Assembly (NCBI RefSeq): GCF_022352215.1 | Contig: NZ_JAKRWF010000001.1 | Location: 1,798,001-1,862,000 of the forward strand | Reading direction: 5' to 3' | Source of the DNA: Flavihumibacter cheonanensis | GTDB taxonomy: Bacteria > Bacteroidota > Bacteroidia > Chitinophagales > Chitinophagaceae | Length of the DNA stretch: 64,000 bases | Part shown: positions 1 through 64,000 of the stretch, in pieces | Layout: the number at the start of each line of letters is the position of its first letter | How positions within the stretch are numbered: position 1 is the first letter of the stretch | Notes under the pieces: model-generated | Databases searched by the model: none | What the model saw: only the letters and a program-made list of their open reading frames with translations | Told to the model about the DNA's origin: nothing | Position numbers and translations under genes: made by a program

Positions 1-56
1 ATTCAACTGGATTATAATATACTTTGTGTTCGTAAATAAAGTCAGGCATAATCATT

Positions 57-81
57 ACTATCCAAATAGATAGTGACTATC
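57..81. promoter_or_regulatory. operator-like array of three ACTATC half-sites
   Basis: The hexamer ACTATC at 57-62 is followed by its exact inverse GATAGT at 69-74 and by ACTATC again at 76-81. The first pair is separated by 6 bases and the second by a single base. The array lies about 95 bases before the first gene. The spacing and symmetry resemble binding sites of small winged-helix regulators such as the HxlR/YodB type, but no regulator is visible because the window starts here. AT-rich sequence with a -10-like ATATAATAT follows at 91-99. Confidence 0.35.
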
Positions 82-175
82 AAATTAGATATAATATTCC
101 AAATCATCAGTAAAAAAACCAACTTTAAGAATCACAATTCAAGTGAGCGATTTACTAAATACGAAAAGCAGCAAC

Positions 176-793
176 ATGAAAATTGCAATCATCGGAACCG
201 GAAATGTAGGAGGTGCGCTGGCAACCAAATGGGCCCATGCCGGACATGAAATTTTTCTTGGAGTTCAGGATCTGAATCAATTCAAAGGTCAGGACTTACT
301 GAATAATCCAAATACCAGAGCGATGTCTGTTCAGGAAGCAGTTACCGCTGCGGAATGCATTCTACTTGCGACTCCGGCACCAGCAGCCATAGATATTGCC
401 AAAAGCCTGGGCGATACCAGCGGAAAAATCATAATTGATGCGATGAACATCATTATGAAAAAAGGTCCAGCCGGTTTTACCACCACAGCCGATGCAATTT
501 TGGCCCATACATCCACTCGCGATATCGTAAAATGTTTCAACACTACAGGTTACAACAATATGGTCAATTCAATGTATGGTGATACAGCACTGGACCTCTT
601 TGTTGCCGGAGATAGTACCAAAGGCAAGGATGCTGCCAAACAGTTGGCAAAAGATGCTGGCTTTGCCAATTGTTATGATATTGGTGGAAACGACAAATTT
701 GAATTGATGGAACAATTCGCCTGGTTCTGGATCAACCTGGCCATGTTCCAGGGACAGGGAAGGGAAATTGGTTTTAAATTATTGAAGCGATGA
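176..793 (+). CDS. NADPH-dependent reductase of the F420-reductase/NADP-binding family
   Basis: The protein has 205 residues from the ATG at 176. It starts directly with a Rossmann fold, with a GTGNVGG dinucleotide loop at residues 7-13, the pattern of the NADP_oxidored/F420-binding coenzyme family (PF03807). A GTG 33 bases upstream would add 11 residues before the fold and is less likely. Further family-like parts are the ILLATPAPA strand and the IIDAMN segment. In Bacteroidota such proteins are usually annotated as NADPH-dependent F420 reductase or NAD(P)-binding protein. They are probably simple NADP-dependent reductases, since these bacteria are not known for F420. The substrate is unknown. 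It is monocistronic and preceded by a symmetric operator-like array. Confidence 0.8.
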   Translation: MKIAIIGTGNVGGALATKWAHAGHEIFLGVQDLNQFKGQDLLNNPNTRAMSVQEAVTAAECILLATPAPAAIDIAKSLGDTSGKIIIDAMNIIMKKGPAGFTTTADAILAHTSTRDIVKCFNTTGYNNMVNSMYGDTALDLFVAGDSTKGKDAAKQLAKDAGFANCYDIGGNDKFELMEQFAWFWINLAMFQGQGREIGFKLLKR

Positions 794-800
794 ATGTTTA

Positions 801-1556
801 CTAAAAAAACTCATCCAGCAATGTGTAAAAAAGAAGTTTGTTTTCGTCCAGGTATGTTAACCCATAATTGTGTAAAAAAAGAGGAATCAGGTTATCAAGG
901 CTTTCATGTTTCAGACTTCTTATCGCAAGCGCCAAATCCTGGTAACGATCCGCGACCCCACCCCAGTCCATATCAATGAAAGCGGAAACTACTCCATCAT
1001 CTAGAATCAAATTATCCGGACAATAATCGCCATGAGTAAAAACCAGGTCTGCTTCTGTTGGCTTGTATTTGCTTAACTCATCCCACAATTGCTCCGTAGT
1101 ATAATTCGAAAACTCCTCCTCAAAATCGGTTGAATCCACCCAGCCATTCTCTATCCGAATCCGGACTTCATTCAATCTGGCATCAAGTGAATAAACAGGT
1201 GCATGTGAATCCAGGGGAACTTCGTGTAGTAATCTAAGTGCCTGTGCATAAATCCTAACCCTTTGTTCAGCTACAGGAAGTTCAGCCAGTGTAGTACCAT
1301 CTATCCATTCGATACAAAGCCATTCAATCGTGTCATCCTCCTTGAAAAAATGGACAGCAGGTACTGGAACCTTACCAGCCAACCATTCATACACCCAAAA
1401 ATCATGCTTAAGCGATTTACTTTCATCAGTTTTGACTGCCCCCTTAAGCACACACAACTGTTCCTGCTCATCTTTTACCAGAAATATACTGGCAGTACTA
1501 CCACCTTCCAATTGCTTTACCAGTTTCATTCCGGCAGGAAATCTGTTTGAATTCAT
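801..1556 (-). CDS. APH(3')-family aminoglycoside O-phosphotransferase homologue
   Basis: The 251-residue protein has the kinase-like layout of aminoglycoside 3'-phosphotransferases. K38 sits in the ATP-binding strand. The catalytic loop is HGDYCPDN with D177 and N182. The metal-binding segment FIDMDWGGVADRYQDLAL starts at 193 with D195. The C-terminus FYTLLDEFF nearly matches that of the APH(3') enzymes, which end in FYRLLDEFF. Known APH(3') proteins have HGDACLPN and FIDCGRLG, so two loops are changed here. The usual length is about 265 residues. The likely reaction is ATP-dependent phosphorylation of kanamycin/neomycin-type drugs, but an environmental homologue could use another hydroxylated substrate. 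It stands alone, divergent from the rhodopsin gene, with no mobile element next to it. Confidence 0.82.
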   Translation of the reverse strand: MNSNRFPAGMKLVKQLEGGSTASIFLVKDEQEQLCVLKGAVKTDESKSLKHDFWVYEWLAGKVPVPAVHFFKEDDTIEWLCIEWIDGTTLAELPVAEQRVRIYAQALRLLHEVPLDSHAPVYSLDARLNEVRIRIENGWVDSTDFEEEFSNYTTEQLWDELSKYKPTEADLVFTHGDYCPDNLILDDGVVSAFIDMDWGGVADRYQDLALAIRSLKHESLDNLIPLFLHNYGLTYLDENKLLFYTLLDEFF

Positions 1557-1582
1557 ACCATCAATATAAATAGAACACTATA

Positions 1583-1590
1583 CAAAAATA
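1583..1590 (-). promoter_or_regulatory. possible -7 element of the phosphotransferase gene
   Basis: On the minus strand these bases read TATTTTTG, a match to the Bacteroidota -7 consensus TAnnTTTG, 27 bases before the start at 1556. No TTG-type -33 box was found at the usual spacing, so the call is weak. The rest of the 265-base gap to the rhodopsin start is AT-rich and shows no clear promoter box or reading frame. Confidence 0.25.
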
Positions 1591-1821
1591 AAATCTGTCA
1601 GTGGAGAGATCAGCATTCATTACAACCAATTAGTTCCACACATAAAAAAAAGACTTCAAAACTGTTTAAGGAAAATCAAAATAAAGGATGGTAAATATAA
1701 TATTTTAAAAACCTTCAAACTATTTGAAACTACAATATGTTCAATAAAGGTAGTTCAATAGTTCAACAGCTTTTCCGGATTAGCCCGTTACTACTTCCAA
1801 CAAATTTTAAATTAATAAAAA

Positions 1822-2565
1822 ATGAATCCATTACTTCTGGAGATCATGCCGATCGCCAACAACAATTATGTTGCCTTTACTTTCTTTATTGGTTGCATGG
1901 CTATGCTTGGGGCATCTGTTTTTTTCTTTTTTGAAATGTGGAACGTTGATAAGAAATGGAGAACATCCATTCTTATATCCGGATTGATCACGTTTATTGC
2001 TGCCGTACATTATTATTACATGCGGGATTACAATCTCGCAACAGGTCAATCTCCCACATTTTTCCGCTATGTAGACTGGCTACTAACAGTACCGCTCATG
2101 TGCGTTGAATTCTATCTCATTACCAAAAAATCAGGAGCAACCACCAGCCTGTTAACCAAGCTTATTACAGCATCTGTATTCATGCTGGTTACCGGATATA
2201 TAGGCGAAGCCATTTATCCAACTGAAACACAAAGCTGGATCTGGGGTTTTATCAGCAGCCTTGGTTACTTCTATATAGTGTACCTGATCTGGTTTGGAGA
2301 TGTTGCAAAATTAGCTAACAATACAAGTCCGGCTGTTGCAGCCGCCAATCGCACCCTGGCCTGGTTTGTATTGGTTGGATGGGCCATTTATCCGATTGGT
2401 TATATCGCTGGCACTGAAGGTGGATTATTTGGAATGAAAGTGCTGGAAGGCGTTTCCCTGGATGTCGTTTATAATATTGGTGATGCTATCAATAAAATTG
2501 GTTTTGGATTAACCATTTATGCATTGGCGCAACGTGAAATGGCAATGACCAGCAAAACAGCTTGA
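1822..2565 (+). CDS. proteorhodopsin, light-driven outward proton pump
   Basis: This is a seven-helix microbial rhodopsin of 247 residues. Helix C reads RYVDWLLTVPLMCVEF, giving the DTE motif of proton pumps: acceptor D85, T89 and donor E96. H63 in helix B (AVHYYYMRD) matches the His that pairs with the acceptor in proteorhodopsins. The retinal Schiff base is K225 in DAINKIGFG. Position 93, the spectral switch, is Met, which in Bacteroidota pumps goes with green absorption. Aligned to bacteriorhodopsin helix E, G142 replaces the bulky W138; the same Gly opens the carotenoid-antenna window in xanthorhodopsin. An in-frame ATG at 1846 (residue 9) is an alternative start. The retinal-forming blh gene follows in the same direction. 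Confidence 0.95.
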   Translation: MNPLLLEIMPIANNNYVAFTFFIGCMAMLGASVFFFFEMWNVDKKWRTSILISGLITFIAAVHYYYMRDYNLATGQSPTFFRYVDWLLTVPLMCVEFYLITKKSGATTSLLTKLITASVFMLVTGYIGEAIYPTETQSWIWGFISSLGYFYIVYLIWFGDVAKLANNTSPAVAAANRTLAWFVLVGWAIYPIGYIAGTEGGLFGMKVLEGVSLDVVYNIGDAINKIGFGLTIYALAQREMAMTSKTA

Positions 2566-2592
2566 CTCGTTTTTTAGTTTTACAGGTAAATT

Positions 2593-2635
2593 AACCTGGT
2601 GGGGTACGGTTTTACCAACTGTACCTCGCCGGGTT
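2593..2635 (+). terminator. long hairpin between rhodopsin and blh
   Basis: An unbroken 18-bp stem (2593-2610 with 2618-2635, four G-U pairs in RNA) closes a 7-base loop, TTTACCA. The arms are AACCTGGTGGGGTACGGT and ACTGTACCTCGCCGGGTT. Only a short pyrimidine-rich stretch follows, so it may be a partial terminator or a 3'-end stabilising structure rather than a full stop. It starts 27 bases after the rhodopsin stop codon and ends 15 bases before the blh start. Confidence 0.6.
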
Positions 2636-2650
2636 TACTTCTACTACTAC

Positions 2651-3571
2651 ATGAAAAATAGTTTTATTGCATTAGGACTTCTGTTATGTATGCTGCATCA
2701 TTGGTGGACACCCATTCCATTCCAGGTGCAGGCAGGGATTCTTATAGTCGGATTTGTGTTTTTAGGTATTCCTCACGGAGCTGCAGATATTCTGGTAGCG
2801 AAATATCAATCATCTGCTACACGAACCTACTTTTCTCTAAGAAATTTCCTGTTTCAATACCTGCTCCAAATTCTTTTATTTGGATTATGTCTATGGATTT
2901 TTCCTATGCCGGCTTTACTTCTCTTTCTTTGTATATCAGCCTATCATTTTGGTGAAACGGATCTTAAAAAAATACCTGCGGATAACTGGATTGGAAAATT
3001 ATTTATCAGCAGTTACGGATTATTGATTTTATTTTTTCTCCTGCTTACTCATATTGATGAAGTAGTCCCAATTCTTTCTCTCATAGATGATACTGCCGTT
3101 TTGAATGGTTTGACTCCTGTTATTGAGGAATATCAACAATTATTATTAGGAATACTTTTTATTGTTTTTCTGGTAATCAGTTTTATATTTTTTTCCCAAC
3201 AAGTAAAAAAACAGCAATTTGATTCAGGAAACTTTTTATTGCGACTCGCTTTGCTTTTACTAATCTTACACCAACTTCCGCTCTTACTCGGATTCAGTTT
3301 TTATTTCATTATCTGGCATTCCAGTCTTTCACTGGAATCCATTATAAGTGGACTCAAAAATGCCGGATCCTATTATCCTAAAAAATTGATTAAACATTTA
3401 TTGATTTGTAGTGGAATTGCACTTGCAGGCACATCCTTCTTTGTTTTATACTTTGGTGATATTAAAAACAATTACCAGGTTTTATGGTATTGCTTTGCCA
3501 CCTTGGCACTACTTACCGCACCTCATATGCTGGTAATGCATCGACTGTACAAATGGATGAGATCGAATTAA
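2651..3571 (+). CDS. blh: Blh/Brp beta-carotene 15,15'-dioxygenase
   Basis: This integral membrane protein of 306 residues has about eight hydrophobic segments. It carries the Brp/Blh family marks: GIPHGAADI near residue 40, a YHFGETDL motif near 99, IIWHSSLSLES near 222 and PHMLVMH near the C-terminus. The conserved histidines are the expected iron ligands. The family cleaves one beta-carotene with O2 into two all-trans retinal molecules, the chromophore of the neighbouring rhodopsin. Rhodopsin plus blh is the minimal phototrophy pair. The carotenoid genes (crtE, crtB, crtI, crtY) are not in this window and must lie elsewhere if the system works. Confidence 0.93.
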   Translation: MKNSFIALGLLLCMLHHWWTPIPFQVQAGILIVGFVFLGIPHGAADILVAKYQSSATRTYFSLRNFLFQYLLQILLFGLCLWIFPMPALLLFLCISAYHFGETDLKKIPADNWIGKLFISSYGLLILFFLLLTHIDEVVPILSLIDDTAVLNGLTPVIEEYQQLLLGILFIVFLVISFIFFSQQVKKQQFDSGNFLLRLALLLLILHQLPLLLGFSFYFIIWHSSLSLESIISGLKNAGSYYPKKLIKHLLICSGIALAGTSFFVLYFGDIKNNYQVLWYCFATLALLTAPHMLVMHRLYKWMRSN

Positions 3572-3577
3572 ATATCC

Positions 3578-4186
3578 CTAAGGTTTGGCATAAGGAAGTC
3601 GAATAAGCCGCTTAGTAGTATGATAACTATCAAGTCCGCTGCAGGTAATTGTGCCGGCTGATTCAAGGTCAATAAAACCATCCGGCCCCAACAACGAGTC
3701 TGGAACCATCACGTGCGTAATCTTTCCTATGATAAAATGTGTCTGGTTAAATTCAATTGGGATCCGCTGTACCAGTTCGCAGGCAAATTGAATAATACTT
3801 TCTTTTACGAAAGGGGCGGCAATTTCCTCCACATAATCAGGTGTTAACCCAACTGCTTCGAATTCACTAACGCCTTCCGGGTATTTGGCACTGGTTTGAT
3901 GCGCTTTCTCAATAAATCCGGCCTGCACATGATTAATCGTGTATACACCGGTTCGCAGGATGTTTCCTAATGTATTCTGGCCTTCTTTATTCGGGCGTAC
4001 AACCAATCCGCATAAAGCGGGATCTGCACCTATATGTACCAGACTGCTGAATAAGGATAAATTTTCCTTCCCTTCCCCGCTTTTTGTACCTACCAGTACC
4101 AGGCTTTTGAACCCGCCAATAGAATTTATGAGATTGGCTCGGTACCTCCTTTCCAAACCGGATAGCTCCTCCTTTGTGAATACCAT
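3578..4186 (-). CDS. flavin reductase-like FMN-binding protein
   Basis: The 202-residue protein is read from the ATG at 4186 (MVFTKEEL). An upstream ATG at 4246 would add 20 residues with no family resemblance. The centre, with NLSLFSSLVHIGADPALCGLVVRP and HTLGN-like segments (NTLGNILRTGVYTINHV), matches the flavin reductase-like split barrel (PF01613) that binds FMN. Such Bacteroidota proteins are annotated as flavin oxidoreductases of unknown substrate. It converges on blh with only 6 bases between the two stop codons and has no obvious functional link to it. Confidence 0.78.
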   Translation of the reverse strand: MVFTKEELSGLERRYRANLINSIGGFKSLVLVGTKSGEGKENLSLFSSLVHIGADPALCGLVVRPNKEGQNTLGNILRTGVYTINHVQAGFIEKAHQTSAKYPEGVSEFEAVGLTPDYVEEIAAPFVKESIIQFACELVQRIPIEFNQTHFIIGKITHVMVPDSLLGPDGFIDLESAGTITCSGLDSYHTTKRLIRLPYAKP

Positions 4187-4311
4187 TTCGATCTGATTTT
4201 GGAAAAGATAACAGTTTAGTACTGAAATGGTTAACGACCTAACCATTTGTGATGCATGTCACCATAAAACTGCAATACTCCTGATACCTTGCAAGGATTA
4301 ATCAATAAAAC

Positions 4312-4908
4312 ATGGCGAAGGAATTCTGGGATCAGCGTTATGCAGCAAACGAAACTGTTTACGGTACGGAACCCAATGCCTTTTTCAAGCAGTTTATAGA
4401 CAATCATAAACCTGGCACAGTACTCCTGCCGGCCGAAGGGGAAGGCAGAAATGCCCTCTATGCCGCTAAAAAAGGCTGGACTGTACATGCATTCGATTAC
4501 AGTGAGGTGGCGCGGGAAAAAGCAATAAAAGCAGCAGAGGAAGCGGGATTAAAAATTATCTACTGGAATCAATCCATTGAAGATTTTCGCGCCAATCAGC
4601 AATATGATCTGGTTGCCATCATCTTTGTGCATCTGCCTGCCGCCCTGCGCAAACAATACCACCAGGAACTTATCAAATCCATTCGTCCGGGCGGATACCT
4701 CTTATTGGAAGCTTTTGCAAAAGAGCAGATAGAATACAATTCTGGCGGACCGAAAGACCCGGCCCTTTTATACGATGCCCCTACCCTTTGCAATGACTTT
4801 GCCTTTCTCCATGTACTAAGCTGCCAGCAGAAGGACCTGAACCTCAACGAAGGCCCATTTCATTCAGGAGAAGCTGCTGTATTGCGCTTAACTGTTCAAA
4901 AAATTTAA
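4312..4908 (+). CDS. class I SAM-dependent methyltransferase
   Basis: The protein has 198 residues. FWDQRYA at the N-terminus and VYGTEPNAFF around 17-26 are typical of the TehB/thiopurine-type methyltransferase group. The SAM-binding motif I is LLPAEGEGRNA (38-48), and the motif II acidic residue is in HAFDYS around 64. Motif IV is YDLVAIIFVHLPA, and RPGGYLLLEAFA is the post-motif. Substrate cannot be read from sequence: members methylate small thiols, tellurite or unknown metabolites. It is transcribed alone, divergent from the flavin reductase gene, and is followed by a clear hairpin terminator. Confidence 0.82.
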   Translation: MAKEFWDQRYAANETVYGTEPNAFFKQFIDNHKPGTVLLPAEGEGRNALYAAKKGWTVHAFDYSEVAREKAIKAAEEAGLKIIYWNQSIEDFRANQQYDLVAIIFVHLPAALRKQYHQELIKSIRPGGYLLLEAFAKEQIEYNSGGPKDPALLYDAPTLCNDFAFLHVLSCQQKDLNLNEGPFHSGEAAVLRLTVQKI

Positions 4909-4958
4909 ACCAAAAAAGTTCGCTGACAAAGGGCCATTTACGACTACACACTCATGAG

Positions 4959-4985
4959 AAAGTCCCGGCTGCTACCGGGACTTTT
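4959..4985 (+). terminator. Rho-independent terminator after the methyltransferase gene
   Basis: A 10-bp perfect stem, AAAGTCCCGG (4959-4968) with CCGGGACTTT (4975-4984), closes a 6-base loop CTGCTA and is followed by TTAACTTTAT. It lies about 50 bases after the stop codon and could also work for the opposite strand. Confidence 0.75.
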
Positions 4986-5077
4986 AACTTTATCGAATCC
5001 GGCTCCATTCAATCGGACTTATCCCAATTTAAAACAGAACTTCCGCATTTCGTCATTTTTAAAGCTGACGACATTTA

Positions 5078-5428
5078 TCAAACAGAATCTTTTCCAATCT
5101 CTTCGATTTCCATAGCAAAATTTCCATCCCCTTTTGGATTTAACCCATATTCATTCGGGCCCGGCATACTATCAGCAAATAACATCCAGAAACCGTAAAA
5201 TGGGATTATTTGATACCACCCGGAATTTCCCCGATCATGGCATCTTTTGGCGCCCTGGGCTAACATGAACCACAAAACTGGAATTATAGCCAAACCCAGC
5301 CATCCCATGGATTCATCTGTACCAATAATGTACTCAAGAATGCTAATAAACGCCAGATAAATAATAAAAGAAATGCCGTATTCCATTCTGCGAATACGCC
5401 CGTTAAAAGAAAATGGATTTTGAAACAT
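5078..5428 (-). CDS. DUF805 family membrane protein
   Basis: The 116-residue protein has the DUF805 (PF05656) plan. It begins with the amphipathic FSFNGRIRRMEYG segment, followed by about three hydrophobic helices and the conserved AKRCHDRGNSGWYQIIPFYG loop near residues 60-80. The C-terminal GLNPKG region matches the G-x-N-x-Y/F tail seen in the family. The function of DUF805 proteins is not established. It is encoded alone, divergent from the TPR lipoprotein-like gene. Confidence 0.85.
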   Translation of the reverse strand: MFQNPFSFNGRIRRMEYGISFIIYLAFISILEYIIGTDESMGWLGLAIIPVLWFMLAQGAKRCHDRGNSGWYQIIPFYGFWMLFADSMPGPNEYGLNPKGDGNFAMEIEEIGKDSV

Positions 5429-5603
5429 AAAGGAGTTAATTTAATAAGAATGAATTCCTTTTTATAATAGGAATCAAGAAATATACAAGACAATTTTGAA
5501 TAATGCAAGGGAAAGCAACGGATATCTTTACTTAATTGCAAATTCAGATAACCTTTACTATTTTGTTTGCGAAATCAGTTTCCATTACCCCCTTAAACGC
5601 AAT

Positions 5604-6554
5604 ATGAAACCTTATACCTATTGCATCCTGCTCCTCCTTTGTTTACCATGGGTTGGCTACAGCCAATCGAAAGAAGAACTTTACGAAGCAGCCAGTACTG
5701 AATACGATCGCAAAAACATGGTCAAAGCCATTGACTTACTTAACAAGGCGCTTTCCATAGAACCAAAAAACACCCGATTCTTACTGTTAAAAGCAAGTGC
5801 GTTAGAACACGCTGGCCAATACCAGGCAGCCTATGATACCTATACAACTGTAATGCAACTTAATCCCAGGGATTTTATCGCTTATAACAATCGGGGGCTT
5901 TTATTAAGCAGGCTTCAGGAATACGAATTAGCCCTTAAAGATTTTGATGATGCTATCAATTTAAACCCTCCGGATACCGGAATAGTGGGCTTATATCTTA
6001 ACAGGGGATCTATAAAAACCAGCATCCGGGATTTCACAGGAGCGTATGAAGATTACACAAAAGCATTATCCTACGATTCCCTGAATATCGCTGTTTTAAA
6101 TAATTTGGCGGGGGTATGTGATGAGATAGGCAAAGGAGATCTAACATTGAAATACCTGAATAAAATAATCACCATTGACCCAAACTTTATTGGGGCCTAT
6201 GCTAATATCGGATTCAAGTACCAGGAAATGGGAGATTATAAAACTGCTATTAGCTATTATAACAAAGTATTGGAAATGGATCCCAGAGAAGCGCTTGGAT
6301 ACAGTAACAGAAGTTATAACCGATACAAATTGGGCGAGTATGTAGCAGCTTTGAAAGACATCAACGAGTCGATCCGGTTGTATCCTGGAAATTCGTATGC
6401 CTATCGGGTTAGAGGGTTAATTTACCTGGCCATGAAAGACCCCAATCGTGCATGTAAAGATTTTACCGAGGCTTTGGAATTAGGTTTTACAGGCATGTAT
6501 GGTGATGAGGTTGAAAATCTAAAGAAAAAACACTGCATATTTGACAATTTATAA
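5604..6554 (+). CDS. secreted tetratricopeptide-repeat protein
   Basis: Read from the ATG at 5604 the protein has 316 residues and starts with a signal peptide (MKPYTYCILLLLCLPWVGYSQ). Upstream in-frame codons back to 5496 would hide that signal and were not used. The mature part is a chain of TPR units (YNNRGLLLSRLQEYELALKDFDDAI, LNRGSIKTSIRDFTGAYEDYTKAL, YANIGFKYQEMGDYKTAISYYNKVL and others, shown here only as examples), with six or more 34-residue repeats. TPR proteins mediate protein contacts. This one is exported, probably periplasmic, with an unknown partner. Confidence 0.85.
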   Translation: MKPYTYCILLLLCLPWVGYSQSKEELYEAASTEYDRKNMVKAIDLLNKALSIEPKNTRFLLLKASALEHAGQYQAAYDTYTTVMQLNPRDFIAYNNRGLLLSRLQEYELALKDFDDAINLNPPDTGIVGLYLNRGSIKTSIRDFTGAYEDYTKALSYDSLNIAVLNNLAGVCDEIGKGDLTLKYLNKIITIDPNFIGAYANIGFKYQEMGDYKTAISYYNKVLEMDPREALGYSNRSYNRYKLGEYVAALKDINESIRLYPGNSYAYRVRGLIYLAMKDPNRACKDFTEALELGFTGMYGDEVENLKKKHCIFDNL

Positions 6555-6585
6555 TTGCCCGATTCCAGCATTTCTGCGGAAGTCA

Positions 6586-7629
6586 TTAATATAAGACTAC
6601 ACTTGAAGCGGCTTGATTATCCTGTTGTCCGGAGCCGTACAATTTCCGGGCCCTTTTTAATATTCTCCGATAAGCGGGATGCAATGAGTACTCCTTGTAT
6701 CTTGATACATAGTCTTCAGGCACTTCATATTCGAACAGGATTGCATGATACATTAAACGGGTAAGCAACAAGTCTCTGGCCGGCCCCTTAAAGGTAGTTG
6801 TTAAGGTATCAAAACAAGTTTCAAACAAGTTTTGTCTAACCATCGAACTCACACCCATTGATGGATACAGTGCGGTATTTACAGAACCAATAAATCCCCC
6901 GGAATTAGCATCAAGCCGAACCTTTTTATTCAGGTTATTAATTGCAGGCAGGAATTCTCTCACTTTACTAAAAAAAACTTCCCTTTTCAGCAACGTATCA
7001 CGATACAACCAGTATAAACTTAATACTTTATAATTGTAGGCATCTGTAAGATAATTTTTTGTTGCCCTTTTGAATTTTCGCCCAACCTTATAAGCCGCGG
7101 ATAAAGAATCTAATAATTGCCGGGATGCGATCCTGGCAGGAATTATTTCTGTTTTTAACCTGGTTTCAAGATCCAGGATATCCTGATAGGAGTACTCAAG
7201 CAGGCGTACTAGTTCTGGACTTTTTTCCAATTGATAAAATCTTTTCAATACCTGTAATTCAGCATTTCTACGTTTGTCTTTTCTTTTGGAAAAGAAAGTA
7301 GCCTCCCAGTTTTTATCCGGATTAGTAACAACATGGATACGGTCTCCGGGATACACCAGGAAAGGCACCTGATCCATTCGGAAAATGGTTGGTCCGGATA
7401 TATACGCTTTTGCTTCGATTCCCTTTTGCAAATTCACCGTATTCATACAAGGATAATCGATCCAATATTTCCCATGAAATAATATATGCGGCTTTTTATC
7501 TAGGGAGTCTGTAAATACAATATCATCTGCCGTAAAGTAAACCGGACGCTCAGGCCCTTCTATGCCACGAATTCCACAGGAGCTGAGGAAAAGGGCAAAA
7601 CAGACTGTGTAAAAAAAGAAACGATTCAT
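6586..7629 (-). CDS. lipoprotein of unknown function
   Basis: The protein has 347 residues with a lipoprotein signal: a hydrophobic N-terminus and the lipobox LSSC with Cys18. The part around residues 55-110 (VYPGDRIHVVTNP) resembles the beta-rich N-terminal domain that precedes thioredoxin folds in Bacteroidota TlpA-like proteins. No thioredoxin CxxC follows; instead there is a long basic alpha-helical region. I do not recognise the family with certainty. The gene converges with the TPR gene (31 bases between stops) and is divergent from the small lipoprotein gene at 7699. Confidence 0.65.
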   Translation of the reverse strand: MNRFFFYTVCFALFLSSCGIRGIEGPERPVYFTADDIVFTDSLDKKPHILFHGKYWIDYPCMNTVNLQKGIEAKAYISGPTIFRMDQVPFLVYPGDRIHVVTNPDKNWEATFFSKRKDKRRNAELQVLKRFYQLEKSPELVRLLEYSYQDILDLETRLKTEIIPARIASRQLLDSLSAAYKVGRKFKRATKNYLTDAYNYKVLSLYWLYRDTLLKREVFFSKVREFLPAINNLNKKVRLDANSGGFIGSVNTALYPSMGVSSMVRQNLFETCFDTLTTTFKGPARDLLLTRLMYHAILFEYEVPEDYVSRYKEYSLHPAYRRILKRARKLYGSGQQDNQAASSVVLY

Positions 7630-7698
7630 GATATGTTAAATTAGTTATACTGAAATACGGTGGCATGGTTTTAGAAAGAATGCTACTAAACAGAAAAC

Positions 7699-8076
7699 AT
7701 GAAAAACATTCTTAAGTTATTGAGCGTATTGCTGATAGGAAGTCTTGTATTTATTTCCTGCAGCAAGAAAGATGATCCAACCGACAATAACCTCTTTGTA
7801 GGGTCTTATGAAGGAAGTATCGGATATGTAAAAGAGGGAGAAAACAAATCCACTGACAACGGAAAAGTAACTGTTGTAAAGGTTGGAAATAATTACAATT
7901 TCGTTTTTTCAGATGGCATTCCCGATCTGAAGGGTGTACAGTTTAAAAGCGACGGTGCAACAGCTGTTATTTCTGTTGATAACGATGAATCAAAAATGAT
8001 TCGCATAACAGCCAATGAACTTACAATTGCCTATACAAAAGACGGCGAAGCCTGGGTTGCGAATTGCACGAGATAA
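7699..8076 (+). CDS. small lipoprotein, hypothetical
   Basis: The 125-residue protein has a lipoprotein signal peptide with Cys21 in FISCSKKDD. The short mature domain is beta-rich with repeated polar strands (GSYEGSIGYV, GKVTVVKVGNNYNFVFSDG), like the small lipocalin-type lipoproteins frequent in Bacteroidota. A terminator directly follows, so it is a single-gene unit. Its function is not known. Confidence 0.75.
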   Translation: MKNILKLLSVLLIGSLVFISCSKKDDPTDNNLFVGSYEGSIGYVKEGENKSTDNGKVTVVKVGNNYNFVFSDGIPDLKGVQFKSDGATAVISVDNDESKMIRITANELTIAYTKDGEAWVANCTR

Positions 8077-8093
8077 ATAGGATGTATTAAAAT

Positions 8094-8124
8094 AAAAAGC
8101 ACTCTAAGAAAATGGGTGCTTTTT
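8094..8124 (+). terminator. Rho-independent terminator
   Basis: AAAAAGCAC (8094-8102) pairs with GTGCTTTTT (8116-8124) and is followed by ATTTTTCTTG. It lies 17 bases after the stop of the small lipoprotein gene. Confidence 0.75.
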
Positions 8125-8175
8125 ATTTTTCTTGTTTAAACACCGGCAGGTCACTTGCTATCTATAAATTTTTTC

Positions 8176-8799
8176 TCAAATAGTAAAACGGTCTAATTCA
8201 TCTTTCATGTTTATGCGTGCCGCCACCTCGTATTTTTCATAAAAAAAATTTGTCTTAAATATTCGTGGCATGGTAAGAAAGTGAGTTAAAACCTTTTTCC
8301 TTCCAGGAACATACATAATATCAGGATAAAACTTATACTCCTTCCTAATGGATATTGCATAATTCCGGTAACCTTCTGAAGGCGCGCCTAAAATTGCCAG
8401 GTCTGCATCTATAAAATAGTTAGTATCGATATCTGGCGAAACAATATGTCCCTTAGTGGCAAGTATTTGTTCGGCGCATTTTTCTCTTATAGAAGAATTT
8501 ACACCCAATTGTCGTAAACATCTGAGAGCGTATACTGCACTCTTTTCTTCATTGTTTGATTTGAGGGTGCTATAAACTATATCATGGTATGCAATAGAAA
8601 GAATTACAACCGGCCAATTAAGAATAGAGTCTTTTATTGGTAGTAATTCAGCTATTAAATTTTCAAGATGAGTTACGTTGTGATAGTATCGATTGTTTTT
8701 GGAATATTCACGCCGAATAGCCTTCCAATACTTCTCTTGAATAGCAGGATCAATTTTCAAACCGGACAGCACTTCCTTATAGTGTTCTTCAAACATCAT
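8176..8799 (-). CDS. HD-superfamily metal-dependent phosphohydrolase (predicted)
   Basis: The 207-residue protein begins with a helical region and then shows YYHNVTHLENLI (H40, H44) and SIAYHDIVY with the HD pair H72-D73, followed by NNEEKSA. FIDADLAILG supplies the later aspartates. This is the pattern of the COG4339-type predicted HD phosphohydrolases of about 200 residues, common in Bacteroidota and Proteobacteria. The substrate is unknown, possibly a nucleotide or small phosphate ester. The 235 bases between its start and the next gene at 9035-9247 show no gene. Confidence 0.85.
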   Translation of the reverse strand: MMFEEHYKEVLSGLKIDPAIQEKYWKAIRREYSKNNRYYHNVTHLENLIAELLPIKDSILNWPVVILSIAYHDIVYSTLKSNNEEKSAVYALRCLRQLGVNSSIREKCAEQILATKGHIVSPDIDTNYFIDADLAILGAPSEGYRNYAISIRKEYKFYPDIMYVPGRKKVLTHFLTMPRIFKTNFFYEKYEVAARINMKDELDRFTI

Positions 8800-9034
8800 T
8801 TGATTCCGCCCTACATTTTTACTCCTTATCTGTTTTATAGAAATTTGAATATCGTCAGGTTTATTTGATTGTAACCAAGCATATTTAACCCTGCAAATTC
8901 AAAAGCTTTAGTCAATGCTTCGCCACATAAGTCCCAGCAGATGGACTCAAAGGATAAGTAATAACAATATAAGTACAACGAAATGATCCTGCAAGCAGTA
9001 TGCAGTAAATCTTTGTAAATAAATTCAGTACGAA

Positions 9035-9247
9035 TTATTCTTCTTCCGGATCTACAACTTCAGTTTCGGCTACCCGTCCAATTTGGCCATCTTCAAGGCG
9101 GACTTTGATGCCGCGGGAATGGAAGGCGGCGGAGGTAAGAATGTCTTTGACAATGCCGTAAGTCAAACGACCTGAACGCTGGTCTTTTTTTAGGATGATT
9201 GCAACTTCCTGACCGGGGTAAATATTTTTACGATACTGGCCGTCCAT
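9035..9247 (-). CDS. YwbE family protein
   Basis: The 70-residue protein matches the YwbE/DUF2196 family over its whole length: YPGQEVAIILKKDQRSG, LTYGIVKDILT, SRGIKVRLEDGQIGRV. It is a small SH3-like beta fold found in many bacteria, with unestablished function. It is the last gene of the leftward xylose operon series, 13 bases after the preceding small gene, though a separate promoter cannot be excluded. Confidence 0.85.
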   Translation of the reverse strand: MDGQYRKNIYPGQEVAIILKKDQRSGRLTYGIVKDILTSAAFHSRGIKVRLEDGQIGRVAETEVVDPEEE

Positions 9248-9260
9248 AGAAAATCACTGC

Positions 9261-9509
9261 TTAACATTCGGAATAATCAGCCGAAAAGAGGCCATTAAGC
9301 GCGTAGATCTGATCAATGGGAATTTCTAACCCATTATCAAGTTGCAGAAATTGGCGGTTGTCTTTTGAATATACCATGGTAATTATTCCACTGGCGCGGG
9401 TAACGCCGGAGTCTTCATATAACAAAGAGGCCTTTTGTTGAGTCTGATGCAGTTCAACAACCAACTTATAAAAGCTGCCTTTGGGTGGTAAGGTTTCACG
9501 AAGATCCAT
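9261..9509 (-). CDS. conserved hypothetical small protein
   Basis: From the ATG at 9509 the product has 82 residues. A TTG at 9569 would add 20 residues, but that extension is encoded by a palindromic repeat (PTGKFSGRV, PTGKF), so I prefer the internal ATG. The protein has no signal peptide or motif I recognise. Segments such as GIITMVYSKDNRQFLQLDNGLEIPIDQIYALNGL suggest a small beta-rich, SH3- or Rho-like fold. It sits between the transketolase pair and the YwbE gene, and may bind nucleic acid or translation factors, but this is only a guess from size and neighbour. Confidence 0.6.
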   Translation of the reverse strand: MDLRETLPPKGSFYKLVVELHQTQQKASLLYEDSGVTRASGIITMVYSKDNRQFLQLDNGLEIPIDQIYALNGLFSADYSEC

Positions 9510-9534
9510 ATAGGTAAATTTACCTGTCGGGATC

Positions 9535-9562
9535 ACCCGACCGGAAAATTTACCGGTCGGGT
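9535..9562. repeat. diverged REP-like palindrome
   Basis: ACCCGACCGG (9535-9544) and CCGGTCGGGT (9553-9562) are perfect inverses around an 8-base AT loop. The arms resemble those of the palindromes at 30.09, 60.83 and 63.44 kb (CACCCGTCCGG and inverse) but the loop differs. A partial direct copy, TTTACCTGTCGGGAT, precedes it at 9520-9533. It lies just after the transketolase subunit stop at 9577-9575 on the minus strand, where it could act as an RNA hairpin. Confidence 0.5.
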
Positions 9563-9574
9563 AGTCCAAAATTA

Positions 9575-10528
9575 TTACTTCCGACTAATCACCTGCTTCA
9601 CTTTCTCCACAATCGCAGCGGCATTCAGGCCATACTTTTCCATCAACTGCGCAGGTGTACCACTTTCACCGAAAGAATTGTCAACACCGACCATTTCAAC
9701 AGGAGTTGGACGTTTGCGACTCAACAATTGACAAACAGCATCTCCCAAACCACCGTTCAACTGATGCTCTTCGGCAGTTACCACACAGCGCGTCTTCTCC
9801 ACTGATTTTAAAATCGCTTCTTCATCCAGCGGCTTGATAGTGTGAATGTTGATAATCTCTGCATCAATCCCCTCCTGCTCCAGAAGTTCACCTGCCTGGA
9901 TCGCTTCCCATACCAGGTGACCTGTAGCTACAATGGTGACATCCTTTCCTTCATTTACCATCCATGCTTTTCCGATCACAAACTCCTGGTTGGGATCTGT
10001 AAAAACAGGCATTACTGGTCTGCCAAATCGCAGGTAAGCCGGACCTACATGATCTGCCAGGGCAATGGTTGCCGCCTTGGTCTGGTTATAATCACAGGGA
10101 TTGATCACGGTCATCTCCGGCATAGAACGCATCATTGCCAGGTCTTCCAGTATCTGGTGCGTAGCACCATCTTCTCCCAGTGTTAATCCCGCATGCGATA
10201 CTGCGATTTTTACATTCGCACCGGAATATGCTACACTCTGACGTATCTGGTCATATACACGTCCCGATCCAAAATTAGCGAAGGTTGTAGCATAAGGCAC
10301 ATAACCCGCAATGGCGAGCCCTGCGGCTACTCCAATCATATTGGCCTCCGCAATGCCACACTGCACAAAACGATCCGGATTTTCTTTGATAAAGGCATCC
10401 AGTTTCAAAGAAGCGACCAGGTCAGCACAAAGCGCCATTACATTCGGGTGCGACTTGCCCAATTCGGCCATCCCGGCACCAAAGCCTGATCTTGTATCTT
10501 TCTTTTCCGTATAGGTATATTTCTTCAT
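9575..10528 (-). CDS. transketolase, C-terminal (pyrimidine-binding) subunit
   Basis: The 317-residue protein covers the pyrimidine-binding and C-terminal domains of transketolase. RFVQCGIAEANMIGVAAGLA holds the glutamate that activates thiamine diphosphate. GATHQILEDLAMMRSMP, YLRFGRP and VTAEEHQLNGGLG are further family segments. Full-length transketolase (about 660 residues) is split here into two genes, 18 bases apart, as in many bacteria and archaea. With its partner it would move two-carbon units among xylulose 5-phosphate, ribose 5-phosphate and erythrose 4-phosphate. Its place after xylB, xylA and uxuA suggests a dedicated role in pentose use. Confidence 0.93.
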   Translation of the reverse strand: MKKYTYTEKKDTRSGFGAGMAELGKSHPNVMALCADLVASLKLDAFIKENPDRFVQCGIAEANMIGVAAGLAIAGYVPYATTFANFGSGRVYDQIRQSVAYSGANVKIAVSHAGLTLGEDGATHQILEDLAMMRSMPEMTVINPCDYNQTKAATIALADHVGPAYLRFGRPVMPVFTDPNQEFVIGKAWMVNEGKDVTIVATGHLVWEAIQAGELLEQEGIDAEIINIHTIKPLDEEAILKSVEKTRCVVTAEEHQLNGGLGDAVCQLLSRKRPTPVEMVGVDNSFGESGTPAQLMEKYGLNAAAIVEKVKQVISRK

Positions 10529-10546
10529 GATTTGCTGCTTGCTTGA

Positions 10547-11413
10547 TTAATAATCCCCTAGGGTTTCCGGCAATTGTGCCAGTGCTGTTGCCAATTGTTC
10601 ATCATTCGGCGCGGTTCCATGCCACTTGTGCGTGTGCATCATAAAATCCACCCCGGCACCCATTTCGGTTTTCATCAGGATCACAACCGGCTGCCCCTTG
10701 CCCAACATAGCTTTAGCCGCAGCCAATGCATCCAGTACCTGCTGCATATCATTGCCATCCAACAGATCCACCGTCAGCCAGCCAAAGGCTTCGTATTTAG
10801 CTTTCAGATCACGATTGTTCATCACTTTATCCGTGCTGCCATCAATCTGTTGTTTGTTCCAATCCACGATCGCTACCAGGTTATCCAGCTTATAATGTGG
10901 TGCAAACTGCACAGCTTCCCATATCTGGCCTTCCTGCTGTTCGCCATCCCCCATCAGCACATACACTACATTATCTTCTTTACGTAATTTCTTCGCATAA
11001 GCGGCTCCGTTAGCTACTGACAACCCCTGACCCAATGAGCCGGATGCCACCCGGATACCTGGTAAATGTTCATGGGTAGCTGGATGTCCCTGTAAACGCG
11101 AATTGATCTTACGGAAGGTGCTCATCTCTTTTATGTCGAAATAACCACGTCTTGCCAACACCGAATAAAACAGCGGTGAAATATGACCGTTAGACAGAAA
11201 AAACAGATCCTCTCCTTTTGCTTCCCGTGAGAAATTCAGGTAGCCATCCGCTCCTTTGCTCTCATCAATTTTCATTTCATGGAAATACAGCGCTGTAACC
11301 AGATCGGTACAACCCAACGAGCCACCCGGATGACCCGATTGACAACCATGCACCATGCGCACGATATCCCTTCGCACTTGTGTTGCTGTCGATTTTAATT
11401 CTTCTAATTTCAT
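10547..11413 (-). CDS. transketolase, N-terminal (TPP-binding) subunit
   Basis: The 288-residue protein is the thiamine-diphosphate-binding half of transketolase. HGCQSGHPGGSLGCTDL is the N-terminal substrate loop. YVLMGDGEQQEGQIWEA is the GDG...N cofactor motif, continued by VAIVDWNKQQIDG. SLGQGLSVANGAAYA and HTHKWHG are further conserved pieces. It works with the product of the next gene downstream. The gene follows uxuA by 12 bases in the same operon. Confidence 0.93.
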   Translation of the reverse strand: MKLEELKSTATQVRRDIVRMVHGCQSGHPGGSLGCTDLVTALYFHEMKIDESKGADGYLNFSREAKGEDLFFLSNGHISPLFYSVLARRGYFDIKEMSTFRKINSRLQGHPATHEHLPGIRVASGSLGQGLSVANGAAYAKKLRKEDNVVYVLMGDGEQQEGQIWEAVQFAPHYKLDNLVAIVDWNKQQIDGSTDKVMNNRDLKAKYEAFGWLTVDLLDGNDMQQVLDALAAAKAMLGKGQPVVILMKTEMGAGVDFMMHTHKWHGTAPNDEQLATALAQLPETLGDY

Positions 11414-11425
11414 GTTTGGTTTGGT

Positions 11426-12595
11426 TTATGTCATCATTGTCCGGTAAAGCGCGTATTCCACGCCTCTGATTTCCGCCAGCCCCTTTAAACGGCCTATTGC
11501 GGAATAACCCGGATAGGTTTTTTTCTTCAGATCATCCAGCATCTGGTGGCCATGATCCGGCCGCATCGGCAGCGAAAGCCCCCTGCGTTGCTGGATCGTC
11601 AGCACCTCCTTGACCACTTCATACATATCAGTGTCTCCACCCAGGTGATCGGCTTCATAAAAATTGCCTTCTTCATCCCGCTTGGTATTGCGGATATGTA
11701 AAAAATGTATTGAATCGCCGAAGCGCCTGAGCATGGCCGGCACATTATTGTCCTTCCTTGCCCCAAAGGACCCCGTACAAAAACAGAGTCCGTTGGCCGG
11801 TGAAGGTACGGCTTCCAGTAAATCTGCCGCATCCTGCTCTGTACTCATGATTCTTGGCAGTCCCAAAACAGGATAAGGAGGGTCATCCGGATGGATGGCC
11901 ATCTTCAACCCTGCTTCGGCAGCAACAGGCACTACCTGCTTCAGAAAATAAAACAGGTGTTCTTTGAGCTTAACAACATCTATGCCTTTATATTTTTCCA
12001 GCTCACCCAACACCTGCGCAGCAGTAAAGGAATCATCACTGCCCGGCAGTCCCAGCATCATATTGCCAAAAAGGTGCTGACGCTGTGCTTCGCTCATGCC
12101 TTCATAGCGCTGTTTTGCCTTGTCTACCTGCTCCTGGGTATATTCTTTTTCAGCACCCGGCCTACCCAGTAAATAAAGATCAAATACCAGGTAATCAAGC
12201 CGGTTGAAATACAACATGGTACTGCCATCCCCTTTAGGGTAGTACACATCGGTTCGAAGCCAGTCGAGTACTGGCATGAAATTGTATGTTACCACTTTAA
12301 TTCCTTCAGCCGCCAGGTTGTGCAAACTTGCTTTGTAATTTTCGATATGGCGCAAGTAATCACCTGATTGGCGTTTGATATCATCGCTTACCGGCAGGCT
12401 CTCCACTACGGTCCAGCTCATGCCTGCGGATTCTATTAACTGCTTACGCTCAGCAATAGCCGAAACAGGCCATACTTCTCCTACTGGGATCTGGTGTAAA
12501 GCAGTAACAACGCCGGCACAGCCCGCCTGACGGATGTCTGATAAACTTACCACGTCATTCGGACCATACCAGCGCATGGTTTGGTGCATCAGCAT
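11426..12595 (-). CDS. uxuA: mannonate dehydratase
   Basis: The 389-residue protein matches UxuA in length and sequence: QTMRWYGPNDVVSLSDIRQAGCAGVVTALHQIP at the N-terminus, MAIHPDDPPYPVLGLPRI, LCFCTGSFGARKDN and FLHIRNTKRDEEGNFYEADHLGGDTDMYEVV, with PMRPDHGHQM near the end. The enzyme removes water from D-mannonate to give 2-keto-3-deoxy-gluconate, using Fe/Mn ions held by the His and Cys residues in those segments. It processes glucuronate released from xylan side chains by the GH67 and GH115 enzymes encoded across the divergent promoter. It follows xylA by 20 bases. Confidence 0.95.
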   Translation of the reverse strand: MLMHQTMRWYGPNDVVSLSDIRQAGCAGVVTALHQIPVGEVWPVSAIAERKQLIESAGMSWTVVESLPVSDDIKRQSGDYLRHIENYKASLHNLAAEGIKVVTYNFMPVLDWLRTDVYYPKGDGSTMLYFNRLDYLVFDLYLLGRPGAEKEYTQEQVDKAKQRYEGMSEAQRQHLFGNMMLGLPGSDDSFTAAQVLGELEKYKGIDVVKLKEHLFYFLKQVVPVAAEAGLKMAIHPDDPPYPVLGLPRIMSTEQDAADLLEAVPSPANGLCFCTGSFGARKDNNVPAMLRRFGDSIHFLHIRNTKRDEEGNFYEADHLGGDTDMYEVVKEVLTIQQRRGLSLPMRPDHGHQMLDDLKKKTYPGYSAIGRLKGLAEIRGVEYALYRTMMT

Positions 12596-12615
12596 ATTTC
12601 CTGAATTGGTTTCCG

Positions 12616-13944
12616 TTAAATATACTGATTGATGATGTTTTCGAGCAATTCCTGCTTGCCGCTCTTCGCTGCCGGTTCCCCATTTTCAATGGCATACGCT
12701 CTCAGGTCTTCCAGGGTCAGCTTGCCATCCTCAAACTCCTTACCCTTCCCGGCATCGTATGAAGCATAACGATCCTTACGGATTTGTTTGTAAGCAGATT
12801 TTTGCAACACTGCATCCGCAATCAGCAATGCACGTGCAAACGTATCCATTCCGCCGATATGTGCATGGAAGATATCTTCCACATCGGTACTGTTTCTTCT
12901 GATCTTGGCGTCGAAATTGATACCGCCGCCACCAAACCCACCGGCTTCCAGGATGATCAGCATGGCTTCTGCCAGCTCATTCAGATTATTCGGGAACTGA
13001 TCAGTATCCCATCCGTTCTGGTAGTCACCCCTGTTCGCATCAATGCTGCCCAGCAGTCCGGCATCTGCCGCCACCTGCAGTTCATGAGTGAAGGTGTGTC
13101 CCGCCAGGGTAGCATGGTTCACTTCAATATTCAGACTGAAATCATTCAGCAAATCGTGCTGACGCAGAAAGCCGATCACTGTTTCGCAATCGTAATCGTA
13201 CTGGTGCTTGCTGGGTTCACAAGGTTTGGGTTCGATAAAGAATTTGCCTTTGAAGCCATTCCTGCGTGCGTAGTCTTTTGCCGCATGCAGGAAACGGGCC
13301 AGGTGGTCTTTCTCACGCTTCATATCGGTGTTAAGCAGGCTCATATAACCTTCGCGACCACCCCAGAATACATAGTTCTGTCCGTCCAAAGCGATGGTTG
13401 CATCCAGCGCTGCCTTCACTTGTGCGGCACCGTGTGCCAACACATGGAAATCCGGGTTGGTAGCAGCACCATTCATGTAACGTCGACTACTAAACAGATT
13501 GGCCGTACCCCACAGCAATTGAACGCCACTTGCTTTTTGCTTTTCTTTGAGGTATTCGGTAAGCGTTTGTAAACGACGATCATTTTCCGAAACATCTGTA
13601 CCATAGTCCACTACATCCACGTCGTGGTAACAGTAGAAAGGAAGTCCGAGTTTGGTGAAAAATTCAAATGCTGCATCGGCTTTGTCTTTCGCACGCTCAA
13701 TTGCATCACCTTTTTCATTCCAGGGGAAAAGATGGGTAGCTTCACCAAAAGGATCTGATCCGTTTCCACAGAAGCTATGCCAGTAAGCGCCTGCAAAACG
13801 CAAATGCTCCTGCATGGTTTTTCCTGCTACTACTTTATTAGCATCGTACCAGCGAAAAGCCAGTGGATTGTCCGACTCTCTTCCTTCGTATTTGATTTCC
13901 GGCACGCCTTTGAAATACTCTTTTTGTCCAAGTGTAATTGCCAT
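12616..13944 (-). CDS. xylA: xylose isomerase
   Basis: The 442-residue protein is a long (class II) xylose isomerase. The catalytic YCYHDVDVV holds the His/Asp pair. Metal ligands lie in [32 protein letters not shown] and [17 protein letters not shown]. It converts D-xylose to D-xylulose in the cytoplasm with Mg, Mn or Co. The gene follows xylB by 17 bases in the leftward operon and is intact. Confidence 0.97.
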
Positions 13945-13961
13945 GGTTGCTTGTTGATTGA

Positions 13962-15452
13962 TTATGAATGTTGGCTGGCAAGCCGCTGATCCAACAGCGT
14001 TTTCCAGTCCTGGTATATGTATTCGTATGTTTCCTGGTTGTCGGGCTCCATCACTCCAATAGGTTTGCGCCTGCTGCCAGCTTCCTGTGCAGTCGCATAG
14101 TAACGGGCACCAATACCCGCACCAATAGCTGCCCCGAAACTGCCATCGCCTTCATAAAATTCTACACTTACCTGGTTGAGCGTGGCAAATGCCTTTGTAA
14201 AGACTTCACTAAGGAAGAGATTCGCTTTGCCTGCACGTACAACTGAAGGTTGAATGCCGTTTTCACGCATGATATCCAATCCATAACGGAAAGAACAGGC
14301 AATTCCTTCCTGTACGGCTCGTACCATATGCGCTGCTGTATGAATATTAAAGTCGAGTTGTTGTATATGACCGCCAATGATTCGATTGTTCAACATGCGT
14401 TCAGCCCCATTCCCAAATGGCAAGGCCCTTAATCCATTGGCCCCAATTGCCACACCAGCTGCCAGTTCATTAAGTGCGGCATAACTGAGTTCAGCGCCGG
14501 CCAGGGTTTTGATCCATCTATTGAAGATGCCGGTTCCGTTGATGCAGAGCAATACACCGATACGCCTGAGTTCCTCACTGTAATTCACATGCGCAAAACT
14601 ATTGATGCGCGATTGCGGATCATAACTCAGTACATCACTCACGCCATATATTACACCCGAAGTTCCTGCGGTAGTAGCCACTTCCCCAGGATCCAGCACA
14701 TTTAAAGAAAGAGCATTATTTGGTTGATCTCCTGCTTTATAGGTAACCGGTATACCGGCTTTGAGTTGAAGGCGATCAGCTACTGCAGGTTTTAATTGTC
14801 CGTGTGATGAAAACAATGGCCGAAGCTCCGGTATATGATGCCTGTTGAACCCATAAATTTTCATAACATCCCCGGACAACTGATTTTCTTTAAAATCCCA
14901 GAACACGCCTTCCGACAATGCAGATGCTGTAGTAGTGGTTTCACCGGTCATTTTCATTGCAATGAAATCGCCGGGTAACAAAACCTGATCAATTTTTTCA
15001 TAGATCGCAGGCTCATTGGCTTTTACCCATGCGAGTTTGGAAGCGGTGAAATTGCCGGGTGAATTGAGCAGGTGGGCAAGGCTACGATCCGGACCGATTT
15101 GCTGAAATGCGTTTTCGCCGATGGCTACAGCTCTGCTATCACACCAGATGATAGAGTTGCGCAAAACCTGTTGATCTTTGTCTATTAGTACGAGTCCGTG
15201 CATTTGATAAGCAACACCAATTGCTCCGATAGCTTCTGGATCATATGCTTTGGTGGCATGGCATTTTAAAATGGCCTGCTGCACATGCTCCCACCATAAG
15301 TCCGGCGACTGTTCAGCCCAGCCGGGTTGCACACTGATAATATCCGCTTCTGTTTCAGGATAACTGGCAGTGGCAAGAATCGATTGTGAATCGGCTTCTA
15401 CAATGGAAACCTTTATGGAAGATGTACCCAGGTCGATGCCTACTAATAACAT
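13962..15452 (-). CDS. xylB: xylulokinase (FGGY family)
   Basis: The 496-residue protein has the FGGY sugar kinase pattern: the phosphate-binding [13 protein letters not shown] at the N-terminus, [11 protein letters not shown] (the MHG motif of xylulokinases), and GDQPNNAL carrying the catalytic Asp, then [11 protein letters not shown]. It phosphorylates D-xylulose to xylulose 5-phosphate with ATP. It is the first gene of the leftward operon; its start at 15452 faces the LacI gene across a 251-base control region, so it is probably under that repressor. Confidence 0.95.
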
Positions 15453-15587
15453 GTTTGTTGTTTAACAAATGGATTGGAAAGATACTGAAGCCCAATTAAA
15501 ATACAGCAGTGATCAAACACTACCAACAAGTAATCCGGACCTCAGGCCGACTCTCCGGAACGCGAATTTAGGGGAATTATGAAAAAT

Positions 15588-15601
15588 TGCAACTGATTGC
15601 A
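15588..15601. promoter_or_regulatory. candidate LacI-family operator O1
   Basis: TGCAA-CTGA-TTGCA is a perfect 5+5 palindrome with a 4-base centre, the size and symmetry of LacI/GalR-family operators. It covers the likely -33 region of the rightward promoter (TTG at 15597-15599). Confidence 0.5.
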
Positions 15602-15608
15602 TTAATTT

Positions 15609-15623
15609 ATTGCAAAAAGCAAT
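15609..15623. promoter_or_regulatory. candidate operator O2 between -33 and -7
   Basis: ATTGC-AAAAA-GCAAT is a perfect inverted repeat that shares the TTGC/GCAA half-site of the neighbouring palindrome, with a 5-base centre. Its right end abuts the -7 element at 15623-15630, so a bound protein would block initiation. Confidence 0.4.
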
Positions 15624-15630
15624 ATTTTTG
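15623..15630 (+). promoter_or_regulatory. candidate -7 element of the LacI/xylan operon
   Basis: TATTTTTG matches the Bacteroidota -7 consensus TAnnTTTG. A TTG at 15597-15599 lies 23 bases upstream, slightly longer than the usual spacing. Transcription would then begin near 15637, leaving a leader of about 65 bases before the LacI start. A purine-rich GGAGGAAGAGAGGAA tract follows at 15630-15644. Confidence 0.4.
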
Positions 15631-15680
15631 GAGGAAGAGAGGAATTAATAATTAAGTATAACGGAAATTTTACCGGAATT

Positions 15681-15707
15681 ATGAAGCAGCAACTGATTGC
15701 AAAATGA
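15681..15707 (+). other. possible 8-codon leader ORF overlapping the LacI start
   Basis: ATG AAG CAG CAA CTG ATT GCA AAA TGA encodes MKQQLIAK. Its stop codon overlaps the LacI ATG at 15704 as ATGA, a classic arrangement for translational coupling. It coincides with the second copy of the direct repeat, so it may be a by-product of the operator sequence. Confidence 0.3.
15689..15700. promoter_or_regulatory. candidate operator O3 next to the LacI start
   Basis: GCAA-CTGA-TTGC repeats the core of O1 exactly 100 bases downstream and ends 3 bases before the LacI ATG at 15704. It would allow autoregulation by roadblock or looping with O1. Confidence 0.45.
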
Positions 15708-16738
15708 AGATTAAGAAGGAAGTCACCATATATGATATAGCCCAGCAACTGGACATTTCTACTGCTACCGTAAGCAGAGCCTTACAAAACAATCCGGTCA
15801 TTAATAAAAATACCCGACGGAAAATACAGGAAGCCGCACGGGAACTGGGATACAGGCAAAACACCTTCGCCAGTAACCTGCGTAAACAAAAGACTAATAC
15901 CATCGGTATTATTGTTCATGAACTTAACAGTAACTTCATCACATCTGTGTTAGCGGGCATTGAGAAAGTCACGGCAGACGCGGGTTACGACCTCCTGATC
16001 GCCCACTCATCCGAATCTTTTAAAAAAGAAACTGCCAACGTGCTGAACCTGTTTCATAAAAGAGTAGATGGATTGATAGCTTCCCTGGCTTTTGACACCA
16101 GGGGATTGGATCATTTTCAATCATTTTTTGATAAAAATATACCAGTAATTTTTTTCGACCGGGTAGAGGAAAAGGCTGATAATACCAAAGTGATCATCGA
16201 CAACTTCAAGGCTGGGTACCAGGCCACCAAACACTTGATTGAACAGGGATGCAAGCGTATTGTCATAGTAACAGCCAGCCTTAGCCGAAACGTATACGCC
16301 GAGCGTTTGCGTGGTTACAAGGAAGCACTCAGGGAGCGCCAGATCAAATTCGATGAAAAGCTTGTATTGATCAAAGACTTAAGCGAGAAATGCGGGCGTG
16401 AAGCAGCTCTACAGATTCTCCAAATGAAACCCAGACCTGATGCAGCATTTATAACGAACGATTTCTCAGCAGCTGTCTGCATGCAAACTCTCAAAGAAAA
16501 AGGCATCCGGATTCCGCAGGATATTGCCATTGTTGGATTTAACAACGATGCCATCTGCAAAATCATTGAACCACAATTAACCACCATCAATTACCCAGGT
16601 ATGGATATCGGAGAAATGGCAGCCCGTAACCTGATTGCGCACCTTAAAGGCGATACAGATATCCGGCAAACCAATACCATCATTGCCAAATCAGAACTAA
16701 TTATTCGACAGTCTTCCCTCAAAAAAGGAAATAAATAA
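15704..16738 (+). CDS. LacI-family transcriptional regulator
   Basis: The 344-residue protein has an N-terminal helix-turn-helix, IYDIAQQLDISTATVSRALQNNP (residues about 7-29), a hinge helix near RQNTFASNLRKQKTNTIG, and a periplasmic-binding-protein-like effector domain (IIVHELNSNFITSVLAGIEKV to the C-terminus, with DGLIASLAFDT and IAIVGFNND). It probably represses both divergent operons and is released by a xylose, xylo-oligosaccharide or uronate signal; which one cannot be read from sequence. It is the first gene of the rightward operon, 11 bases before GH67. Confidence 0.93.
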   Translation: MKIKKEVTIYDIAQQLDISTATVSRALQNNPVINKNTRRKIQEAARELGYRQNTFASNLRKQKTNTIGIIVHELNSNFITSVLAGIEKVTADAGYDLLIAHSSESFKKETANVLNLFHKRVDGLIASLAFDTRGLDHFQSFFDKNIPVIFFDRVEEKADNTKVIIDNFKAGYQATKHLIEQGCKRIVIVTASLSRNVYAERLRGYKEALRERQIKFDEKLVLIKDLSEKCGREAALQILQMKPRPDAAFITNDFSAAVCMQTLKEKGIRIPQDIAIVGFNNDAICKIIEPQLTTINYPGMDIGEMAARNLIAHLKGDTDIRQTNTIIAKSELIIRQSSLKKGNK

Positions 16739-16749
16739 CGATCACTGCC

Positions 16750-18846
16750 ATGAAAGTAAATTTGCTTGCCCTGTTGTTATTGTTGTTTTCTTTCGCACAG
16801 GCGGAAGATGGCTACCGCCTTTGGTTACGCTATGATGAGTTGAAAAACAAATCTCTTCGAAATAGTTACGAGTCCCGACTTGCCAGTATTTCCCTGCCAG
16901 GCAACTCCCCCACGCTCCAGGTAGCCCGCAAAGAATTACAAATGGCCCTGAGCGGATTGTTTGGAAAAACAGTACGCATTCCGGAAAGCCGGAATCTACA
17001 GGCCGTTTTGCAAATAGAAAAATCCTCAGCCAGGGTTAGTGAGCGGGAATTAGCCTCGCTTGGTGAGGAAGGATTTCTGATTCGGTCAAGCAGTAGTAAA
17101 ACTCCATTGCTGATCACCGCCAATTCAGAAGTTGGTTTGCTTTATGGAGTATTTTACTTAATCCGCCTGCTGCAGACGGAACAATCAATTGAAAAACTGA
17201 ATATCAAAGAAGTACCCAGGCTCGCACTACGTATGCTCAATCACTGGGATAACCTGGACCGTACCGTGGAGCGTGGATATGCTGGATTTTCTATCTGGAA
17301 CTGGCATACCCTGCCAACCTATATCGATCAGCGATATATTGACTATGCCCGGGCGAATGCTTCAATTGGGATCAATGCGGTATCGCTCACGAATGTAAAT
17401 GCAAATGCCACAATACTAACACAGCCTTATTTGCAGAAGGTTAAAGCGCTGTCAGATCTTTTTCGCGCTTACGGAATTAAAGTGTATCTGACAGCAAGAT
17501 TTAGTGCACCGGTAGAAATTGGTAAACTAAAAACGGCCGACCCTCTTGATCCTGTTGTTCAACAGTGGTGGAAAGATAAAGCGCGCGAGATCTATGGCAT
17601 CATTCCTGATTTTGGCGGTTTCCTCGTGAAGGCTAACAGTGAGGGACAGCCGGGTCCGCAGGATTATAAACGCACCCATGCAGATGGCGCCAATATGCTG
17701 GCGGATGCTGTTGCCCCATACAAAGGAAATGTGATCTGGAGGGCTTTTGTATACAGTGCAGAAGTACCCGACGACCGACATAAACAAGCTTACTCTGAAT
17801 TCCTGCCACTCGATGGAAAATTTCGATCCAACGTATTCGTTCAGGTGAAAAACGGAGCAATTGATTTTATGCCCCGGGAACCATTCCATCCCTTATTTGG
17901 TGCGCTTCCCAAAACACCGGTAATGATGGAATTCCAAATAACGCAGGAATATCTTGGACAGGGCACGCACCTGGTGTACCTGGCACCTTTATTTAAGGAA
18001 TGCCTGGAAAGTGATACTTATCAAAAAGGGAAGGGAACTACAGTAGCATCCACACTAAGTGGAATGGCAGGCGTATCCAATATAGGAACAGATATTAACT
18101 GGACCGGTCATTTGTTCGGTCAGGCAAACTGGTATGCATTGGGCAGACTGGCCTGGAACCATGAACTCAGTTCTGAAGGCATTGCCAAAGAATGGATTTG
18201 CATGAGTTTTTCAACGGATCCTTCACTGGTGGCAGACCTTACCCAGATGATGCTTGCATCAAGGGAGATACTGGTGAATTATATGAATCCTATCGGCCTT
18301 CATCATATCATGGCTACCGGACATCATTACGGACCTGGTCCCTGGGTTGCAAATCTGAATCGCCCCGAATGGAATCCAACTTATTACCACCGCGCCGACA
18401 GTATAGGTATTGGTTTCAACAGAACTGCAACCGGCTCTGATGCACTTTCACAATACCATCCCGACGCTGCTAAAAAATGGAGTGATCCTGCAACCTGTCC
18501 GGATAAAGACCTGCTCTGGTTTCATCACCTGCCCTGGAATTACAACATGAAAAGCGGCCGGACTTTATGGAATGAACTCTGCTATCGCTACAACCTGGGA
18601 GTAGATAGCGTAAGCTGGATGCAAATGGTCTGGAATCGCCAGCAACCCAAACTGGATGAACAACGATTCGAGCAGGTTAAAATGCTGCTGAATATACAGC
18701 ACCAGGAAGCGAAATGGTGGCGAGATGCCTGCCTCCTTTATTTCCAAAACATTTCCAGGTTACCAATACCAACCTCTTACGAACAACCGGCGAAGAGCCT
18801 TGACTATTATAAATCCCTGCGATTTCCATATGCGCCGGGGCATTAA
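16750..18846 (+). CDS. alpha-glucuronidase, GH67
   Basis: The 698-residue protein has a signal peptide (cleavage after SFAQA), so it is exported, probably to the periplasm. The centre carries NHWDNLDRTVERGYAGFSIW and FLVKANSEGQPGPQDY, with E298 in the NSEGQPGP motif as the expected general acid, and MMEFQITQEYLGQGTHLVYLAP, all characteristic of GH67. The length is normal. The family removes 4-O-methyl-glucuronic acid from the non-reducing end of short glucuronoxylo-oligosaccharides, complementing GH115. The gene follows the regulator by 11 bases. It ends 16 bases before the SDR start. Confidence 0.95.
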   Translation: MKVNLLALLLLLFSFAQAEDGYRLWLRYDELKNKSLRNSYESRLASISLPGNSPTLQVARKELQMALSGLFGKTVRIPESRNLQAVLQIEKSSARVSERELASLGEEGFLIRSSSSKTPLLITANSEVGLLYGVFYLIRLLQTEQSIEKLNIKEVPRLALRMLNHWDNLDRTVERGYAGFSIWNWHTLPTYIDQRYIDYARANASIGINAVSLTNVNANATILTQPYLQKVKALSDLFRAYGIKVYLTARFSAPVEIGKLKTADPLDPVVQQWWKDKAREIYGIIPDFGGFLVKANSEGQPGPQDYKRTHADGANMLADAVAPYKGNVIWRAFVYSAEVPDDRHKQAYSEFLPLDGKFRSNVFVQVKNGAIDFMPREPFHPLFGALPKTPVMMEFQITQEYLGQGTHLVYLAPLFKECLESDTYQKGKGTTVASTLSGMAGVSNIGTDINWTGHLFGQANWYALGRLAWNHELSSEGIAKEWICMSFSTDPSLVADLTQMMLASREILVNYMNPIGLHHIMATGHHYGPGPWVANLNRPEWNPTYYHRADSIGIGFNRTATGSDALSQYHPDAAKKWSDPATCPDKDLLWFHHLPWNYNMKSGRTLWNELCYRYNLGVDSVSWMQMVWNRQQPKLDEQRFEQVKMLLNIQHQEAKWWRDACLLYFQNISRLPIPTSYEQPAKSLDYYKSLRFPYAPGH

Positions 18847-18862
18847 AGCAAGAACCATTATC

Positions 18863-19609
18863 ATGCAAACAGAGAAGAAAACAGCGATTGTAACTGGTGG
18901 AGGATCCGGACTTGGATTCGCGATCGCGAAAGCCTTTACCCAAAACGGAATCACCACCATAATTGCCGGACGAGACCAGGCGAAACTAAAAAAGGCACAG
19001 GAACAATTAGGTCCGCTTTGTTTTTTTAAGGTGTTGGATGTTACTGATTACAAGGCAGTACCTGCCTTTATTGAGGAAATCGAATCAACATACGGGCCAA
19101 TTGATATTCTGGTAAACAATGCCGGCATCAACCAGAAAAAAGAATTTACTGAAGTAAGCGATATCGAATTTACCAACATGCTGAATACGAATGTAACAGC
19201 AGTTTTTGTCTTGAGCAGAGAGGTGGTAAAAAAGATGCTTACACGAAAAAAAGGATCCATCCTCAACATCAGTTCCATGGCGGCACAGTATGGCCTACCC
19301 AAAGTGATCGCTTACACTGCCAGTAAAACTGCCATTGAAGGCATGACCCGTGCCATGGCAGTTGAACTATCGCCAATGGGTATTCGAGTGAATGCCATAG
19401 CACCCGGATTTATTTACAGTGATATGACCGCAAAAGCACTGGATTCTGATCCAGAGCGTAAAGCAAGAGTAATGGCTCGTACTCCAATGGGCCAAATGGG
19501 ACAACCGGAAGATATAGGTGCTGCCGCTTTGTATTTATCAGGTGAGGATGCCCGTTATATTACAGGAGTAGTGTTGCCTGTAGATGGCGGCAATAGTATC
19601 AGTTATTAA
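18863..19609 (+). CDS. SDR oxidoreductase, possible fructuronate/mannonate reductase
   Basis: Read from the ATG at 18863 (MQTEKK) this is a 248-residue classical short-chain dehydrogenase. The reading frame stays open back to 18725 inside GH67, but those residues are not family-like. TGGGSGLGFAIA (10-21) binds NAD(P), DILVNNAGINQ follows, and the catalytic Ser and YTASK are in NISSMAAQYGLPKVIAYTASK. The C-terminus LPVDGGNSISY is typical. No long-chain UxuB is present here, so this SDR may reduce fructuronate to mannonate, feeding UxuA. Substrate is inferred from context only; KduD-like keto-deoxy-gluconate dehydrogenase is an alternative. Confidence 0.82.
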   Translation: MQTEKKTAIVTGGGSGLGFAIAKAFTQNGITTIIAGRDQAKLKKAQEQLGPLCFFKVLDVTDYKAVPAFIEEIESTYGPIDILVNNAGINQKKEFTEVSDIEFTNMLNTNVTAVFVLSREVVKKMLTRKKGSILNISSMAAQYGLPKVIAYTASKTAIEGMTRAMAVELSPMGIRVNAIAPGFIYSDMTAKALDSDPERKARVMARTPMGQMGQPEDIGAAALYLSGEDARYITGVVLPVDGGNSISY

Positions 19610-19618
19610 TTGATTGCC

Positions 19619-22189
19619 ATGTTCAGAATACGATTGTTTGTTTTAGTACTTCTCACAAATGTTAGTTTCTCAAAGGCGCAACTGCCTGTATCGGCTAACG
19701 TCAATGCGAATTATGATCTCGGCGGAGCTTCCATTCTGGTAGATTCAACAGACCATGAAGTAGTGAAAAAAGCAGCTTTTTTTTTGGCGACCGATTTGCA
19801 ATCGATTACAACCCGGAAAAGTCAGGTCCTATTTAGACCTGGAAAAGATTCGGAGGTGATTATTGTTATTGGAAGCCTTGATAAATCAGACTTATTGAAA
19901 AAATTGATTCGCCAGTACCGGATTTCAATTACAGATCTCAAGGGAAAGTGGGAAGGATATAAAATACTCACGGTTCAAAATGCTGGTCAACACCTGCTGT
20001 TTATCATGGGCAGTGATCGTCGGGGTGCGGCCTATGGCGCCATGGAAATCAGCAGGCGAATTGGTGTATCGCCCTGGCACTGGTGGGCGGATGTTCCGGT
20101 CAGAAAAAAGATGCAGGTATGGATAGCCCGCGATTCCATCCTGCAGGATGCCCCTAAAGTGAAATACCGCGGCATTTTTATCAACGATGAAGCGCCTGCC
20201 TTAAGTAATTGGAGTAAAGAAAAATTCGGCGGATTCAATTCCGGATTTTATACACGGGTATTTGAACTGATGCTTCGACTCCGGTCAAATTATATCTGGC
20301 CCGCCATGTGGGGAAATGCATTTTATGACGATGACTCACTCAATATTAAAGTAGCAGATGACTATGCGATTGTTATCGGTACGTCGCATCACGAACCACT
20401 TATGCGTGCGCATGATGAATGGAGACGTTATGGAAAAAAACAGCCATGGAACTATGATACTAATCAGGCAGGTTTGCAGGAATTCTGGACGTTTGGAATG
20501 AAGCGGGCATGGAATGAAAAAATTGTAAGTGTGGGAATGCGGGGTGATGGCGATGAACCCATGAGCCGCGAAACCGCCACCGCACTACTTGAAAAAATTG
20601 TAAAAGATCAGCGCGACATTATTTCCAAAACTACCGGTAAATCCGCTTCCCAAACTCCACAACTTTGGGCGCTGTACAAAGAAGTACAGGACTATTACCG
20701 AAAAGGAATGCGGGTACCCGATGACGTCACCCTCCTGCTTTGCGATGATAACTGGGGGAACCTCCGGATGCTACCAAAACCTGGCGAACCAAGGCGGAAA
20801 GGAGGTTATGGCATCTATTATCACTTCGATTATGTAGGTGGGCCGCGAAATTACAAATGGATCAACACCAATCCCCTGCCCCGGATCTGGGAACAAATGA
20901 ACCTGGCCTGGCAGCACGATGTGAAGCAGATATGGATTGTAAACGTAGGTGATATCAAGCCCATGGAATTTCCCATTTCCTTTTTCCTCGATTATGCATG
21001 GAATCCGGATCGTATTGGCGCCGATGATCTTTTCGAATATACCAGGCAGTGGGCTGCACAACAATTTGGTGTTACCCATTCGGATGCCATAGCGCACCTA
21101 TTATCAGCTTATGGAAAATTCAATGGTCGCCGTAAACCGGAACTACTGGATCACGGCAGTTACAGCTTTCACTACAACGAATGGGAAACAGTAGTTGCTG
21201 AGTATAATGCCTTAAAAGAAAAAGCGGAACAGATTCAACTGGCCCTTGCACCAGAATTCCAGGATGCTTATTTTCAACTGGTCTTGCATCCCATTGCCGC
21301 CAGTTCCAATCTTTATCAGCTTTATTACCAGGTAGCCCTCAACCACAAAGCTTATGCAGAAAAATCAGTATCCACGAATTATCATGCCAAAAAAGTAAAG
21401 GAGTTTTATGAACGAGATTCCCTTATTACATTGGCATACCATCGTATCAATAAGGGAAAATGGAATCATATGATGAGCCAGACCCATATCGGGTATACCT
21501 ATTGGCAACAGCCACCGGTGAATAAAATACCAAACTTAAAACCCCTTCCACCCGGCACAGATTATCAAACCCTGTCAGACACCCTTATTCAGATTGCAAA
21601 AGCCCCTTTCCCAGAGAACCTCAACTATCCGGCCTTTTTTGAATTCAACGGTGTAGTATCAATGGAGGCGGCCAACTTCTCAAGAAAAAAGGAAACAGCT
21701 GAAATTCAATGGAAAAAATTGCCGGATCACGGCAGAACAGGTGACGCGATTACATCCTTCCCGGTAACAGAAACGGAAAACAAACTTCAGGAAAACTCAC
21801 CCTTTTTGGAATATGAATTTTTTAGCTACAGCCAGGACAGCATTACCCTATATGCCTATTTCTCTCCCAGCCTGAATTTTTATGGCTCGGATAACGGCCT
21901 GCAATATGCGATTTCAATTGATGAAGAACAAGCTCAGCTAATCAGCCTGAATAAGGAGGATAAAACCAGTATCAGCGGTGTCTGGAACAAATGGGTAGCC
22001 GATAACAGTATCGTTAAAACAAGTCGCCATTTTCTTTCCCAGCCTGGTAAACACCGTGTTCGTTTCTGGAGAGTAAGCAACGGAGTAGTATTGCAAAAAC
22101 TGGTGCTGGACCTGGGCGGGCTGAAACCAACTTACCTGGGCCCGCCGGAAACGCGAATACCATCTTCTCAACAACTAACTGCCAAATAA
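19619..22189 (+). CDS. alpha-glucuronidase, GH115
   Basis: The 856-residue protein starts at the ATG 19619, which gives a clean signal peptide ending SFSKAQ; a TTG at 19610 right after the SDR stop is less likely. The family core is clear: GSDRRGAAYGAMEISRRIGVSPWHWWADVP, KYRGIFINDEAPALSNWSKEKFGG, LMLRLRSNYIWPAMWGNAF, MRGDGDEPMS and DNWGNLRMLP. The C-terminal part is a beta domain, as in other GH115 enzymes. GH115 removes (methyl)glucuronic acid from internal and terminal xylose units of glucuronoxylan, so the locus covers both polymer and oligomer substrates. The next gene, GH10, starts 7 bases later. Confidence 0.95.
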   Translation: MFRIRLFVLVLLTNVSFSKAQLPVSANVNANYDLGGASILVDSTDHEVVKKAAFFLATDLQSITTRKSQVLFRPGKDSEVIIVIGSLDKSDLLKKLIRQYRISITDLKGKWEGYKILTVQNAGQHLLFIMGSDRRGAAYGAMEISRRIGVSPWHWWADVPVRKKMQVWIARDSILQDAPKVKYRGIFINDEAPALSNWSKEKFGGFNSGFYTRVFELMLRLRSNYIWPAMWGNAFYDDDSLNIKVADDYAIVIGTSHHEPLMRAHDEWRRYGKKQPWNYDTNQAGLQEFWTFGMKRAWNEKIVSVGMRGDGDEPMSRETATALLEKIVKDQRDIISKTTGKSASQTPQLWALYKEVQDYYRKGMRVPDDVTLLLCDDNWGNLRMLPKPGEPRRKGGYGIYYHFDYVGGPRNYKWINTNPLPRIWEQMNLAWQHDVKQIWIVNVGDIKPMEFPISFFLDYAWNPDRIGADDLFEYTRQWAAQQFGVTHSDAIAHLLSAYGKFNGRRKPELLDHGSYSFHYNEWETVVAEYNALKEKAEQIQLALAPEFQDAYFQLVLHPIAASSNLYQLYYQVALNHKAYAEKSVSTNYHAKKVKEFYERDSLITLAYHRINKGKWNHMMSQTHIGYTYWQQPPVNKIPNLKPLPPGTDYQTLSDTLIQIAKAPFPENLNYPAFFEFNGVVSMEAANFSRKKETAEIQWKKLPDHGRTGDAITSFPVTETENKLQENSPFLEYEFFSYSQDSITLYAYFSPSLNFYGSDNGLQYAISIDEEQAQLISLNKEDKTSISGVWNKWVADNSIVKTSRHFLSQPGKHRVRFWRVSNGVVLQKLVLDLGGLKPTYLGPPETRIPSSQQLTAK

Positions 22190-22196
22190 AAAAATC

Positions 22197-23309
22197 ATGC
22201 AAAAAATTCCACATTTTATTTTCGCAACAGCTGCCTTCTGGCTAATTACAATTAGCTGCAGTTCTTCCAAAACCAATTCAAGTATCAATAATGGTCTAAA
22301 AGAAGCTTACCATTCCGATTTTCTGATTGGAGCGGCGCTTAATACAGGACAAATTGAAGAAAGAAATGCCCAAAGCAACGCTTTGATCCTTTCCCAGTTC
22401 AATGCTGTGACACCAGAAAATTGTATGAAAGCAGAACACATACATCCAGCATGGGATCGCTATGATTTCACAATTCCTGATAAACTGGTAGCCTATAGCC
22501 AGAAAAATAAGTTGAAATTGAATGGACACACGCTCATCTGGCATAGTCAGTTACCCGCATTTGCACGTCGTATCCAGCGTGTGGATTCATTCAAAACGTT
22601 TTTTGAAAATCATATCAATACAGTAGCATCCCGATACAGCGGCAAAATATTCTCCTGGGATGTGGTGAATGAAGCACTGAATGAAGATGGCACACTGCGT
22701 AATTCCATCTTCCTGCAAAAACTGGGTCCGGATTACATCACGGAAGCCTTTCGTTTGGCAGAAAAAGCATCACCAAATACAGAATTGTACTACAACGATT
22801 ATAATAACGAGCAACCCAAAAAAAGAGCTGGTTGTATTGAACTCGTAAAAAAAGTCCAGGCCGCCGGTGTACGCATTGATGGTGTTGGTATCCAGGGGCA
22901 CTGGCATCTGGGTAAAGTCCCGTTCAAAGAAATTGAAGAAAGCATACTCGCCTACCATGAACTGGGTTTAAAAGTAATGATTACCGAACTGGATATTGAA
23001 GTATTACCACGTAATTTCCAGGGAGCTGATGTGGCACAGCGAATGGCAAGCGACCCTTCCCTGAATCCTTATGCCCAGGGAATTCCGGACAGCATACTCC
23101 AACAACAGGCAACCGATTATGAAAATCTGTTCAAACTTTTCCTGAAGCATAAGGACAAAATCACCCGAGTTACATTTTGGGGAGTGGACGATGGGCAAAG
23201 CTGGCTTAATGGCTGGCCCGTGCCAGGTAGAACCAATTACCCCCTGCTCTTCGATCGCCAGTTACAACCTAAACCTGCCTATCACAAACTGATGGGTTTA
23301 AAAAAATAA
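22197..23309 (+). CDS. endo-1,4-beta-xylanase, GH10 lipoprotein
   Basis: The 370-residue protein has a lipoprotein signal with Cys21 in ITISCSSSK. The rest is a single GH10 barrel: NAVTPENCMKAEHIHP, GHTLIWHSQLP, WDVVNEAL with acid/base E159, and ITELDIEVLP with nucleophile E264. WGVDDGQSWLN is the C-terminal family motif. It cleaves the xylan backbone, probably at the cell surface or periplasmic face of a membrane. There is no carbohydrate-binding module. The gene is in the middle of the rightward operon. Confidence 0.96.
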   Translation: MQKIPHFIFATAAFWLITISCSSSKTNSSINNGLKEAYHSDFLIGAALNTGQIEERNAQSNALILSQFNAVTPENCMKAEHIHPAWDRYDFTIPDKLVAYSQKNKLKLNGHTLIWHSQLPAFARRIQRVDSFKTFFENHINTVASRYSGKIFSWDVVNEALNEDGTLRNSIFLQKLGPDYITEAFRLAEKASPNTELYYNDYNNEQPKKRAGCIELVKKVQAAGVRIDGVGIQGHWHLGKVPFKEIEESILAYHELGLKVMITELDIEVLPRNFQGADVAQRMASDPSLNPYAQGIPDSILQQQATDYENLFKLFLKHKDKITRVTFWGVDDGQSWLNGWPVPGRTNYPLLFDRQLQPKPAYHKLMGLKK

Positions 23310-23318
23310 ATCCCGCTC

Positions 23319-24758
23319 ATGAACACAACCAATCAACGGTTATCTATAACCGAAAAGCTGGGATACAGCCTGGGCGACCTGGCCGCCAACCTGGTCTTTC
23401 AAACCCTCATGACCTATCTCGCCTATTTTTATACCGATATCTATGGATTGGAAACGCAACACGCTTCCGCCATCATCCTGGCAGTGGGATTGATTGCAGC
23501 TTTTGCCTTTAATCCAATTATTGGGGCCATTGCTGATCGTACGGTTTCCAGGTGGGGTAAATTTCGTCCCTGGATTTTATGGACAGCTATTCCTCTTGGA
23601 GTGGTATCCTTACTGGCCTTCAGTACACCGGATTTTTCCTATAAAGGCAAACTTATTTATGCCGCTATAACCTATACCTTGCTGTTATTACTCTACGCGG
23701 CCAACAATCTGCCCTACTCTGCTCTGAGCGGTGTGATCACAGGTGATATGAAAGAGCGCAACAGTCTTTCCTCCTATCGGTTTGTAGCGGTAATGTTTGC
23801 CCAGTTTTTTGTGCAGGTATTTATGTTACCCATTATTGAATCTGCTGGTAAGGGAGATAAGGCAGCGGGCATAGAAATTGTCATGACCTGGCTGGCTATT
23901 ATTGGAACGGTGTTGTTGCTTATAACGTTTATCAGTACCCGAGAACGAATCGTTCCCAAACCGGAGCAAAAATCAAGTGTGTCGCAGGATCTCAAGGACC
24001 TTTCTTCCAACAGGCCATGGTTACTTATGTTATTGCTAACCACCCTGGTATTTATCACCCTTGCGATGAAAGGTGGCTCCTACGTGTACTATTTCAAAAA
24101 CTATGTAAACAGTCAGGCTCTAACGGAATTCATCCAGCCGATCCTGAATGGTTTACAGTCTATGGGAATAAATTTCTTTGGAGAAGACCCTGTATCAGCG
24201 GGATTTGGCTTGTTTAATGCAGGTGGTATTTTATTCATGATTATGGGTATCATGCTCTCCAAAGCATTTGCAGATAAATATGGCAAGCGCGATGTATTTG
24301 GCTGGGCTCTTTTTATTTCTACACTTTTTATCCTGTTCTTTTATTTTTATTCACCTGACGCTATTGGTCTGATATTTGGCTCGCAAATATTGCATGGATT
24401 CTTTTATGGCCTGACCATCCCCCTGCTCTGGGCCATGATCGCAGATGTAGCGGATTACAGTGAATGGAAAACCAATCGACGAGCAACTGCGATTATTTTT
24501 TCAGCAATGATGGTTGGCTTAAAAGTGGGACTCAGTGTTGGCAGCGCCCTGGTTACCTGGATTCTTGGCTTGTACCAGTACCAGGCCAATAGCGATGCCG
24601 CGCAAACAGCTACCGCAGTGAATGGAACCAAACTATTGGTTAGCATTTATCCTTCGATTCCCTTTTTTATCGGGATTGCACTACTGTTTTTTTACGAGAT
24701 CAATAAGTCGATGGAAAACCTGATTGAAAACGAGTTAAAACAACGAAGAACAACCTAA
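23319..24758 (+). CDS. GPH-family sugar:cation symporter (xyloside transporter)
   Basis: The 479-residue protein has about twelve membrane helices. It shows the glycoside-pentoside-hexuronide family pattern: ITEKLGYSLGDLAANLVFQ at the start, GAIADRTVSRWGKFRPWILW in the loop after helix 2, and YAANNLPYSALSGVITGDMKER. The family includes XynP, XylP and MelB and couples sugar uptake to Na+ or H+. Here it most likely carries xylo-oligosaccharides or xylose through the inner membrane. It ends 9 bases before the cytoplasmic GH43 gene, which fits import of oligomers rather than monomers. Confidence 0.93.
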   Translation: MNTTNQRLSITEKLGYSLGDLAANLVFQTLMTYLAYFYTDIYGLETQHASAIILAVGLIAAFAFNPIIGAIADRTVSRWGKFRPWILWTAIPLGVVSLLAFSTPDFSYKGKLIYAAITYTLLLLLYAANNLPYSALSGVITGDMKERNSLSSYRFVAVMFAQFFVQVFMLPIIESAGKGDKAAGIEIVMTWLAIIGTVLLLITFISTRERIVPKPEQKSSVSQDLKDLSSNRPWLLMLLLTTLVFITLAMKGGSYVYYFKNYVNSQALTEFIQPILNGLQSMGINFFGEDPVSAGFGLFNAGGILFMIMGIMLSKAFADKYGKRDVFGWALFISTLFILFFYFYSPDAIGLIFGSQILHGFFYGLTIPLLWAMIADVADYSEWKTNRRATAIIFSAMMVGLKVGLSVGSALVTWILGLYQYQANSDAAQTATAVNGTKLLVSIYPSIPFFIGIALLFFYEINKSMENLIENELKQRRTT

Positions 24759-24767
24759 CCATATACA

Positions 24768-25789
24768 ATGAATATTCAACAACTCAGGCGCAAGGCAATT
24801 TCCCAACCCCTGGTGGAACATATTTACACAGCGGATCCCTCCGCGCATGTATTTAATGGAAAAATTTATATCTATCCCTCCCATGATGTAGAATCCAATA
24901 TCCCCTTTGATGACCTGGGCAGTCATTTTGCAATGGAGGATTATCATGTATTGTCAATGGAACATCCAGATGCGAAGGCAGTGGATCATGGTTGTGCCCT
25001 GCACCTCAGCGAAGTACCCTGGGCATCTCAACAGTTATGGGCACCTGATGCCGCAGAAAAAGATGGGAACTATTACCTGTTTTTTCCTGCAAAGGATAAA
25101 AAAGGCATTTTTCGTATAGGGGTAGCAGTGAGTGAATCTCCCGTAGGTCTATTCACCGCGCAACCGGAACCCATCAATAATAGTTTTTCAATCGACCCGG
25201 CTGTTTTTAAGGATAAAGATGGTAGCTATTATATGTATTTCGGCGGTATATGGGGCGGACAATTACAACGTTGGCGTACCGGGCAATTTAAGGCTGAAGA
25301 AGAAGGCCCCTTTGCACACCTGCCTACCGATACAGAACCTGCTCTTTGCCCAAAAGTGGCCCGCCTGCGGGATGATCTGCTGGAATTTGCTGAGCCGCCT
25401 CGTGATTTACAGATCCTGGATGAAAAGGGTGAGCCTTTACTGGAGGGAGATAAGGACAGGCGCTTCTTTGAAGCAAGCTGGATGCATACATACAACGGGA
25501 AATATTATTTCTCGTACTCCACCGGCGATACCCATTTTATTTGTTATGCGATCGGTGATTCACCTTACGGTCCTTTTACCTATGCCGGCCGAATCCTGGA
25601 ACCGGTGATTGGCTGGACATCCCATCACTCCATCTGTGAGTTTAATGGAAAATGGTATCTTTTCTATCACGACAGCAGTTTAAGTGAGGGTGTTACCCAT
25701 TTAAGATCAGTAAAAGTTACTGAACTGAAATATGATGAAAATGGTCGGATTCAAACCATAGACCCTTATTCAAATAAAACATTCCGGTT

Positions 25790-25796
<7 letters not shown>
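24768..25796 (+). CDS. cytoplasmic GH43 beta-xylosidase/arabinofuranosidase
   Basis: The 342-residue protein has no signal peptide, so it probably acts on imported oligosaccharides. The GH43 catalytic triad is visible: base D23 in YTADPSAHVFNGKIYIYPSHD, D143 in SIDPAVFKDKDGSYYMYFGG and acid E235 in FEASWMHTYNGKYYFSYS. The type is that of GH43 subfamily 1. It releases xylose or arabinose; the two activities cannot be told apart from sequence. It lies directly after the symporter. Its stop codon overlaps the next start by 7 bases. Confidence 0.92.
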
Positions 25797-28530
<2,734 letters not shown>

Positions 28531-28534
28531 GACA

Positions 28535-30118
28535 ATGACCATCAAATCCAGCCACCTATTATTGCTTTTGCTAGTGGTAATTTTTGGCAAACCTGCGCAA
28601 ACACAGGAAACAGCAAGCAATCCGATTATATATGCGGATGTTCCGGACATGTCCATGATTCGGGTTGGCAATGCCTATTACATGAGCAGCACAACCATGC
28701 ATATGAGTCCGGGTGTACCTATCATGAAATCAACTGATCTGGTCAACTGGAGACTTGTAAATTATGCATATGATACCCTCGCTGATGTTGATGCATTAAA
28801 TCTTCAAAATGGTAAAAATGCGTATGGAGCAGGTTCCTGGGCAAGTAGTATAAGGTACCACAAAGGACTTTATTACGTCACCACCTTTTCATCAACCACC
28901 GGAAAAACCTATATCTATACTACACCTGACATTGAAAAAGGAGCCTGGACAAGAATACAGTTTCAACCCAGTTTGCACGATCATACACTATTCTTTGATG
29001 ATGATGGCAAAGCCTATATGCTTTATGGCAATGGCAAACTCAGCCTTGTTGAACTTAAGAATGATCTTTCTGGTATAGAGCCTGCAGGCATCCATCAGGT
29101 GGTGATTGAAAATGCAAGCCTTCCAGCCGGCACAACTATCGGATTGGGAGCCGAGGGATCGCAATTATACAAGCTTAATGGATATTACTACCTGTTTAAC
29201 ATCACATGGCCCCGGGGTGGGATGCGTACAGTGATCGTTCATCGTTCAAAAAAAATCACAGGCCCTTATGAAGGTAAACTTGCTTTGCAGGATCAGGGAG
29301 TGGCGCAAGGCGGACTTATAGATATGCCAAATGGTAACTGGTATGCCTACCTGTTTCAGGACCATGGTGCAGTTGGCAGGATTCCTTTTCTGGTACCAGT
29401 AAAATGGGTAAACGACTGGCCGGTTTTAGGTGAAAACGGAAAGGTACCCATGACACTAAATCTTCCCCCGAATCAATCCCTGGTTCCTGGTATCGTTTCA
29501 TCTGATAATTTCACCCGAAAACGCAATGAGCGGGATCTGCCACTGGTTTGGCAATGGAATCACAATCCTGATAATTCTTTGTGGTCGGTGAAATCAAGGA
29601 AAGGTTTTCTTCGCTTGACTACAGGCCGAATTGACACCAGTTTGCTAACAGCGCGTAACACATTAACACAAAGAACATTTGGTCCACAAGCTGAGGCAAG
29701 TATTGAAATCGATTGCTCGCATATGAAAAATGGTGATATTGCCGGATTAGCCCTGCTACAAAAAAACTATGGATGGGTAGGACTCAAAAAAATCGGGGAC
29801 AGGTATCATCTCCAAATGCTGAACAACTCTACCGGATCTCCAGAACTGGTTGCTGATATTCCCATACAACAATCTACTTTACATCTCCGTGCCAGTTGTG
29901 ATTTTACCAACAAAACAGATACAGCACATTTCTCTTACAGTCTTGATGGTCAGACCTGGAACCACATCGGTACCACCCTGAAAATGAGCTATACCCTGCC
30001 ACACTTTATGGGTTATCGCTTCGGTCTTTTCAACTTCTCTACTCTACAGCCCGGAGGATTCGTCGATTTTAATCATTTCAACCATTCACCCGTCCGGTGG
30101 CACCGGTCGGGTGAATGA
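28535..30118 (+). CDS. secreted GH43 beta-xylosidase with C-terminal beta domain
   Basis: The 527-residue protein has a signal peptide and a GH43 subfamily 12-like catalytic domain. The base is D38 in IYADVPDMSMIRVGNAYYMS; LHDHTLFFDDDGKAYM and AEGSQLYKLNGYYYLF give the other acidic sites. From about residue 310 a concanavalin-like C-terminal domain follows (DNFTRKR, LRLTTGRIDTSLL, FSYSLDGQTW). Activity is probably exo-xylosidase outside the cytoplasm, complementing the cytoplasmic GH43. The last ten residues, SPVRWHRSGE, and the approach to the stop are encoded by the REP-like palindrome at 30085-30115, so the original C-terminus was probably altered. Confidence 0.92.
   Translation: MTIKSSHLLLLLLVVIFGKPAQTQETASNPIIYADVPDMSMIRVGNAYYMSSTTMHMSPGVPIMKSTDLVNWRLVNYAYDTLADVDALNLQNGKNAYGAGSWASSIRYHKGLYYVTTFSSTTGKTYIYTTPDIEKGAWTRIQFQPSLHDHTLFFDDDGKAYMLYGNGKLSLVELKNDLSGIEPAGIHQVVIENASLPAGTTIGLGAEGSQLYKLNGYYYLFNITWPRGGMRTVIVHRSKKITGPYEGKLALQDQGVAQGGLIDMPNGNWYAYLFQDHGAVGRIPFLVPVKWVNDWPVLGENGKVPMTLNLPPNQSLVPGIVSSDNFTRKRNERDLPLVWQWNHNPDNSLWSVKSRKGFLRLTTGRIDTSLLTARNTLTQRTFGPQAEASIEIDCSHMKNGDIAGLALLQKNYGWVGLKKIGDRYHLQMLNNSTGSPELVADIPIQQSTLHLRASCDFTNKTDTAHFSYSLDGQTWNHIGTTLKMSYTLPHFMGYRFGLFNFSTLQPGGFVDFNHFNHSPVRWHRSGE
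30085..30115. repeat. REP-like palindrome at the 3' end of the GH43 gene
   Basis: The left arm TTCACCCGTCCGGTG (30085-30099) and right arm CACCGGTCGGGTGAA (30101-30115) are inverses with one mismatch around a single centre base. It is nearly identical to the copies at 60.83 and 63.44 kb. It overlaps the last codons of the GH43 reading frame, whose TGA stop at 30116-30118 lies immediately beyond. Confidence 0.85.
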
Positions 30119-30147
30119 GCTACCTTAGATGTCAAAACTATTAACCT

Positions 30148-31191
30148 ATGCGATGGAGCCCACTGATCTGTTTTGCTATTTTATTCACCACCTGCACCAA
30201 TCCGGTCCATCAAAAGTTTCCAAGCGTAACGATTCTAAAACAGGAAAACATTGTTGACAGTCCGCTTTTTGCAAGTTGCCATGCGTCCACAATTGTTGAT
30301 CTTCCCGGCAGCGGCCTGATGGCCGCCTGGTTCGCAGGTCCGCATGAATCACATAAAGAAGTACTTATCTATGCTGCCATCCATCATAACGGAACCTGGA
30401 GCAAGCCCCAGCCAGTTGCTGACGGAATTATAAATGACACACTGCGTTATCCTACCTGGAATCCTGTATTGTTCCGCACGCAATCCGGTAAACTTGCGCT
30501 GTTTTATAAAGTCGGTCCCAACCCACGTGAATGGTGGGGCGAATACAAAATTTCCAATGATGAGGGCAAAACCTGGTCAGCCGCAGTCAAACTACCTGAA
30601 GGCATCCTGGGTCCAATCAAGAACAAACCCATTCAACTTACAGATGGATCTATTCTGCATCCATCGAGCACTGAAAGTCCGGACGAAAAAATTTGGCATA
30701 TCCATCTGGAAAAATCAGACAGCAATTTTCAGAACTGGAGTCGCATTAACATCAATAACGATAGTTTCGGTGTAATCCAACCCAGTATCCTTACTTATCC
30801 TAACGGTGATCTGCAGTTGCTTTCCAGGAGTCGTCAGAATTACATCATCCAAACCTGGTCGAAAGACAAGGGTGCATCCTGGGGACCACTTACCAAAACC
30901 AGTCTTCCCAATCCGAATGCCGGTTCAGATGCAGTAACACTTCATAATGGCTGGCAATTACTTGTGTACAACCCGCTTCCCGCCGGTAAAGACTGGTGGA
31001 ACGGCAGAAACCGGCTCAATGTCGCTGTATCAAAAGACGGTAGCAATTGGCAGGATATCCTTGAACTGGAAAATCATCCGGAAGGTGAATACAGTTATCC
31101 AGCGGTTGTTCAAGACCGTAATAATATTGTACATATCACATACACACTTGACCGAAAAAATATCCGGTACGTTTCCCTACAGGTACAATAA
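30148..31191 (+). CDS. BNR-repeat sialidase-like lipoprotein
   Basis: The 347-residue protein has a lipoprotein signal with Cys16 (FTTCTNP). The rest has the BNR_2 exo-sialidase-like beta-propeller pattern: HASTIVDLPGSGLMAAWFAGPHE, KISNDEGKTWSAAVKLPEG (an Asp box), SKDKGASWGPL and SKDGSNWQDI. In polysaccharide loci of Bacteroidota such proteins need not act on sialic acid; some are rhamnosidases or act on uronates. Here it is the last gene of the xylan operon. Its substrate in xylan breakdown is unknown. Confidence 0.8.
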   Translation: MRWSPLICFAILFTTCTNPVHQKFPSVTILKQENIVDSPLFASCHASTIVDLPGSGLMAAWFAGPHESHKEVLIYAAIHHNGTWSKPQPVADGIINDTLRYPTWNPVLFRTQSGKLALFYKVGPNPREWWGEYKISNDEGKTWSAAVKLPEGILGPIKNKPIQLTDGSILHPSSTESPDEKIWHIHLEKSDSNFQNWSRININNDSFGVIQPSILTYPNGDLQLLSRSRQNYIIQTWSKDKGASWGPLTKTSLPNPNAGSDAVTLHNGWQLLVYNPLPAGKDWWNGRNRLNVAVSKDGSNWQDILELENHPEGEYSYPAVVQDRNNIVHITYTLDRKNIRYVSLQVQ

Positions 31192-31195
31192 AAAT

Positions 31196-31219
31196 GCCCC
31201 CTTGCCTGCACAAGAGGGC
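31196..31219 (-). terminator. terminator of the lectin gene
   Basis: On the minus strand a 9-bp stem with one mismatch (GCCCTCTTG with CAAGGGGGC) and loop TGCAGG is followed by ATTTTTATTG. It lies 32 bases after the stop at 31252. The A-rich left side gives it some activity for the rightward xylan operon as well. Confidence 0.65.
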
Positions 31220-31251
31220 CGGGTCTCACCTTCTGGTATGTGGACCACTAC

Positions 31252-34230
31252 TTATTTTACCAGGAAAGGAATTGACTGCAATCCGCATTTCAATGTATAC
31301 ATGCCTTTGGAAAGCAGAGATAAATCCAGCCTGTTTAATCCTGCTTTTCCGTCGGTCTGATAAACAGGAATACCTGCCTGGTTATACACCTGGATTAATC
31401 CTGCTGTTTCCATATGCACAGTTAACTGCCCTGCTGTTACCGGGTTTGGATAAATACTAACTACTGCATCAGCATCCAGTTTAATTGCCAGCACCTTACT
31501 GAATCGGGTCCTTCCATTCTGATCACGTTGCATGATCCGGTAATGATTGACTCCGGCAATTGGTTTTACATGTTCAAACTGATAGCGTTGTATGGTTTGC
31601 GAATTGTTATTGGATAATACAGAACCAATGGTTGTCCATGCAGTTCCGGATACACTATGCTGCACCAGGTAATCCTGCGTATTGTATTCTGCAAAGGTTT
31701 CCCAATTCAGTATAACTGATTTCTTCAATCGGCTGGCAGTAAAACTTTTCCAGTCTGCAGGTAATGAAATCATCGCATCGCCAATAGCAAAAGGTGAAAA
31801 ACTTCCGGTATAACCAGAATAGGTTAAACTGTTTGTACCTGCTGTCAATCCAGTTAGTGGCTGTTTATTCCAACTATTATTTTCAAAATGATACAAGGCC
31901 GGAGTAACAAGATTAATTGCTTCATCTTCATTCCAGTAAAATGTAAAATCCAACCCATTCCCTCCATTTGCATTGGCTTTACTGATATCCCAGGTACGCT
32001 TTACTCTTGGCACATCAGATACGGATCCATCTGAACCATTAAGGTATACTTCATCCACCACACGAACAGAAATCTCATCTTCCAATCCTGTATTATTGGT
32101 AATGCGAATCGGATTATAACTACTGTTACCAACCGGGTAAACGACGCTAACTCCAGGTGCTACCCTAATCATAAGTTTACCGCTACCATTTGTAATGATA
32201 TGATTTTGGGTATTGCCTCCAACCACTCCATTAATTGTCAAATTATGATTACCCAAAACAATTTTACGATTGGAACCGGCAAAATCAATGGTACCCAAAA
32301 CATAATCAGTATCCAACTCCATATCATTGGCAGCGGTTGAACTGATAAGCACATCCGAACCACGCAGCGGCTTGTTGCCACAGTCCCAGTTGGTTGATTG
32401 CTGTGCCTGTCGGTTTGATCCGCCCTGCCACTTAAACCGGTTCGTACCCAATATAGTTACAGTACCTTCCGATGAATAGGCCGTACCGCAAGCACCATTT
32501 GTCAATACTGCCCGGTATTTTCGGGTAGATGACACTCCGCTATAAGTTAATGTAGAAGTAGTATTGGCCACGTCTGTCCAAATTATACCTCCATCCGTAG
32601 AATACTGCCATTTCTGGATGGTACCGGAATGCCCGGTTAACTGGAGACTTCCCGAATTCGAACTTCCGCAATGCTCCCTGTCCGAAACCGCTCCTCCCAC
32701 TGGTGCTGTACCTGAACTAACGGTTATCGTGTATACTGCACTGTTAGTTGAGTTACTGCATCCATTCGCTTTTACAGTGGCTCTGAAATAATAGGTTCCG
32801 ATAGAAGCCAATACATGGCTGATACTTGCTTCCGTACTCGAAATGGAAGCTACGCCACTTGAAAAATCGGAACTGGCAGAGCGTTGCCATTGCGTGATTT
32901 CACCAGTAAACCCATAGAGTGTGAGTTGGGCGGTGCCACCCGGACAAACCGTATTATTTTGAGCAACAATGTTTCCTGCTTCCAATGCTTTCACATAAAT
33001 CGGAGTGGCAGCTGTTGCAAGACCTGTACAACCTGAGTTGGAGTTTACGATTGCCCTGTAATAACGGGTTTGGGAAATATTGGATACGGTCAGTGTAGTT
33101 GATGTACTTGACACGGAAGTTCCGGCTGTTAAAAAATTATCCAGGGAATATTCCCATCGAACCACAGAACCACTCAGTCCGCTTAAGGTCAATACCGTAC
33201 TATTGGTTCCGGAGCAAACCGTAGTATTACCTCCTGAAATAGTGCCAGATGGGGCATTATTGATAGTTATCTTTTTGGTAAACACAACCTGGGAGTGCGA
33301 CTGATCTCCAGGCATTCCACCATATTCAATAATGCTGCCAATAGACTGGCCGTTGGCATAATCATTCCACCTTCCATTACTCCCGATTATATGTCCATAA
33401 TCCTCTTCACCTGGATTGGAAGTTGTAAATCCAGGCCAGTCGTTGGGCTCATTGTTATCCCAGTTGTTGTATCGGTTGTTAACCGGGGAAACGCCACCGG
33501 ATTGCCAGGCATTCTGATTGGTAAACATAGTTCCGCGCTCCGGACCGGTTACCCAGTGATATTTGCCATCTGCCGCACTTTGATTCGCATATTTTGAATA
33601 ACCTGCAGCAGAATTCACAGCGCTGAAATTATCCGAAGCGCCTATCCAGGCATTTACGTTTACGATACGATAGATGAAACTGTTTTCCCCCTGTGATGTA
33701 ATCGTAACCAGGTAACCCTGTCTTCCAAAATAGGATTGTGTCTGCGCATAATCACGCGCACTCGTCCAGTTAGCCCCGGCAGACCGCAATTCATAAAAAT
33801 GTTCGTTTAACGGATTATAGTAACGCTTTCCAACAGTGAAACTCACCCGACGACTTTCAGGATTACAAACAGCAGAAGTAGTTCTCAAAGTAACGCGTCT
33901 CAACAATTCCTGCCATACCTCAGCCGTAGCAATTCCTGTAAATTCAATGGAGCGGCTAGTAGCATTAAAACTACCCGCTGTAATACCAGATGGCAAAGAA
34001 CCACTATAACTTAATGCATCACCTGATGTATAACTATCAGTGATGGACACGGTAAAATCTTTCAGGGTTCCATTTGAAATAATTTCAAGTTCGGGATCAA
34101 TAACAGTTGCCACATTATTGGTAATGGATTTAACTGCCGGGTTACCGGTAACATTGACAGTACTGGCTGTTTGACTAAACATGAATTGATGTAGCAACAG
34201 CGAGAAACAAAAGAGAACGGCTCTTTTCAT
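31252..34230 (-). CDS. T9SS-exported C-type-lectin adhesin
   Basis: Taken from the ATG at 34230 (MKRAVLFCF) the protein has 992 residues with a signal peptide. Residues about 137-303 form a C-type lectin-like domain, with a WIGASD segment, an EPND calcium/sugar-type motif (261-264) and WND (288-290). Three repeats of about 90 residues follow, each with a Cys and a WEYSLD/WQRS/WQYSTDGG strand, as in Ig-like domains. The last 75 residues are a type A T9SS sorting domain (VVSIYPNPVTAGQL to the end). It should be placed on the cell surface or released; the ligand is unknown. The ATG at 34299 would hide the signal peptide. Confidence 0.88.
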   Translation of the reverse strand: MKRAVLFCFSLLLHQFMFSQTASTVNVTGNPAVKSITNNVATVIDPELEIISNGTLKDFTVSITDSYTSGDALSYSGSLPSGITAGSFNATSRSIEFTGIATAEVWQELLRRVTLRTTSAVCNPESRRVSFTVGKRYYNPLNEHFYELRSAGANWTSARDYAQTQSYFGRQGYLVTITSQGENSFIYRIVNVNAWIGASDNFSAVNSAAGYSKYANQSAADGKYHWVTGPERGTMFTNQNAWQSGGVSPVNNRYNNWDNNEPNDWPGFTTSNPGEEDYGHIIGSNGRWNDYANGQSIGSIIEYGGMPGDQSHSQVVFTKKITINNAPSGTISGGNTTVCSGTNSTVLTLSGLSGSVVRWEYSLDNFLTAGTSVSSTSTTLTVSNISQTRYYRAIVNSNSGCTGLATAATPIYVKALEAGNIVAQNNTVCPGGTAQLTLYGFTGEITQWQRSASSDFSSGVASISSTEASISHVLASIGTYYFRATVKANGCSNSTNSAVYTITVSSGTAPVGGAVSDREHCGSSNSGSLQLTGHSGTIQKWQYSTDGGIIWTDVANTTSTLTYSGVSSTRKYRAVLTNGACGTAYSSEGTVTILGTNRFKWQGGSNRQAQQSTNWDCGNKPLRGSDVLISSTAANDMELDTDYVLGTIDFAGSNRKIVLGNHNLTINGVVGGNTQNHIITNGSGKLMIRVAPGVSVVYPVGNSSYNPIRITNNTGLEDEISVRVVDEVYLNGSDGSVSDVPRVKRTWDISKANANGGNGLDFTFYWNEDEAINLVTPALYHFENNSWNKQPLTGLTAGTNSLTYSGYTGSFSPFAIGDAMISLPADWKSFTASRLKKSVILNWETFAEYNTQDYLVQHSVSGTAWTTIGSVLSNNNSQTIQRYQFEHVKPIAGVNHYRIMQRDQNGRTRFSKVLAIKLDADAVVSIYPNPVTAGQLTVHMETAGLIQVYNQAGIPVYQTDGKAGLNRLDLSLLSKGMYTLKCGLQSIPFLVK

Positions 34231-34383
34231 ACGGTGGATTTCATTTAGGGTGAGGTAAAAATAGAAGGCAGATTCTCCATGTACAATAATAGAAAACACT
34301 TATAACGTGTTATTTTGACCTTTATCAAACTTATTTGTAGGTGCTTACCTGTAGCCGCTAATAAAAACCACTTAGAAAAGAGC

Positions 34384-34409
34384 AAAAAAAATCCGGTTCA
34401 TCACCGGAT
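34384..34409 (-). terminator. terminator overlapping the stop codon of the 195-residue gene
   Basis: On the minus strand ATCCGGT-GATGA-ACCGGAT forms a 7-bp stem (34409-34403 with 34397-34391) followed by seven T residues. The loop contains the last base pairs of the TGA stop at 34403-34401, so terminator and coding end are merged. Confidence 0.65.
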
Positions 34410-34988
34410 AAAAAACTGTTTCACTTCATCTCCTGCCTTGATCTGGTATAAACCTGTCGGAAGATCACTGACGTATAATTTAGATTTACCGGCTTTACAC
34501 TGTTTTTGCATAACCGCTTTACCATGCCTTGTAAAAATCGTTACTTCTGAATCTGTACTCATCTGAAGATTCAGGATACCATTGATAACCGGATTAGGAT
34601 AAATTTTCAATGGAATGGTTTCTTCAAATTCGATTTGTACCACCCGGCTAAACTGTGCCCTGCCAGTTTCATTCACTAGCACCACACGATAATAATTAGT
34701 ACCCGTAACTGGTTCGTTGTGCAGGTATTTATACGTTTTAATCGTACCACTCTGTCCACTTGCAGGCACAGAGCCGATAAGTGTCCAGGCTTGTCCGCCT
34801 ACACTATGTTGAATCATAAACTCTTTGGAATTATACTCTGCAAATGTTTCCCAATTCAATGCAATCTGGTTCTTGTACTGATGGGCTGAAATTTGTTTCC
34901 AGTCATCAGGCACTTGCGCAAGGGAGACCTGCATCAGAAAAATGGCAGCGAAGGTTAGCCAGGTAAAGATCCGGGTTGGTTTAGTCAT
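34401..34988 (-). CDS. small secreted T9SS sorting-domain protein
   Basis: The 195-residue protein has a signal peptide (to VSLAQ) and then only two parts: a beta domain, LNWETFAEYNSKEFMIQHSVGGQAW, and a type A sorting domain, LKIYPNPVINGIL. Both align end to end with the last 190 residues of the neighbouring lectin protein (DDWKQISAHQ against ADWKSFTASR; LNWETFAEYN identical). It is therefore a paralogue consisting of the C-terminal module without a passenger. It lies 170 bases upstream of the lectin gene, in the same direction, and has its own terminator. Confidence 0.82.
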   Translation of the reverse strand: MTKPTRIFTWLTFAAIFLMQVSLAQVPDDWKQISAHQYKNQIALNWETFAEYNSKEFMIQHSVGGQAWTLIGSVPASGQSGTIKTYKYLHNEPVTGTNYYRVVLVNETGRAQFSRVVQIEFEETIPLKIYPNPVINGILNLQMSTDSEVTIFTRHGKAVMQKQCKAGKSKLYVSDLPTGLYQIKAGDEVKQFFIR

Positions 34989-35082
34989 ATGGGATTATTG
35001 AACAGTGTACTAAAATATACCCGGGACCAAATACCTGCAATAGTAGAAACCCCTTATTTACTTAAACCCTGCCAAATTCGAA

Positions 35083-36381
35083 TTATTTCGACAGGCTATC
35101 GTATGGCCCAAAGACCGCTTTTACCTTTGCTTCTTCCCGCTGGTCATCCAATATGATTACATAATACTGGCTCCCCCCAGGTAACACCCGAACCAGGATA
35201 TGGCCTTGCTGGCTTTTGTACGACCGATCGATCAATGGTCCAATCACATGCCGGTTAGCCTCCAGCATATTGGTGGCAAATAAATCCCTCGGACCATTGT
35301 ATAAATGCTGGCTCACCATGCGCACCAGTACTTCATGCCCGGGGTGATCTGCCGACCAGCTCTGACCAATCCAGACCCTCGGCTGTAATGTCTCCACCTG
35401 AAATTCATTGACCGCATCCCGGTTTCCATGATGATCCAGGGTAGCCACATCTACCCTTCCAGTCACTTTTGCCATTGGTGTTTCAACATCTCGCCAGTGG
35501 TGATTTCCATAAAAAAGGTTCCCTGGATTGTCACCTCCGGTATAATACCGAAACCCGCCATATTCTATAAGAATGGCAAGGCTCATACTATTCTCATCCG
35601 GCCAGGTTGCCGGCAATTGTGGATGCGCGGGAGGAAAATGATCAATAGCAAGGCTGTCCTGCCCGCTCCAGATCAACCCATTAGCCTTTAGATTTCGTAC
35701 TCTGAATTGCGGATAGGCCTCTCTGTTATACTGCAGGCGAACCTGGTTAACCGAACCTGCTTTTAAAGTGGCAGCCCCCATTCCGTTTTTAACGCCAAAC
35801 TCGATAAAGCGCCAATAATTCTCCATGGTTCTGCGATAGGGCGTATCATTCTTACCCACCTGCTCCAGCCAGCGGTTTTTTGCAATCGGGTAATTATAAT
35901 CCGGATAGCCCCTGTCCAGCAACATTTTCACCGGAATCAGACTGGCCACACCGGTTATTCCCGTGAGTCCGAATCCTCCCTTCTTATGCAAAGGAATTTC
36001 CGGATACCAGGCGCCAAAATGATCATCGTGAAAATGTGTGATCAATGCATAATCCAATACCGGCTTTGACTTAGGATGAAAACGCTGTATATACGAAGCA
36101 ATCCACTCATATGGCTTTTTGCTGTCGTTTGGCACTATCACACTGTTCCTGGGTGTGAAAACCCGACCGTCGTGAATATCCATCTCTCCCGCATCCAGCA
36201 ACATCGTGGTGCCATCCGGTAATACATAAAATGCGGCGCTCCCTCTGCCTGTATTAACATGATGCATATCCAGGTAACCTTCTTTCCAGGCAGGTAACTC
36301 AGCACCAGGTTGGGCAATCTGCGCCACCAAACCTTGCTTACAACACAACAAGGCTAATAACAAGCAATAAAACAACCGCAT
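35083..36381 (-). CDS. secreted metallo-beta-lactamase-fold hydrolase
   Basis: Read from the ATG at 36381 the protein has 432 residues with a signal peptide (cleavage near GLVAQ). DYALITHFHDDHFGAW carries the HxHxDH zinc motif at 116-121. VDVATLDHHGNRDAVN and HPGHEVLV supply later ligands. The plan resembles the ComEC/Rec2-like MBL branch. The substrate is unknown. It is the last gene of an operon with a Gfo/Idh/MocA and a GMC oxidoreductase. An upstream start at 36444 would remove the signal and overlap the neighbour. Confidence 0.82.
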   Translation of the reverse strand: MRLFYCLLLALLCCKQGLVAQIAQPGAELPAWKEGYLDMHHVNTGRGSAAFYVLPDGTTMLLDAGEMDIHDGRVFTPRNSVIVPNDSKKPYEWIASYIQRFHPKSKPVLDYALITHFHDDHFGAWYPEIPLHKKGGFGLTGITGVASLIPVKMLLDRGYPDYNYPIAKNRWLEQVGKNDTPYRRTMENYWRFIEFGVKNGMGAATLKAGSVNQVRLQYNREAYPQFRVRNLKANGLIWSGQDSLAIDHFPPAHPQLPATWPDENSMSLAILIEYGGFRYYTGGDNPGNLFYGNHHWRDVETPMAKVTGRVDVATLDHHGNRDAVNEFQVETLQPRVWIGQSWSADHPGHEVLVRMVSQHLYNGPRDLFATNMLEANRHVIGPLIDRSYKSQQGHILVRVLPGGSQYYVIILDDQREEAKVKAVFGPYDSLSK

Positions 36382-36391
36382 ATAAGTAGTA

Positions 36392-37468
36392 TTAAAGTTC
36401 AACGATCCTGCCCGTCCGCACCGATTCGTCACACGCAAATGCAATGCGCAAACTATTCACTGCGTCTTCCATATGATCAGTCAAATCAAGTCCTTCCTGT
36501 ATCGCTTGTAAGAAATAAGCCTGCTCGCGATTGCATAATTCCTGGTGATCCGGTTCATCTTCCAGGTCCACCCATTTATCTTCTTTCGCAAAGCGGCCAT
36601 CTGCGGTCAAATCTGCTGAATGTATACGGATGGATTCGGTTTTGGTATGCGAGGATACATCATCCGACTGACCTTCCGCACTGGCTTTTTTCGCCACAAT
36701 TGATACGGATCCTTTGGGACCGATAACATCTTTTACAAAAAAAGCAGTCTCACTGATCATCGGGCCCCACCCTGCTTCATACCAGCCAACCGATCCATCT
36801 TCAAAACGGATTTGCAATTGACCGTAATTGTAATTGCTTTCCGGAATATCATTTGTCAAACGGGCACCTATAGCCGAAACCTGTACAGGTTTGGACCGGG
36901 TCATCTGGCACATCACATCTATATAATGAACACCGCAGTCCACAATCGGACTCAGGCTTTTCATCAGGTTGCGGTGTACCTGCCACATCAGTCCATGACT
37001 TTGCTGGTTGAGGTTCATGCGCATTACCAATGGTTTACCTAATTGCTGTGCCTGTTCAATAAAATAGATCCAGCTGGGATGATGACGTAATATGTAACCC
37101 ACTACGAGTTTTTTATTCAACTCTTTGGCCTTCGTTACTACTCGCTCCGCTCCGGCCACCGTATCCGCAACCGGTTTTTCCAGGAAAACATGCGCACCTG
37201 CTTCCATTGCCAGAATAGCATATTCTTCATGGGTATCGGGATAGGTTGAGATGCAAACCGCATCGGGTTTGGTTTCAGCCAGCGCTTCTGTAAAGGAATC
37301 AAAAAGCGCATACTCCCCCCCGAGTTTTTCATTCAGGCGTTTTTTACTGTCGCCCCGCGATACAATACCTGCTATCTCAAAACCATCCAGTAACTGGTAC
37401 GCTAATGCATGGGATGCTCCCATGTTACCGCAACCCACTACCAATACCCTAACTGTTTTCCGTTCCAT
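36392..37468 (-). CDS. Gfo/Idh/MocA-family dehydrogenase
   Basis: The 358-residue protein has the Rossmann motif VVGCGNMGASHA (10-21), the EKPVADT sequence (KP motif near 95-101) and the YDVMCQ/GVHYIDVMC segment with the conserved His. It belongs to NAD(P)-dependent sugar and cyclitol dehydrogenases. The exact substrate is not evident. One base separates its start from the GMC gene stop, which suggests co-translation and a joint oxidation pathway. Confidence 0.88.
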   Translation of the reverse strand: MERKTVRVLVVGCGNMGASHALAYQLLDGFEIAGIVSRGDSKKRLNEKLGGEYALFDSFTEALAETKPDAVCISTYPDTHEEYAILAMEAGAHVFLEKPVADTVAGAERVVTKAKELNKKLVVGYILRHHPSWIYFIEQAQQLGKPLVMRMNLNQQSHGLMWQVHRNLMKSLSPIVDCGVHYIDVMCQMTRSKPVQVSAIGARLTNDIPESNYNYGQLQIRFEDGSVGWYEAGWGPMISETAFFVKDVIGPKGSVSIVAKKASAEGQSDDVSSHTKTESIRIHSADLTADGRFAKEDKWVDLEDEPDHQELCNREQAYFLQAIQEGLDLTDHMEDAVNSLRIAFACDESVRTGRIVEL

Positions 37469-37469
37469 A

Positions 37470-39152
37470 TTACAAATTCATTTTTTTCAATTCTTCAACC
37501 GCATAATTGGCAGCTCTTGCCGTCAATGCCATAAAGGTGAGTGATGGATTCTGCGTACCGGTGGATGTCATGCAGGCTCCATCTGTTACAAACACATTTT
37601 TACAGGCATGCAGCTGATTCCATTTATTCAGCAGTGAGGTTTTTGGATCATGCCCCATTCTTACGCCTCCCATCTCGTGGATATCCAATCCCGGTGCCTG
37701 TTTGGTATCTGTTTTAGTAATCGATTTCACTCCTGCTTTTTCCAGCATTTCCTGCCCCTGTTCAAAAAAATCATTCAGGATCTTCAGATCATTCTCATCA
37801 TAATCTACGTTTATGGATAGCTGTGGGATACCCCAGGCATCTACGTTATTTTTATCAAGGCTAACGCGATTGGATTCCTTTGGTATCGTTTCTCCCTGCA
37901 TCATCATAAACACGCTCCACCCGCCAGGATCCGTGAGTGATTCTTTTAATGCTGCACCTATTTCTTCTCCCCCTCTACCCCAACTCGGACGATAGGCACT
38001 ATAGAAAGTCATATATCCACGCTGGAAATCCATCTCCTGCTTGCGAACATTCCGGAAATTCGGCATCATCACTGCACAGGGTCTTCTGCCTTTATAATAC
38101 GTATCTTCATAGCCTTCCACCCTTCCATTCAGTATGCCACGGTAATTATGAAATGCCACATGGGTTCCGAGTAATCCATTATCATTTCCCAATCCGTTAG
38201 GGAAGCGGGAGGAGATAGAATTCAGAAGGATCAGGTTCGTATTCATGGTTGCCGCATTCACAAAAATGATCTTTGCCTCAAACTCATGCTGCTCTTTGGT
38301 AATGCTGTCAATAACCAGCACACCCCTGGCTTTTTGTGATTTATCATCATACAAAATGGAATGTACTACCGAATTGGGGCGCAGTTCCAGATTACCTGTT
38401 TTGGCTGCCCAGGGAATCGTTGAAGAATTTGAACTGAAATATCCGCCAAAGGGACAACCTCGTTCACATAAACTCCGGGCCTGGCATTTACCCCTGCCCT
38501 GCTCCAGGTGAATCGGTTGTGGTTCGGTTAGGTGCGCACAACGACCAATAACCGGAAAGCGGTCGGTATAACTGGAACGTATGGCCGAAGCGATGTCTTT
38601 CTCCACGCAATTCATTTCCCAGGGTGGCAGAAATTCGCCATCCGGCAGGGTTTCCAATCCATCTTTATTTCCGCTGATACCGGCAAATCGTTCTACATGG
38701 CTGTACCAGGGAGCAATATCCTCATAGCGGATCGGCCAGTCGGTGGCAAAACCATCTCTGGCCGGCCCCTCAAAATCGAATTTGCTCCATCTCTGGGTTT
38801 GCCTGGCCCATAACAGCGATTTTCCACCAACCTGGTAGCCGCGGATCCAGTCAAATGGTTTTTCCTGTGTGTAGGGATGCTCCTTATCCTTCACGAAAAA
38901 ATGTTCGGAGCTTTCACTCAGCGCATAACACCTGCTTGCGATGGGGTTTTCCTTTAAGAAATCCAGGGGTATTTTATTCCGGTGCGGAAACTCCCAGGGA
39001 TGCATAGTTGCAGTAGGGTAATCCTTCAGATGCTTTACATCCCGCCCTCTTTCAAGCAGCAACACCTTTAATCCCTTTTCACAAAGTTCCTTTGCGGCCC
39101 AGCCACCACTAATGCCCGAACCTATAACAATTGCGTCGTATTTACCTGCCAT
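37470..39152 (-). CDS. GMC-family FAD oxidoreductase
   Basis: The 560-residue protein starts with a GxGxxG FAD site, IVIGSGISGGWAA (residues 9-20). Further family parts are GYQVGGKSLLWARQTQRWS, the Cys cluster in GKCQARSLCERGCPFGGYFSS, and HEMGGVRMGHDPKTSLLN followed by NVFVTDGACMTSTGTQNPSLTFMALTARA. It lacks a signal peptide. GMC enzymes with this type of C-terminus oxidise sugars or sugar acids, for example gluconate dehydrogenase or glucoside 3-dehydrogenase. The partner MocA-type enzyme fits a keto-sugar route, but no keto-glycoside hydrolase is present. Confidence 0.88.
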   Translation of the reverse strand: MAGKYDAIVIGSGISGGWAAKELCEKGLKVLLLERGRDVKHLKDYPTATMHPWEFPHRNKIPLDFLKENPIASRCYALSESSEHFFVKDKEHPYTQEKPFDWIRGYQVGGKSLLWARQTQRWSKFDFEGPARDGFATDWPIRYEDIAPWYSHVERFAGISGNKDGLETLPDGEFLPPWEMNCVEKDIASAIRSSYTDRFPVIGRCAHLTEPQPIHLEQGRGKCQARSLCERGCPFGGYFSSNSSTIPWAAKTGNLELRPNSVVHSILYDDKSQKARGVLVIDSITKEQHEFEAKIIFVNAATMNTNLILLNSISSRFPNGLGNDNGLLGTHVAFHNYRGILNGRVEGYEDTYYKGRRPCAVMMPNFRNVRKQEMDFQRGYMTFYSAYRPSWGRGGEEIGAALKESLTDPGGWSVFMMMQGETIPKESNRVSLDKNNVDAWGIPQLSINVDYDENDLKILNDFFEQGQEMLEKAGVKSITKTDTKQAPGLDIHEMGGVRMGHDPKTSLLNKWNQLHACKNVFVTDGACMTSTGTQNPSLTFMALTARAANYAVEELKKMNL

Positions 39153-39218
39153 GTGTTAAATATACGAACGGTCCGATTAATCAGCAGGATACAATAAATT
39201 GCCGCAAATTGGTACAGT

Positions 39219-40496
39219 ATGCCTACTAATATCAAATGCCCGAATTGTGCGCATGAATTCCCGCTGGAAGAAGCGTTGAACGATGAACTGAAGGAAGCCA
39301 TCGAAAAGGAAAAGCAGGAACTCCGGGAAAAAATGCTGGAATACCGAAAGCAGAAAGAGGAAGAACTCCGAAAAAAAGACGAAGCTTTTGAGCAGTTCCG
39401 CCGTCAGCAGGAAATGGCTTACCGCCAGCAACTCGACCTGGAATTGAAAAAGCAGAACCAGCAGTTGGAGGCCAGTATCCGACAGCAACTCCACTCCGAT
39501 TACGAAAACCAGCTCATCCTGCTTAAAGATGCCAATCGCGATAATGAGGAAAAACTGAAGGCAGCCCGCCAGAAAGAGCTGGACTTCCTGCGCAAAGAGC
39601 AGGAATTGAAAACCAGGGAAGAAGAGTTGGAGATCAGCCTCCAGCGAAGGTTACAGGAAGAAAGAGGCCGGCTCTCGGAAGAACTCCGCAAAATTGAGGA
39701 ACAGAAAATTGCTGCAAAAGAATCCGAATTCAATCTGCGTGTAAAGGAACTTGAAAAACAGCTGGAAGACCAGAAAAAACTGGCTGAAGAAATGAAACGC
39801 AAAGCCGAACAGGGCAGCATGCAATTGCAGGGCGAAGTCCAGGAACTGGCCCTCGAGGAAATGCTGAAGAGCAGTTTCCCTTTTGACCTGATTACTGAAG
39901 TAGGTAAAGGGGTTCGGGGAGCAGACTGCATCCAGACGGTGCGCAATCAATTCGGTCAGGAATGTGGGAAGATCATCTATGAAAGTAAAAGAACGAAAGG
40001 GTTCACCCGCGACTGGATAGAAAAACTCAAAGCTGATATGCGCAGCCAGGGAGCGGATCTCGCAATCCTGGTAACGCAGACCATGCCAGACGATATGGAT
40101 CAGTTCGGAGAAAAAAACGGTATCTGGATCTGTTCTTTCACTGAGGTCAAACCCCTGGCCCAGGTATTACGCGAAAGCCTTATCAAAGTATTCAATGCCG
40201 TGCGCAGCCAGGAAAACAAAGGGGATAAGATGCATATGCTCTATGATTACCTCACGAGCAATGAATTTTCGGAACAATGGAAGGCGATCCGCGAAGGTTT
40301 TATGAGCATGAAACTCTCCATTCAGAAAGAACGGGATGCTATGGAAAAACTTTGGAAAGCCCGGGAAAAACAACTGGAAAAAGTATTGCTGAACGCAGCC
40401 CATATCCGCGGCAGTATCGAAGGAATTGCAGGCTCCGATAATATAAGCCTGCAACTCCTTGATGAGGAAGATGACCCCACCGGACTGCTTGAGTAA
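39219..40496 (+). CDS. DUF2130 protein, coiled coil with nuclease-like C-terminus
   Basis: The 425-residue protein starts with a CPNC half zinc ribbon (IKCPNCAHEFPLEEAL), followed by a coiled coil of about 180 residues rich in Glu, Lys and Gln. The C-terminal DUF2130 (PF09903) part begins near EVQELALEEMLKSSFPFD and includes GADCIQTVRNQFGQECGKIIYESKRTKGF, which has a restriction-endonuclease-like look (D...ExK: GADC, YESKRTK). Its role is not established. It is transcribed alone. Confidence 0.85.
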   Translation: MPTNIKCPNCAHEFPLEEALNDELKEAIEKEKQELREKMLEYRKQKEEELRKKDEAFEQFRRQQEMAYRQQLDLELKKQNQQLEASIRQQLHSDYENQLILLKDANRDNEEKLKAARQKELDFLRKEQELKTREEELEISLQRRLQEERGRLSEELRKIEEQKIAAKESEFNLRVKELEKQLEDQKKLAEEMKRKAEQGSMQLQGEVQELALEEMLKSSFPFDLITEVGKGVRGADCIQTVRNQFGQECGKIIYESKRTKGFTRDWIEKLKADMRSQGADLAILVTQTMPDDMDQFGEKNGIWICSFTEVKPLAQVLRESLIKVFNAVRSQENKGDKMHMLYDYLTSNEFSEQWKAIREGFMSMKLSIQKERDAMEKLWKAREKQLEKVLLNAAHIRGSIEGIAGSDNISLQLLDEEDDPTGLLE

Positions 40497-40499
40497 GCC

Positions 40500-40515
40500 T
40501 TCCGCCCTGGCGGAA
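40500..40515. terminator. short hairpin between convergent genes
   Basis: TTCCGC (40500-40505) and GCGGAA (40510-40515) close a tetraloop CCTG; AGAATGTTATTTT follows on the plus strand. It lies between the DUF2130 stop and the stop of the gene on the other strand, so it may serve both. Confidence 0.45.
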
Positions 40516-40521
40516 AGAATG

Positions 40522-41124
40522 TTATTTTGCGTTCTTTTTAACGTAAGCACCCAATGCTTTTCCAGCATCTGCATACGCTTCGCCGATGCGCAGACCGGTA
40601 TCAAAATCAAAACCGCCAAAGGTACGACCCAGTGCCTTGTCCACCTTGATTCTGGCTACTTCCTTGCTGCGGTTGGCTGTTTCAACGATGGTAACCTCCA
40701 GGTAAATATTAGCGTTACCACGGGTGATTCCAATGTTATAACCAGGTTCAGTTGAAACCGTTTTTACGATCATGGTATATTTGGCAGCAGGTGCACTTCC
40801 TGAAGCAATCCCACTTTCTCTGCCAAACAACTCATTAAACTTTGGATGAAAGCGACTCTCCCGATCTGCTACCCATGACTTGGCCCAATTATCTCCCCGG
40901 CCCGATTCTTTTTTATTGTATTCCTCCGTCTTTTTGGCTACATACTCGGCTTCTGTCTTGAATTTACCTACCGACATGCCATCGTACACAAACTCGGTAT
41001 TAATCTCTTTTTCGCCGGCCAGTGCCGAAATATCTCCGGATTCCAGTTTAATCCGCTGCGCAGACGCCGTGAGGGAACTGATGGTAATAGCAATCACTAA
41101 ACTTAAACTGATAAAATTTTTCAT
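40522..41124 (-). CDS. secreted hypothetical protein
   Basis: The 200-residue protein has a signal peptide (to TASAQ). The mature part is charged, with a helical stretch (AEYVAKKTEEYNKKESGRGDNWAKSW) and a beta segment (YTMIVKTVSTEPGYNIGITRGNANIYLEVTIVET), then an Ala/Gly-rich helical C-terminus. I do not recognise a named family. Such proteins are conserved in Bacteroidota genomes. It converges with DUF2130. Confidence 0.7.
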   Translation of the reverse strand: MKNFISLSLVIAITISSLTASAQRIKLESGDISALAGEKEINTEFVYDGMSVGKFKTEAEYVAKKTEEYNKKESGRGDNWAKSWVADRESRFHPKFNELFGRESGIASGSAPAAKYTMIVKTVSTEPGYNIGITRGNANIYLEVTIVETANRSKEVARIKVDKALGRTFGGFDFDTGLRIGEAYADAGKALGAYVKKNAK

Positions 41125-41262
41125 GTAGAAGGGTTTTTATGAAGTTATGCTATCTGAGCGCTTCCGATACTATTCCGTTGTATCCCTCCTCAAAAAATAT
41201 TTAAGCGCCTCTAGTTACCTGACATTCAACATAACAAATTGGCGCTGACCGATAATGGAGGC

Positions 41263-42834
41263 TTAGGGTTGAAACCAGGCCAATCGAATACCGCGGTCTC
41301 GCCCCTCCTTTTCAAACTTCAGCGTTACAAAAACATTCCGCTTGCGGTCAAAATCATTTACCCCCATCACCGCCAGTTGGTGAAAGCGTTTTCCCCCTGT
41401 CTCCGCAAAAAGTAGCGAGCGATCCGGAACTCCTTGTTTTGCCGCTAGCTGGAATTGATACGCTTCAGTACTACCCACTTTCCGGATACCTTCCACTTTC
41501 CCCTTTTTCCAGGCTTCCACATTTTCTTCCAAATCATTGATCAGTAAATAGGATTGGGTGTTGCCATCCAGGTAAGCAAGGGTCCGGAATTGATTGCCCC
41601 TGTAAAATGGAGTAAACTCCCGTTCCCTGTTGGCAAGGTAAAAAGTTGGGACCGTTACTGCATCATGCGAATGCCACTTTGGAATATAATAGGTCCCCAT
41701 TGGCGTTCCAAACAAATCATAATACACAACAGCAGCATTTCCAAGTACGGTGGTAAATGTTTTATCACCTTGAAGAATGACAATTTCTTCAAAAAGGATA
41801 GTATAACTTCCATCACGATTGATATAAACATTCTGCGGCAAGCCCCGAAATGAACTTCTTTTTCCAAATAACTCCTTATCAATGTTATCTGCATTACCAG
41901 GGTAAGCCACTCCTGATTTTTCAACCTTTCTTGAAACAGGATCAAGAATTACCAGCATTGGAATAAAACCTTTCCGATCTTCACTCATTATATTTGATAA
42001 GAGGAATATCTTTTTTGTAACGGGATTAAACTTCAACAATCCTCCGGAGAATCCCAGTTCCTTGCCTGCACTGATTTTAATCATCTCGATGTCTTTTTTA
42101 TCGGAAGAAAATGACCCAAGCAGTAATTCATATTCCTTCCCTCCACTGGATTTAGTATTATAAGCATACACGAGCGTAAACACCTGGTCACTGCCCATTA
42201 CCAATAAATCCACAAAATGGATGTATTTGAATTTTTGCTGTGGAGACCGGTAATAGGCCCTTCCAATCTCTTTGTGCCCAGGACCATAATGCACTATTTC
42301 CAACCGTTTGTTCCGATCCGATTCAAGTGTATTAAATCTCGCAACCGCGTAATGATCTGTTTCAGCATCAATACGTATGGTGAAATCGGGCGATGCCAAC
42401 GCCCCAAATCCAATTGCAAATCCTGCCGGTCCTTGTACTCTTGGCATTTGCATTAACTCCTTGCGTTCTATCACTGCTCCATTGGCCAGATTGATTCGAA
42501 AGCGTGCCAGTGCGGTGTGCTTGTCGTGAATTTCATTTGCCATCAACACCAGCTCACCTGCATGTTCAAACAGGGTTTCAAGTTTAGTACTCCTGGGAAT
42601 ATCAAGATTTAGCTGTTTCGCATATTTTTCCCTGTGATCTATGCCGTACACACGTAATTCATATTTATTCTTTTCTCCCGCCAGATACGCGGTAGTTCCA
42701 TCTTTTAGGAGCAGCACTTTTCCAACGCCCCCTTCCAATTCCGGAAATACGGGTCCTTCGGCTACTAAACGTAATTGAGAAAATCCACTGATAGAGAGGA
42801 AAAAAGAAAATAAAAAGAGGAGCTGTTTTTTCAC
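41263..42834 (-). CDS. secreted hypothetical protein, possible beta-propeller
   Basis: From the GTG at 42834 the product has 523 residues with a signal peptide (KKQLLFLFSFFLSISGFSQ). A TTG at 42882 would add 16 residues before it. The mature part has repeating beta segments with alternating hydrophobic strands and charged turns (KVLLLKDGTTAYLAGEKNKYELRVYG, LVLMANEIHDKHTALARFRI, VFTLVYAYNTKSSG), as in propeller-like proteins. I recognise no family. It ends 138 bases after the start of the preceding 200-residue gene, with no gene in between. Confidence 0.68.
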   Translation of the reverse strand: MKKQLLFLFSFFLSISGFSQLRLVAEGPVFPELEGGVGKVLLLKDGTTAYLAGEKNKYELRVYGIDHREKYAKQLNLDIPRSTKLETLFEHAGELVLMANEIHDKHTALARFRINLANGAVIERKELMQMPRVQGPAGFAIGFGALASPDFTIRIDAETDHYAVARFNTLESDRNKRLEIVHYGPGHKEIGRAYYRSPQQKFKYIHFVDLLVMGSDQVFTLVYAYNTKSSGGKEYELLLGSFSSDKKDIEMIKISAGKELGFSGGLLKFNPVTKKIFLLSNIMSEDRKGFIPMLVILDPVSRKVEKSGVAYPGNADNIDKELFGKRSSFRGLPQNVYINRDGSYTILFEEIVILQGDKTFTTVLGNAAVVYYDLFGTPMGTYYIPKWHSHDAVTVPTFYLANREREFTPFYRGNQFRTLAYLDGNTQSYLLINDLEENVEAWKKGKVEGIRKVGSTEAYQFQLAAKQGVPDRSLLFAETGGKRFHQLAVMGVNDFDRKRNVFVTLKFEKEGRDRGIRLAWFQP

Positions 42835-42895
42835 AGGATAAAAATTTTCGCCAATGATAGAAACTATCTGCGAGAATTGCAACCCATGGAAAAAA

Positions 42896-43534
42896 TCAGG
42901 TCACCAGGTAAGCCATCACCAGTGGTTCAAAAATTTTGGCTTCTAACTGCACTTCTATTGTCTGCCCCAGGTTAAACCGAAAAGGAATTTCCATCCACTG
43001 ATTGGAATTGTATTTTAAGGGGCCGCTGAGCTGCATGTGCGTTTTGAAATCCAGGCCACCCAACCCATACCACTTGTACACCGCCTCTTTTGCACTCCAG
43101 ATTACGGTTGTCATCTCCAACTGCAATTGATCAAACAATTCCCATTGAGCGAGGTATGCTTTTTCCTCCTCTGATAAGAACTTGGGTGATATCCGTTCAA
43201 TCCGCGGCGTTACCAGCTCAATATCGATCCCCACCCGGTTCGTGCTGCTGGCAATTGCCGCCGCATAATTGCCACAATGCGAGATCGAAAAATGATATTT
43301 TTCCCCGGGCAAATAGGGTTTCCGGGTGTCGGCTACCAGGATCTCTTCCAATGGAAAATCATCAAACAAGACAGGCAATAAATACCGGCCCGCAAGGTGC
43401 TGCAGCCGCTTGTAAGGATGGGTCACATCCTGGTGGAGGGATACGCTGGAGAGAAAGAATTCTTCCGGTTCCTCAATACGCCAAATTGCGAGTCGGGTTG
43501 TTTGGTTGATATTATGTTGATAAAATAAGGCCAA
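42896..43534 (-). CDS. 4'-phosphopantetheinyl transferase (Sfp type)
   Basis: I place the start at the TTG 43534 (MALFYQHNINQTTRLAIWRIEEPEEFF), giving 212 residues. The longer open frame to 43768 runs across the dcd gene on the other strand and looks non-coding. VGIDIELVTPR and WSAKEAVYKW are the Mg-binding motifs of Sfp-type transferases, and HFSISHCGNYAAAI is the SHS-like region. The enzyme moves the phosphopantetheine arm from CoA to carrier proteins. It is divergent from dcd. Confidence 0.88.
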   Translation of the reverse strand: MALFYQHNINQTTRLAIWRIEEPEEFFLSSVSLHQDVTHPYKRLQHLAGRYLLPVLFDDFPLEEILVADTRKPYLPGEKYHFSISHCGNYAAAIASSTNRVGIDIELVTPRIERISPKFLSEEEKAYLAQWELFDQLQLEMTTVIWSAKEAVYKWYGLGGLDFKTHMQLSGPLKYNSNQWMEIPFRFNLGQTIEVQLEAKIFEPLVMAYLVT

Positions 43535-43609
43535 GGTTGAAATTAAGACACTAACATTGCAGCGGCACTTAAACAGTCCCACGCAACAAATATAAATTAA
43601 GCCAAGCAC

Positions 43610-44146
43610 ATGATTTTGTCGGATACGCGCATACTGGAAGAAATTGAAAAAGGCACCATCAAAATTGAGCCCTATAACCGCGAATGCCTCGGAAGCAATT
43701 CCTACGATGTTCACCTGGGCAAATGGCTTGCCACCTACAAGGAACATATCCTGGATGCCAAAAAGCATAACCAGATCGAATATTTTGAAATCCCTGAGGA
43801 AGGATTCGTGTTATATCCTCATATTTTTTACCTCGGCGTAACGGAGGAATATACGGAAACCCATGCGCATGTCCCCTTCCTCGAAGGAAAATCCTCTACC
43901 GGTCGCCTTGGCATTGACATCCATGCCACAGCTGGCAAGGGCGATGTTGGTTTCTGCGGTAACTGGACCCTTGAAATTTCTGTAAAACAACCGGTTAAAG
44001 TGTACAAAGGCATGCCGATTGGGCAATTGATCTACTTCCCGGTAGAAGGACCTATTGAAGTAGCCTACAACCAGAAGAAAAATGCGAAATACAGCGGACA
44101 GCCAGACAAGCCCATCGAAAGTATGATGTGGAAGAATAAATTCTGA
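43610..44146 (+). CDS. dcd: dCTP deaminase
   Basis: The 178-residue protein matches Dcd: MILSDTRILEEIEKGTIKIEPY, LGSNSYDVHLG, VPFLEGKSSTGRLGIDIHATAGKGDVGFCGNWTLEI and PIGQLIYF. The Glu in the GDVGFCGNWTLE segment is the catalytic general base of the family. The enzyme deaminates dCTP to dUTP, the precursor of dTMP. It is intact and stands as a single gene. Confidence 0.95.
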   Translation: MILSDTRILEEIEKGTIKIEPYNRECLGSNSYDVHLGKWLATYKEHILDAKKHNQIEYFEIPEEGFVLYPHIFYLGVTEEYTETHAHVPFLEGKSSTGRLGIDIHATAGKGDVGFCGNWTLEISVKQPVKVYKGMPIGQLIYFPVEGPIEVAYNQKKNAKYSGQPDKPIESMMWKNKF

Positions 44147-44148
44147 GT

Positions 44149-45246
44149 TCAGAGGCGCTCCCATCCATATTTTCTGCCATAGGCGATCACCAGTGCCACC
44201 ACCTGGTTATAACTTAATAATCCGGATGGTTGCTGATTGGCTCGTAAATACTGCGCATACAGAGTTCTGACCAAAGGCTCCAGTAACCCTACATGCTCCT
44301 GGTTGAATTTTCGCAAAGTGATAATATCTTCCTTTACGCCAGCAGGCAACTGGTTCATGCGCTGCTGTGCAAGTGCTGAATCCCGTAAGTTCAAATCGCG
44401 AATAGCATATAGATAGAGATCAAAATATGCGGAATAGCGGAAAGCCGGACTTTCACTTTTACTCGCCGTCAGAAAGCCGGCCATATTGGCTTCGTTCTCC
44501 CTTGCATACCCAAGCTGGTGGCCGATTTCATGGCAGGTGGTAAAGGGCTGAACAAATACAGGAACGGTGGTATTCACCTGAGCCTCTCCGGTAAACGGAT
44601 TATAATACCCCGTAAAACCCAGGTAATTTCCCAGATAACTATAAAGGGAAGGCTTAACACTTTGGCCGCCGTATTTTAAAAACAGAGCACGCGTACCCGG
44701 TTGCTGATAGGCGCTGAAAGCCCTTGTAAAAAGGGTTCTTTTGTGCCGGAGAGGCTGGCGTTCGGGAAGCGATATGGTTCGGTCGGCTTCCATCCTTTTG
44801 GATAAAACCTGCACAAGGCTATCCAGTTCAGCAGTTGTATATTGCCCCGGCCGTATACCAGCCTGCCGGGTAATACCTACCCTGTTGTAATTCAATCCCC
44901 ATAACAGATTAAACAGAATATAGACCCACAACCAGACCCGCATTACTTTCACGCCTGCCCTAAGCAACCACTTAAGATCAATGCGTTTTTGCATTATAGC
45001 CCTGATAAATTTTACCAGCGCATATACCAGTCCGATAGTTGCTATCGCGTAGAGGAGGTCACCGAAACTGAGTGGCATCCATCCAAACAAAAAGCGCTGC
45101 ACCCTGGAGATCACCGGGTAAACCCCGGTCGAATAATATTTTTCCACCAAATCAGGAAAAATTGACACCAGCTTAATGAATAAAGCTGTGCCTGCCAGAA
45201 GGTATAAACCTGTATACCGGTATCTTTGCCCCGTTCTTTCCTGCAT
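44149..45246 (-). CDS. DUF3810 membrane protein with HExxH motif
   Basis: Read from the ATG at 45246 (MQERTGQ) the protein has 365 residues. Three hydrophobic helices occupy the first 120 residues. The soluble C-terminal part has TCHEIGHQLGYARENEANMAGFL, a zincin motif (H239, E240, H243) with the downstream Glu of RENEAN as a plausible third ligand. DUF3810 (PF12725) proteins of Bacteroidota share this layout and are probably membrane-bound metallopeptidases, though the activity has not been shown to my knowledge. It is 2 bases after dcd, convergent, and divergent from the carboxylase gene. Confidence 0.85.
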   Translation of the reverse strand: MQERTGQRYRYTGLYLLAGTALFIKLVSIFPDLVEKYYSTGVYPVISRVQRFLFGWMPLSFGDLLYAIATIGLVYALVKFIRAIMQKRIDLKWLLRAGVKVMRVWLWVYILFNLLWGLNYNRVGITRQAGIRPGQYTTAELDSLVQVLSKRMEADRTISLPERQPLRHKRTLFTRAFSAYQQPGTRALFLKYGGQSVKPSLYSYLGNYLGFTGYYNPFTGEAQVNTTVPVFVQPFTTCHEIGHQLGYARENEANMAGFLTASKSESPAFRYSAYFDLYLYAIRDLNLRDSALAQQRMNQLPAGVKEDIITLRKFNQEHVGLLEPLVRTLYAQYLRANQQPSGLLSYNQVVALVIAYGRKYGWERL

Positions 45247-45310
45247 GTTGTTACAACTATTCGCAATAATAGAATGTTCAATGCAAAAAGAAAATTCAAA
45301 AATGCCTGCC

Positions 45311-46939
45311 ATGAATATCGAAAAGAACCGGAATGAAGATGCTATGAAGCTCTTGCTCAGTGATCTGAAGAAACGCCGCGAAAAAATCTTTGTCGGCGGC
45401 GGTAAAAAATCCATTGAGAAACAACACGAAAAAAATAAGTTGACCCCACGCGAGCGGATCGATTACCTGATTGATGCCGAAACGGAGTTTCTGGAAATCG
45501 GAAGTTTTGCAGGATATGGTATGTACGAAGACCAGGGTGGATGCCCCGCAGGTGGAACAGTTGCCGGTATTGGTTACGTGAGCGGCAGACAATGTGTGAT
45601 TCTTGCCAACGATCAGACAGTTAAAGCCGGAGCCTGGTTTCCTATTACCGGGAAAAAAAATCTGCGGATGCAGGAAATCGCCATGGAAAATCACCTGCCT
45701 GTCATCTATCTGGTAGATAGTGCCGGTGTTTTCCTGCCCATGCAGGATGAAATATTCCCTGATAAGGAACATTTTGGCCGGATCTTCCGCAACAATGCCC
45801 GCATGAGTGCAATGGGTATCACGCAGATCGCAGCAGTTATGGGACCCTGTGTAGCAGGAGGTGCTTACCTGCCAATCATGAGCGATGAAACCCTGATGGT
45901 GGCAGGGAACGGTTCTATATTTCTGGCCGGCCCTTACCTGGTAAAGGCAGCCATCGGTGAAGATATCGATGCTGAAACGCTGGGTGGCGCTGAAACGCAC
46001 AATGCGCTTTCCGGAATTGCGGATTATAAATTTCCGACAGAAAAAGAGTGCCTGGATCATATCAAAAAAATCATGAGTAAACTGGCGAAACCGCAGCAGG
46101 CCGGCTTTAATCGAACCCAACCCAAAGCACCCAAAAAAGCAACCGAAGAACTCTATAGCTTGTTGGCAGAAAACAACAGCAAGCCTTATGACATGCGGGA
46201 ACTCATCACAGCCCTGGTAGATGATTCCGAATTTGAAGAATTTAAAGCCGAATACGGGAAAACCATTCTCTGCGGTTATGCGCGCATTGAGGGTTGGGCA
46301 GTTGGTATTGTAGCGAACCAGCGCCTGATCGTGAAAAGCAAAAGAGGTGAAATGCAGATGGGAGGTGTAATCTACAATGACAGTGCTGATAAAGCGGCTC
46401 GCTTTATAATGAATTGCAACCAGAAAAAAATTCCGCTGGTTTTCCTGCAGGATGTAACCGGCTTTATGGTGGGCAGCCGAAGTGAGCATGCGGGCATCAT
46501 TAAAGACGGTGCCAAACTAGTTAATGCAGTGGCCAATTCCGTAGTACCTAAAATCACGATCATTGTTGGTAATTCATATGGTGCAGGTAATTATGCCATG
46601 TGCGGTAAAGCCTATGATCCCCGTTTCATTTATGCCTGGCCAACCGCAAAGATTGCAGTGATGGGCGGCGACCAGGCGGCGAAAACCCTGATGCAGATCC
46701 AGGTTGCTTCCATGAAAGCCAAGGGTGAAGAAATTACACCTGAGCAGGAACAACAGGTATTACAATCCATCAAACAGAAATACGACGAACAAACTACCCC
46801 TTATTATGCAGCCTCCCGGTTATGGGTAGACGAAATCATTGATCCTTTGCAGACCCGTCGGGTAATCGCAAACGGTATTGAAGCCGCTAATCATAATCCG
46901 GAAATGCCCGTGTTTAAAACAGGAGTAATACAGACGTGA
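45311..46939 (+). CDS. acyl-CoA carboxylase, carboxyltransferase (beta) subunit
   Basis: The 542-residue protein is read from the ATG at 45311 (MNIEKNRNEDAMK), which fits the family start; ATGs at 45281 and 45302 are alternatives. KIFVGGGKKSIEKQHEKNKLTPRERIDYLID is the typical N-terminus. GPCVAGGAYLPIMSDE and GNSYGAGNYAMCGKAYDPRF are the two carboxyltransferase-domain oxyanion regions. It is of the methylcrotonyl-CoA or propionyl-CoA carboxylase type and needs a biotin-carrying alpha subunit, absent here. Its stop codon lies inside the first unit of a heptamer-repeat region. Confidence 0.92.
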   Translation: MNIEKNRNEDAMKLLLSDLKKRREKIFVGGGKKSIEKQHEKNKLTPRERIDYLIDAETEFLEIGSFAGYGMYEDQGGCPAGGTVAGIGYVSGRQCVILANDQTVKAGAWFPITGKKNLRMQEIAMENHLPVIYLVDSAGVFLPMQDEIFPDKEHFGRIFRNNARMSAMGITQIAAVMGPCVAGGAYLPIMSDETLMVAGNGSIFLAGPYLVKAAIGEDIDAETLGGAETHNALSGIADYKFPTEKECLDHIKKIMSKLAKPQQAGFNRTQPKAPKKATEELYSLLAENNSKPYDMRELITALVDDSEFEEFKAEYGKTILCGYARIEGWAVGIVANQRLIVKSKRGEMQMGGVIYNDSADKAARFIMNCNQKKIPLVFLQDVTGFMVGSRSEHAGIIKDGAKLVNAVANSVVPKITIIVGNSYGAGNYAMCGKAYDPRFIYAWPTAKIAVMGGDQAAKTLMQIQVASMKAKGEEITPEQEQQVLQSIKQKYDEQTTPYYAASRLWVDEIIDPLQTRRVIANGIEAANHNPEMPVFKTGVIQT

Positions 46940-47019
46940 GACGTTAGACGTGAGACGAAAAAAACATTTCACGTCTCACGTCTCACGTTTCACTTTTCAC
47001 CTTTCACCTTTCACTTCCT
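46934..47019. repeat. tandem heptamer repeats, inverted arrays
   Basis: From 46971 to 47019 seven heptamers run without gap: ACGTCTC, ACGTCTC, ACGTTTC, ACTTTTC, ACCTTTC, ACCTTTC, ACTTCCT. The rnhA ATG follows one base later. On the left, 46934-46957, the same unit occurs in the opposite orientation. Arms 46946-46957 and 46972-46983 form a perfect 12-bp stem with a 14-base A-rich loop. It may act as a terminator between the two genes and replaces any ribosome-binding region of rnhA. Confidence 0.8.
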
Positions 47020-47020
47020 C

Positions 47021-47485
47021 ATGTCCGAACTCATCATCTATACAGACGGTGCCAGCCGGGGAAATCCCGGTCCGGGTGGCTATGGTACCATACTTAAATG
47101 GGGCACCAGGGAAAAAGAATTGTCCAACGGCTATCGCAAAACCACCAATAATCGGATGGAATTAATGGCAGTTATCGCAGGGCTTGAAGCACTTACTAAA
47201 ACCGGTTTAAAAATCACGATCTACAGCGACAGCCAATACGTTGTGAAAGCCGTTGAAGAGGGTTGGCTAAAAAACTGGATCGCGACCAACTTCAAAGGGG
47301 GTAAAAAAAACCGGGATCTCTGGACCAAATATCACGAACTCGCGAAGCAGCACCATATCCGGTTCAAATGGGTAAAAGGACATGCCGATAATCCATTTAA
47401 CAACCGATGTGACGTACTGGCCACTACCGCAGCAGATGGGAAACACCTGCTGATCGACTCCGTCTACGAAGCAGAGAATCCCTAA
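47021..47485 (+). CDS. rnhA: ribonuclease HI
   Basis: The 154-residue protein is a type 1 RNase H. The acidic active-site residues are D9 in IYTDGASRGNPGPGG, E47 in TNNRMELMAV and D70 in IYSDSQYVV; the last Asp is in HADNPFNNRCDVLA. It cuts RNA in RNA-DNA hybrids. The basic handle region is present (KNWIATNFKGGKKNRDLWTKY). The start codon is one base after the heptamer array. Confidence 0.96.
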   Translation: MSELIIYTDGASRGNPGPGGYGTILKWGTREKELSNGYRKTTNNRMELMAVIAGLEALTKTGLKITIYSDSQYVVKAVEEGWLKNWIATNFKGGKKNRDLWTKYHELAKQHHIRFKWVKGHADNPFNNRCDVLATTAADGKHLLIDSVYEAENP

Positions 47486-47541
47486 AATATCAAACTACGA
47501 TCTCCTGTTTTCAGATGCTGGAAATATTGGATATTTGATAC

Positions 47542-48021
47542 ATGACCGAAACCAAACCGCCTGCGGATATCCGGATTAGTTCACTCCCGGATACCGTAGC
47601 TCCTCCAATGGATCTGATCCTTATGGCTGACCCAAACCAGGAACAAGTTGCAGAATACCTGCCCCATTGTCTTATCCTGGTTGCTAATCACCTCGACCTT
47701 ACTGTAGGCGTACTGGCCCTGTCACCCGAAGGCAAAACCAAAGCAGAAATTAAAGTATTGGCGGTTACTCCCGGTTATCGGAGAAAAGGAATTGGTAGAT
47801 TATTATTGGAAGAGGCCGGTGAAAGGGCGCGGCGGCTCGGTTTTACTGAGCTCCAGGTATGCACAGGAAACTCGAGTATCAAACCATTCCAGTTGTATCA
47901 GCAGGCAGGCTTTGAACTTACGGATGTACGCTGGAATTATTTTACTCACCATTATCCACAACCGATAATGGAAGAGGGAATCGTTTGCAAACATCAACTG
48001 GTCCTACATAAATCATTATAA
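47542..48021 (+). CDS. GNAT-family N-acetyltransferase
   Basis: The 159-residue protein has the acetyl-CoA-binding loop VTPGYRRKGIGRLLLEEAGERARRLGF around residues 75-101 and the C-terminal GNSSIKPFQLYQQAGFEL motif. This is the small GNAT fold. The N-terminal 40 residues are divergent. The substrate is unknown. It lies 56 bases after rnhA and 12 bases before an MFS transporter gene, so the last two may form one unit. Confidence 0.85.
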   Translation: MTETKPPADIRISSLPDTVAPPMDLILMADPNQEQVAEYLPHCLILVANHLDLTVGVLALSPEGKTKAEIKVLAVTPGYRRKGIGRLLLEEAGERARRLGFTELQVCTGNSSIKPFQLYQQAGFELTDVRWNYFTHHYPQPIMEEGIVCKHQLVLHKSL

Positions 48022-48033
48022 TCTCCCTACCCG

Positions 48034-49233
48034 ATGCTTACCAATACTTTATTGTACCTGCGTCAGCGCTCCAGCTTAAGCATCGGATACCTGTTCGCTG
48101 TTTCCAGTATTTTACTGGGCATTTGGGTGGCTGCGATTCCCCAGGTAAAACAAAGACTGGAACTCACAGATGCCACACTTGGGCTCACCCTGCTGCTTGC
48201 GCCGCTGGGTGCACTCACCGGAGTTGCCATCGCGCCCTGGTTTTTTAAACGGGTATCTGTAGGTAACTGGATGTATTATGGTAGCCTCTTTTATTGTGCC
48301 GCCTTTATTCTGCAGGTAACCGCCCCTACTGTACCGGTATTGATGATTGCACTTTTTTCAACCGGACTTTCCGGCTTTCTAAACGGTGTGTCAACCAATG
48401 CAATGGTGGATCAACTGGAACAAAAATTGCAGCGCCGCCTGATGAGTACTTCACATGGCATGTATAGTTTAGGCGGAGGTATCAGCGCCGGACTCGCCTC
48501 CATTTTTTACTGGCTGCAGATACCAGCCGTCTGGCAGATCGCGATGGTGGCGCTAACACTTTCAATTGGCCTTTTTTTGTTACGTAATGAATTGTTGGCA
48601 CATCAGGTAGAGATTGCTTCAGATAGCCGCTTTCGTTTACCCTCCGGAGGTCTGATCGGACTTTCCTTTATCTGCTTTGTCACCTTTATGGGAGAAGGTT
48701 GTGTTGCAGACTGGAGCGCCCTCTACCTTCGTGAATCCCTGAATGGAACAAAGGCAATTGCAGGAATCGGATTTGCAGGTTTCTCCATTGCAAAGGCACT
48801 TGGCCGCTTTAATGGCGATGCGCTGATTCCAAAAATTGGTGATAAAAATGTGGTGATTGGAGGTTGTCTGATAGCTGCAACTGGCTATCTGCTGACGGTT
48901 AGTTTTACTTCGATTCCTCTTGCAATTGCGGGATTTACACTCGTAGGACTTGGATTTTCCTGCGTTGTGCCAGTGTTGTTCAGCACGGCCACCAAGGTAC
49001 CGGGAGTAAGCGCCGTCAGTGGCATATCGGCTGTTGCAACGGGTGGTTTACTTGGCTTTCTCACCGGCCCCTCACTGGTAGGCATCATTTCAGAAAAGTT
49101 TACTATGGCAACCGGCCTTAGCGTCATTTTTTTTCTGGCACTACTTGCAGCTGCAACTGCCTGGAAGAATCGGTATCTTCAAAGTGCAGGGAATAAATCA
49201 ACCCCTGTAAATTATCCGGATCAACTACTGTAA
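48034..49233 (+). CDS. MFS transporter
   Basis: The 399-residue protein has about twelve hydrophobic helices with the MFS layout: AVSSILLGIWVAAIPQVKQRLELTDATLGLTLLLAPLGAL at the start, and FICFVTFMGEGCVADWSALYLRESL at the beginning of the second half. It resembles the YbjJ-type drug or sugar transporters. The substrate is not evident. It begins 12 bases after the GNAT gene and ends 10 bases before the next gene. Confidence 0.88.
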   Translation: MLTNTLLYLRQRSSLSIGYLFAVSSILLGIWVAAIPQVKQRLELTDATLGLTLLLAPLGALTGVAIAPWFFKRVSVGNWMYYGSLFYCAAFILQVTAPTVPVLMIALFSTGLSGFLNGVSTNAMVDQLEQKLQRRLMSTSHGMYSLGGGISAGLASIFYWLQIPAVWQIAMVALTLSIGLFLLRNELLAHQVEIASDSRFRLPSGGLIGLSFICFVTFMGEGCVADWSALYLRESLNGTKAIAGIGFAGFSIAKALGRFNGDALIPKIGDKNVVIGGCLIAATGYLLTVSFTSIPLAIAGFTLVGLGFSCVVPVLFSTATKVPGVSAVSGISAVATGGLLGFLTGPSLVGIISEKFTMATGLSVIFFLALLAAATAWKNRYLQSAGNKSTPVNYPDQLL

Positions 49234-49243
49234 GGATAAACAA

Positions 49244-50083
49244 ATGGAACCCATATTCATATCAGATTTATTTGAGGAACTGGACAACCTCTTACTTGAT
49301 TGTTTGCGTTCTCTAACGAAAGAAGACTGGAATCGCCCAACAGTTGCCCGCCATTGGAAAGTAAAGGATATTGTAGCGCATTTGCTGGATGGGAATATCA
49401 GAACACTCTCTATGAGTAGAGATGCCTTTTTTGGAGAAAAGCCGCCACCTATTGACAATTACCAGGACCTGGTTGGATGGCTTAATCAGCTCAATGCAGA
49501 TTGGATAAAAGCTTTTGCCAGAGTAAGTCCTGCTGTACTTATAGAACTACTCTCCTATACCAATCCGCAAGTTTCAAGCCATTACCGGAAATTGGACCCG
49601 TTTGGTCCGGCCGTTTTTTCCGTTGCCTGGGCGGGTGAGCAATCCTCGCAAAACTGGTTTCATATCGCGCGTGAATACACGGAAAAATGGCATCATCAGG
49701 CACAGATTCGGGAAGCAGTTGGTGCACTTCAACCGTTACTTGAACAGAAATATTACCTGCCATTTCTGGAAACTATCATACGCGGTCTTCCCTTTCAGTA
49801 TCGCAATCAGCAGGCTGAAGAAGGCACAGTAATTAAAATTAGCATACGCGAAGTTGAATCTGCAACCTGGTTTTTGATAAAAAATCCGGCAACTTGGAGA
49901 TTGTCAAAAATGAAAACAAATGCTGTTGCAGGAATAGAAATTCATCCCGCCATTGCCTGGAAATTATTTACTAAAGCCATTCGACCGGAGGATGTATTGA
50001 TTCAAGATCCGGAAACAATTAAAATTCAGGGCAACCCAAACCTGGTGAAAAAAGCATTGAACCTGGTTGCGGTAATGGCCTGA
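49244..50083 (+). CDS. DinB-fold protein, maleylpyruvate isomerase-type N-terminus
   Basis: The 279-residue protein starts with a four-helix DinB-like domain: WNRPTVARHWKVKDIVAHLLDGNIRTLSMSRD holds the first His, and EYTEKWHHQAQIREAVG the second His pair. This matches the mycothiol-dependent maleylpyruvate isomerase N-terminal family (PF11716). Mycothiol is not expected in Bacteroidota, so it may be a bacillithiol- or other metal-dependent transferase. The C-terminal part has a SCP2-like alternation of beta strands (ESATWFLIKNPATWRL). It follows the MFS gene by 10 bases. Confidence 0.75.
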   Translation: MEPIFISDLFEELDNLLLDCLRSLTKEDWNRPTVARHWKVKDIVAHLLDGNIRTLSMSRDAFFGEKPPPIDNYQDLVGWLNQLNADWIKAFARVSPAVLIELLSYTNPQVSSHYRKLDPFGPAVFSVAWAGEQSSQNWFHIAREYTEKWHHQAQIREAVGALQPLLEQKYYLPFLETIIRGLPFQYRNQQAEEGTVIKISIREVESATWFLIKNPATWRLSKMKTNAVAGIEIHPAIAWKLFTKAIRPEDVLIQDPETIKIQGNPNLVKKALNLVAVMA

Positions 50084-50109
50084 TCAAATTTGAATAAACA
50101 ACAAGACAC

Positions 50110-51117
50110 ATGAAAATATTGAATTTTGTTTTTCACTTAATACTCACCGTTAGTCTCCCGGTCGATTTGTTTGCTCAAATCAGCGATACAGATCCACTTC
50201 GTATTTATCTGACAGGAGATTCTTCTGATGTGCAAACCATAACCAAGCCCGGATTACTGCTCGCAGGAGGTAGTACGGATGTGAATTCCGCGATGCTTTG
50301 GTTGTTGGAACAGTCTGGTGGCGGAGATGTGGTAGTGATCCGATCCTCCGGGTCTGATGGATACAACCAGTACCTTTTTGACCTCGCAAAAGTAAATTCC
50401 GTAGAAACCATCCTGATCAACAGTCGGGATAAAGCATTCTTACCCATAGTGGCAGAAAAAATCCGCAAGGCGGAACTTTTATTTATAGCCGGCGGTGATC
50501 AATGGAATTATACCCGTTATTGGAGAGATTCACCAGTTGAAGACGCGATCAACTTTTTAATCACTGAAAAGAAAGTGCCGGTAGGTGGCACCAGCGCAGG
50601 TTGTGCAATTCTGGGCGATTATTATTTTGCTGCCCAATACGGTACCATTCAATCGGAAACTGCACTTGAAAGTCCATACCATATTGCCAATGCAATTGGC
50701 AGAAAAGATTTCATCGTAGCCCCCATCCTGCGTAATACCATCACCGACTCACATTACAGTCAGCGCAACAGGCAGGGCCGGCATATCAGTTGGATGGCAA
50801 GGCTGCTGCAAGAAGAAAAAATCAAAACAATCCGCGGGATTGGAGTAGATGAAAAAACAGCCGTAGCGATTGATGAAACTGGATGGGCTACTGCCTTTGG
50901 AACTAATGAAGCCTGGTTTGTATGGAATGAAGCAGGCAAACCCGAGGTTTGTGAACCAGGAGAATCGCTACACTGGAATCCTACCAAAGCTCCGGTTAGG
51001 GCCTATATCATTAAAGGAACACTGGAAGGAAACGGTCGCTTCAATCTGAATAACTGGAAACAGATGGAGGGCGGCAACTCCAGACAGCTGAAAGTGGAAC
51101 GGGGGGCCTTACGCTAA
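50110..51117 (+). CDS. secreted cyanophycinase-like S51 peptidase
   Basis: The 335-residue protein has a signal peptide (to LFAQ). The peptidase S51 parts are LLAGGSTDVNSAMLWLLEQSGGGDVVVIRSSG, LLFIAGGDQWNYTRYW and the nucleophile elbow VGGTSAGCAILG with S162. LRNTITDSHYSQRNRQGRH is the conserved His region. Cyanophycinases cleave the Asp-Arg polymer cyanophycin; secreted forms may act on external polymer. Substrate here is inferred. Its end overlaps the opposite gene by 9 bases. Confidence 0.88.
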   Translation: MKILNFVFHLILTVSLPVDLFAQISDTDPLRIYLTGDSSDVQTITKPGLLLAGGSTDVNSAMLWLLEQSGGGDVVVIRSSGSDGYNQYLFDLAKVNSVETILINSRDKAFLPIVAEKIRKAELLFIAGGDQWNYTRYWRDSPVEDAINFLITEKKVPVGGTSAGCAILGDYYFAAQYGTIQSETALESPYHIANAIGRKDFIVAPILRNTITDSHYSQRNRQGRHISWMARLLQEEKIKTIRGIGVDEKTAVAIDETGWATAFGTNEAWFVWNEAGKPEVCEPGESLHWNPTKAPVRAYIIKGTLEGNGRFNLNNWKQMEGGNSRQLKVERGALR

Positions 51118-51672
51118 CTCTACTTTTTTGTTACCGTAAAGGAGATAATAACCTCCAAATAACAGCAGACTGAAAAATAGGGTGGAATAAACGCTGACGG
51201 GGTAAAATGGCAGTCCGTCTGTAAAGGTTGCCATCAATCCGGCAAAGGTTTTGGGATGTCCCCATCCGCCACCAAATACCCATACACTAAAATTGGAAAG
51301 CAGAAAATACAGGGTTGGTGCAGCTACAGATGCTAGCCCTACCTGCAAAACATTGATCTTCTTAATGTAAAAACCAATCACAGTCATCATTGCAAAAAGC
51401 GCATAGTTCAAAACCTGTCCACTATAAAAACCCTGCGTTGTTGTAATGCCTGCCTTGTACAGTCCATGATAAAGCAAATCACTAAGAAACATAGAAAATA
51501 TTGGCAAGGCGAAAGCCCACTTCTTATCCTTGATCAGCGCGCCACCAAAAATGGCCATTGCAAGTTGAGGAGCAAATCCAAAAGTGCGGGACGGAATAAT
51601 GCGGTATACGGCGGCAACCACAATCAACAGTACAAATGATACTATCAGAGATTTATTCAGTTTCATATTCAA
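51109..51672 (-). CDS. DUF6580 family membrane protein
   Basis: The 187-residue protein has about five membrane helices. RIIPSRTFGFAPQLAMAIFGGALIKDKKWAFALPIFSMFLSDLLYHG is the characteristic N-terminal part of the DUF6580 putative transport family, related to ECF-type membrane proteins. A second ATG at residue 3 is equally possible as the start. The function is not known. It converges with the cyanophycinase gene and its stop region overlaps it. Confidence 0.85.
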   Translation of the reverse strand: MNMKLNKSLIVSFVLLIVVAAVYRIIPSRTFGFAPQLAMAIFGGALIKDKKWAFALPIFSMFLSDLLYHGLYKAGITTTQGFYSGQVLNYALFAMMTVIGFYIKKINVLQVGLASVAAPTLYFLLSNFSVWVFGGGWGHPKTFAGLMATFTDGLPFYPVSVYSTLFFSLLLFGGYYLLYGNKKVELA

Positions 51673-51713
51673 AAGCTCGAATGTTAAGGATCAGGCACAA
51701 AAATAGGGGATTT

Positions 51714-52931
51714 TCACTTGGCAGCGACAGGTACGGTGGCCCGAAAAGCCTGGCAGCCCCCGGCTGTGGAAATCTTTACGTTAGCTCCTGCTGTCAGTAG
51801 CACAGAGTGGCCCCTGGACATGTTTTGAGAAAAGCCAGTACCTTGCTCGCAGATTTCAAGGGCTCCCTCCATTACCAGTAATATGTCGGCAGTATCCGTT
51901 GAAAGCGGCAGTTCAGCTCCAGCAGGCAGTTCCAGCATATGCAATTCAAAGTCATCCGCCGGTGTCAGAAAAGCCTTTTCAAAAGGCTGAACATCCATTC
52001 CTTCCAGCAGTTTCGGAACGCATGGCTCAAATCTCACGTGTTTCATTAATTCTGGAACATCAACGAATTTTGGAGTAAGCCCACCTCTCAACACATTATC
52101 CGAATTTGCCATAATTTCCACATTCTGACCTTCCAGGTATGCATGTAAGACGCCTGCATCCTGAAATATGGCCTGTCCTTTTTTCATTTCTACCAGGTTC
52201 AAGAGGTAGATGCTGAAAATTCCACGGTCAATCTTTCCCGGCTGATTATAGGTAATTGCGGCTCTCGCGGCCCAGAAATCCGGATTGGACTTTGCCAAAC
52301 TACCTGCATAATAAGCTGGCAGGATCCGATCAAGCAATGGTTGCAAACGCGCCACGACTTCTTCATCCGGCATCTCCATAACCGTACGATATAAATTCGC
52401 ATACTCACTCTCCGCAAATACTTCCAGTAAAAATTGAAGTTCTGAGCGCGCTGACAACACTTCTTTCAATGATGCTGCTTCTCTGAATCCATGCAATAAC
52501 CAGAATTCGCCCAGGGCATATGCCAGTTCAGGCTTGTGATTGTCGTCTTTATAATTGCGATTGGAGGCCGTTAAGGCAACACCCGCAGCATTTTCAGCGG
52601 CATAACCTTTCTTTGCACTTTCACGTGTTGGATGCACCTGAATACTCAGCATATCTTTGACATCCAGTACTTTCAGCAGATATGGAAGTCGTCCGAATGC
52701 AGACTGAACAGCACCTCCTAACAATTGGGGATGTTGCTGCAGCAACGCATCCAGTTTTGCTTCTCCATTTACGATGGATGGCGCCTGAACATGGGCACCC
52801 AGCCAGTATTCAGCAGCTGGTTGTCCGGTTTTAACCTCCCGTGATAACAAGGCTGGTATATAAGTAAAACCACCCCATTGATAGGGCTGCACCGTTCCTT
52901 CCAGATCAAATAACTTATTTTGAATATCCAT
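51714..52931 (-). CDS. manA: mannose-6-phosphate isomerase, class I
   Basis: The 405-residue protein is a type I phosphomannose isomerase. Zinc ligands lie in LSIQVHPTRESA and DDNHKPELAYAL; FQDAGVLHAYLEGQNVEIMANSDNVLRGGLTPKFVD is the conserved catalytic segment. It interconverts mannose 6-phosphate and fructose 6-phosphate. The C-terminus is a second cupin-like domain (FELHMLELPAGAELPL). It is divergent from the YraN gene and appears intact. Confidence 0.94.
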   Translation of the reverse strand: MDIQNKLFDLEGTVQPYQWGGFTYIPALLSREVKTGQPAAEYWLGAHVQAPSIVNGEAKLDALLQQHPQLLGGAVQSAFGRLPYLLKVLDVKDMLSIQVHPTRESAKKGYAAENAAGVALTASNRNYKDDNHKPELAYALGEFWLLHGFREAASLKEVLSARSELQFLLEVFAESEYANLYRTVMEMPDEEVVARLQPLLDRILPAYYAGSLAKSNPDFWAARAAITYNQPGKIDRGIFSIYLLNLVEMKKGQAIFQDAGVLHAYLEGQNVEIMANSDNVLRGGLTPKFVDVPELMKHVRFEPCVPKLLEGMDVQPFEKAFLTPADDFELHMLELPAGAELPLSTDTADILLVMEGALEICEQGTGFSQNMSRGHSVLLTAGANVKISTAGGCQAFRATVPVAAK

Positions 52932-52961
52932 AGCGCGCCGAAATTAGGACAAAATCAGTGA

Positions 52962-53315
52962 GTGAAACAGGCAAATCTGCATACTGGAAAATTGGGCGAA
53001 GAGGAAGCCATAAAGTTTCTGGAAACACTTGGGCACCGCATCCTGCATCGCAATTGGAAATACTTCCGAAAGGAAATTGACATCATTTCCTGTTGCAACG
53101 AAGTATTACATTTCACAGAGGTAAAAACGCGCACCGGTATAGGTTTCGGCTCGCCGGAAACTGCCGTCACTTCCAAAAAAATTCAGCATATCCAATCTGT
53201 TGCGGCTGCTTTCCTGGAGGTACAACCTCAATGGAAACGCATCAGCTTTGATGTGCTTGCTGTTGAATTAACACCGGATGAAATAAAGATCCTTCATTTC
53301 CAGGACCTTTCTTAG
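52962..53315 (+). CDS. YraN family (UPF0102) nuclease-like protein
   Basis: The 117-residue protein starts with GTG. TGKLGEEEAIKFLETLGHRILHRNWK and EIDIISCCNEVLHFTEVKTRTG carry the family's endonuclease-like E...D...ExK pattern. It belongs to the YraN/UPF0102 family, often linked to DNA processing or uptake, without an established reaction. Its stop overlaps the opposite YkgJ-type gene by 4 bases. Confidence 0.9.
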   Translation: MKQANLHTGKLGEEEAIKFLETLGHRILHRNWKYFRKEIDIISCCNEVLHFTEVKTRTGIGFGSPETAVTSKKIQHIQSVAAAFLEVQPQWKRISFDVLAVELTPDEIKILHFQDLS

Positions 53316-53854
53316 CGAACGCGGCTGAGCTGAACCAGTGATATGGCTGCTTTTAATTTCTCCACCATTTTGAAGGTAGCCGGACAATACTCGATATTCT
53401 GTTTGTGTACATGCATATAATCCACCGCTTTCTTTTTACTCAGATGGGGAAAGCCGGCACAGTCTGCAGGCCGTACTTCATAAATACTACACATATTGGT
53501 TTTGAGGTCTAAGAACTGACAAGGCTGTTTCACATTCATCCAGTCTTTATCTTTTTTATCGAAAAACAACCACTTTTCTTTGAAAGCATCAACGGTCATA
53601 TGGAGATGCGCGGAGATTCGGATAAGATCCTGTTTGGTAAAAGTCGGACTCATTTTTTTACAGCAATTCGCGCAGGTAAGACAATCCACTTCCGACCAAA
53701 CTTCCTGTTCTATTACGGGAGTGATTTTGTCAATTCCCCGCGGACGTTCATTTTCCAGTTTGGTCAAAAATCGCTTCAGGGTACGTTTTCTTTCAATTAC
53801 CTGTTTTTTAAACTGTCGCAGGTTAACAGCACGGGGATTGGTCGCCAGCTCCAT
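53312..53854 (-). CDS. YkgJ-type cysteine-cluster protein
   Basis: The 180-residue protein carries CLTCANCCKKMSPTF around residues 58-72, then CQFLDLKTNMCSIYEVRPADCAGFP around 112-136. The set of eight or more Cys matches the YkgJ/CxxCxxCC metal-cluster family (PF03692), which probably binds zinc or an iron-sulfur cluster. The N-terminus is basic and helical. The function is unknown. It is divergent from xerD. Confidence 0.88.
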   Translation of the reverse strand: MELATNPRAVNLRQFKKQVIERKRTLKRFLTKLENERPRGIDKITPVIEQEVWSEVDCLTCANCCKKMSPTFTKQDLIRISAHLHMTVDAFKEKWLFFDKKDKDWMNVKQPCQFLDLKTNMCSIYEVRPADCAGFPHLSKKKAVDYMHVHKQNIEYCPATFKMVEKLKAAISLVQLSRVR

Positions 53855-53930
53855 TCGGTCACTTGTTTATGAAATCGCAATATAAAGGATTCAATGCGTT
53901 AATTTGCTTCTTATACCGGAACAAATTATC

Positions 53931-54839
53931 ATGTGGGCATCTTATAAAAAAGGATTTAAAGCCTGGCTGCGATTGGAAAAATCACTGGCGGATCATTCGG
54001 TGGCTGCATACCTGCATGATCTGGACCTGCTGATTCAGTATCTTGATATAGCTGGCACTGCTTCTTCACCTGATAAAATTTCTCCCGAACAATTGCAGGC
54101 ATTCCTGCGCTGGATTGCCGAACTGGGTATGAGCCAACGCTCCCAGGCCAGGATCCTATCCGGACTCAGGAGTTTTTACACCTATTGCCTGGTAGAGCAA
54201 ATCACAAAAACCGATCCTACTGCCCTGCTCGAAGCACCCAAACTTCAGCGCAAGTTGCCCGACACCTTGAGCTATGAAGAAATAGAGGCAATCATTTCAA
54301 CAATTGATCTTAGCAAACCTGAGGGAGAAAGAAATAAAGCTATTCTGGAAACGATGTACAGTTGCGGACTTCGGGTAAGCGAGATCGTTGGTCTGCAAAT
54401 TTCCTGTTTGTACCTGGATAGCGGATTTATACGGGTAATTGGAAAGGGAAATAAAGAACGGCTGGTACCCATTGGAGAAAAAGCGATCCGCCAGTTGGAG
54501 ATATACCTTAAACTGGTTCGATCACATCAAATCATTACACCGGGGGCAGAGGATATCGTTTTTTTGAACCGCCGCGGTCAGCCCTTAACACGGGTGATGA
54601 TCTTCCTGGTGATAAAAGAACTTGCAAAAAAAGCTGGCATTCAAAAATCCATTTCCCCGCATACGTTCCGGCATTCCTTTGCCACCCACCTGGTGGAAGG
54701 GGGAGCAGATCTTCGGGCTGTTCAGGAAATGCTGGGACATGAAAGTATTACCACAACCGAAATTTATACACATCTTGACCGGGAGTTTCTGCGTCGTACC
54801 CTGCATGAATTTCATCCGGCTTTCCGTTCATCCATTTGA
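53931..54839 (+). CDS. xerD: tyrosine recombinase XerD
   Basis: Read from the ATG at 53931 (MWASYKKGF) the protein has 302 residues, the normal size of XerC/XerD. The core-binding domain is at the N-terminus (LRLEKSLADHSVAAYLHDL). The catalytic residues are R in MYSCGLRVSEIVG, HTFRHSFATHLVEGG, the second His in MLGHESITTTEIYTH, with the Tyr in IYTH as nucleophile. It should resolve chromosome dimers at dif with a XerC partner. It is a housekeeping recombinase here: no att sites or phage genes adjoin it. Confidence 0.9.
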   Translation: MWASYKKGFKAWLRLEKSLADHSVAAYLHDLDLLIQYLDIAGTASSPDKISPEQLQAFLRWIAELGMSQRSQARILSGLRSFYTYCLVEQITKTDPTALLEAPKLQRKLPDTLSYEEIEAIISTIDLSKPEGERNKAILETMYSCGLRVSEIVGLQISCLYLDSGFIRVIGKGNKERLVPIGEKAIRQLEIYLKLVRSHQIITPGAEDIVFLNRRGQPLTRVMIFLVIKELAKKAGIQKSISPHTFRHSFATHLVEGGADLRAVQEMLGHESITTTEIYTHLDREFLRRTLHEFHPAFRSSI

Positions 54840-54894
54840 TCATAAACAATTAGCTTCGTAGGCCGTTATATTTGTCATTCAAAATCAGCTCATC

Positions 54895-55728
54895 ATGAAA
54901 AAAATCATTCTTACGCTGTCTGTAGCATTTTGTCTCCTCCAGGGAGTACAGGCACAGCTCAAAACTCCTCAACCAAGTCCGGCTGCCTACATAAAGCAGG
55001 AATTCGCCTTATCAAATGTTGAATTGTCTTATTCCCGTCCCGCCATACGGAATCGTGCCGTATTTGGAGATCTGGTTCCATACGGTAAAGTTTGGCGTAC
55101 CGGAGCCAATGCCGCAACCACCATTACCTTTGGTGATGATGTGGAATTTGGTGGCAAACCTGTTCCAGCTGGCAAATATGGATTACTGACTATTCCAGGT
55201 GCAAGTGAGTGGGTGGTAATACTCACAAAGCAATTAGATGTTACAAGTCCGGCCGCTTATAAGCAAGACCAGGATGTGGTTCGGGTAACTGTTCGTCCGG
55301 AGTCACTGCCCTTCAGTCTTGAATCCTTTATGATTGGTTTTGATAACATCCAGCCTACATCCATGAATATGGATATCGTATGGGACAGAACTGTAGTAAC
55401 AGTTCCCATCAAGGCCAATATTGATGGAAAGGTAATGGCACAAATTCAGGAACTGGAGAAAGGTGATAAATTCCCTTACTTCCAGGCTGCCATGTACTAT
55501 ATGGAGAATGGCAAGGACATGAATAAAGCGCTGACATGGCTTACCAAAGCAACTGAGCAAAATCCGAATGCTTTCTGGGTGCATCACCAGCGTGCTAATT
55601 GCCTGGCTAAACTGGGCAAGAAAGCAGAAGCAATTGCTGCCGCCAATAAGTCTATGGAACTGGCTAAAAATGCCAAAAACGACGACTACGTAGTACTCAA
55701 CCAAAAATTACTGGCCTCTTTGAAATAA
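54895..55728 (+). CDS. secreted DUF2911 protein with C-terminal TPR
   Basis: The 277-residue protein has a signal peptide (to VQAQ). Residues about 25-180 match DUF2911: VELSYSRPAIRNRAVFGDLVPYGKVWRTGANAATTITFGDDV and VPAGKYGLLTIP. The last 90 residues form helix pairs of the TPR type (FPYFQAAMYYMENGKDMNKALTWLTKATEQNPNAFWVHHQRANCLAKLGKKAEAIAAANKS). The function is unknown, though the family is abundant in Bacteroidota. It is followed by a strong terminator. Confidence 0.9.
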   Translation: MKKIILTLSVAFCLLQGVQAQLKTPQPSPAAYIKQEFALSNVELSYSRPAIRNRAVFGDLVPYGKVWRTGANAATTITFGDDVEFGGKPVPAGKYGLLTIPGASEWVVILTKQLDVTSPAAYKQDQDVVRVTVRPESLPFSLESFMIGFDNIQPTSMNMDIVWDRTVVTVPIKANIDGKVMAQIQELEKGDKFPYFQAAMYYMENGKDMNKALTWLTKATEQNPNAFWVHHQRANCLAKLGKKAEAIAAANKSMELAKNAKNDDYVVLNQKLLASLK

Positions 55729-55748
55729 AGATTGTCCAACTTTATAGA

Positions 55749-55775
55749 AAAAGACCGGCTTTTACCGGTCTTTTT
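55749..55775 (+). terminator. Rho-independent terminator after the DUF2911 gene
   Basis: AAAAGACCGG (55749-55758) and CCGGTCTTTT (55765-55774) form a perfect 10-bp stem with loop CTTTTA, followed by more T. A heptamer-repeat tract begins directly after it. Confidence 0.85.
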
Positions 55776-55809
55776 CATTTCACGTCTCACATCTCACATC
55801 TCACCTTGT
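55776..55809. repeat. short tandem heptamer array
   Basis: Three clean heptamers, ACGTCTC (55782-55788), ACATCTC and ACATCTC (to 55802), are flanked by weaker units CATTTC and ACCTTGT. The unit is the same as in the array upstream of rnhA 8.8 kb away. It lies right after a terminator, between two convergent genes. Confidence 0.7.
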
Positions 55810-55824
55810 ATTAACCGTCCAGGA

Positions 55825-56250
55825 TTAATCTATTTTGCGGAAGCGCTGGGGACAACCGGTACAACTCAGGTAAGGTCGGAATCCATTAGGTTCTACGGAA
55901 AAGGATTGTTTTCCATCCACCCATTCAAATTTTCCCCGGAAAAAATTTTCTATCCCTGTTTCCCGCATAGTTAAGGGGCGTGTAAATAACTCTCCTCCAC
56001 CCATGCGTACTTCATATTGATTCGTTAGCAGATCAAAATTGGTGGAATTTTGCCGGATCGTTCTATAAGTGAGTGAGTTATCCAGTAAAACAACGATTCC
56101 ACCTTTCTTAAAAAAAACGAGGGTATCAGCGGTATGATTAACGTCTACCCAGCTACCCACCAATTCCCGGCCGGAGCTGAGATTTTCTTTTCCACAGGCA
56201 GTCAGTAAGACTAGTGTAGTAAATAATAGTAAGCTGTAGATAAGTCTCAT
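55825..56250 (-). CDS. small lipoprotein, hypothetical
   Basis: The 141-residue protein has a lipoprotein signal with Cys19 in LLTACGKENL. The mature part is a short beta domain (ELVGSWVDVNHTADTLVFFKKGGIVVLLDNSLTYR) of the small-lipocalin or DUF-like type common in Bacteroidota. It ends with a CPQRF tail. The gene is the last of the leftward symporter cluster, 12 bases after the symporter stop. Its function is unknown. Confidence 0.72.
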   Translation of the reverse strand: MRLIYSLLLFTTLVLLTACGKENLSSGRELVGSWVDVNHTADTLVFFKKGGIVVLLDNSLTYRTIRQNSTNFDLLTNQYEVRMGGGELFTRPLTMRETGIENFFRGKFEWVDGKQSFSVEPNGFRPYLSCTGCPQRFRKID

Positions 56251-56262
56251 TCAGTCGCTGCT

Positions 56263-57960
56263 TTAAGGCATTGACTGCTTTTTATTTCCGATCGTTGCAT
56301 GAATCAGAATAGCAAGCAGAATTAATACCACTGCTCCAACCAGGTTCAACCAGAGAAAGGCCATTTTCCCTTTCCAGAAGATCAGTACCACTATAGCCTC
56401 AGTTATTACTGCACTCCAGAAAGTGGCGGTACCACCCACCCATTTAAAAAAGAAAGCCACCAGGAAAATGCCAAGAATTACTCCGTAGAATAACGACCCT
56501 AATACGTTAACGGCTTCAATCAGGCTGCCCATATTATTTGCGAATTGGGCGGTACCAATACAAAACAACCCCCATCCAAGTGTATACCATTTCGACATTT
56601 TATACTCTCCTATGGGTGTGAATTCAGTTTTGGAGTATTGTTTATGAATATCGCATACGGTACTGGATGCCAGGGAATTCAAGGCAGCGGCTATACTACC
56701 CCAGGAAGCAAGAAAGATCACTGCAATTAACAAGCCCACTATGCCTTCCGGCAGATGGTCCACCACGAATCGAAGGAATACATAATTCGTATCATTCACG
56801 TCAGCCAGTGGTGCCGCTTTTTTGAGTGTGGATTTGTATTCTTTGCGATATTCCTGCAATTCCTGTTGATTGGCCTTGATCTGTTCAGCTATAACCGTAT
56901 TCTCTGGTTGCTTTATGTATTGACTAACCAGGCTGGATTGTTTTGCTGATTTCTGTTCAAAAGCAGTTTCAATGCTGGCAAGTTCCTCTCTGGCGGCTGC
57001 GTCTACCACATTGGCAGATACGGCTTTATTAAAAAAAACAGGCCCCTGGTTAAATTGATAAAATGTAAAAAGAAGTGCCCCAATCAGCAGGATCGCAAAC
57101 TGCATGGGCACTTTTACGATGCCGTTCATAAGTAAGCCAATACGACTTTCGGTAAGGCTCTTTGCTGTGAGATAACGCCCCACCTGGCTTTGATCCGTTC
57201 CAAAATAAGATAGTGATAGAAAAAAGCCACCAATGATTCCACTCCAGATATTATAGCGGTCTGACCAGTTGAAACCGTTTTCTGTTTGACCGCTGGTAAT
57301 CACGTTCAATTTGCCCATTTGCCCGCTCACTTTGAGCGCATCAATAAATCCGATACCTTCTGGCAGTAGATGCACCATCATATAAGCTGCGATAAACATG
57401 CCGGAGAAAATGATAATCAGTTGCAATTGCTGGGTATACGCAACCGCTTTTGCACCTCCGGTAACAGTGTAGATAATCAGAAGTCCGCCCATGAAAATAT
57501 TGGTCAGATAAATATTCCAGCCCAACAAGGAAGAGAGAATGATGGAGGGCGCGTAGATACTGATGCCGGTTGATAAACCCCGACTAAGTAAGAACAATAT
57601 AGAGGTAAAGGTTCTTGTCTTTTTGTCGAATCGCTGTTCCAGGTATTCATAGGCGGTGTATACTTTGAGCCTGTGAAAGATGGGTACGAAAAAGATAGAA
57701 ATCACCACCATGGCAATGGGTAGTCCAAAATAGTATTGCACAAACCGCATACCATCATCGAATGCTTGTCCGGGTGCAGAAATAAAAGTTACAGCACTTG
57801 CCTGCGTGCCCATGATACTTAACAAAACGAGATACCAGGGCAGAGATCGGTTCCCAAGAAAATAACCATCCAGGTTTTTGCTGCTGGCACTGCGGTATAA
57901 ACCATAAAAGATGATACTGCAAAGCACAACCGCCAATATGATCCAGTCTAATACACTCAT
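56263..57960 (-). CDS. sodium:solute symporter (SSS family)
   Basis: The 565-residue protein has about thirteen hydrophobic helices and SSS-family segments: YFLGNRSLPWYLVLLSIMGTQASAVTFISAPGQAF near the start, and GSIAAALNSLASSTVCDI in the second half. A charged insertion of about 80 residues (around 325-400: EELASIETAFEQKSAKQ, NQQELQEYRKEYKSTLKKAAP) sits between two membrane helices. The substrate is unknown. Its ATG overlaps the stop of a 39-residue membrane protein gene by 4 bases (ATGA), indicating translational coupling. It is encoded with a PIG-L deacetylase and an M14 carboxypeptidase. Confidence 0.92.
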   Translation of the reverse strand: MSVLDWIILAVVLCSIIFYGLYRSASSKNLDGYFLGNRSLPWYLVLLSIMGTQASAVTFISAPGQAFDDGMRFVQYYFGLPIAMVVISIFFVPIFHRLKVYTAYEYLEQRFDKKTRTFTSILFLLSRGLSTGISIYAPSIILSSLLGWNIYLTNIFMGGLLIIYTVTGGAKAVAYTQQLQLIIIFSGMFIAAYMMVHLLPEGIGFIDALKVSGQMGKLNVITSGQTENGFNWSDRYNIWSGIIGGFFLSLSYFGTDQSQVGRYLTAKSLTESRIGLLMNGIVKVPMQFAILLIGALLFTFYQFNQGPVFFNKAVSANVVDAAAREELASIETAFEQKSAKQSSLVSQYIKQPENTVIAEQIKANQQELQEYRKEYKSTLKKAAPLADVNDTNYVFLRFVVDHLPEGIVGLLIAVIFLASWGSIAAALNSLASSTVCDIHKQYSKTEFTPIGEYKMSKWYTLGWGLFCIGTAQFANNMGSLIEAVNVLGSLFYGVILGIFLVAFFFKWVGGTATFWSAVITEAIVVLIFWKGKMAFLWLNLVGAVVLILLAILIHATIGNKKQSMP

Positions 57961-58076
57961 GAAAAATAACGGGTAAATAAGTGAAAGGCAATGATCTGCA
58001 GCACCAGCAGGACCAGCACAAAAATGTACCAGGCCTTCCAGCTTTTAAATACGGGGATTTTTTCCTGTTCTTGCAT
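57957..58076 (-). CDS. 39-residue single-helix membrane protein coupled to the symporter
   Basis: The reading frame starts with ATG at 58076 and stops at 57959-57957; the product begins MQEQEKIPVFKSWKAWYIF. A 10-residue polar start is followed by one membrane helix (YIFVLVLLVLQIIAFHLF) and a short RYFS end. The stop codon overlaps the symporter start as ATGA. It may be a small accessory subunit, as found for some SSS transporters (for example the YhdT-PanF pair). The frame is too short for usual gene finders. I do not recognise a named family. Confidence 0.7.
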   Translation of the reverse strand: MQEQEKIPVFKSWKAWYIFVLVLLVLQIIAFHLFTRYFS

Positions 58077-58133
58077 GAAATTCATTTCATTCTCTCCTTC
58101 ACGGAGGATGCTAATTGCCGTGCTAAAGTGAAA

Positions 58134-58295
58134 TTATTTTTTTCGGCCAGAAATCAGGCCGGCGCTCAGCAAGCCGATGCCTAGTCCAATTAATAAGCCA
58201 ATATGAACCCGTTTGATAAAAATCCCGATGATCAGCCCTATGCCGATCGCCAGCGCAATTCCGATATCTCTTCTGCTGTTGTTATTCGCTGCCAT
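58134..58295 (-). CDS. 53-residue small membrane protein
   Basis: The reading frame begins at the ATG 58295, one base after the PIG-L stop (58299-58297), and ends at 58134. The product begins MAANNNSRRDIGIALAIGIG and has two Ile/Gly/Leu-rich helices separated by KRVH, ending SGRKK. The Gly-rich helices (GIGLIIGIF, GLLIGLGIGLL) suit close helix packing. It lies between the PIG-L gene and the 39-residue gene in one direction, so it belongs to the same operon. Function unknown. Confidence 0.65.
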   Translation of the reverse strand: MAANNNSRRDIGIALAIGIGLIIGIFIKRVHIGLLIGLGIGLLSAGLISGRKK

Positions 58296-58296
58296 G

Positions 58297-60804
58297 TTAG
58301 AATTGCTTTTTCTGATTTAAGCCGATAAGATTCGCCAACAGCCGGTAAGACCCGGGCACACCTGCAGGCAATTGGCGGAAGAAAACCAATCCCGTATAAG
58401 TGAAATAACCTTTCCCGTATTTCGCAATAATCAGGCTACCATCATCCGGCTTCTCATCCGGATCATTCATGGAAAGGATAGTTTCAAATCGGGAATCAAA
58501 ATTCGACGCATGATATATGCTTCGCTCCTGCTTCCATCCCTCAAAATCAACCTGTGTAATTTTATTCGGAAAATTTAGTACCGGGTGAGTTGGATTGATG
58601 AAGGTAACGGGTGCATTTTCATCCGTAATGCGGTTACGTACAATCGAAAAGGGATAGGGACCAATTTTTGACTTAACTGTTCCGAGTTGGTTGGAGGTAT
58701 TGTATTGAACAATAAGATTACCACCGCCTTCCACATAAGCCATCAATTTCGTGTAATGGTTACCGAGAGATTCCATTACGTTGTAAGCCCTTACTCCGGT
58801 AATTATTGCATCCAGCTTTTTAAGATCATAGGACCCAAGCGTTACTTCATCCAATACTACAACTGAATATCCCATCTGTTTTAAAGCTTCCGGAATTGCA
58901 TCTCCGGAACCAGGAATATATCCAACCGTTTTTCCAACAACCCGAATCTCCTCTTTTACCACTGTAACGCTGGTTGGCAAAAAATAATGCATGTTCGGAA
59001 TATGATCGTATTGAATCATTTTCAGGCCATTGTTGTATCGGACCCTCCTGTTCGTCTCCGGAATTTCTACCCAGGGGTAAATACGATCCGGAACTTTCCC
59101 CTTGAACAATGTATCCAATGGCAAAGTAACCGACTGCATGGTGTTTTTTGGAAGTGGCAACGTATAGGAAAGGCTTTTTTGTATATTCTTCTCCCCTTCC
59201 ATAAGGTCAAACAGTAATCTTCCCTTTACCGTATCCCGTTGCTGATAACTTTTATAAATCAGCTGAAGGTATTGAGGATTTTTAGGAACAAGATTTTGCA
59301 GGACCACACCGGGTTGCAGGCTTAATACAACTGGAGAAACAACCATAACCGGCTGATAGATTTCGCCTTTTACCGGATCCGTAAATTTATATTGAAGCGG
59401 AATGCGCTGGCGAAACTCTGTATTCTCCACTTTATACCGCAGTTCAATCTCATCCCACTGGAGTTCAGGATTGCCAATCAAACTGGGGGTTTTTACTGTA
59501 AAACTTCCGGAATCCATTTGCTCCCGTAACCAGTACGGTTGCGTTTTATTAAAGTCTTCAACAATCCGGCGCGAAATCTTTTTGCTCAGGTATTCATTGC
59601 CTGCAGCCACTGGTGCAAATTGGAAACTTGTATCTTCCAGTTCAAGGCTCAGGTCTTTAACAGGAACCTTACTGGCATTTATCAAATTGAAACTGATTTG
59701 CAGCGAATCACCTGTTACTGCTACCTGTTGATTGGCTACTGCTTCCACATAAAAACCCAAACAGGCATTTATCAGCTGCTGAATTTCTGCTTTCTTTTTT
59801 GTCTTCCAGTAATAATCCCGAACAGTCAACTCTATTTTGTTATACAGGCGCACCAGGGAAGGTACAGAGGCTGACGGATTAACCGGACTAAACTGTTGAA
59901 TGATCGAATCAATGGAAGCATTGAGTTGGTTTTCATTCACTCTCGACCAGTCTGTGCTTACGCCATCAAAGAGATCATTGTTAAGCGGATCGCCATCTGT
60001 ATGTGCAAAATATTCATATTGGTGACCTCGTTGTGCAGGCACGCCAAAACCCTGGCTTTTATGCTGGCTTCTGCTTTCCGCTGATATTTCACCATATCCT
60101 TTACCAAGTAAAGGATTAAATAACCCAACATCTAACTTGTACTGATTCTCGCTTTGGGTATTATTAGCACCAAAATTGTAGGTGTTCCACAAAATTCGTT
60201 TAGGCTTCCACGGTTCCGTCATCACAAACTGCTCCGGAAAACGATTCGGATCACCGGATGCTTTGAATGCTTCAATAGCGAGCGCTGCTGATGCGGAGTG
60301 GTGTCCATGCCCAGCCCGGCTATCAGGGGGGAAACGTGTGATTATAACATCTGGTTTAAACCGCCTGATCACGAATACAACATCCGCCAGTATTTTTTCT
60401 TTATTCCAGATGCGCAATGCTTCATCTGTGGATTTACTGAACCCAAAATCAAAAGCTCTTGTGAAAAATTGTTCAGCACCATCTATTCTCCGGGCGGCCA
60501 GCAGTTCCTGTGTCCGGATCAGTCCAAGTGAAACGCCCTGTTCATCTCCGATCAGGTTTTGTCCACCATCGCCGCGGGTTAATGACAGATAACCGGTTCG
60601 ATATTTTTTTTCATTTGCCAGGTAAGCCAGCAGCCTGGTATTTTCATCATCGGGGTGTGCAGCAATATACAGCACAGATCCCAGCACTTTTAATTTTTGT
60701 AATCCCTGCAAAATATCGGCAGAAGATTTACTGACCGGTTGTTGCGCCAGCAGACTGATTGGTAAAAATGCCCCTAAAACAAAGGCGCGTAAATAGTTGC
60801 TCAT
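58297..60804 (-). CDS. PIG-L family deacetylase, large exported form
   Basis: The 835-residue protein has a signal peptide (to SLLAQ). YIAAHPDDENTRLLAYLAN holds the zinc motif AHPDDE (H50, D52-D53, E54), and RAGHGHHSASAALA gives the later His ligands. This is the LmbE/PIG-L fold, which removes N-acetyl from sugar conjugates such as GlcNAc derivatives. About 500 further residues follow: beta domains and a C-terminal glutamine-amidotransferase-like part (LDAIITGVRAYNVMESLGNHYTKLMAYVEGGGNLIVQYNTSNQ). The cargo of the exported form is unknown. It is preceded by a REP-like repeat and followed by two small membrane proteins. Confidence 0.9.
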   Translation of the reverse strand: MSNYLRAFVLGAFLPISLLAQQPVSKSSADILQGLQKLKVLGSVLYIAAHPDDENTRLLAYLANEKKYRTGYLSLTRGDGGQNLIGDEQGVSLGLIRTQELLAARRIDGAEQFFTRAFDFGFSKSTDEALRIWNKEKILADVVFVIRRFKPDVIITRFPPDSRAGHGHHSASAALAIEAFKASGDPNRFPEQFVMTEPWKPKRILWNTYNFGANNTQSENQYKLDVGLFNPLLGKGYGEISAESRSQHKSQGFGVPAQRGHQYEYFAHTDGDPLNNDLFDGVSTDWSRVNENQLNASIDSIIQQFSPVNPSASVPSLVRLYNKIELTVRDYYWKTKKKAEIQQLINACLGFYVEAVANQQVAVTGDSLQISFNLINASKVPVKDLSLELEDTSFQFAPVAAGNEYLSKKISRRIVEDFNKTQPYWLREQMDSGSFTVKTPSLIGNPELQWDEIELRYKVENTEFRQRIPLQYKFTDPVKGEIYQPVMVVSPVVLSLQPGVVLQNLVPKNPQYLQLIYKSYQQRDTVKGRLLFDLMEGEKNIQKSLSYTLPLPKNTMQSVTLPLDTLFKGKVPDRIYPWVEIPETNRRVRYNNGLKMIQYDHIPNMHYFLPTSVTVVKEEIRVVGKTVGYIPGSGDAIPEALKQMGYSVVVLDEVTLGSYDLKKLDAIITGVRAYNVMESLGNHYTKLMAYVEGGGNLIVQYNTSNQLGTVKSKIGPYPFSIVRNRITDENAPVTFINPTHPVLNFPNKITQVDFEGWKQERSIYHASNFDSRFETILSMNDPDEKPDDGSLIIAKYGKGYFTYTGLVFFRQLPAGVPGSYRLLANLIGLNQKKQF

Positions 60805-60824
60805 TGTTTTGTAAAATACAAAAG

Positions 60825-60869
60825 TTCACCCGTCTGGTGGCACCGGACGGGTGCCACCGGACGGGTGAA
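60825..60869. repeat. REP-like palindrome, one and a half copies
   Basis: A full palindrome starts with TTCACCCGTCTGGTG and continues with GCACCGGACGGGTG, and a second right half CCACCGGACGGGTGAA follows directly. Compared with the copy at 63.44 kb one base in the left arm is changed (C to T), giving a G-U pair. It lies between the M14 and PIG-L genes, where it could shape the joint transcript. Confidence 0.85.
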
Positions 60870-60873
60870 ACTC

Positions 60874-63381
60874 TTATTGTCCTGTTAAAAATAATGCGTT
60901 ACAAAGCAGCAGCTTTCCGTTTTCCCAAAAGCTTCTGAAGATCGGGTTGTCTGCAAAATAGATTACCTGTCCCCTGCCCATATCCTGCGCACCGATCAGC
61001 AGCGCGTCATTTAATTTGGGACGGATATCGCTACCTGCAAATCCACTTACATAATTATCGCGTTTAATCACGCCCACATTCCAACCATCTTCTTTAAAGA
61101 ATTCGTAAAGATTGCCATCTTGTTTGAGGCTGTAATAATAATCAGGGTAACCAAATCCAAGCGGATGTGTGTTATCCAGTTCAAGACGGAAAATGGATCC
61201 CGGCATACTATTTTTCAGCCAGTCGCGCTCCCTGTTTTCGAATTTTCTCAACACTGAATAATCTGATTTTCCCTCTGATTTTTTATCCTCCCCATCTTTC
61301 ATTTTGATTCCCCAGTCGGCCCTTGCCATTTGCGCAACGGCATTTTCAAGTGCAATGATTTTGCCTCCCCTGCGAACCCAGGCTTTCAGGTCATCATTAA
61401 GTTCCTTTTTATTGAAGAAATCATAACTTCCATCTGCCAGTATCAGCACATCATAGGTATTCATGCCCTCGCGGATAAAATCATTGGCACTCATTACAGT
61501 TACAGGATACTTCAATTGTGTATCGAAGAAATGCCACAGTTCACCAAAGCCCAAAGATGAAATATTCTCTCCTGCCAACAATGCCACTTTGGGAGCATTA
61601 ATGATTCGAACATTACTGGAACCAAAATCATATCCTTTGTCGACGAAACCGGAAGGAATGGAATAAAGCTGCGATTGGGTTTCAGCAGCGATTTGCTGAA
61701 CTTCTTTAAGGATATCTTTCCCAGAATTGGCAGCTTTGGTTACCAGCAGGCTTCCTTTTTCGAAATTCTGATTTCCTGATTGGAAAGGCTGCTGGGTAAA
61801 TCGTACTTTCAATCCTTTTTTCAACGCAGCAGCAAGGAATTTAGCACTGTTTAAACCATCCCATTTAATCGCATATGCATATGCGTTAGGATCAACTGCT
61901 ATATCCTTAAAGGCGGGGGTAGTTTTTGTGGTGGCAGTAATAAAATTTGTTACACCATATGCTTTTAATCCATACACATAGGGCATGGACCATGCGGTAA
62001 TATCATAGGTAGCCGAATCGGTTATGGCTGAGTTACGCTCAAACAATACTTTTACGAAATTCCCTTTGGGCTGATTCAGGTTGATTACAATATCTCCCGG
62101 CTCTGCCTTAAAGCTTTCTGATTTTCCGGTAAAATAATTGAGACCGGAATAACTGGCACTGGATGCATAACTCCAGTCAACCAGGTTTTTATCAAGCAAA
62201 GAAGTGAGACGACTCACGCGATCTGTTCCATCATTTTTGATTACCCAGGATTTGAACTCACCTGCTGGTTTTGCCAACACATTGGTAAAGTAATTCCTGA
62301 ATTCTTTCACAACGCGGGCTGCATGCTGAGAAGTGATTTCCACCGTACTGATACCGGTTGTAAAGTGGTGCTGAACGCGATCAACCAGGGTTAGTGTATC
62401 ACCATCTTCATTGATGATTCCCAATCCGGCCCGGATGCCTCCCTGCTCATAGGTCATACCGATAGCACCATGATAGGTCGGATAGGTATCACCGTAAGAA
62501 GGATAAAAGAGATCGAAGCGCTCTTTAGTGAAATACAACCATCCTTCTTTGTCAAAATAACGGGCATGATTCTTTCCGATCATGGTCTGAAATTCCCGCT
62601 GCCAGGGCGTTATCACTTCATGAAAGGGTTCCGCAGCAGGCGCAAAATAATAAGGCTCATTAACTCCCTGCTCATGAAAATCAACATGTACCTGAGGCAA
62701 CCAGGTATTGTATACTTTTAGCCGATGCTGGCTTTCCTTTTGGGTTTGCCAGGCCCAGTCGCGGTTCAGATCAAAATTATAATGATTGCTTCTTCCTCCA
62801 GGCCAGGGTTCGCGATGTTCTCTTGCGATGGGCTCCGGATTGATCGTTTGTCCGATTACAGTTGTATACCAGTTTACATAGCGGTCGCGTCCGTCTGGAT
62901 TCAAACAGGGATCAATCAGCACCACCGTATTCTGCAGCCACTGTTGTGATCTGGAATTGGATGGATTAACCAGTTCATAGGCGGTCAGCATTGCCGCTTC
63001 GGATGAGGAGGTTTCATTACCATGCACATTATAACTCAGCCAAACAATAGCAGGTGCGTTTTCATTTGGTGCTGCTTTATCACGGGTGGAATTCGCAAGC
63101 CGAAGGTTATTGGTTCGAATGGCTTCGATATTGGACATATTTTGAGTACTGGCGATGGTTGCCAGTAAAAGAGGACGCCCTTCATTGGTTTCTCCGTACT
63201 GCTCCAGTTTCAGTTGCTGGGGAGCTTCCTTGGCGAGGTGCTGAAAATACTGCACGATCCGGTAATGGGGAGTGTAGTGAGTACCTACCTTGTATCCTAA
63301 AAATGCCTCCGGTGATTTTAGCTGTGCATGGGTTCCTGATACCACCAGAAGGACTCCCGCCAAACAAATTAGTCTTCTCAT
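60874..63381 (-). CDS. M14-family zinc carboxypeptidase
   Basis: Read from the ATG at 63381 (MRRLICLAG) the protein has 835 residues with a signal peptide (to GTHAQ). The zinc site is H120 and E123 in YNVHGNETSSSEAAML; DPCLNPDGRDRYVNWY is the substrate-binding Arg region and VHVDFHEQGVNEPYYFAPA supplies the third His. The catalytic domain spans about 350 residues. The C-terminal 450 residues form beta domains, with a part (YDVLILADGSYDFFNKKELNDDLKAWVRRGGKIIAL) resembling amidotransferase folds, similar to the PIG-L C-terminus. Substrate unknown; likely a peptide or peptide-sugar conjugate. It is the first gene of the leftward cluster. Confidence 0.9.
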   Translation of the reverse strand: MRRLICLAGVLLVVSGTHAQLKSPEAFLGYKVGTHYTPHYRIVQYFQHLAKEAPQQLKLEQYGETNEGRPLLLATIASTQNMSNIEAIRTNNLRLANSTRDKAAPNENAPAIVWLSYNVHGNETSSSEAAMLTAYELVNPSNSRSQQWLQNTVVLIDPCLNPDGRDRYVNWYTTVIGQTINPEPIAREHREPWPGGRSNHYNFDLNRDWAWQTQKESQHRLKVYNTWLPQVHVDFHEQGVNEPYYFAPAAEPFHEVITPWQREFQTMIGKNHARYFDKEGWLYFTKERFDLFYPSYGDTYPTYHGAIGMTYEQGGIRAGLGIINEDGDTLTLVDRVQHHFTTGISTVEITSQHAARVVKEFRNYFTNVLAKPAGEFKSWVIKNDGTDRVSRLTSLLDKNLVDWSYASSASYSGLNYFTGKSESFKAEPGDIVINLNQPKGNFVKVLFERNSAITDSATYDITAWSMPYVYGLKAYGVTNFITATTKTTPAFKDIAVDPNAYAYAIKWDGLNSAKFLAAALKKGLKVRFTQQPFQSGNQNFEKGSLLVTKAANSGKDILKEVQQIAAETQSQLYSIPSGFVDKGYDFGSSNVRIINAPKVALLAGENISSLGFGELWHFFDTQLKYPVTVMSANDFIREGMNTYDVLILADGSYDFFNKKELNDDLKAWVRRGGKIIALENAVAQMARADWGIKMKDGEDKKSEGKSDYSVLRKFENRERDWLKNSMPGSIFRLELDNTHPLGFGYPDYYYSLKQDGNLYEFFKEDGWNVGVIKRDNYVSGFAGSDIRPKLNDALLIGAQDMGRGQVIYFADNPIFRSFWENGKLLLCNALFLTGQ

Positions 63382-63434
63382 ATATATGTTATTCAAGTTA
63401 CTGAACAAAGTTCCGAAGCTAAGGAAATTCTTCC

Positions 63435-63465
63435 TTCACCCGTCCGGTGGCACCGGACGGGTGAA
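63435..63465. repeat. REP-like palindrome next to the RAYT gene
   Basis: TTCACCCGTCCGGTG (63435-63449) and CACCGGACGGGTGAA (63451-63465) are perfect inverses around a central G. It is the most regular copy in the window and lies 66 bases before the transposase start, as expected for the parent REP of a RAYT gene. Confidence 0.88.
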
Positions 63466-63530
63466 AAGACCTAAGCAAAACAGGTAATCCCACCCTTGCA
63501 AGAATTAATCAATCAAAAGACCTTTGAAAC

Positions 63531-64000
63531 ATGACTTCAAATACACATATAATGGAACCCGGGATATTTTATCATGTTTGTAACAGGGCAGTTGGAAAGG
63601 ATGTGTTATTCAAACATTTTTTCGATTACGATGATTACCTGACAGATATCGAAAAAATAATCCTGCCGGTAGCTAATTTGAACGCTTACTGCATACTGGA
63701 CAATCATTACCACTTACTAGTGAGGATTCGTGAACATGCAAGTGGATTTGAATTTAGTCAAGCTGTAAATCGTCTTCAAAGTATTCATGCCAAACGGTTC
63801 AACTATAAATACAAGCGCAAAGGCGGACTTTTTTTACGTCCATTTAACAGAATCCCTATAAAAAATGATGGCCAGTTGGCCTGGGTTTTCTGGTACATTC
63901 ACCGAAATCCATTACACCATGGAAAAACTGAAAATTGGGAAGACTATCCATATTCCTCCTACAGTTATTTTAAATATAACAGAGCATCTTTTTTAGACAC
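63531..64000 (+). CDS. REP-associated tyrosine (RAYT/IS200-like) transposase, partial
   Basis: The frame starts at ATG 63531 (or ATG 63552) and runs to the window end without a stop, giving at least 156 residues. YHVCNRAVGKDVLF at the start matches the RAYT family. The HUH metal site is H59-Y60-H61 in LDNHYHLLVRI. A candidate nucleophile is Y122 in WYIHRNPLHHG, and YPYSSY near 139-144 is a family tail. These single-strand transposases mobilise REP hairpins. A matching palindrome lies just upstream. The C-terminus and any downstream REP lie outside the window. Confidence 0.9.
   Translation, partial: MTSNTHIMEPGIFYHVCNRAVGKDVLFKHFFDYDDYLTDIEKIILPVANLNAYCILDNHYHLLVRIREHASGFEFSQAVNRLQSIHAKRFNYKYKRKGGLFLRPFNRIPIKNDGQLAWVFWYIHRNPLHHGKTENWEDYPYSSYSYFKYNRASFLD

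Follow-up and report, generated by a model that had tools for sequence, protein, structure and literature searches.

Short palindrome arrays and their cognate RAYT in Flavihumibacter: a comparison of repeat units at slots shared between relatives

Palindromic repeats associated with a REP-associated transposase (RAYT) have already been described in Bacteroidetes, where the TnpAREP proteins of subclass 2.6 (equivalent to RAYT group 5) accompany "atypical" repeats without GTAG, as far as the available part of that study describes them (Quentin et al., 2018; PMC6006769). The initial annotation of the present DNA had proposed a poorly described REP-RAYT system, which is fair, yet the kind is published for this phylum and its layout is therefore not new. 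The TnpAREP of E. coli cleaves and joins single-stranded REP DNA in vitro (PMC8266576), and the way in which REPs spread is named as an open question in the abstract of the same paper and in the conclusions of Nunvar et al. (2013; PMC3686654).

The RAYT gene and its locus

The window, a stretch of 64,000 nucleotides from Flavihumibacter cheonanensis, ends inside a gene resembling HUH Y1 transposases, recognised by its motifs and by profile matches below cut-off; its first 470 bases occupy positions 63531..64000 of the plus strand. When the right edge was extended, the gene was found to be complete, encoding 191 aa and ending at window-equivalent position 64106. The HUH motif reads NHYH (H59/H61) and the tyrosine motif YIHRNP (Y122), both unchanged across three aligned RAYT sequences, and SS stands at residues 142-143. 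The annotated H59-Y60-H61 was right, but Y60 is merely the "U" of HUH, and Y122 is the likely nucleophile as judged from the motif. A perfect T-centred doublet of the form TT-u-G-u'-AA lies upstream at 63437-63463 (63435..63465 with TT/AA), with a DNA fold of -17.5 kcal/mol (z -7.2). A palindrome near the gene had been correctly noted, with a spacing of 66 bases; including the TT/AA ends, 65 bases separate 63465 from the ATG at 63531. Another doublet, identical to it in its letters, starts 1 base past the stop codon.

The NCBIfam profile NF047646 (REP_Tyr_transpos) matched the protein with E 4.2e-14 and 52.6 bits, below its curated 80-bit cut-off, and Pfam Y1_Tnp, with E 1.9e-4 and 22 bits, narrowly missed its curated 23 bits. 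By sequence alone the match to TnpAREP 4er8 was E 1.7. A Foldseek search with the predicted structure of the orthologue from the relative G008 (mean pLDDT 60.4 from three sequences, a modest confidence) reached 4er8 with E 5.5e-4 and TM 0.42/0.48; chains of IS608 came close after it and Thg1 chains scored equal or better, and with this ranking and the modest pLDDT the fold is therefore taken as supporting evidence only. Membership of IS200/IS605 (class 1) was rejected, as Y[IV]ENQ is replaced by YIHRNP and the gene is a single syntenic copy.

The protein gave one match in its own genome, and the contig scan with it as query gave only three loci. All eight carriers in the genus hold the gene at the same M14-RAYT-GGT locus, and in all eight it is flanked by units on both sides; such low-copy, vertically inherited behaviour is not that of an insertion sequence.

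Copy number and anatomy of the arrays

In the 4.84-Mb own genome (G000), the unit CACCCGTCCGGTG was matched 152 times (69 + 83) with at most one mismatch, and the reversed control pattern 0 + 1 times. The window itself held 8 unit matches at up to two mismatches against 0.72 expected, a number reached in 0 of 100 shuffles. The initial annotation was to fall if the palindrome proved rare in the genome or if the complete transposase lacked its HUH and Tyr residues; the 152 copies and the complete gene therefore leave neither objection standing. Together with the two-sided flanking, the sub-cut-off REP_Tyr_transpos match and the Foldseek match to 4er8, they make the proposed REP-RAYT identity of the system near certain.

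The repeats are arrays of quasi-palindromic 13-mers with a 14-nt period and a fixed grammar: two or three units spaced by one base fold into one strong hairpin, and within an array the unit orientation changes no more than once. Clusters were gathered from 100 of the 152 matches, from 16 of the 18 places in G000 with A-type units and from extra units in the same stretches, so the coverage of G000 is partial. Of 72 clusters, 52 had at least two units and were counted as arrays (48 purely T-centred, 2 purely A-centred and 2 mixed); the 20 single units were excluded, two of which (404240 and 771761) resemble chance matches in coding DNA. Units with more than two mismatches did not enter the array and slot tallies. 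Three-unit arrays made up 17/52 among the matches listed (100 of 152). No GTAG-like (GTRG) foot, the mark of a canonical REP, was present beside the hairpin in any of the 52 arrays.

The three copies in the window had been called nearly identical, a description that did not hold: they contain two, three and two units, and the first combines two unit types. This mixed doublet, CACCCGTCCGGTG G CACCGGTCGGGTG, at 30087-30113 (30085..30115 with its ends), joins a T-centred unit to an A-centred variant. The three-unit array (+ - -) at 60827-60867 (60825..60869 with its ends) has one mismatch in its first unit, separates the gene for the M14 peptidase from that for PIG-L, and folds into a 20-bp hairpin.

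Unit types and shared slots among relatives

The unit centre varies by RAYT lineage over the eight syntenic RAYT loci. Exact units of the A-C type numbered 143 in G008 and 172 in G014, with one in G010 and none in G011, G007, G003 and G013; those of the T-G type, which the culturable Flavihumibacter stibioxidans carries, numbered 240 in G011, 48 in G007, 47 in G010 and 21 in G003; and those of the S type 120 in G013, 29 in G012 and 63 in G014, besides its A-type units. Two genomes without RAYT at the locus, G004 and G005, carry one palindrome there instead; they group with G000 on the GGT tree (91% for that split), and their units are mostly A-centred, with 32 A-type units in G004. Eighteen exact A-type units, mostly single, remain in G000. 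Some A-type units of G000 adjoin CCGCC palindromes.

A switch of unit at shared slots, invisible from the window alone, appeared when arrays were aligned between genomes. Among the 48 purely T-centred arrays of G000, 25 had an aligned slot in the G008 stretches compared, and that slot contained A-centred units in 23 cases, only another palindrome in 2 and a T-centred array in none. The 23 T-to-A pairs differed in unit number (10), in orientation only (7) or in neither (6). Changes were limited to the array, with flanks often preserved right up to its edge, and at some slots a relative held a different palindrome family. Most of the compared G008 and G004 stretches had been picked for holding exact A-type units; in the one region compared without such choice, all five G008 arrays of at least two units faced a T-centred array in G000, two of the five flanking RAYT.

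At the 60.8-kb slot, G008 has three A-centred units and G004 has the palindrome CATCCGCCAAGGCGGATG. The slot at 30 kb contains an A-centred pair in G004, with one mismatch per unit, and appears strongly decayed in G008, although G008 has RAYT; the mixed doublet of G000 may be read as a half-switched array. Of the 16 aligned slots in G004, one showed a T-centred pair, perhaps imported, since its right flank is 100% identical to G000. At aligned slots, 12 of 18 A-type units were exact in G004 versus 51 of 57 in G008 (Fisher p 0.03), a weak comparison of decay, since exact hits had largely guided the choice of both samples.

These comparisons suggest that the conversion of existing copies to a new version, at the sites they already occupy, outweighs jumps to new sites, and we infer that RAYT would refresh its hairpins mainly in place and would be the cause of the unit switch. 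The explanation that we prefer, with a probability of roughly 0.6 for the whole of it including in-place unit exchange, is that RAYT is a domesticated nuclease of the Y1 HUH kind (class 2, TnpAREP-like), inherited vertically in single copy, to which the hairpin repeats are cognate. RAYT would cut and rejoin single-stranded unit hairpins at replication, which would swap, add or remove units, chiefly at existing arrays. A change of the RAYT-adjacent unit, or of RAYT specificity, could then let a new unit sweep the old slots, and lineages losing RAYT would keep the old unit, which would decay. More tentatively, and at somewhat less than even odds, RAYT may act as a find-and-replace enzyme guided by the unit centre, whose main product would be the exchange of hairpin cassettes at fixed slots and not new insertions, so that a repeat family could switch its sequence and keep its addresses.

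An unlikely alternative, though the likeliest of the three considered, needs no RAYT: dispersed copies would be homogenised in place through gene conversion of the RecA type or through template switching at their hairpins, and RAYT would be a bystander between two of them. Array-confined changes, kept flanks and the single inversion point all fit template switching, and the part given to RAYT here comes from comparison between genomes. The dependence on RAYT rests on one or two losses, as G004 and G005 may share one. RAYT presence and copy number do not correspond cleanly: G013, whose frame is interrupted by one TGA, keeps its 120 units, and G012, with a RAYT remnant only, and G004 exceed with 29 and 32 the 21 units of RAYT-bearing G003. 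Against homogenisation, the arrays are only about 30-45 bp long. Six carriers with an open frame, G000 not included, have 21 to 240 exact units of their own type, and G000 has at least 100; G001, G006 and G009, which are without RAYT at the locus, have no more than 3 of the A-C, T-G and S types. RAYT-less G004 is without the switch at all but one of its aligned slots.

The classical "orthoswitch", in which a new unit transposes to new sites and old units stay and decay, appears improbable. It would explain the A-type units persisting in G000 and the G000 arrays that face a G004 slot with no array, such as C164:302229 and the in-frame array C186:421477, but not the occupation of A-centred G008 slots by 23 of 25 aligned T-centred arrays or the complete match in the unselected region.

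It is very improbable that the palindromes serve the host as operators or as hairpins at the 3' ends of transcripts, with selection keeping a hairpin of any family in each slot. Among arrays with a neighbouring stop 28/33 lie within 15 nt of it against 14.3 expected, which bears out the annotated intergenic and gene-end positions, and family replacement at some slots would also fit. However, 12/50 arrays lie between divergent genes, only 1 of the 104 outward flanks (8 nt each) has the TTTT of a U-tract, and neither the flanking of RAYT in all eight carriers nor the genome-wide one-base change of centre is explained. Intrinsic terminators were rejected on the counts of TTTT and of divergent genes.

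Returning to RAYT-driven replacement in place, natural RAYT losses, unit types one or two bases apart, and slots that look unswitched, mixed or switched make it directly testable.

Comparison with described REP systems

The closest relative in print is subclass 2.6 (PMC6006769), which resembles our system, in the part of the paper available, in its Bacteroidota hosts, the class-2 YIxxNP motif, the SS motif after the core, and flanking atypical secondary structures without GT[AG]G that have copies elsewhere in the genome. We did not file RAYT under this subclass: NH[LIV]H and YIH[QN]NP are here NHYH and YIHRNP, the WQ of TnpAREP 4er8 is FL (F[LIM] among aligned RAYTs), and the HUH-to-Y spacing is 63 against a median of 82 in the subclass. 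This short spacing cannot accommodate the 21-aa insertion of subclass 2.6. Both motifs were found in 19 homologues at greater distance, and in 17 of them the spacing is 73-93.

With the "orthoswitch" of Pseudomonas and Stenotrophomonas (Nunvar et al., 2013; PMC3686654) our system shares orthologous syntenic RAYTs with differing flanking repeat classes and a class abundance that depends on RAYT. In the model of that paper old REPs remain and decay, whereas here the old slots carry the new unit; a site-level comparison of slots was not found in the portion of its text available. REPINs (Bertels and Rainey, 2011; PMC3116915) are similar in that an inverted doublet is a main form and singlets resemble remnants, but their triplets are rarer than expected, whereas 13-nt units stand here 1 nt apart and triplets are common. 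CGTC-tagged REPs (Di Nocera et al., 2013; PMC3733652) are likewise short palindromes, some of them in Bacteroidetes, and CGTC occurs inside our unit; there, however, CGTC is an unpaired end tag and the sections available report no flanked transposase gene, whereas here it lies in the paired stem, which excludes membership, and a RAYT is flanked.

As far as our literature search reached, four features are new: the 13-mer arrays with 14-nt period and fixed grammar; the unit centre tracking RAYT lineage at 8/8 syntenic loci; A-centred units at 23/25 G008 slots aligned with T-centred arrays of G000, 17/23 of which differ in unit number or orientation; and two close relatives without RAYT, with a single palindrome in its place and the mostly A-centred unit kept. 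With them the anatomy of such repeats in Bacteroidota becomes concrete; the available part of PMC6006769 calls them only atypical.

Array anatomy and genomic placement in F. cheonanensis

The 13-nt unit CACCCGTCCGGTG was matched 152 times at no more than one mismatch across the 4.84-Mb genome of F. cheonanensis (G000, 241 contigs; other G numbers denote compared genomes), as against a single match for the reversed control. The RAYT, an HUH Y1 transposase-like gene at the right edge of the window (G000:C110:1798001-1862000), was the sole match in a genome-wide search at E 0.001. Its full frame comprised 191 aa, with a doublet of units 65 bases upstream and a second doublet 1 base downstream.

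Two or more units, hereafter an array, were found in 52 of the 72 G000 clusters examined, which cover part of the genome. All 69 pairs of neighbouring units within clusters were spaced by one base, either C or G. Every array (52/52) was bordered by a pyrimidine on its left side and by a purine on its right, and none had a GTAG-like foot. The T-centred units within arrays were mostly exact (98/115), the other 17 having one mismatch. No alternating order (+-+ or -+-) was observed in the 17 three-unit G000 arrays or in the 26 three- or four-unit arrays of the G008 DNA examined, each array having at most one inversion point. When folded as DNA, a single unit was weak (-1.7 kcal/mol, on a par with shuffles); the doublet folded strongly (-17.5 kcal/mol), and the triplet of the window gave one 20-bp hairpin (-25.3 kcal/mol).

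Placement was tallied for 50 arrays with T-centred units against ORFs from a simple custom caller: 21 lay between tandem genes, 12 between divergent and 12 between convergent ones, 4 fell within an ORF, and the last lacked an ORF on one side. Among the 33 arrays having a neighbouring stop codon, 28 stood no more than 15 nt away from it (one overlapping the ORF end), as against 14.3 expected from even placement in their own gaps, and none of 20,000 simulations reached 28. The same was seen in gaps of at least 80 nt, with 14/19 arrays within 15 nt of the stop vs 2.8 expected. A three-unit array was found in frame within a coding gene at G000 C186:421477-421517 (L091:2578-2618), where G004 has a different stretch; by its motifs, this gene resembles the GTPase gene mnmE.

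Unit centres at shared slots in relatives

The flanks of 48 purely T-centred G000 arrays were aligned with 0.60 Mb of G008 DNA and 0.79 Mb of G004 DNA. In G008, 25 of the 48 slots were located, and 23 of these held A-centred units (51/57 exact), one slot having a poor T-like unit besides; the remaining two held nothing but a different, CCGCC-GGCGG-based palindrome, and no T-centred array stood at any of the 25. The A-centred slots differed from G000 in unit number in 10 cases, in orientation only in 7 and in neither in 6, and the flanks were often, though not always, conserved up to the array edge. Since the G008 stretches except contig C2 were picked for exact A-type units, the proportion of shared slots is inflated. 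The near-absence of the T type is free of this bias, because a T-type search of G008 at no more than one mismatch, the two types being one base apart, returned 148 matches, of which 143 were exact A-type units and only 5 were others.

One region was also compared whole (G000 C110:1.69-1.93 Mb vs G008 C2). All five G008 arrays of at least two units were partnered by T-centred G000 arrays, two of them flanking the RAYT, and 5 of 7 G000 arrays were matched in G008. The 30-kb array of the window (30085..30115) looks strongly decayed there, and one G000 A-type pair had no unit at its G008 counterpart.

In a GGT tree of 14 genomes, G004 and G005 grouped with G000 (91% for the split), the tree giving no order within the three. 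Of the 48 slots, 16 were located in G004. A-type units occupied 9 of them and a T-type pair 1; the other 6 had neither type, some showing a CCGCC-type palindrome and others nothing (e.g. C164:302229). The T-type pair (C36:398939-398965) lies in a mostly A-type genome and shows 100% identity to G000 in its right flank; it is possibly a recent recombination import. Because A-type units occur in G004, G005, G008 and G014, A is likely the ancestral centre, changed to T on the G000 branch. The 30-kb slot is occupied in G004 by an A-type pair, each unit of which carries one mismatch, and in G000 by one T-type and one A-type unit, a mixed doublet that may represent an incomplete switch.

Another palindrome family, defined by the core TCCGCC-NN-GGCGGA, was also recorded at 8 sites in G000 (C164:447563, 448025, 484488 and 808280 and C186:150484 among them), 10 in G008 (e.g. 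C3:125993), 10 in G005 and 6 in G004 (e.g. C11:941496), the control giving 0 in all four. These palindromes adjoin some A-type units and occupy the same slots in relatives.

RAYTs and units across the genus and order

A RAYT of this clade was present in 8 of 15 genus genomes, G000 counted, the other seven being 43-80% identical to that of G000. In 8/8 carriers it lay between the M14 peptidase and GGT genes with units on both sides. The G011 RAYT was letter-for-letter that of Flavihumibacter stibioxidans YS-17, and the G008 gene was identical to one recorded under Flavipsychrobacter sp. MAG-374. The flanking unit varied with lineage: CACCCGTCCGGTG in G000, CACCCGACCGGTG in G008 and G014, CACCCGTCGGGTG or its core in G011, G007, G010 and G003, and ACCCG[CG]CGGGT in G013.

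Exact units of three types (A-C, T-G and S) were counted in the 15 genomes. A-C units numbered 172 in G014, 143 in G008, 32 in G004 and 18 in G000, followed by G005 (15, genome 55% complete), G002 (9), G010 (1) and 0 in the other eight. T-G units numbered 240 in G011, 48 in G007, 47 in G010, 21 in G003, 11 in G014, 2 in G009, 1 in G008 and 0 in the other eight. S units numbered 120 in G013, 63 in G014, 29 in G012 and 11 in both G010 and G002, with at most 4 elsewhere (control at most 2). G014, with two abundant types (A-C and S), departs from the pattern of a single unit for each RAYT. This genome also carries a second, distant RAYT homologue. The RAYT frame of G013 (L037), whose 120 S units are its own type, has one in-frame TGA that may be a recent break or a sequencing error.

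At the M14-GGT locus of G004 and G005 the RAYT was absent, and it was not found elsewhere in either genome (G005 being incomplete). One palindrome stands there, joining the left flank of the G000 upstream array to the right flank of the downstream array. The second unit of the G004 palindrome is degenerate. A RAYT remnant was seen at the locus in G012 and no match there in G001, G002, G006 and G009; distant homologues occur elsewhere in G001, G002, G006 and G012. RAYT status matched copy number imperfectly, as the counts of G013, G012 and G004 against G003 illustrate.

At order level, AAACCTNNNAGGTTT units in pairs about 3 bases apart adjoined some distant RAYTs. They numbered 32 in G021, 24 in G046 and 15 in G033 (control 1, 0 and 2, respectively), 7 in G026 and at most 4 in every other genome of the 59 covered. 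G021 has two RAYTs (L041, L060), each with AAACCT-NNN-AGGTTT units, with centre triplets GTG and ATA. Pairs of ACCTNNNAGGT stood on at least one side at 4 of the 16 non-genus RAYT loci examined (L041, L043, L047, L060) and were absent within 250 bases at the other 12. The G046 RAYT was flanked by another palindrome, though the genome is rich in AAACCTNNNAGGTTT units.

Proposed mechanism and published systems

In vitro, TnpAREP of E. coli cuts at CT beside its own single-stranded hairpin and carries out strand joining (PMC8266576). By analogy, the RAYT here would use the same cut-and-join chemistry, chiefly on existing arrays. A new unit arising beside the RAYT would then replace the old units in arrays, and units would be gained and lost in 14-nt steps. 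The role of the RAYT as cause, its sites of cleavage and its preference for acting in place are inferred. Searches of open-licence PMC listings turned up no paper on the unit anatomy, on the present repeats in Flavihumibacter or on the replacement of units at slots shared with relatives, subscription papers lying mostly outside the search. Published work covers REP-RAYT systems, the co-divergence of RAYTs and REPs, and RAYTs of Bacteroidota accompanied by atypical repeats (PMC3686654, PMC3116915, PMC6006769).
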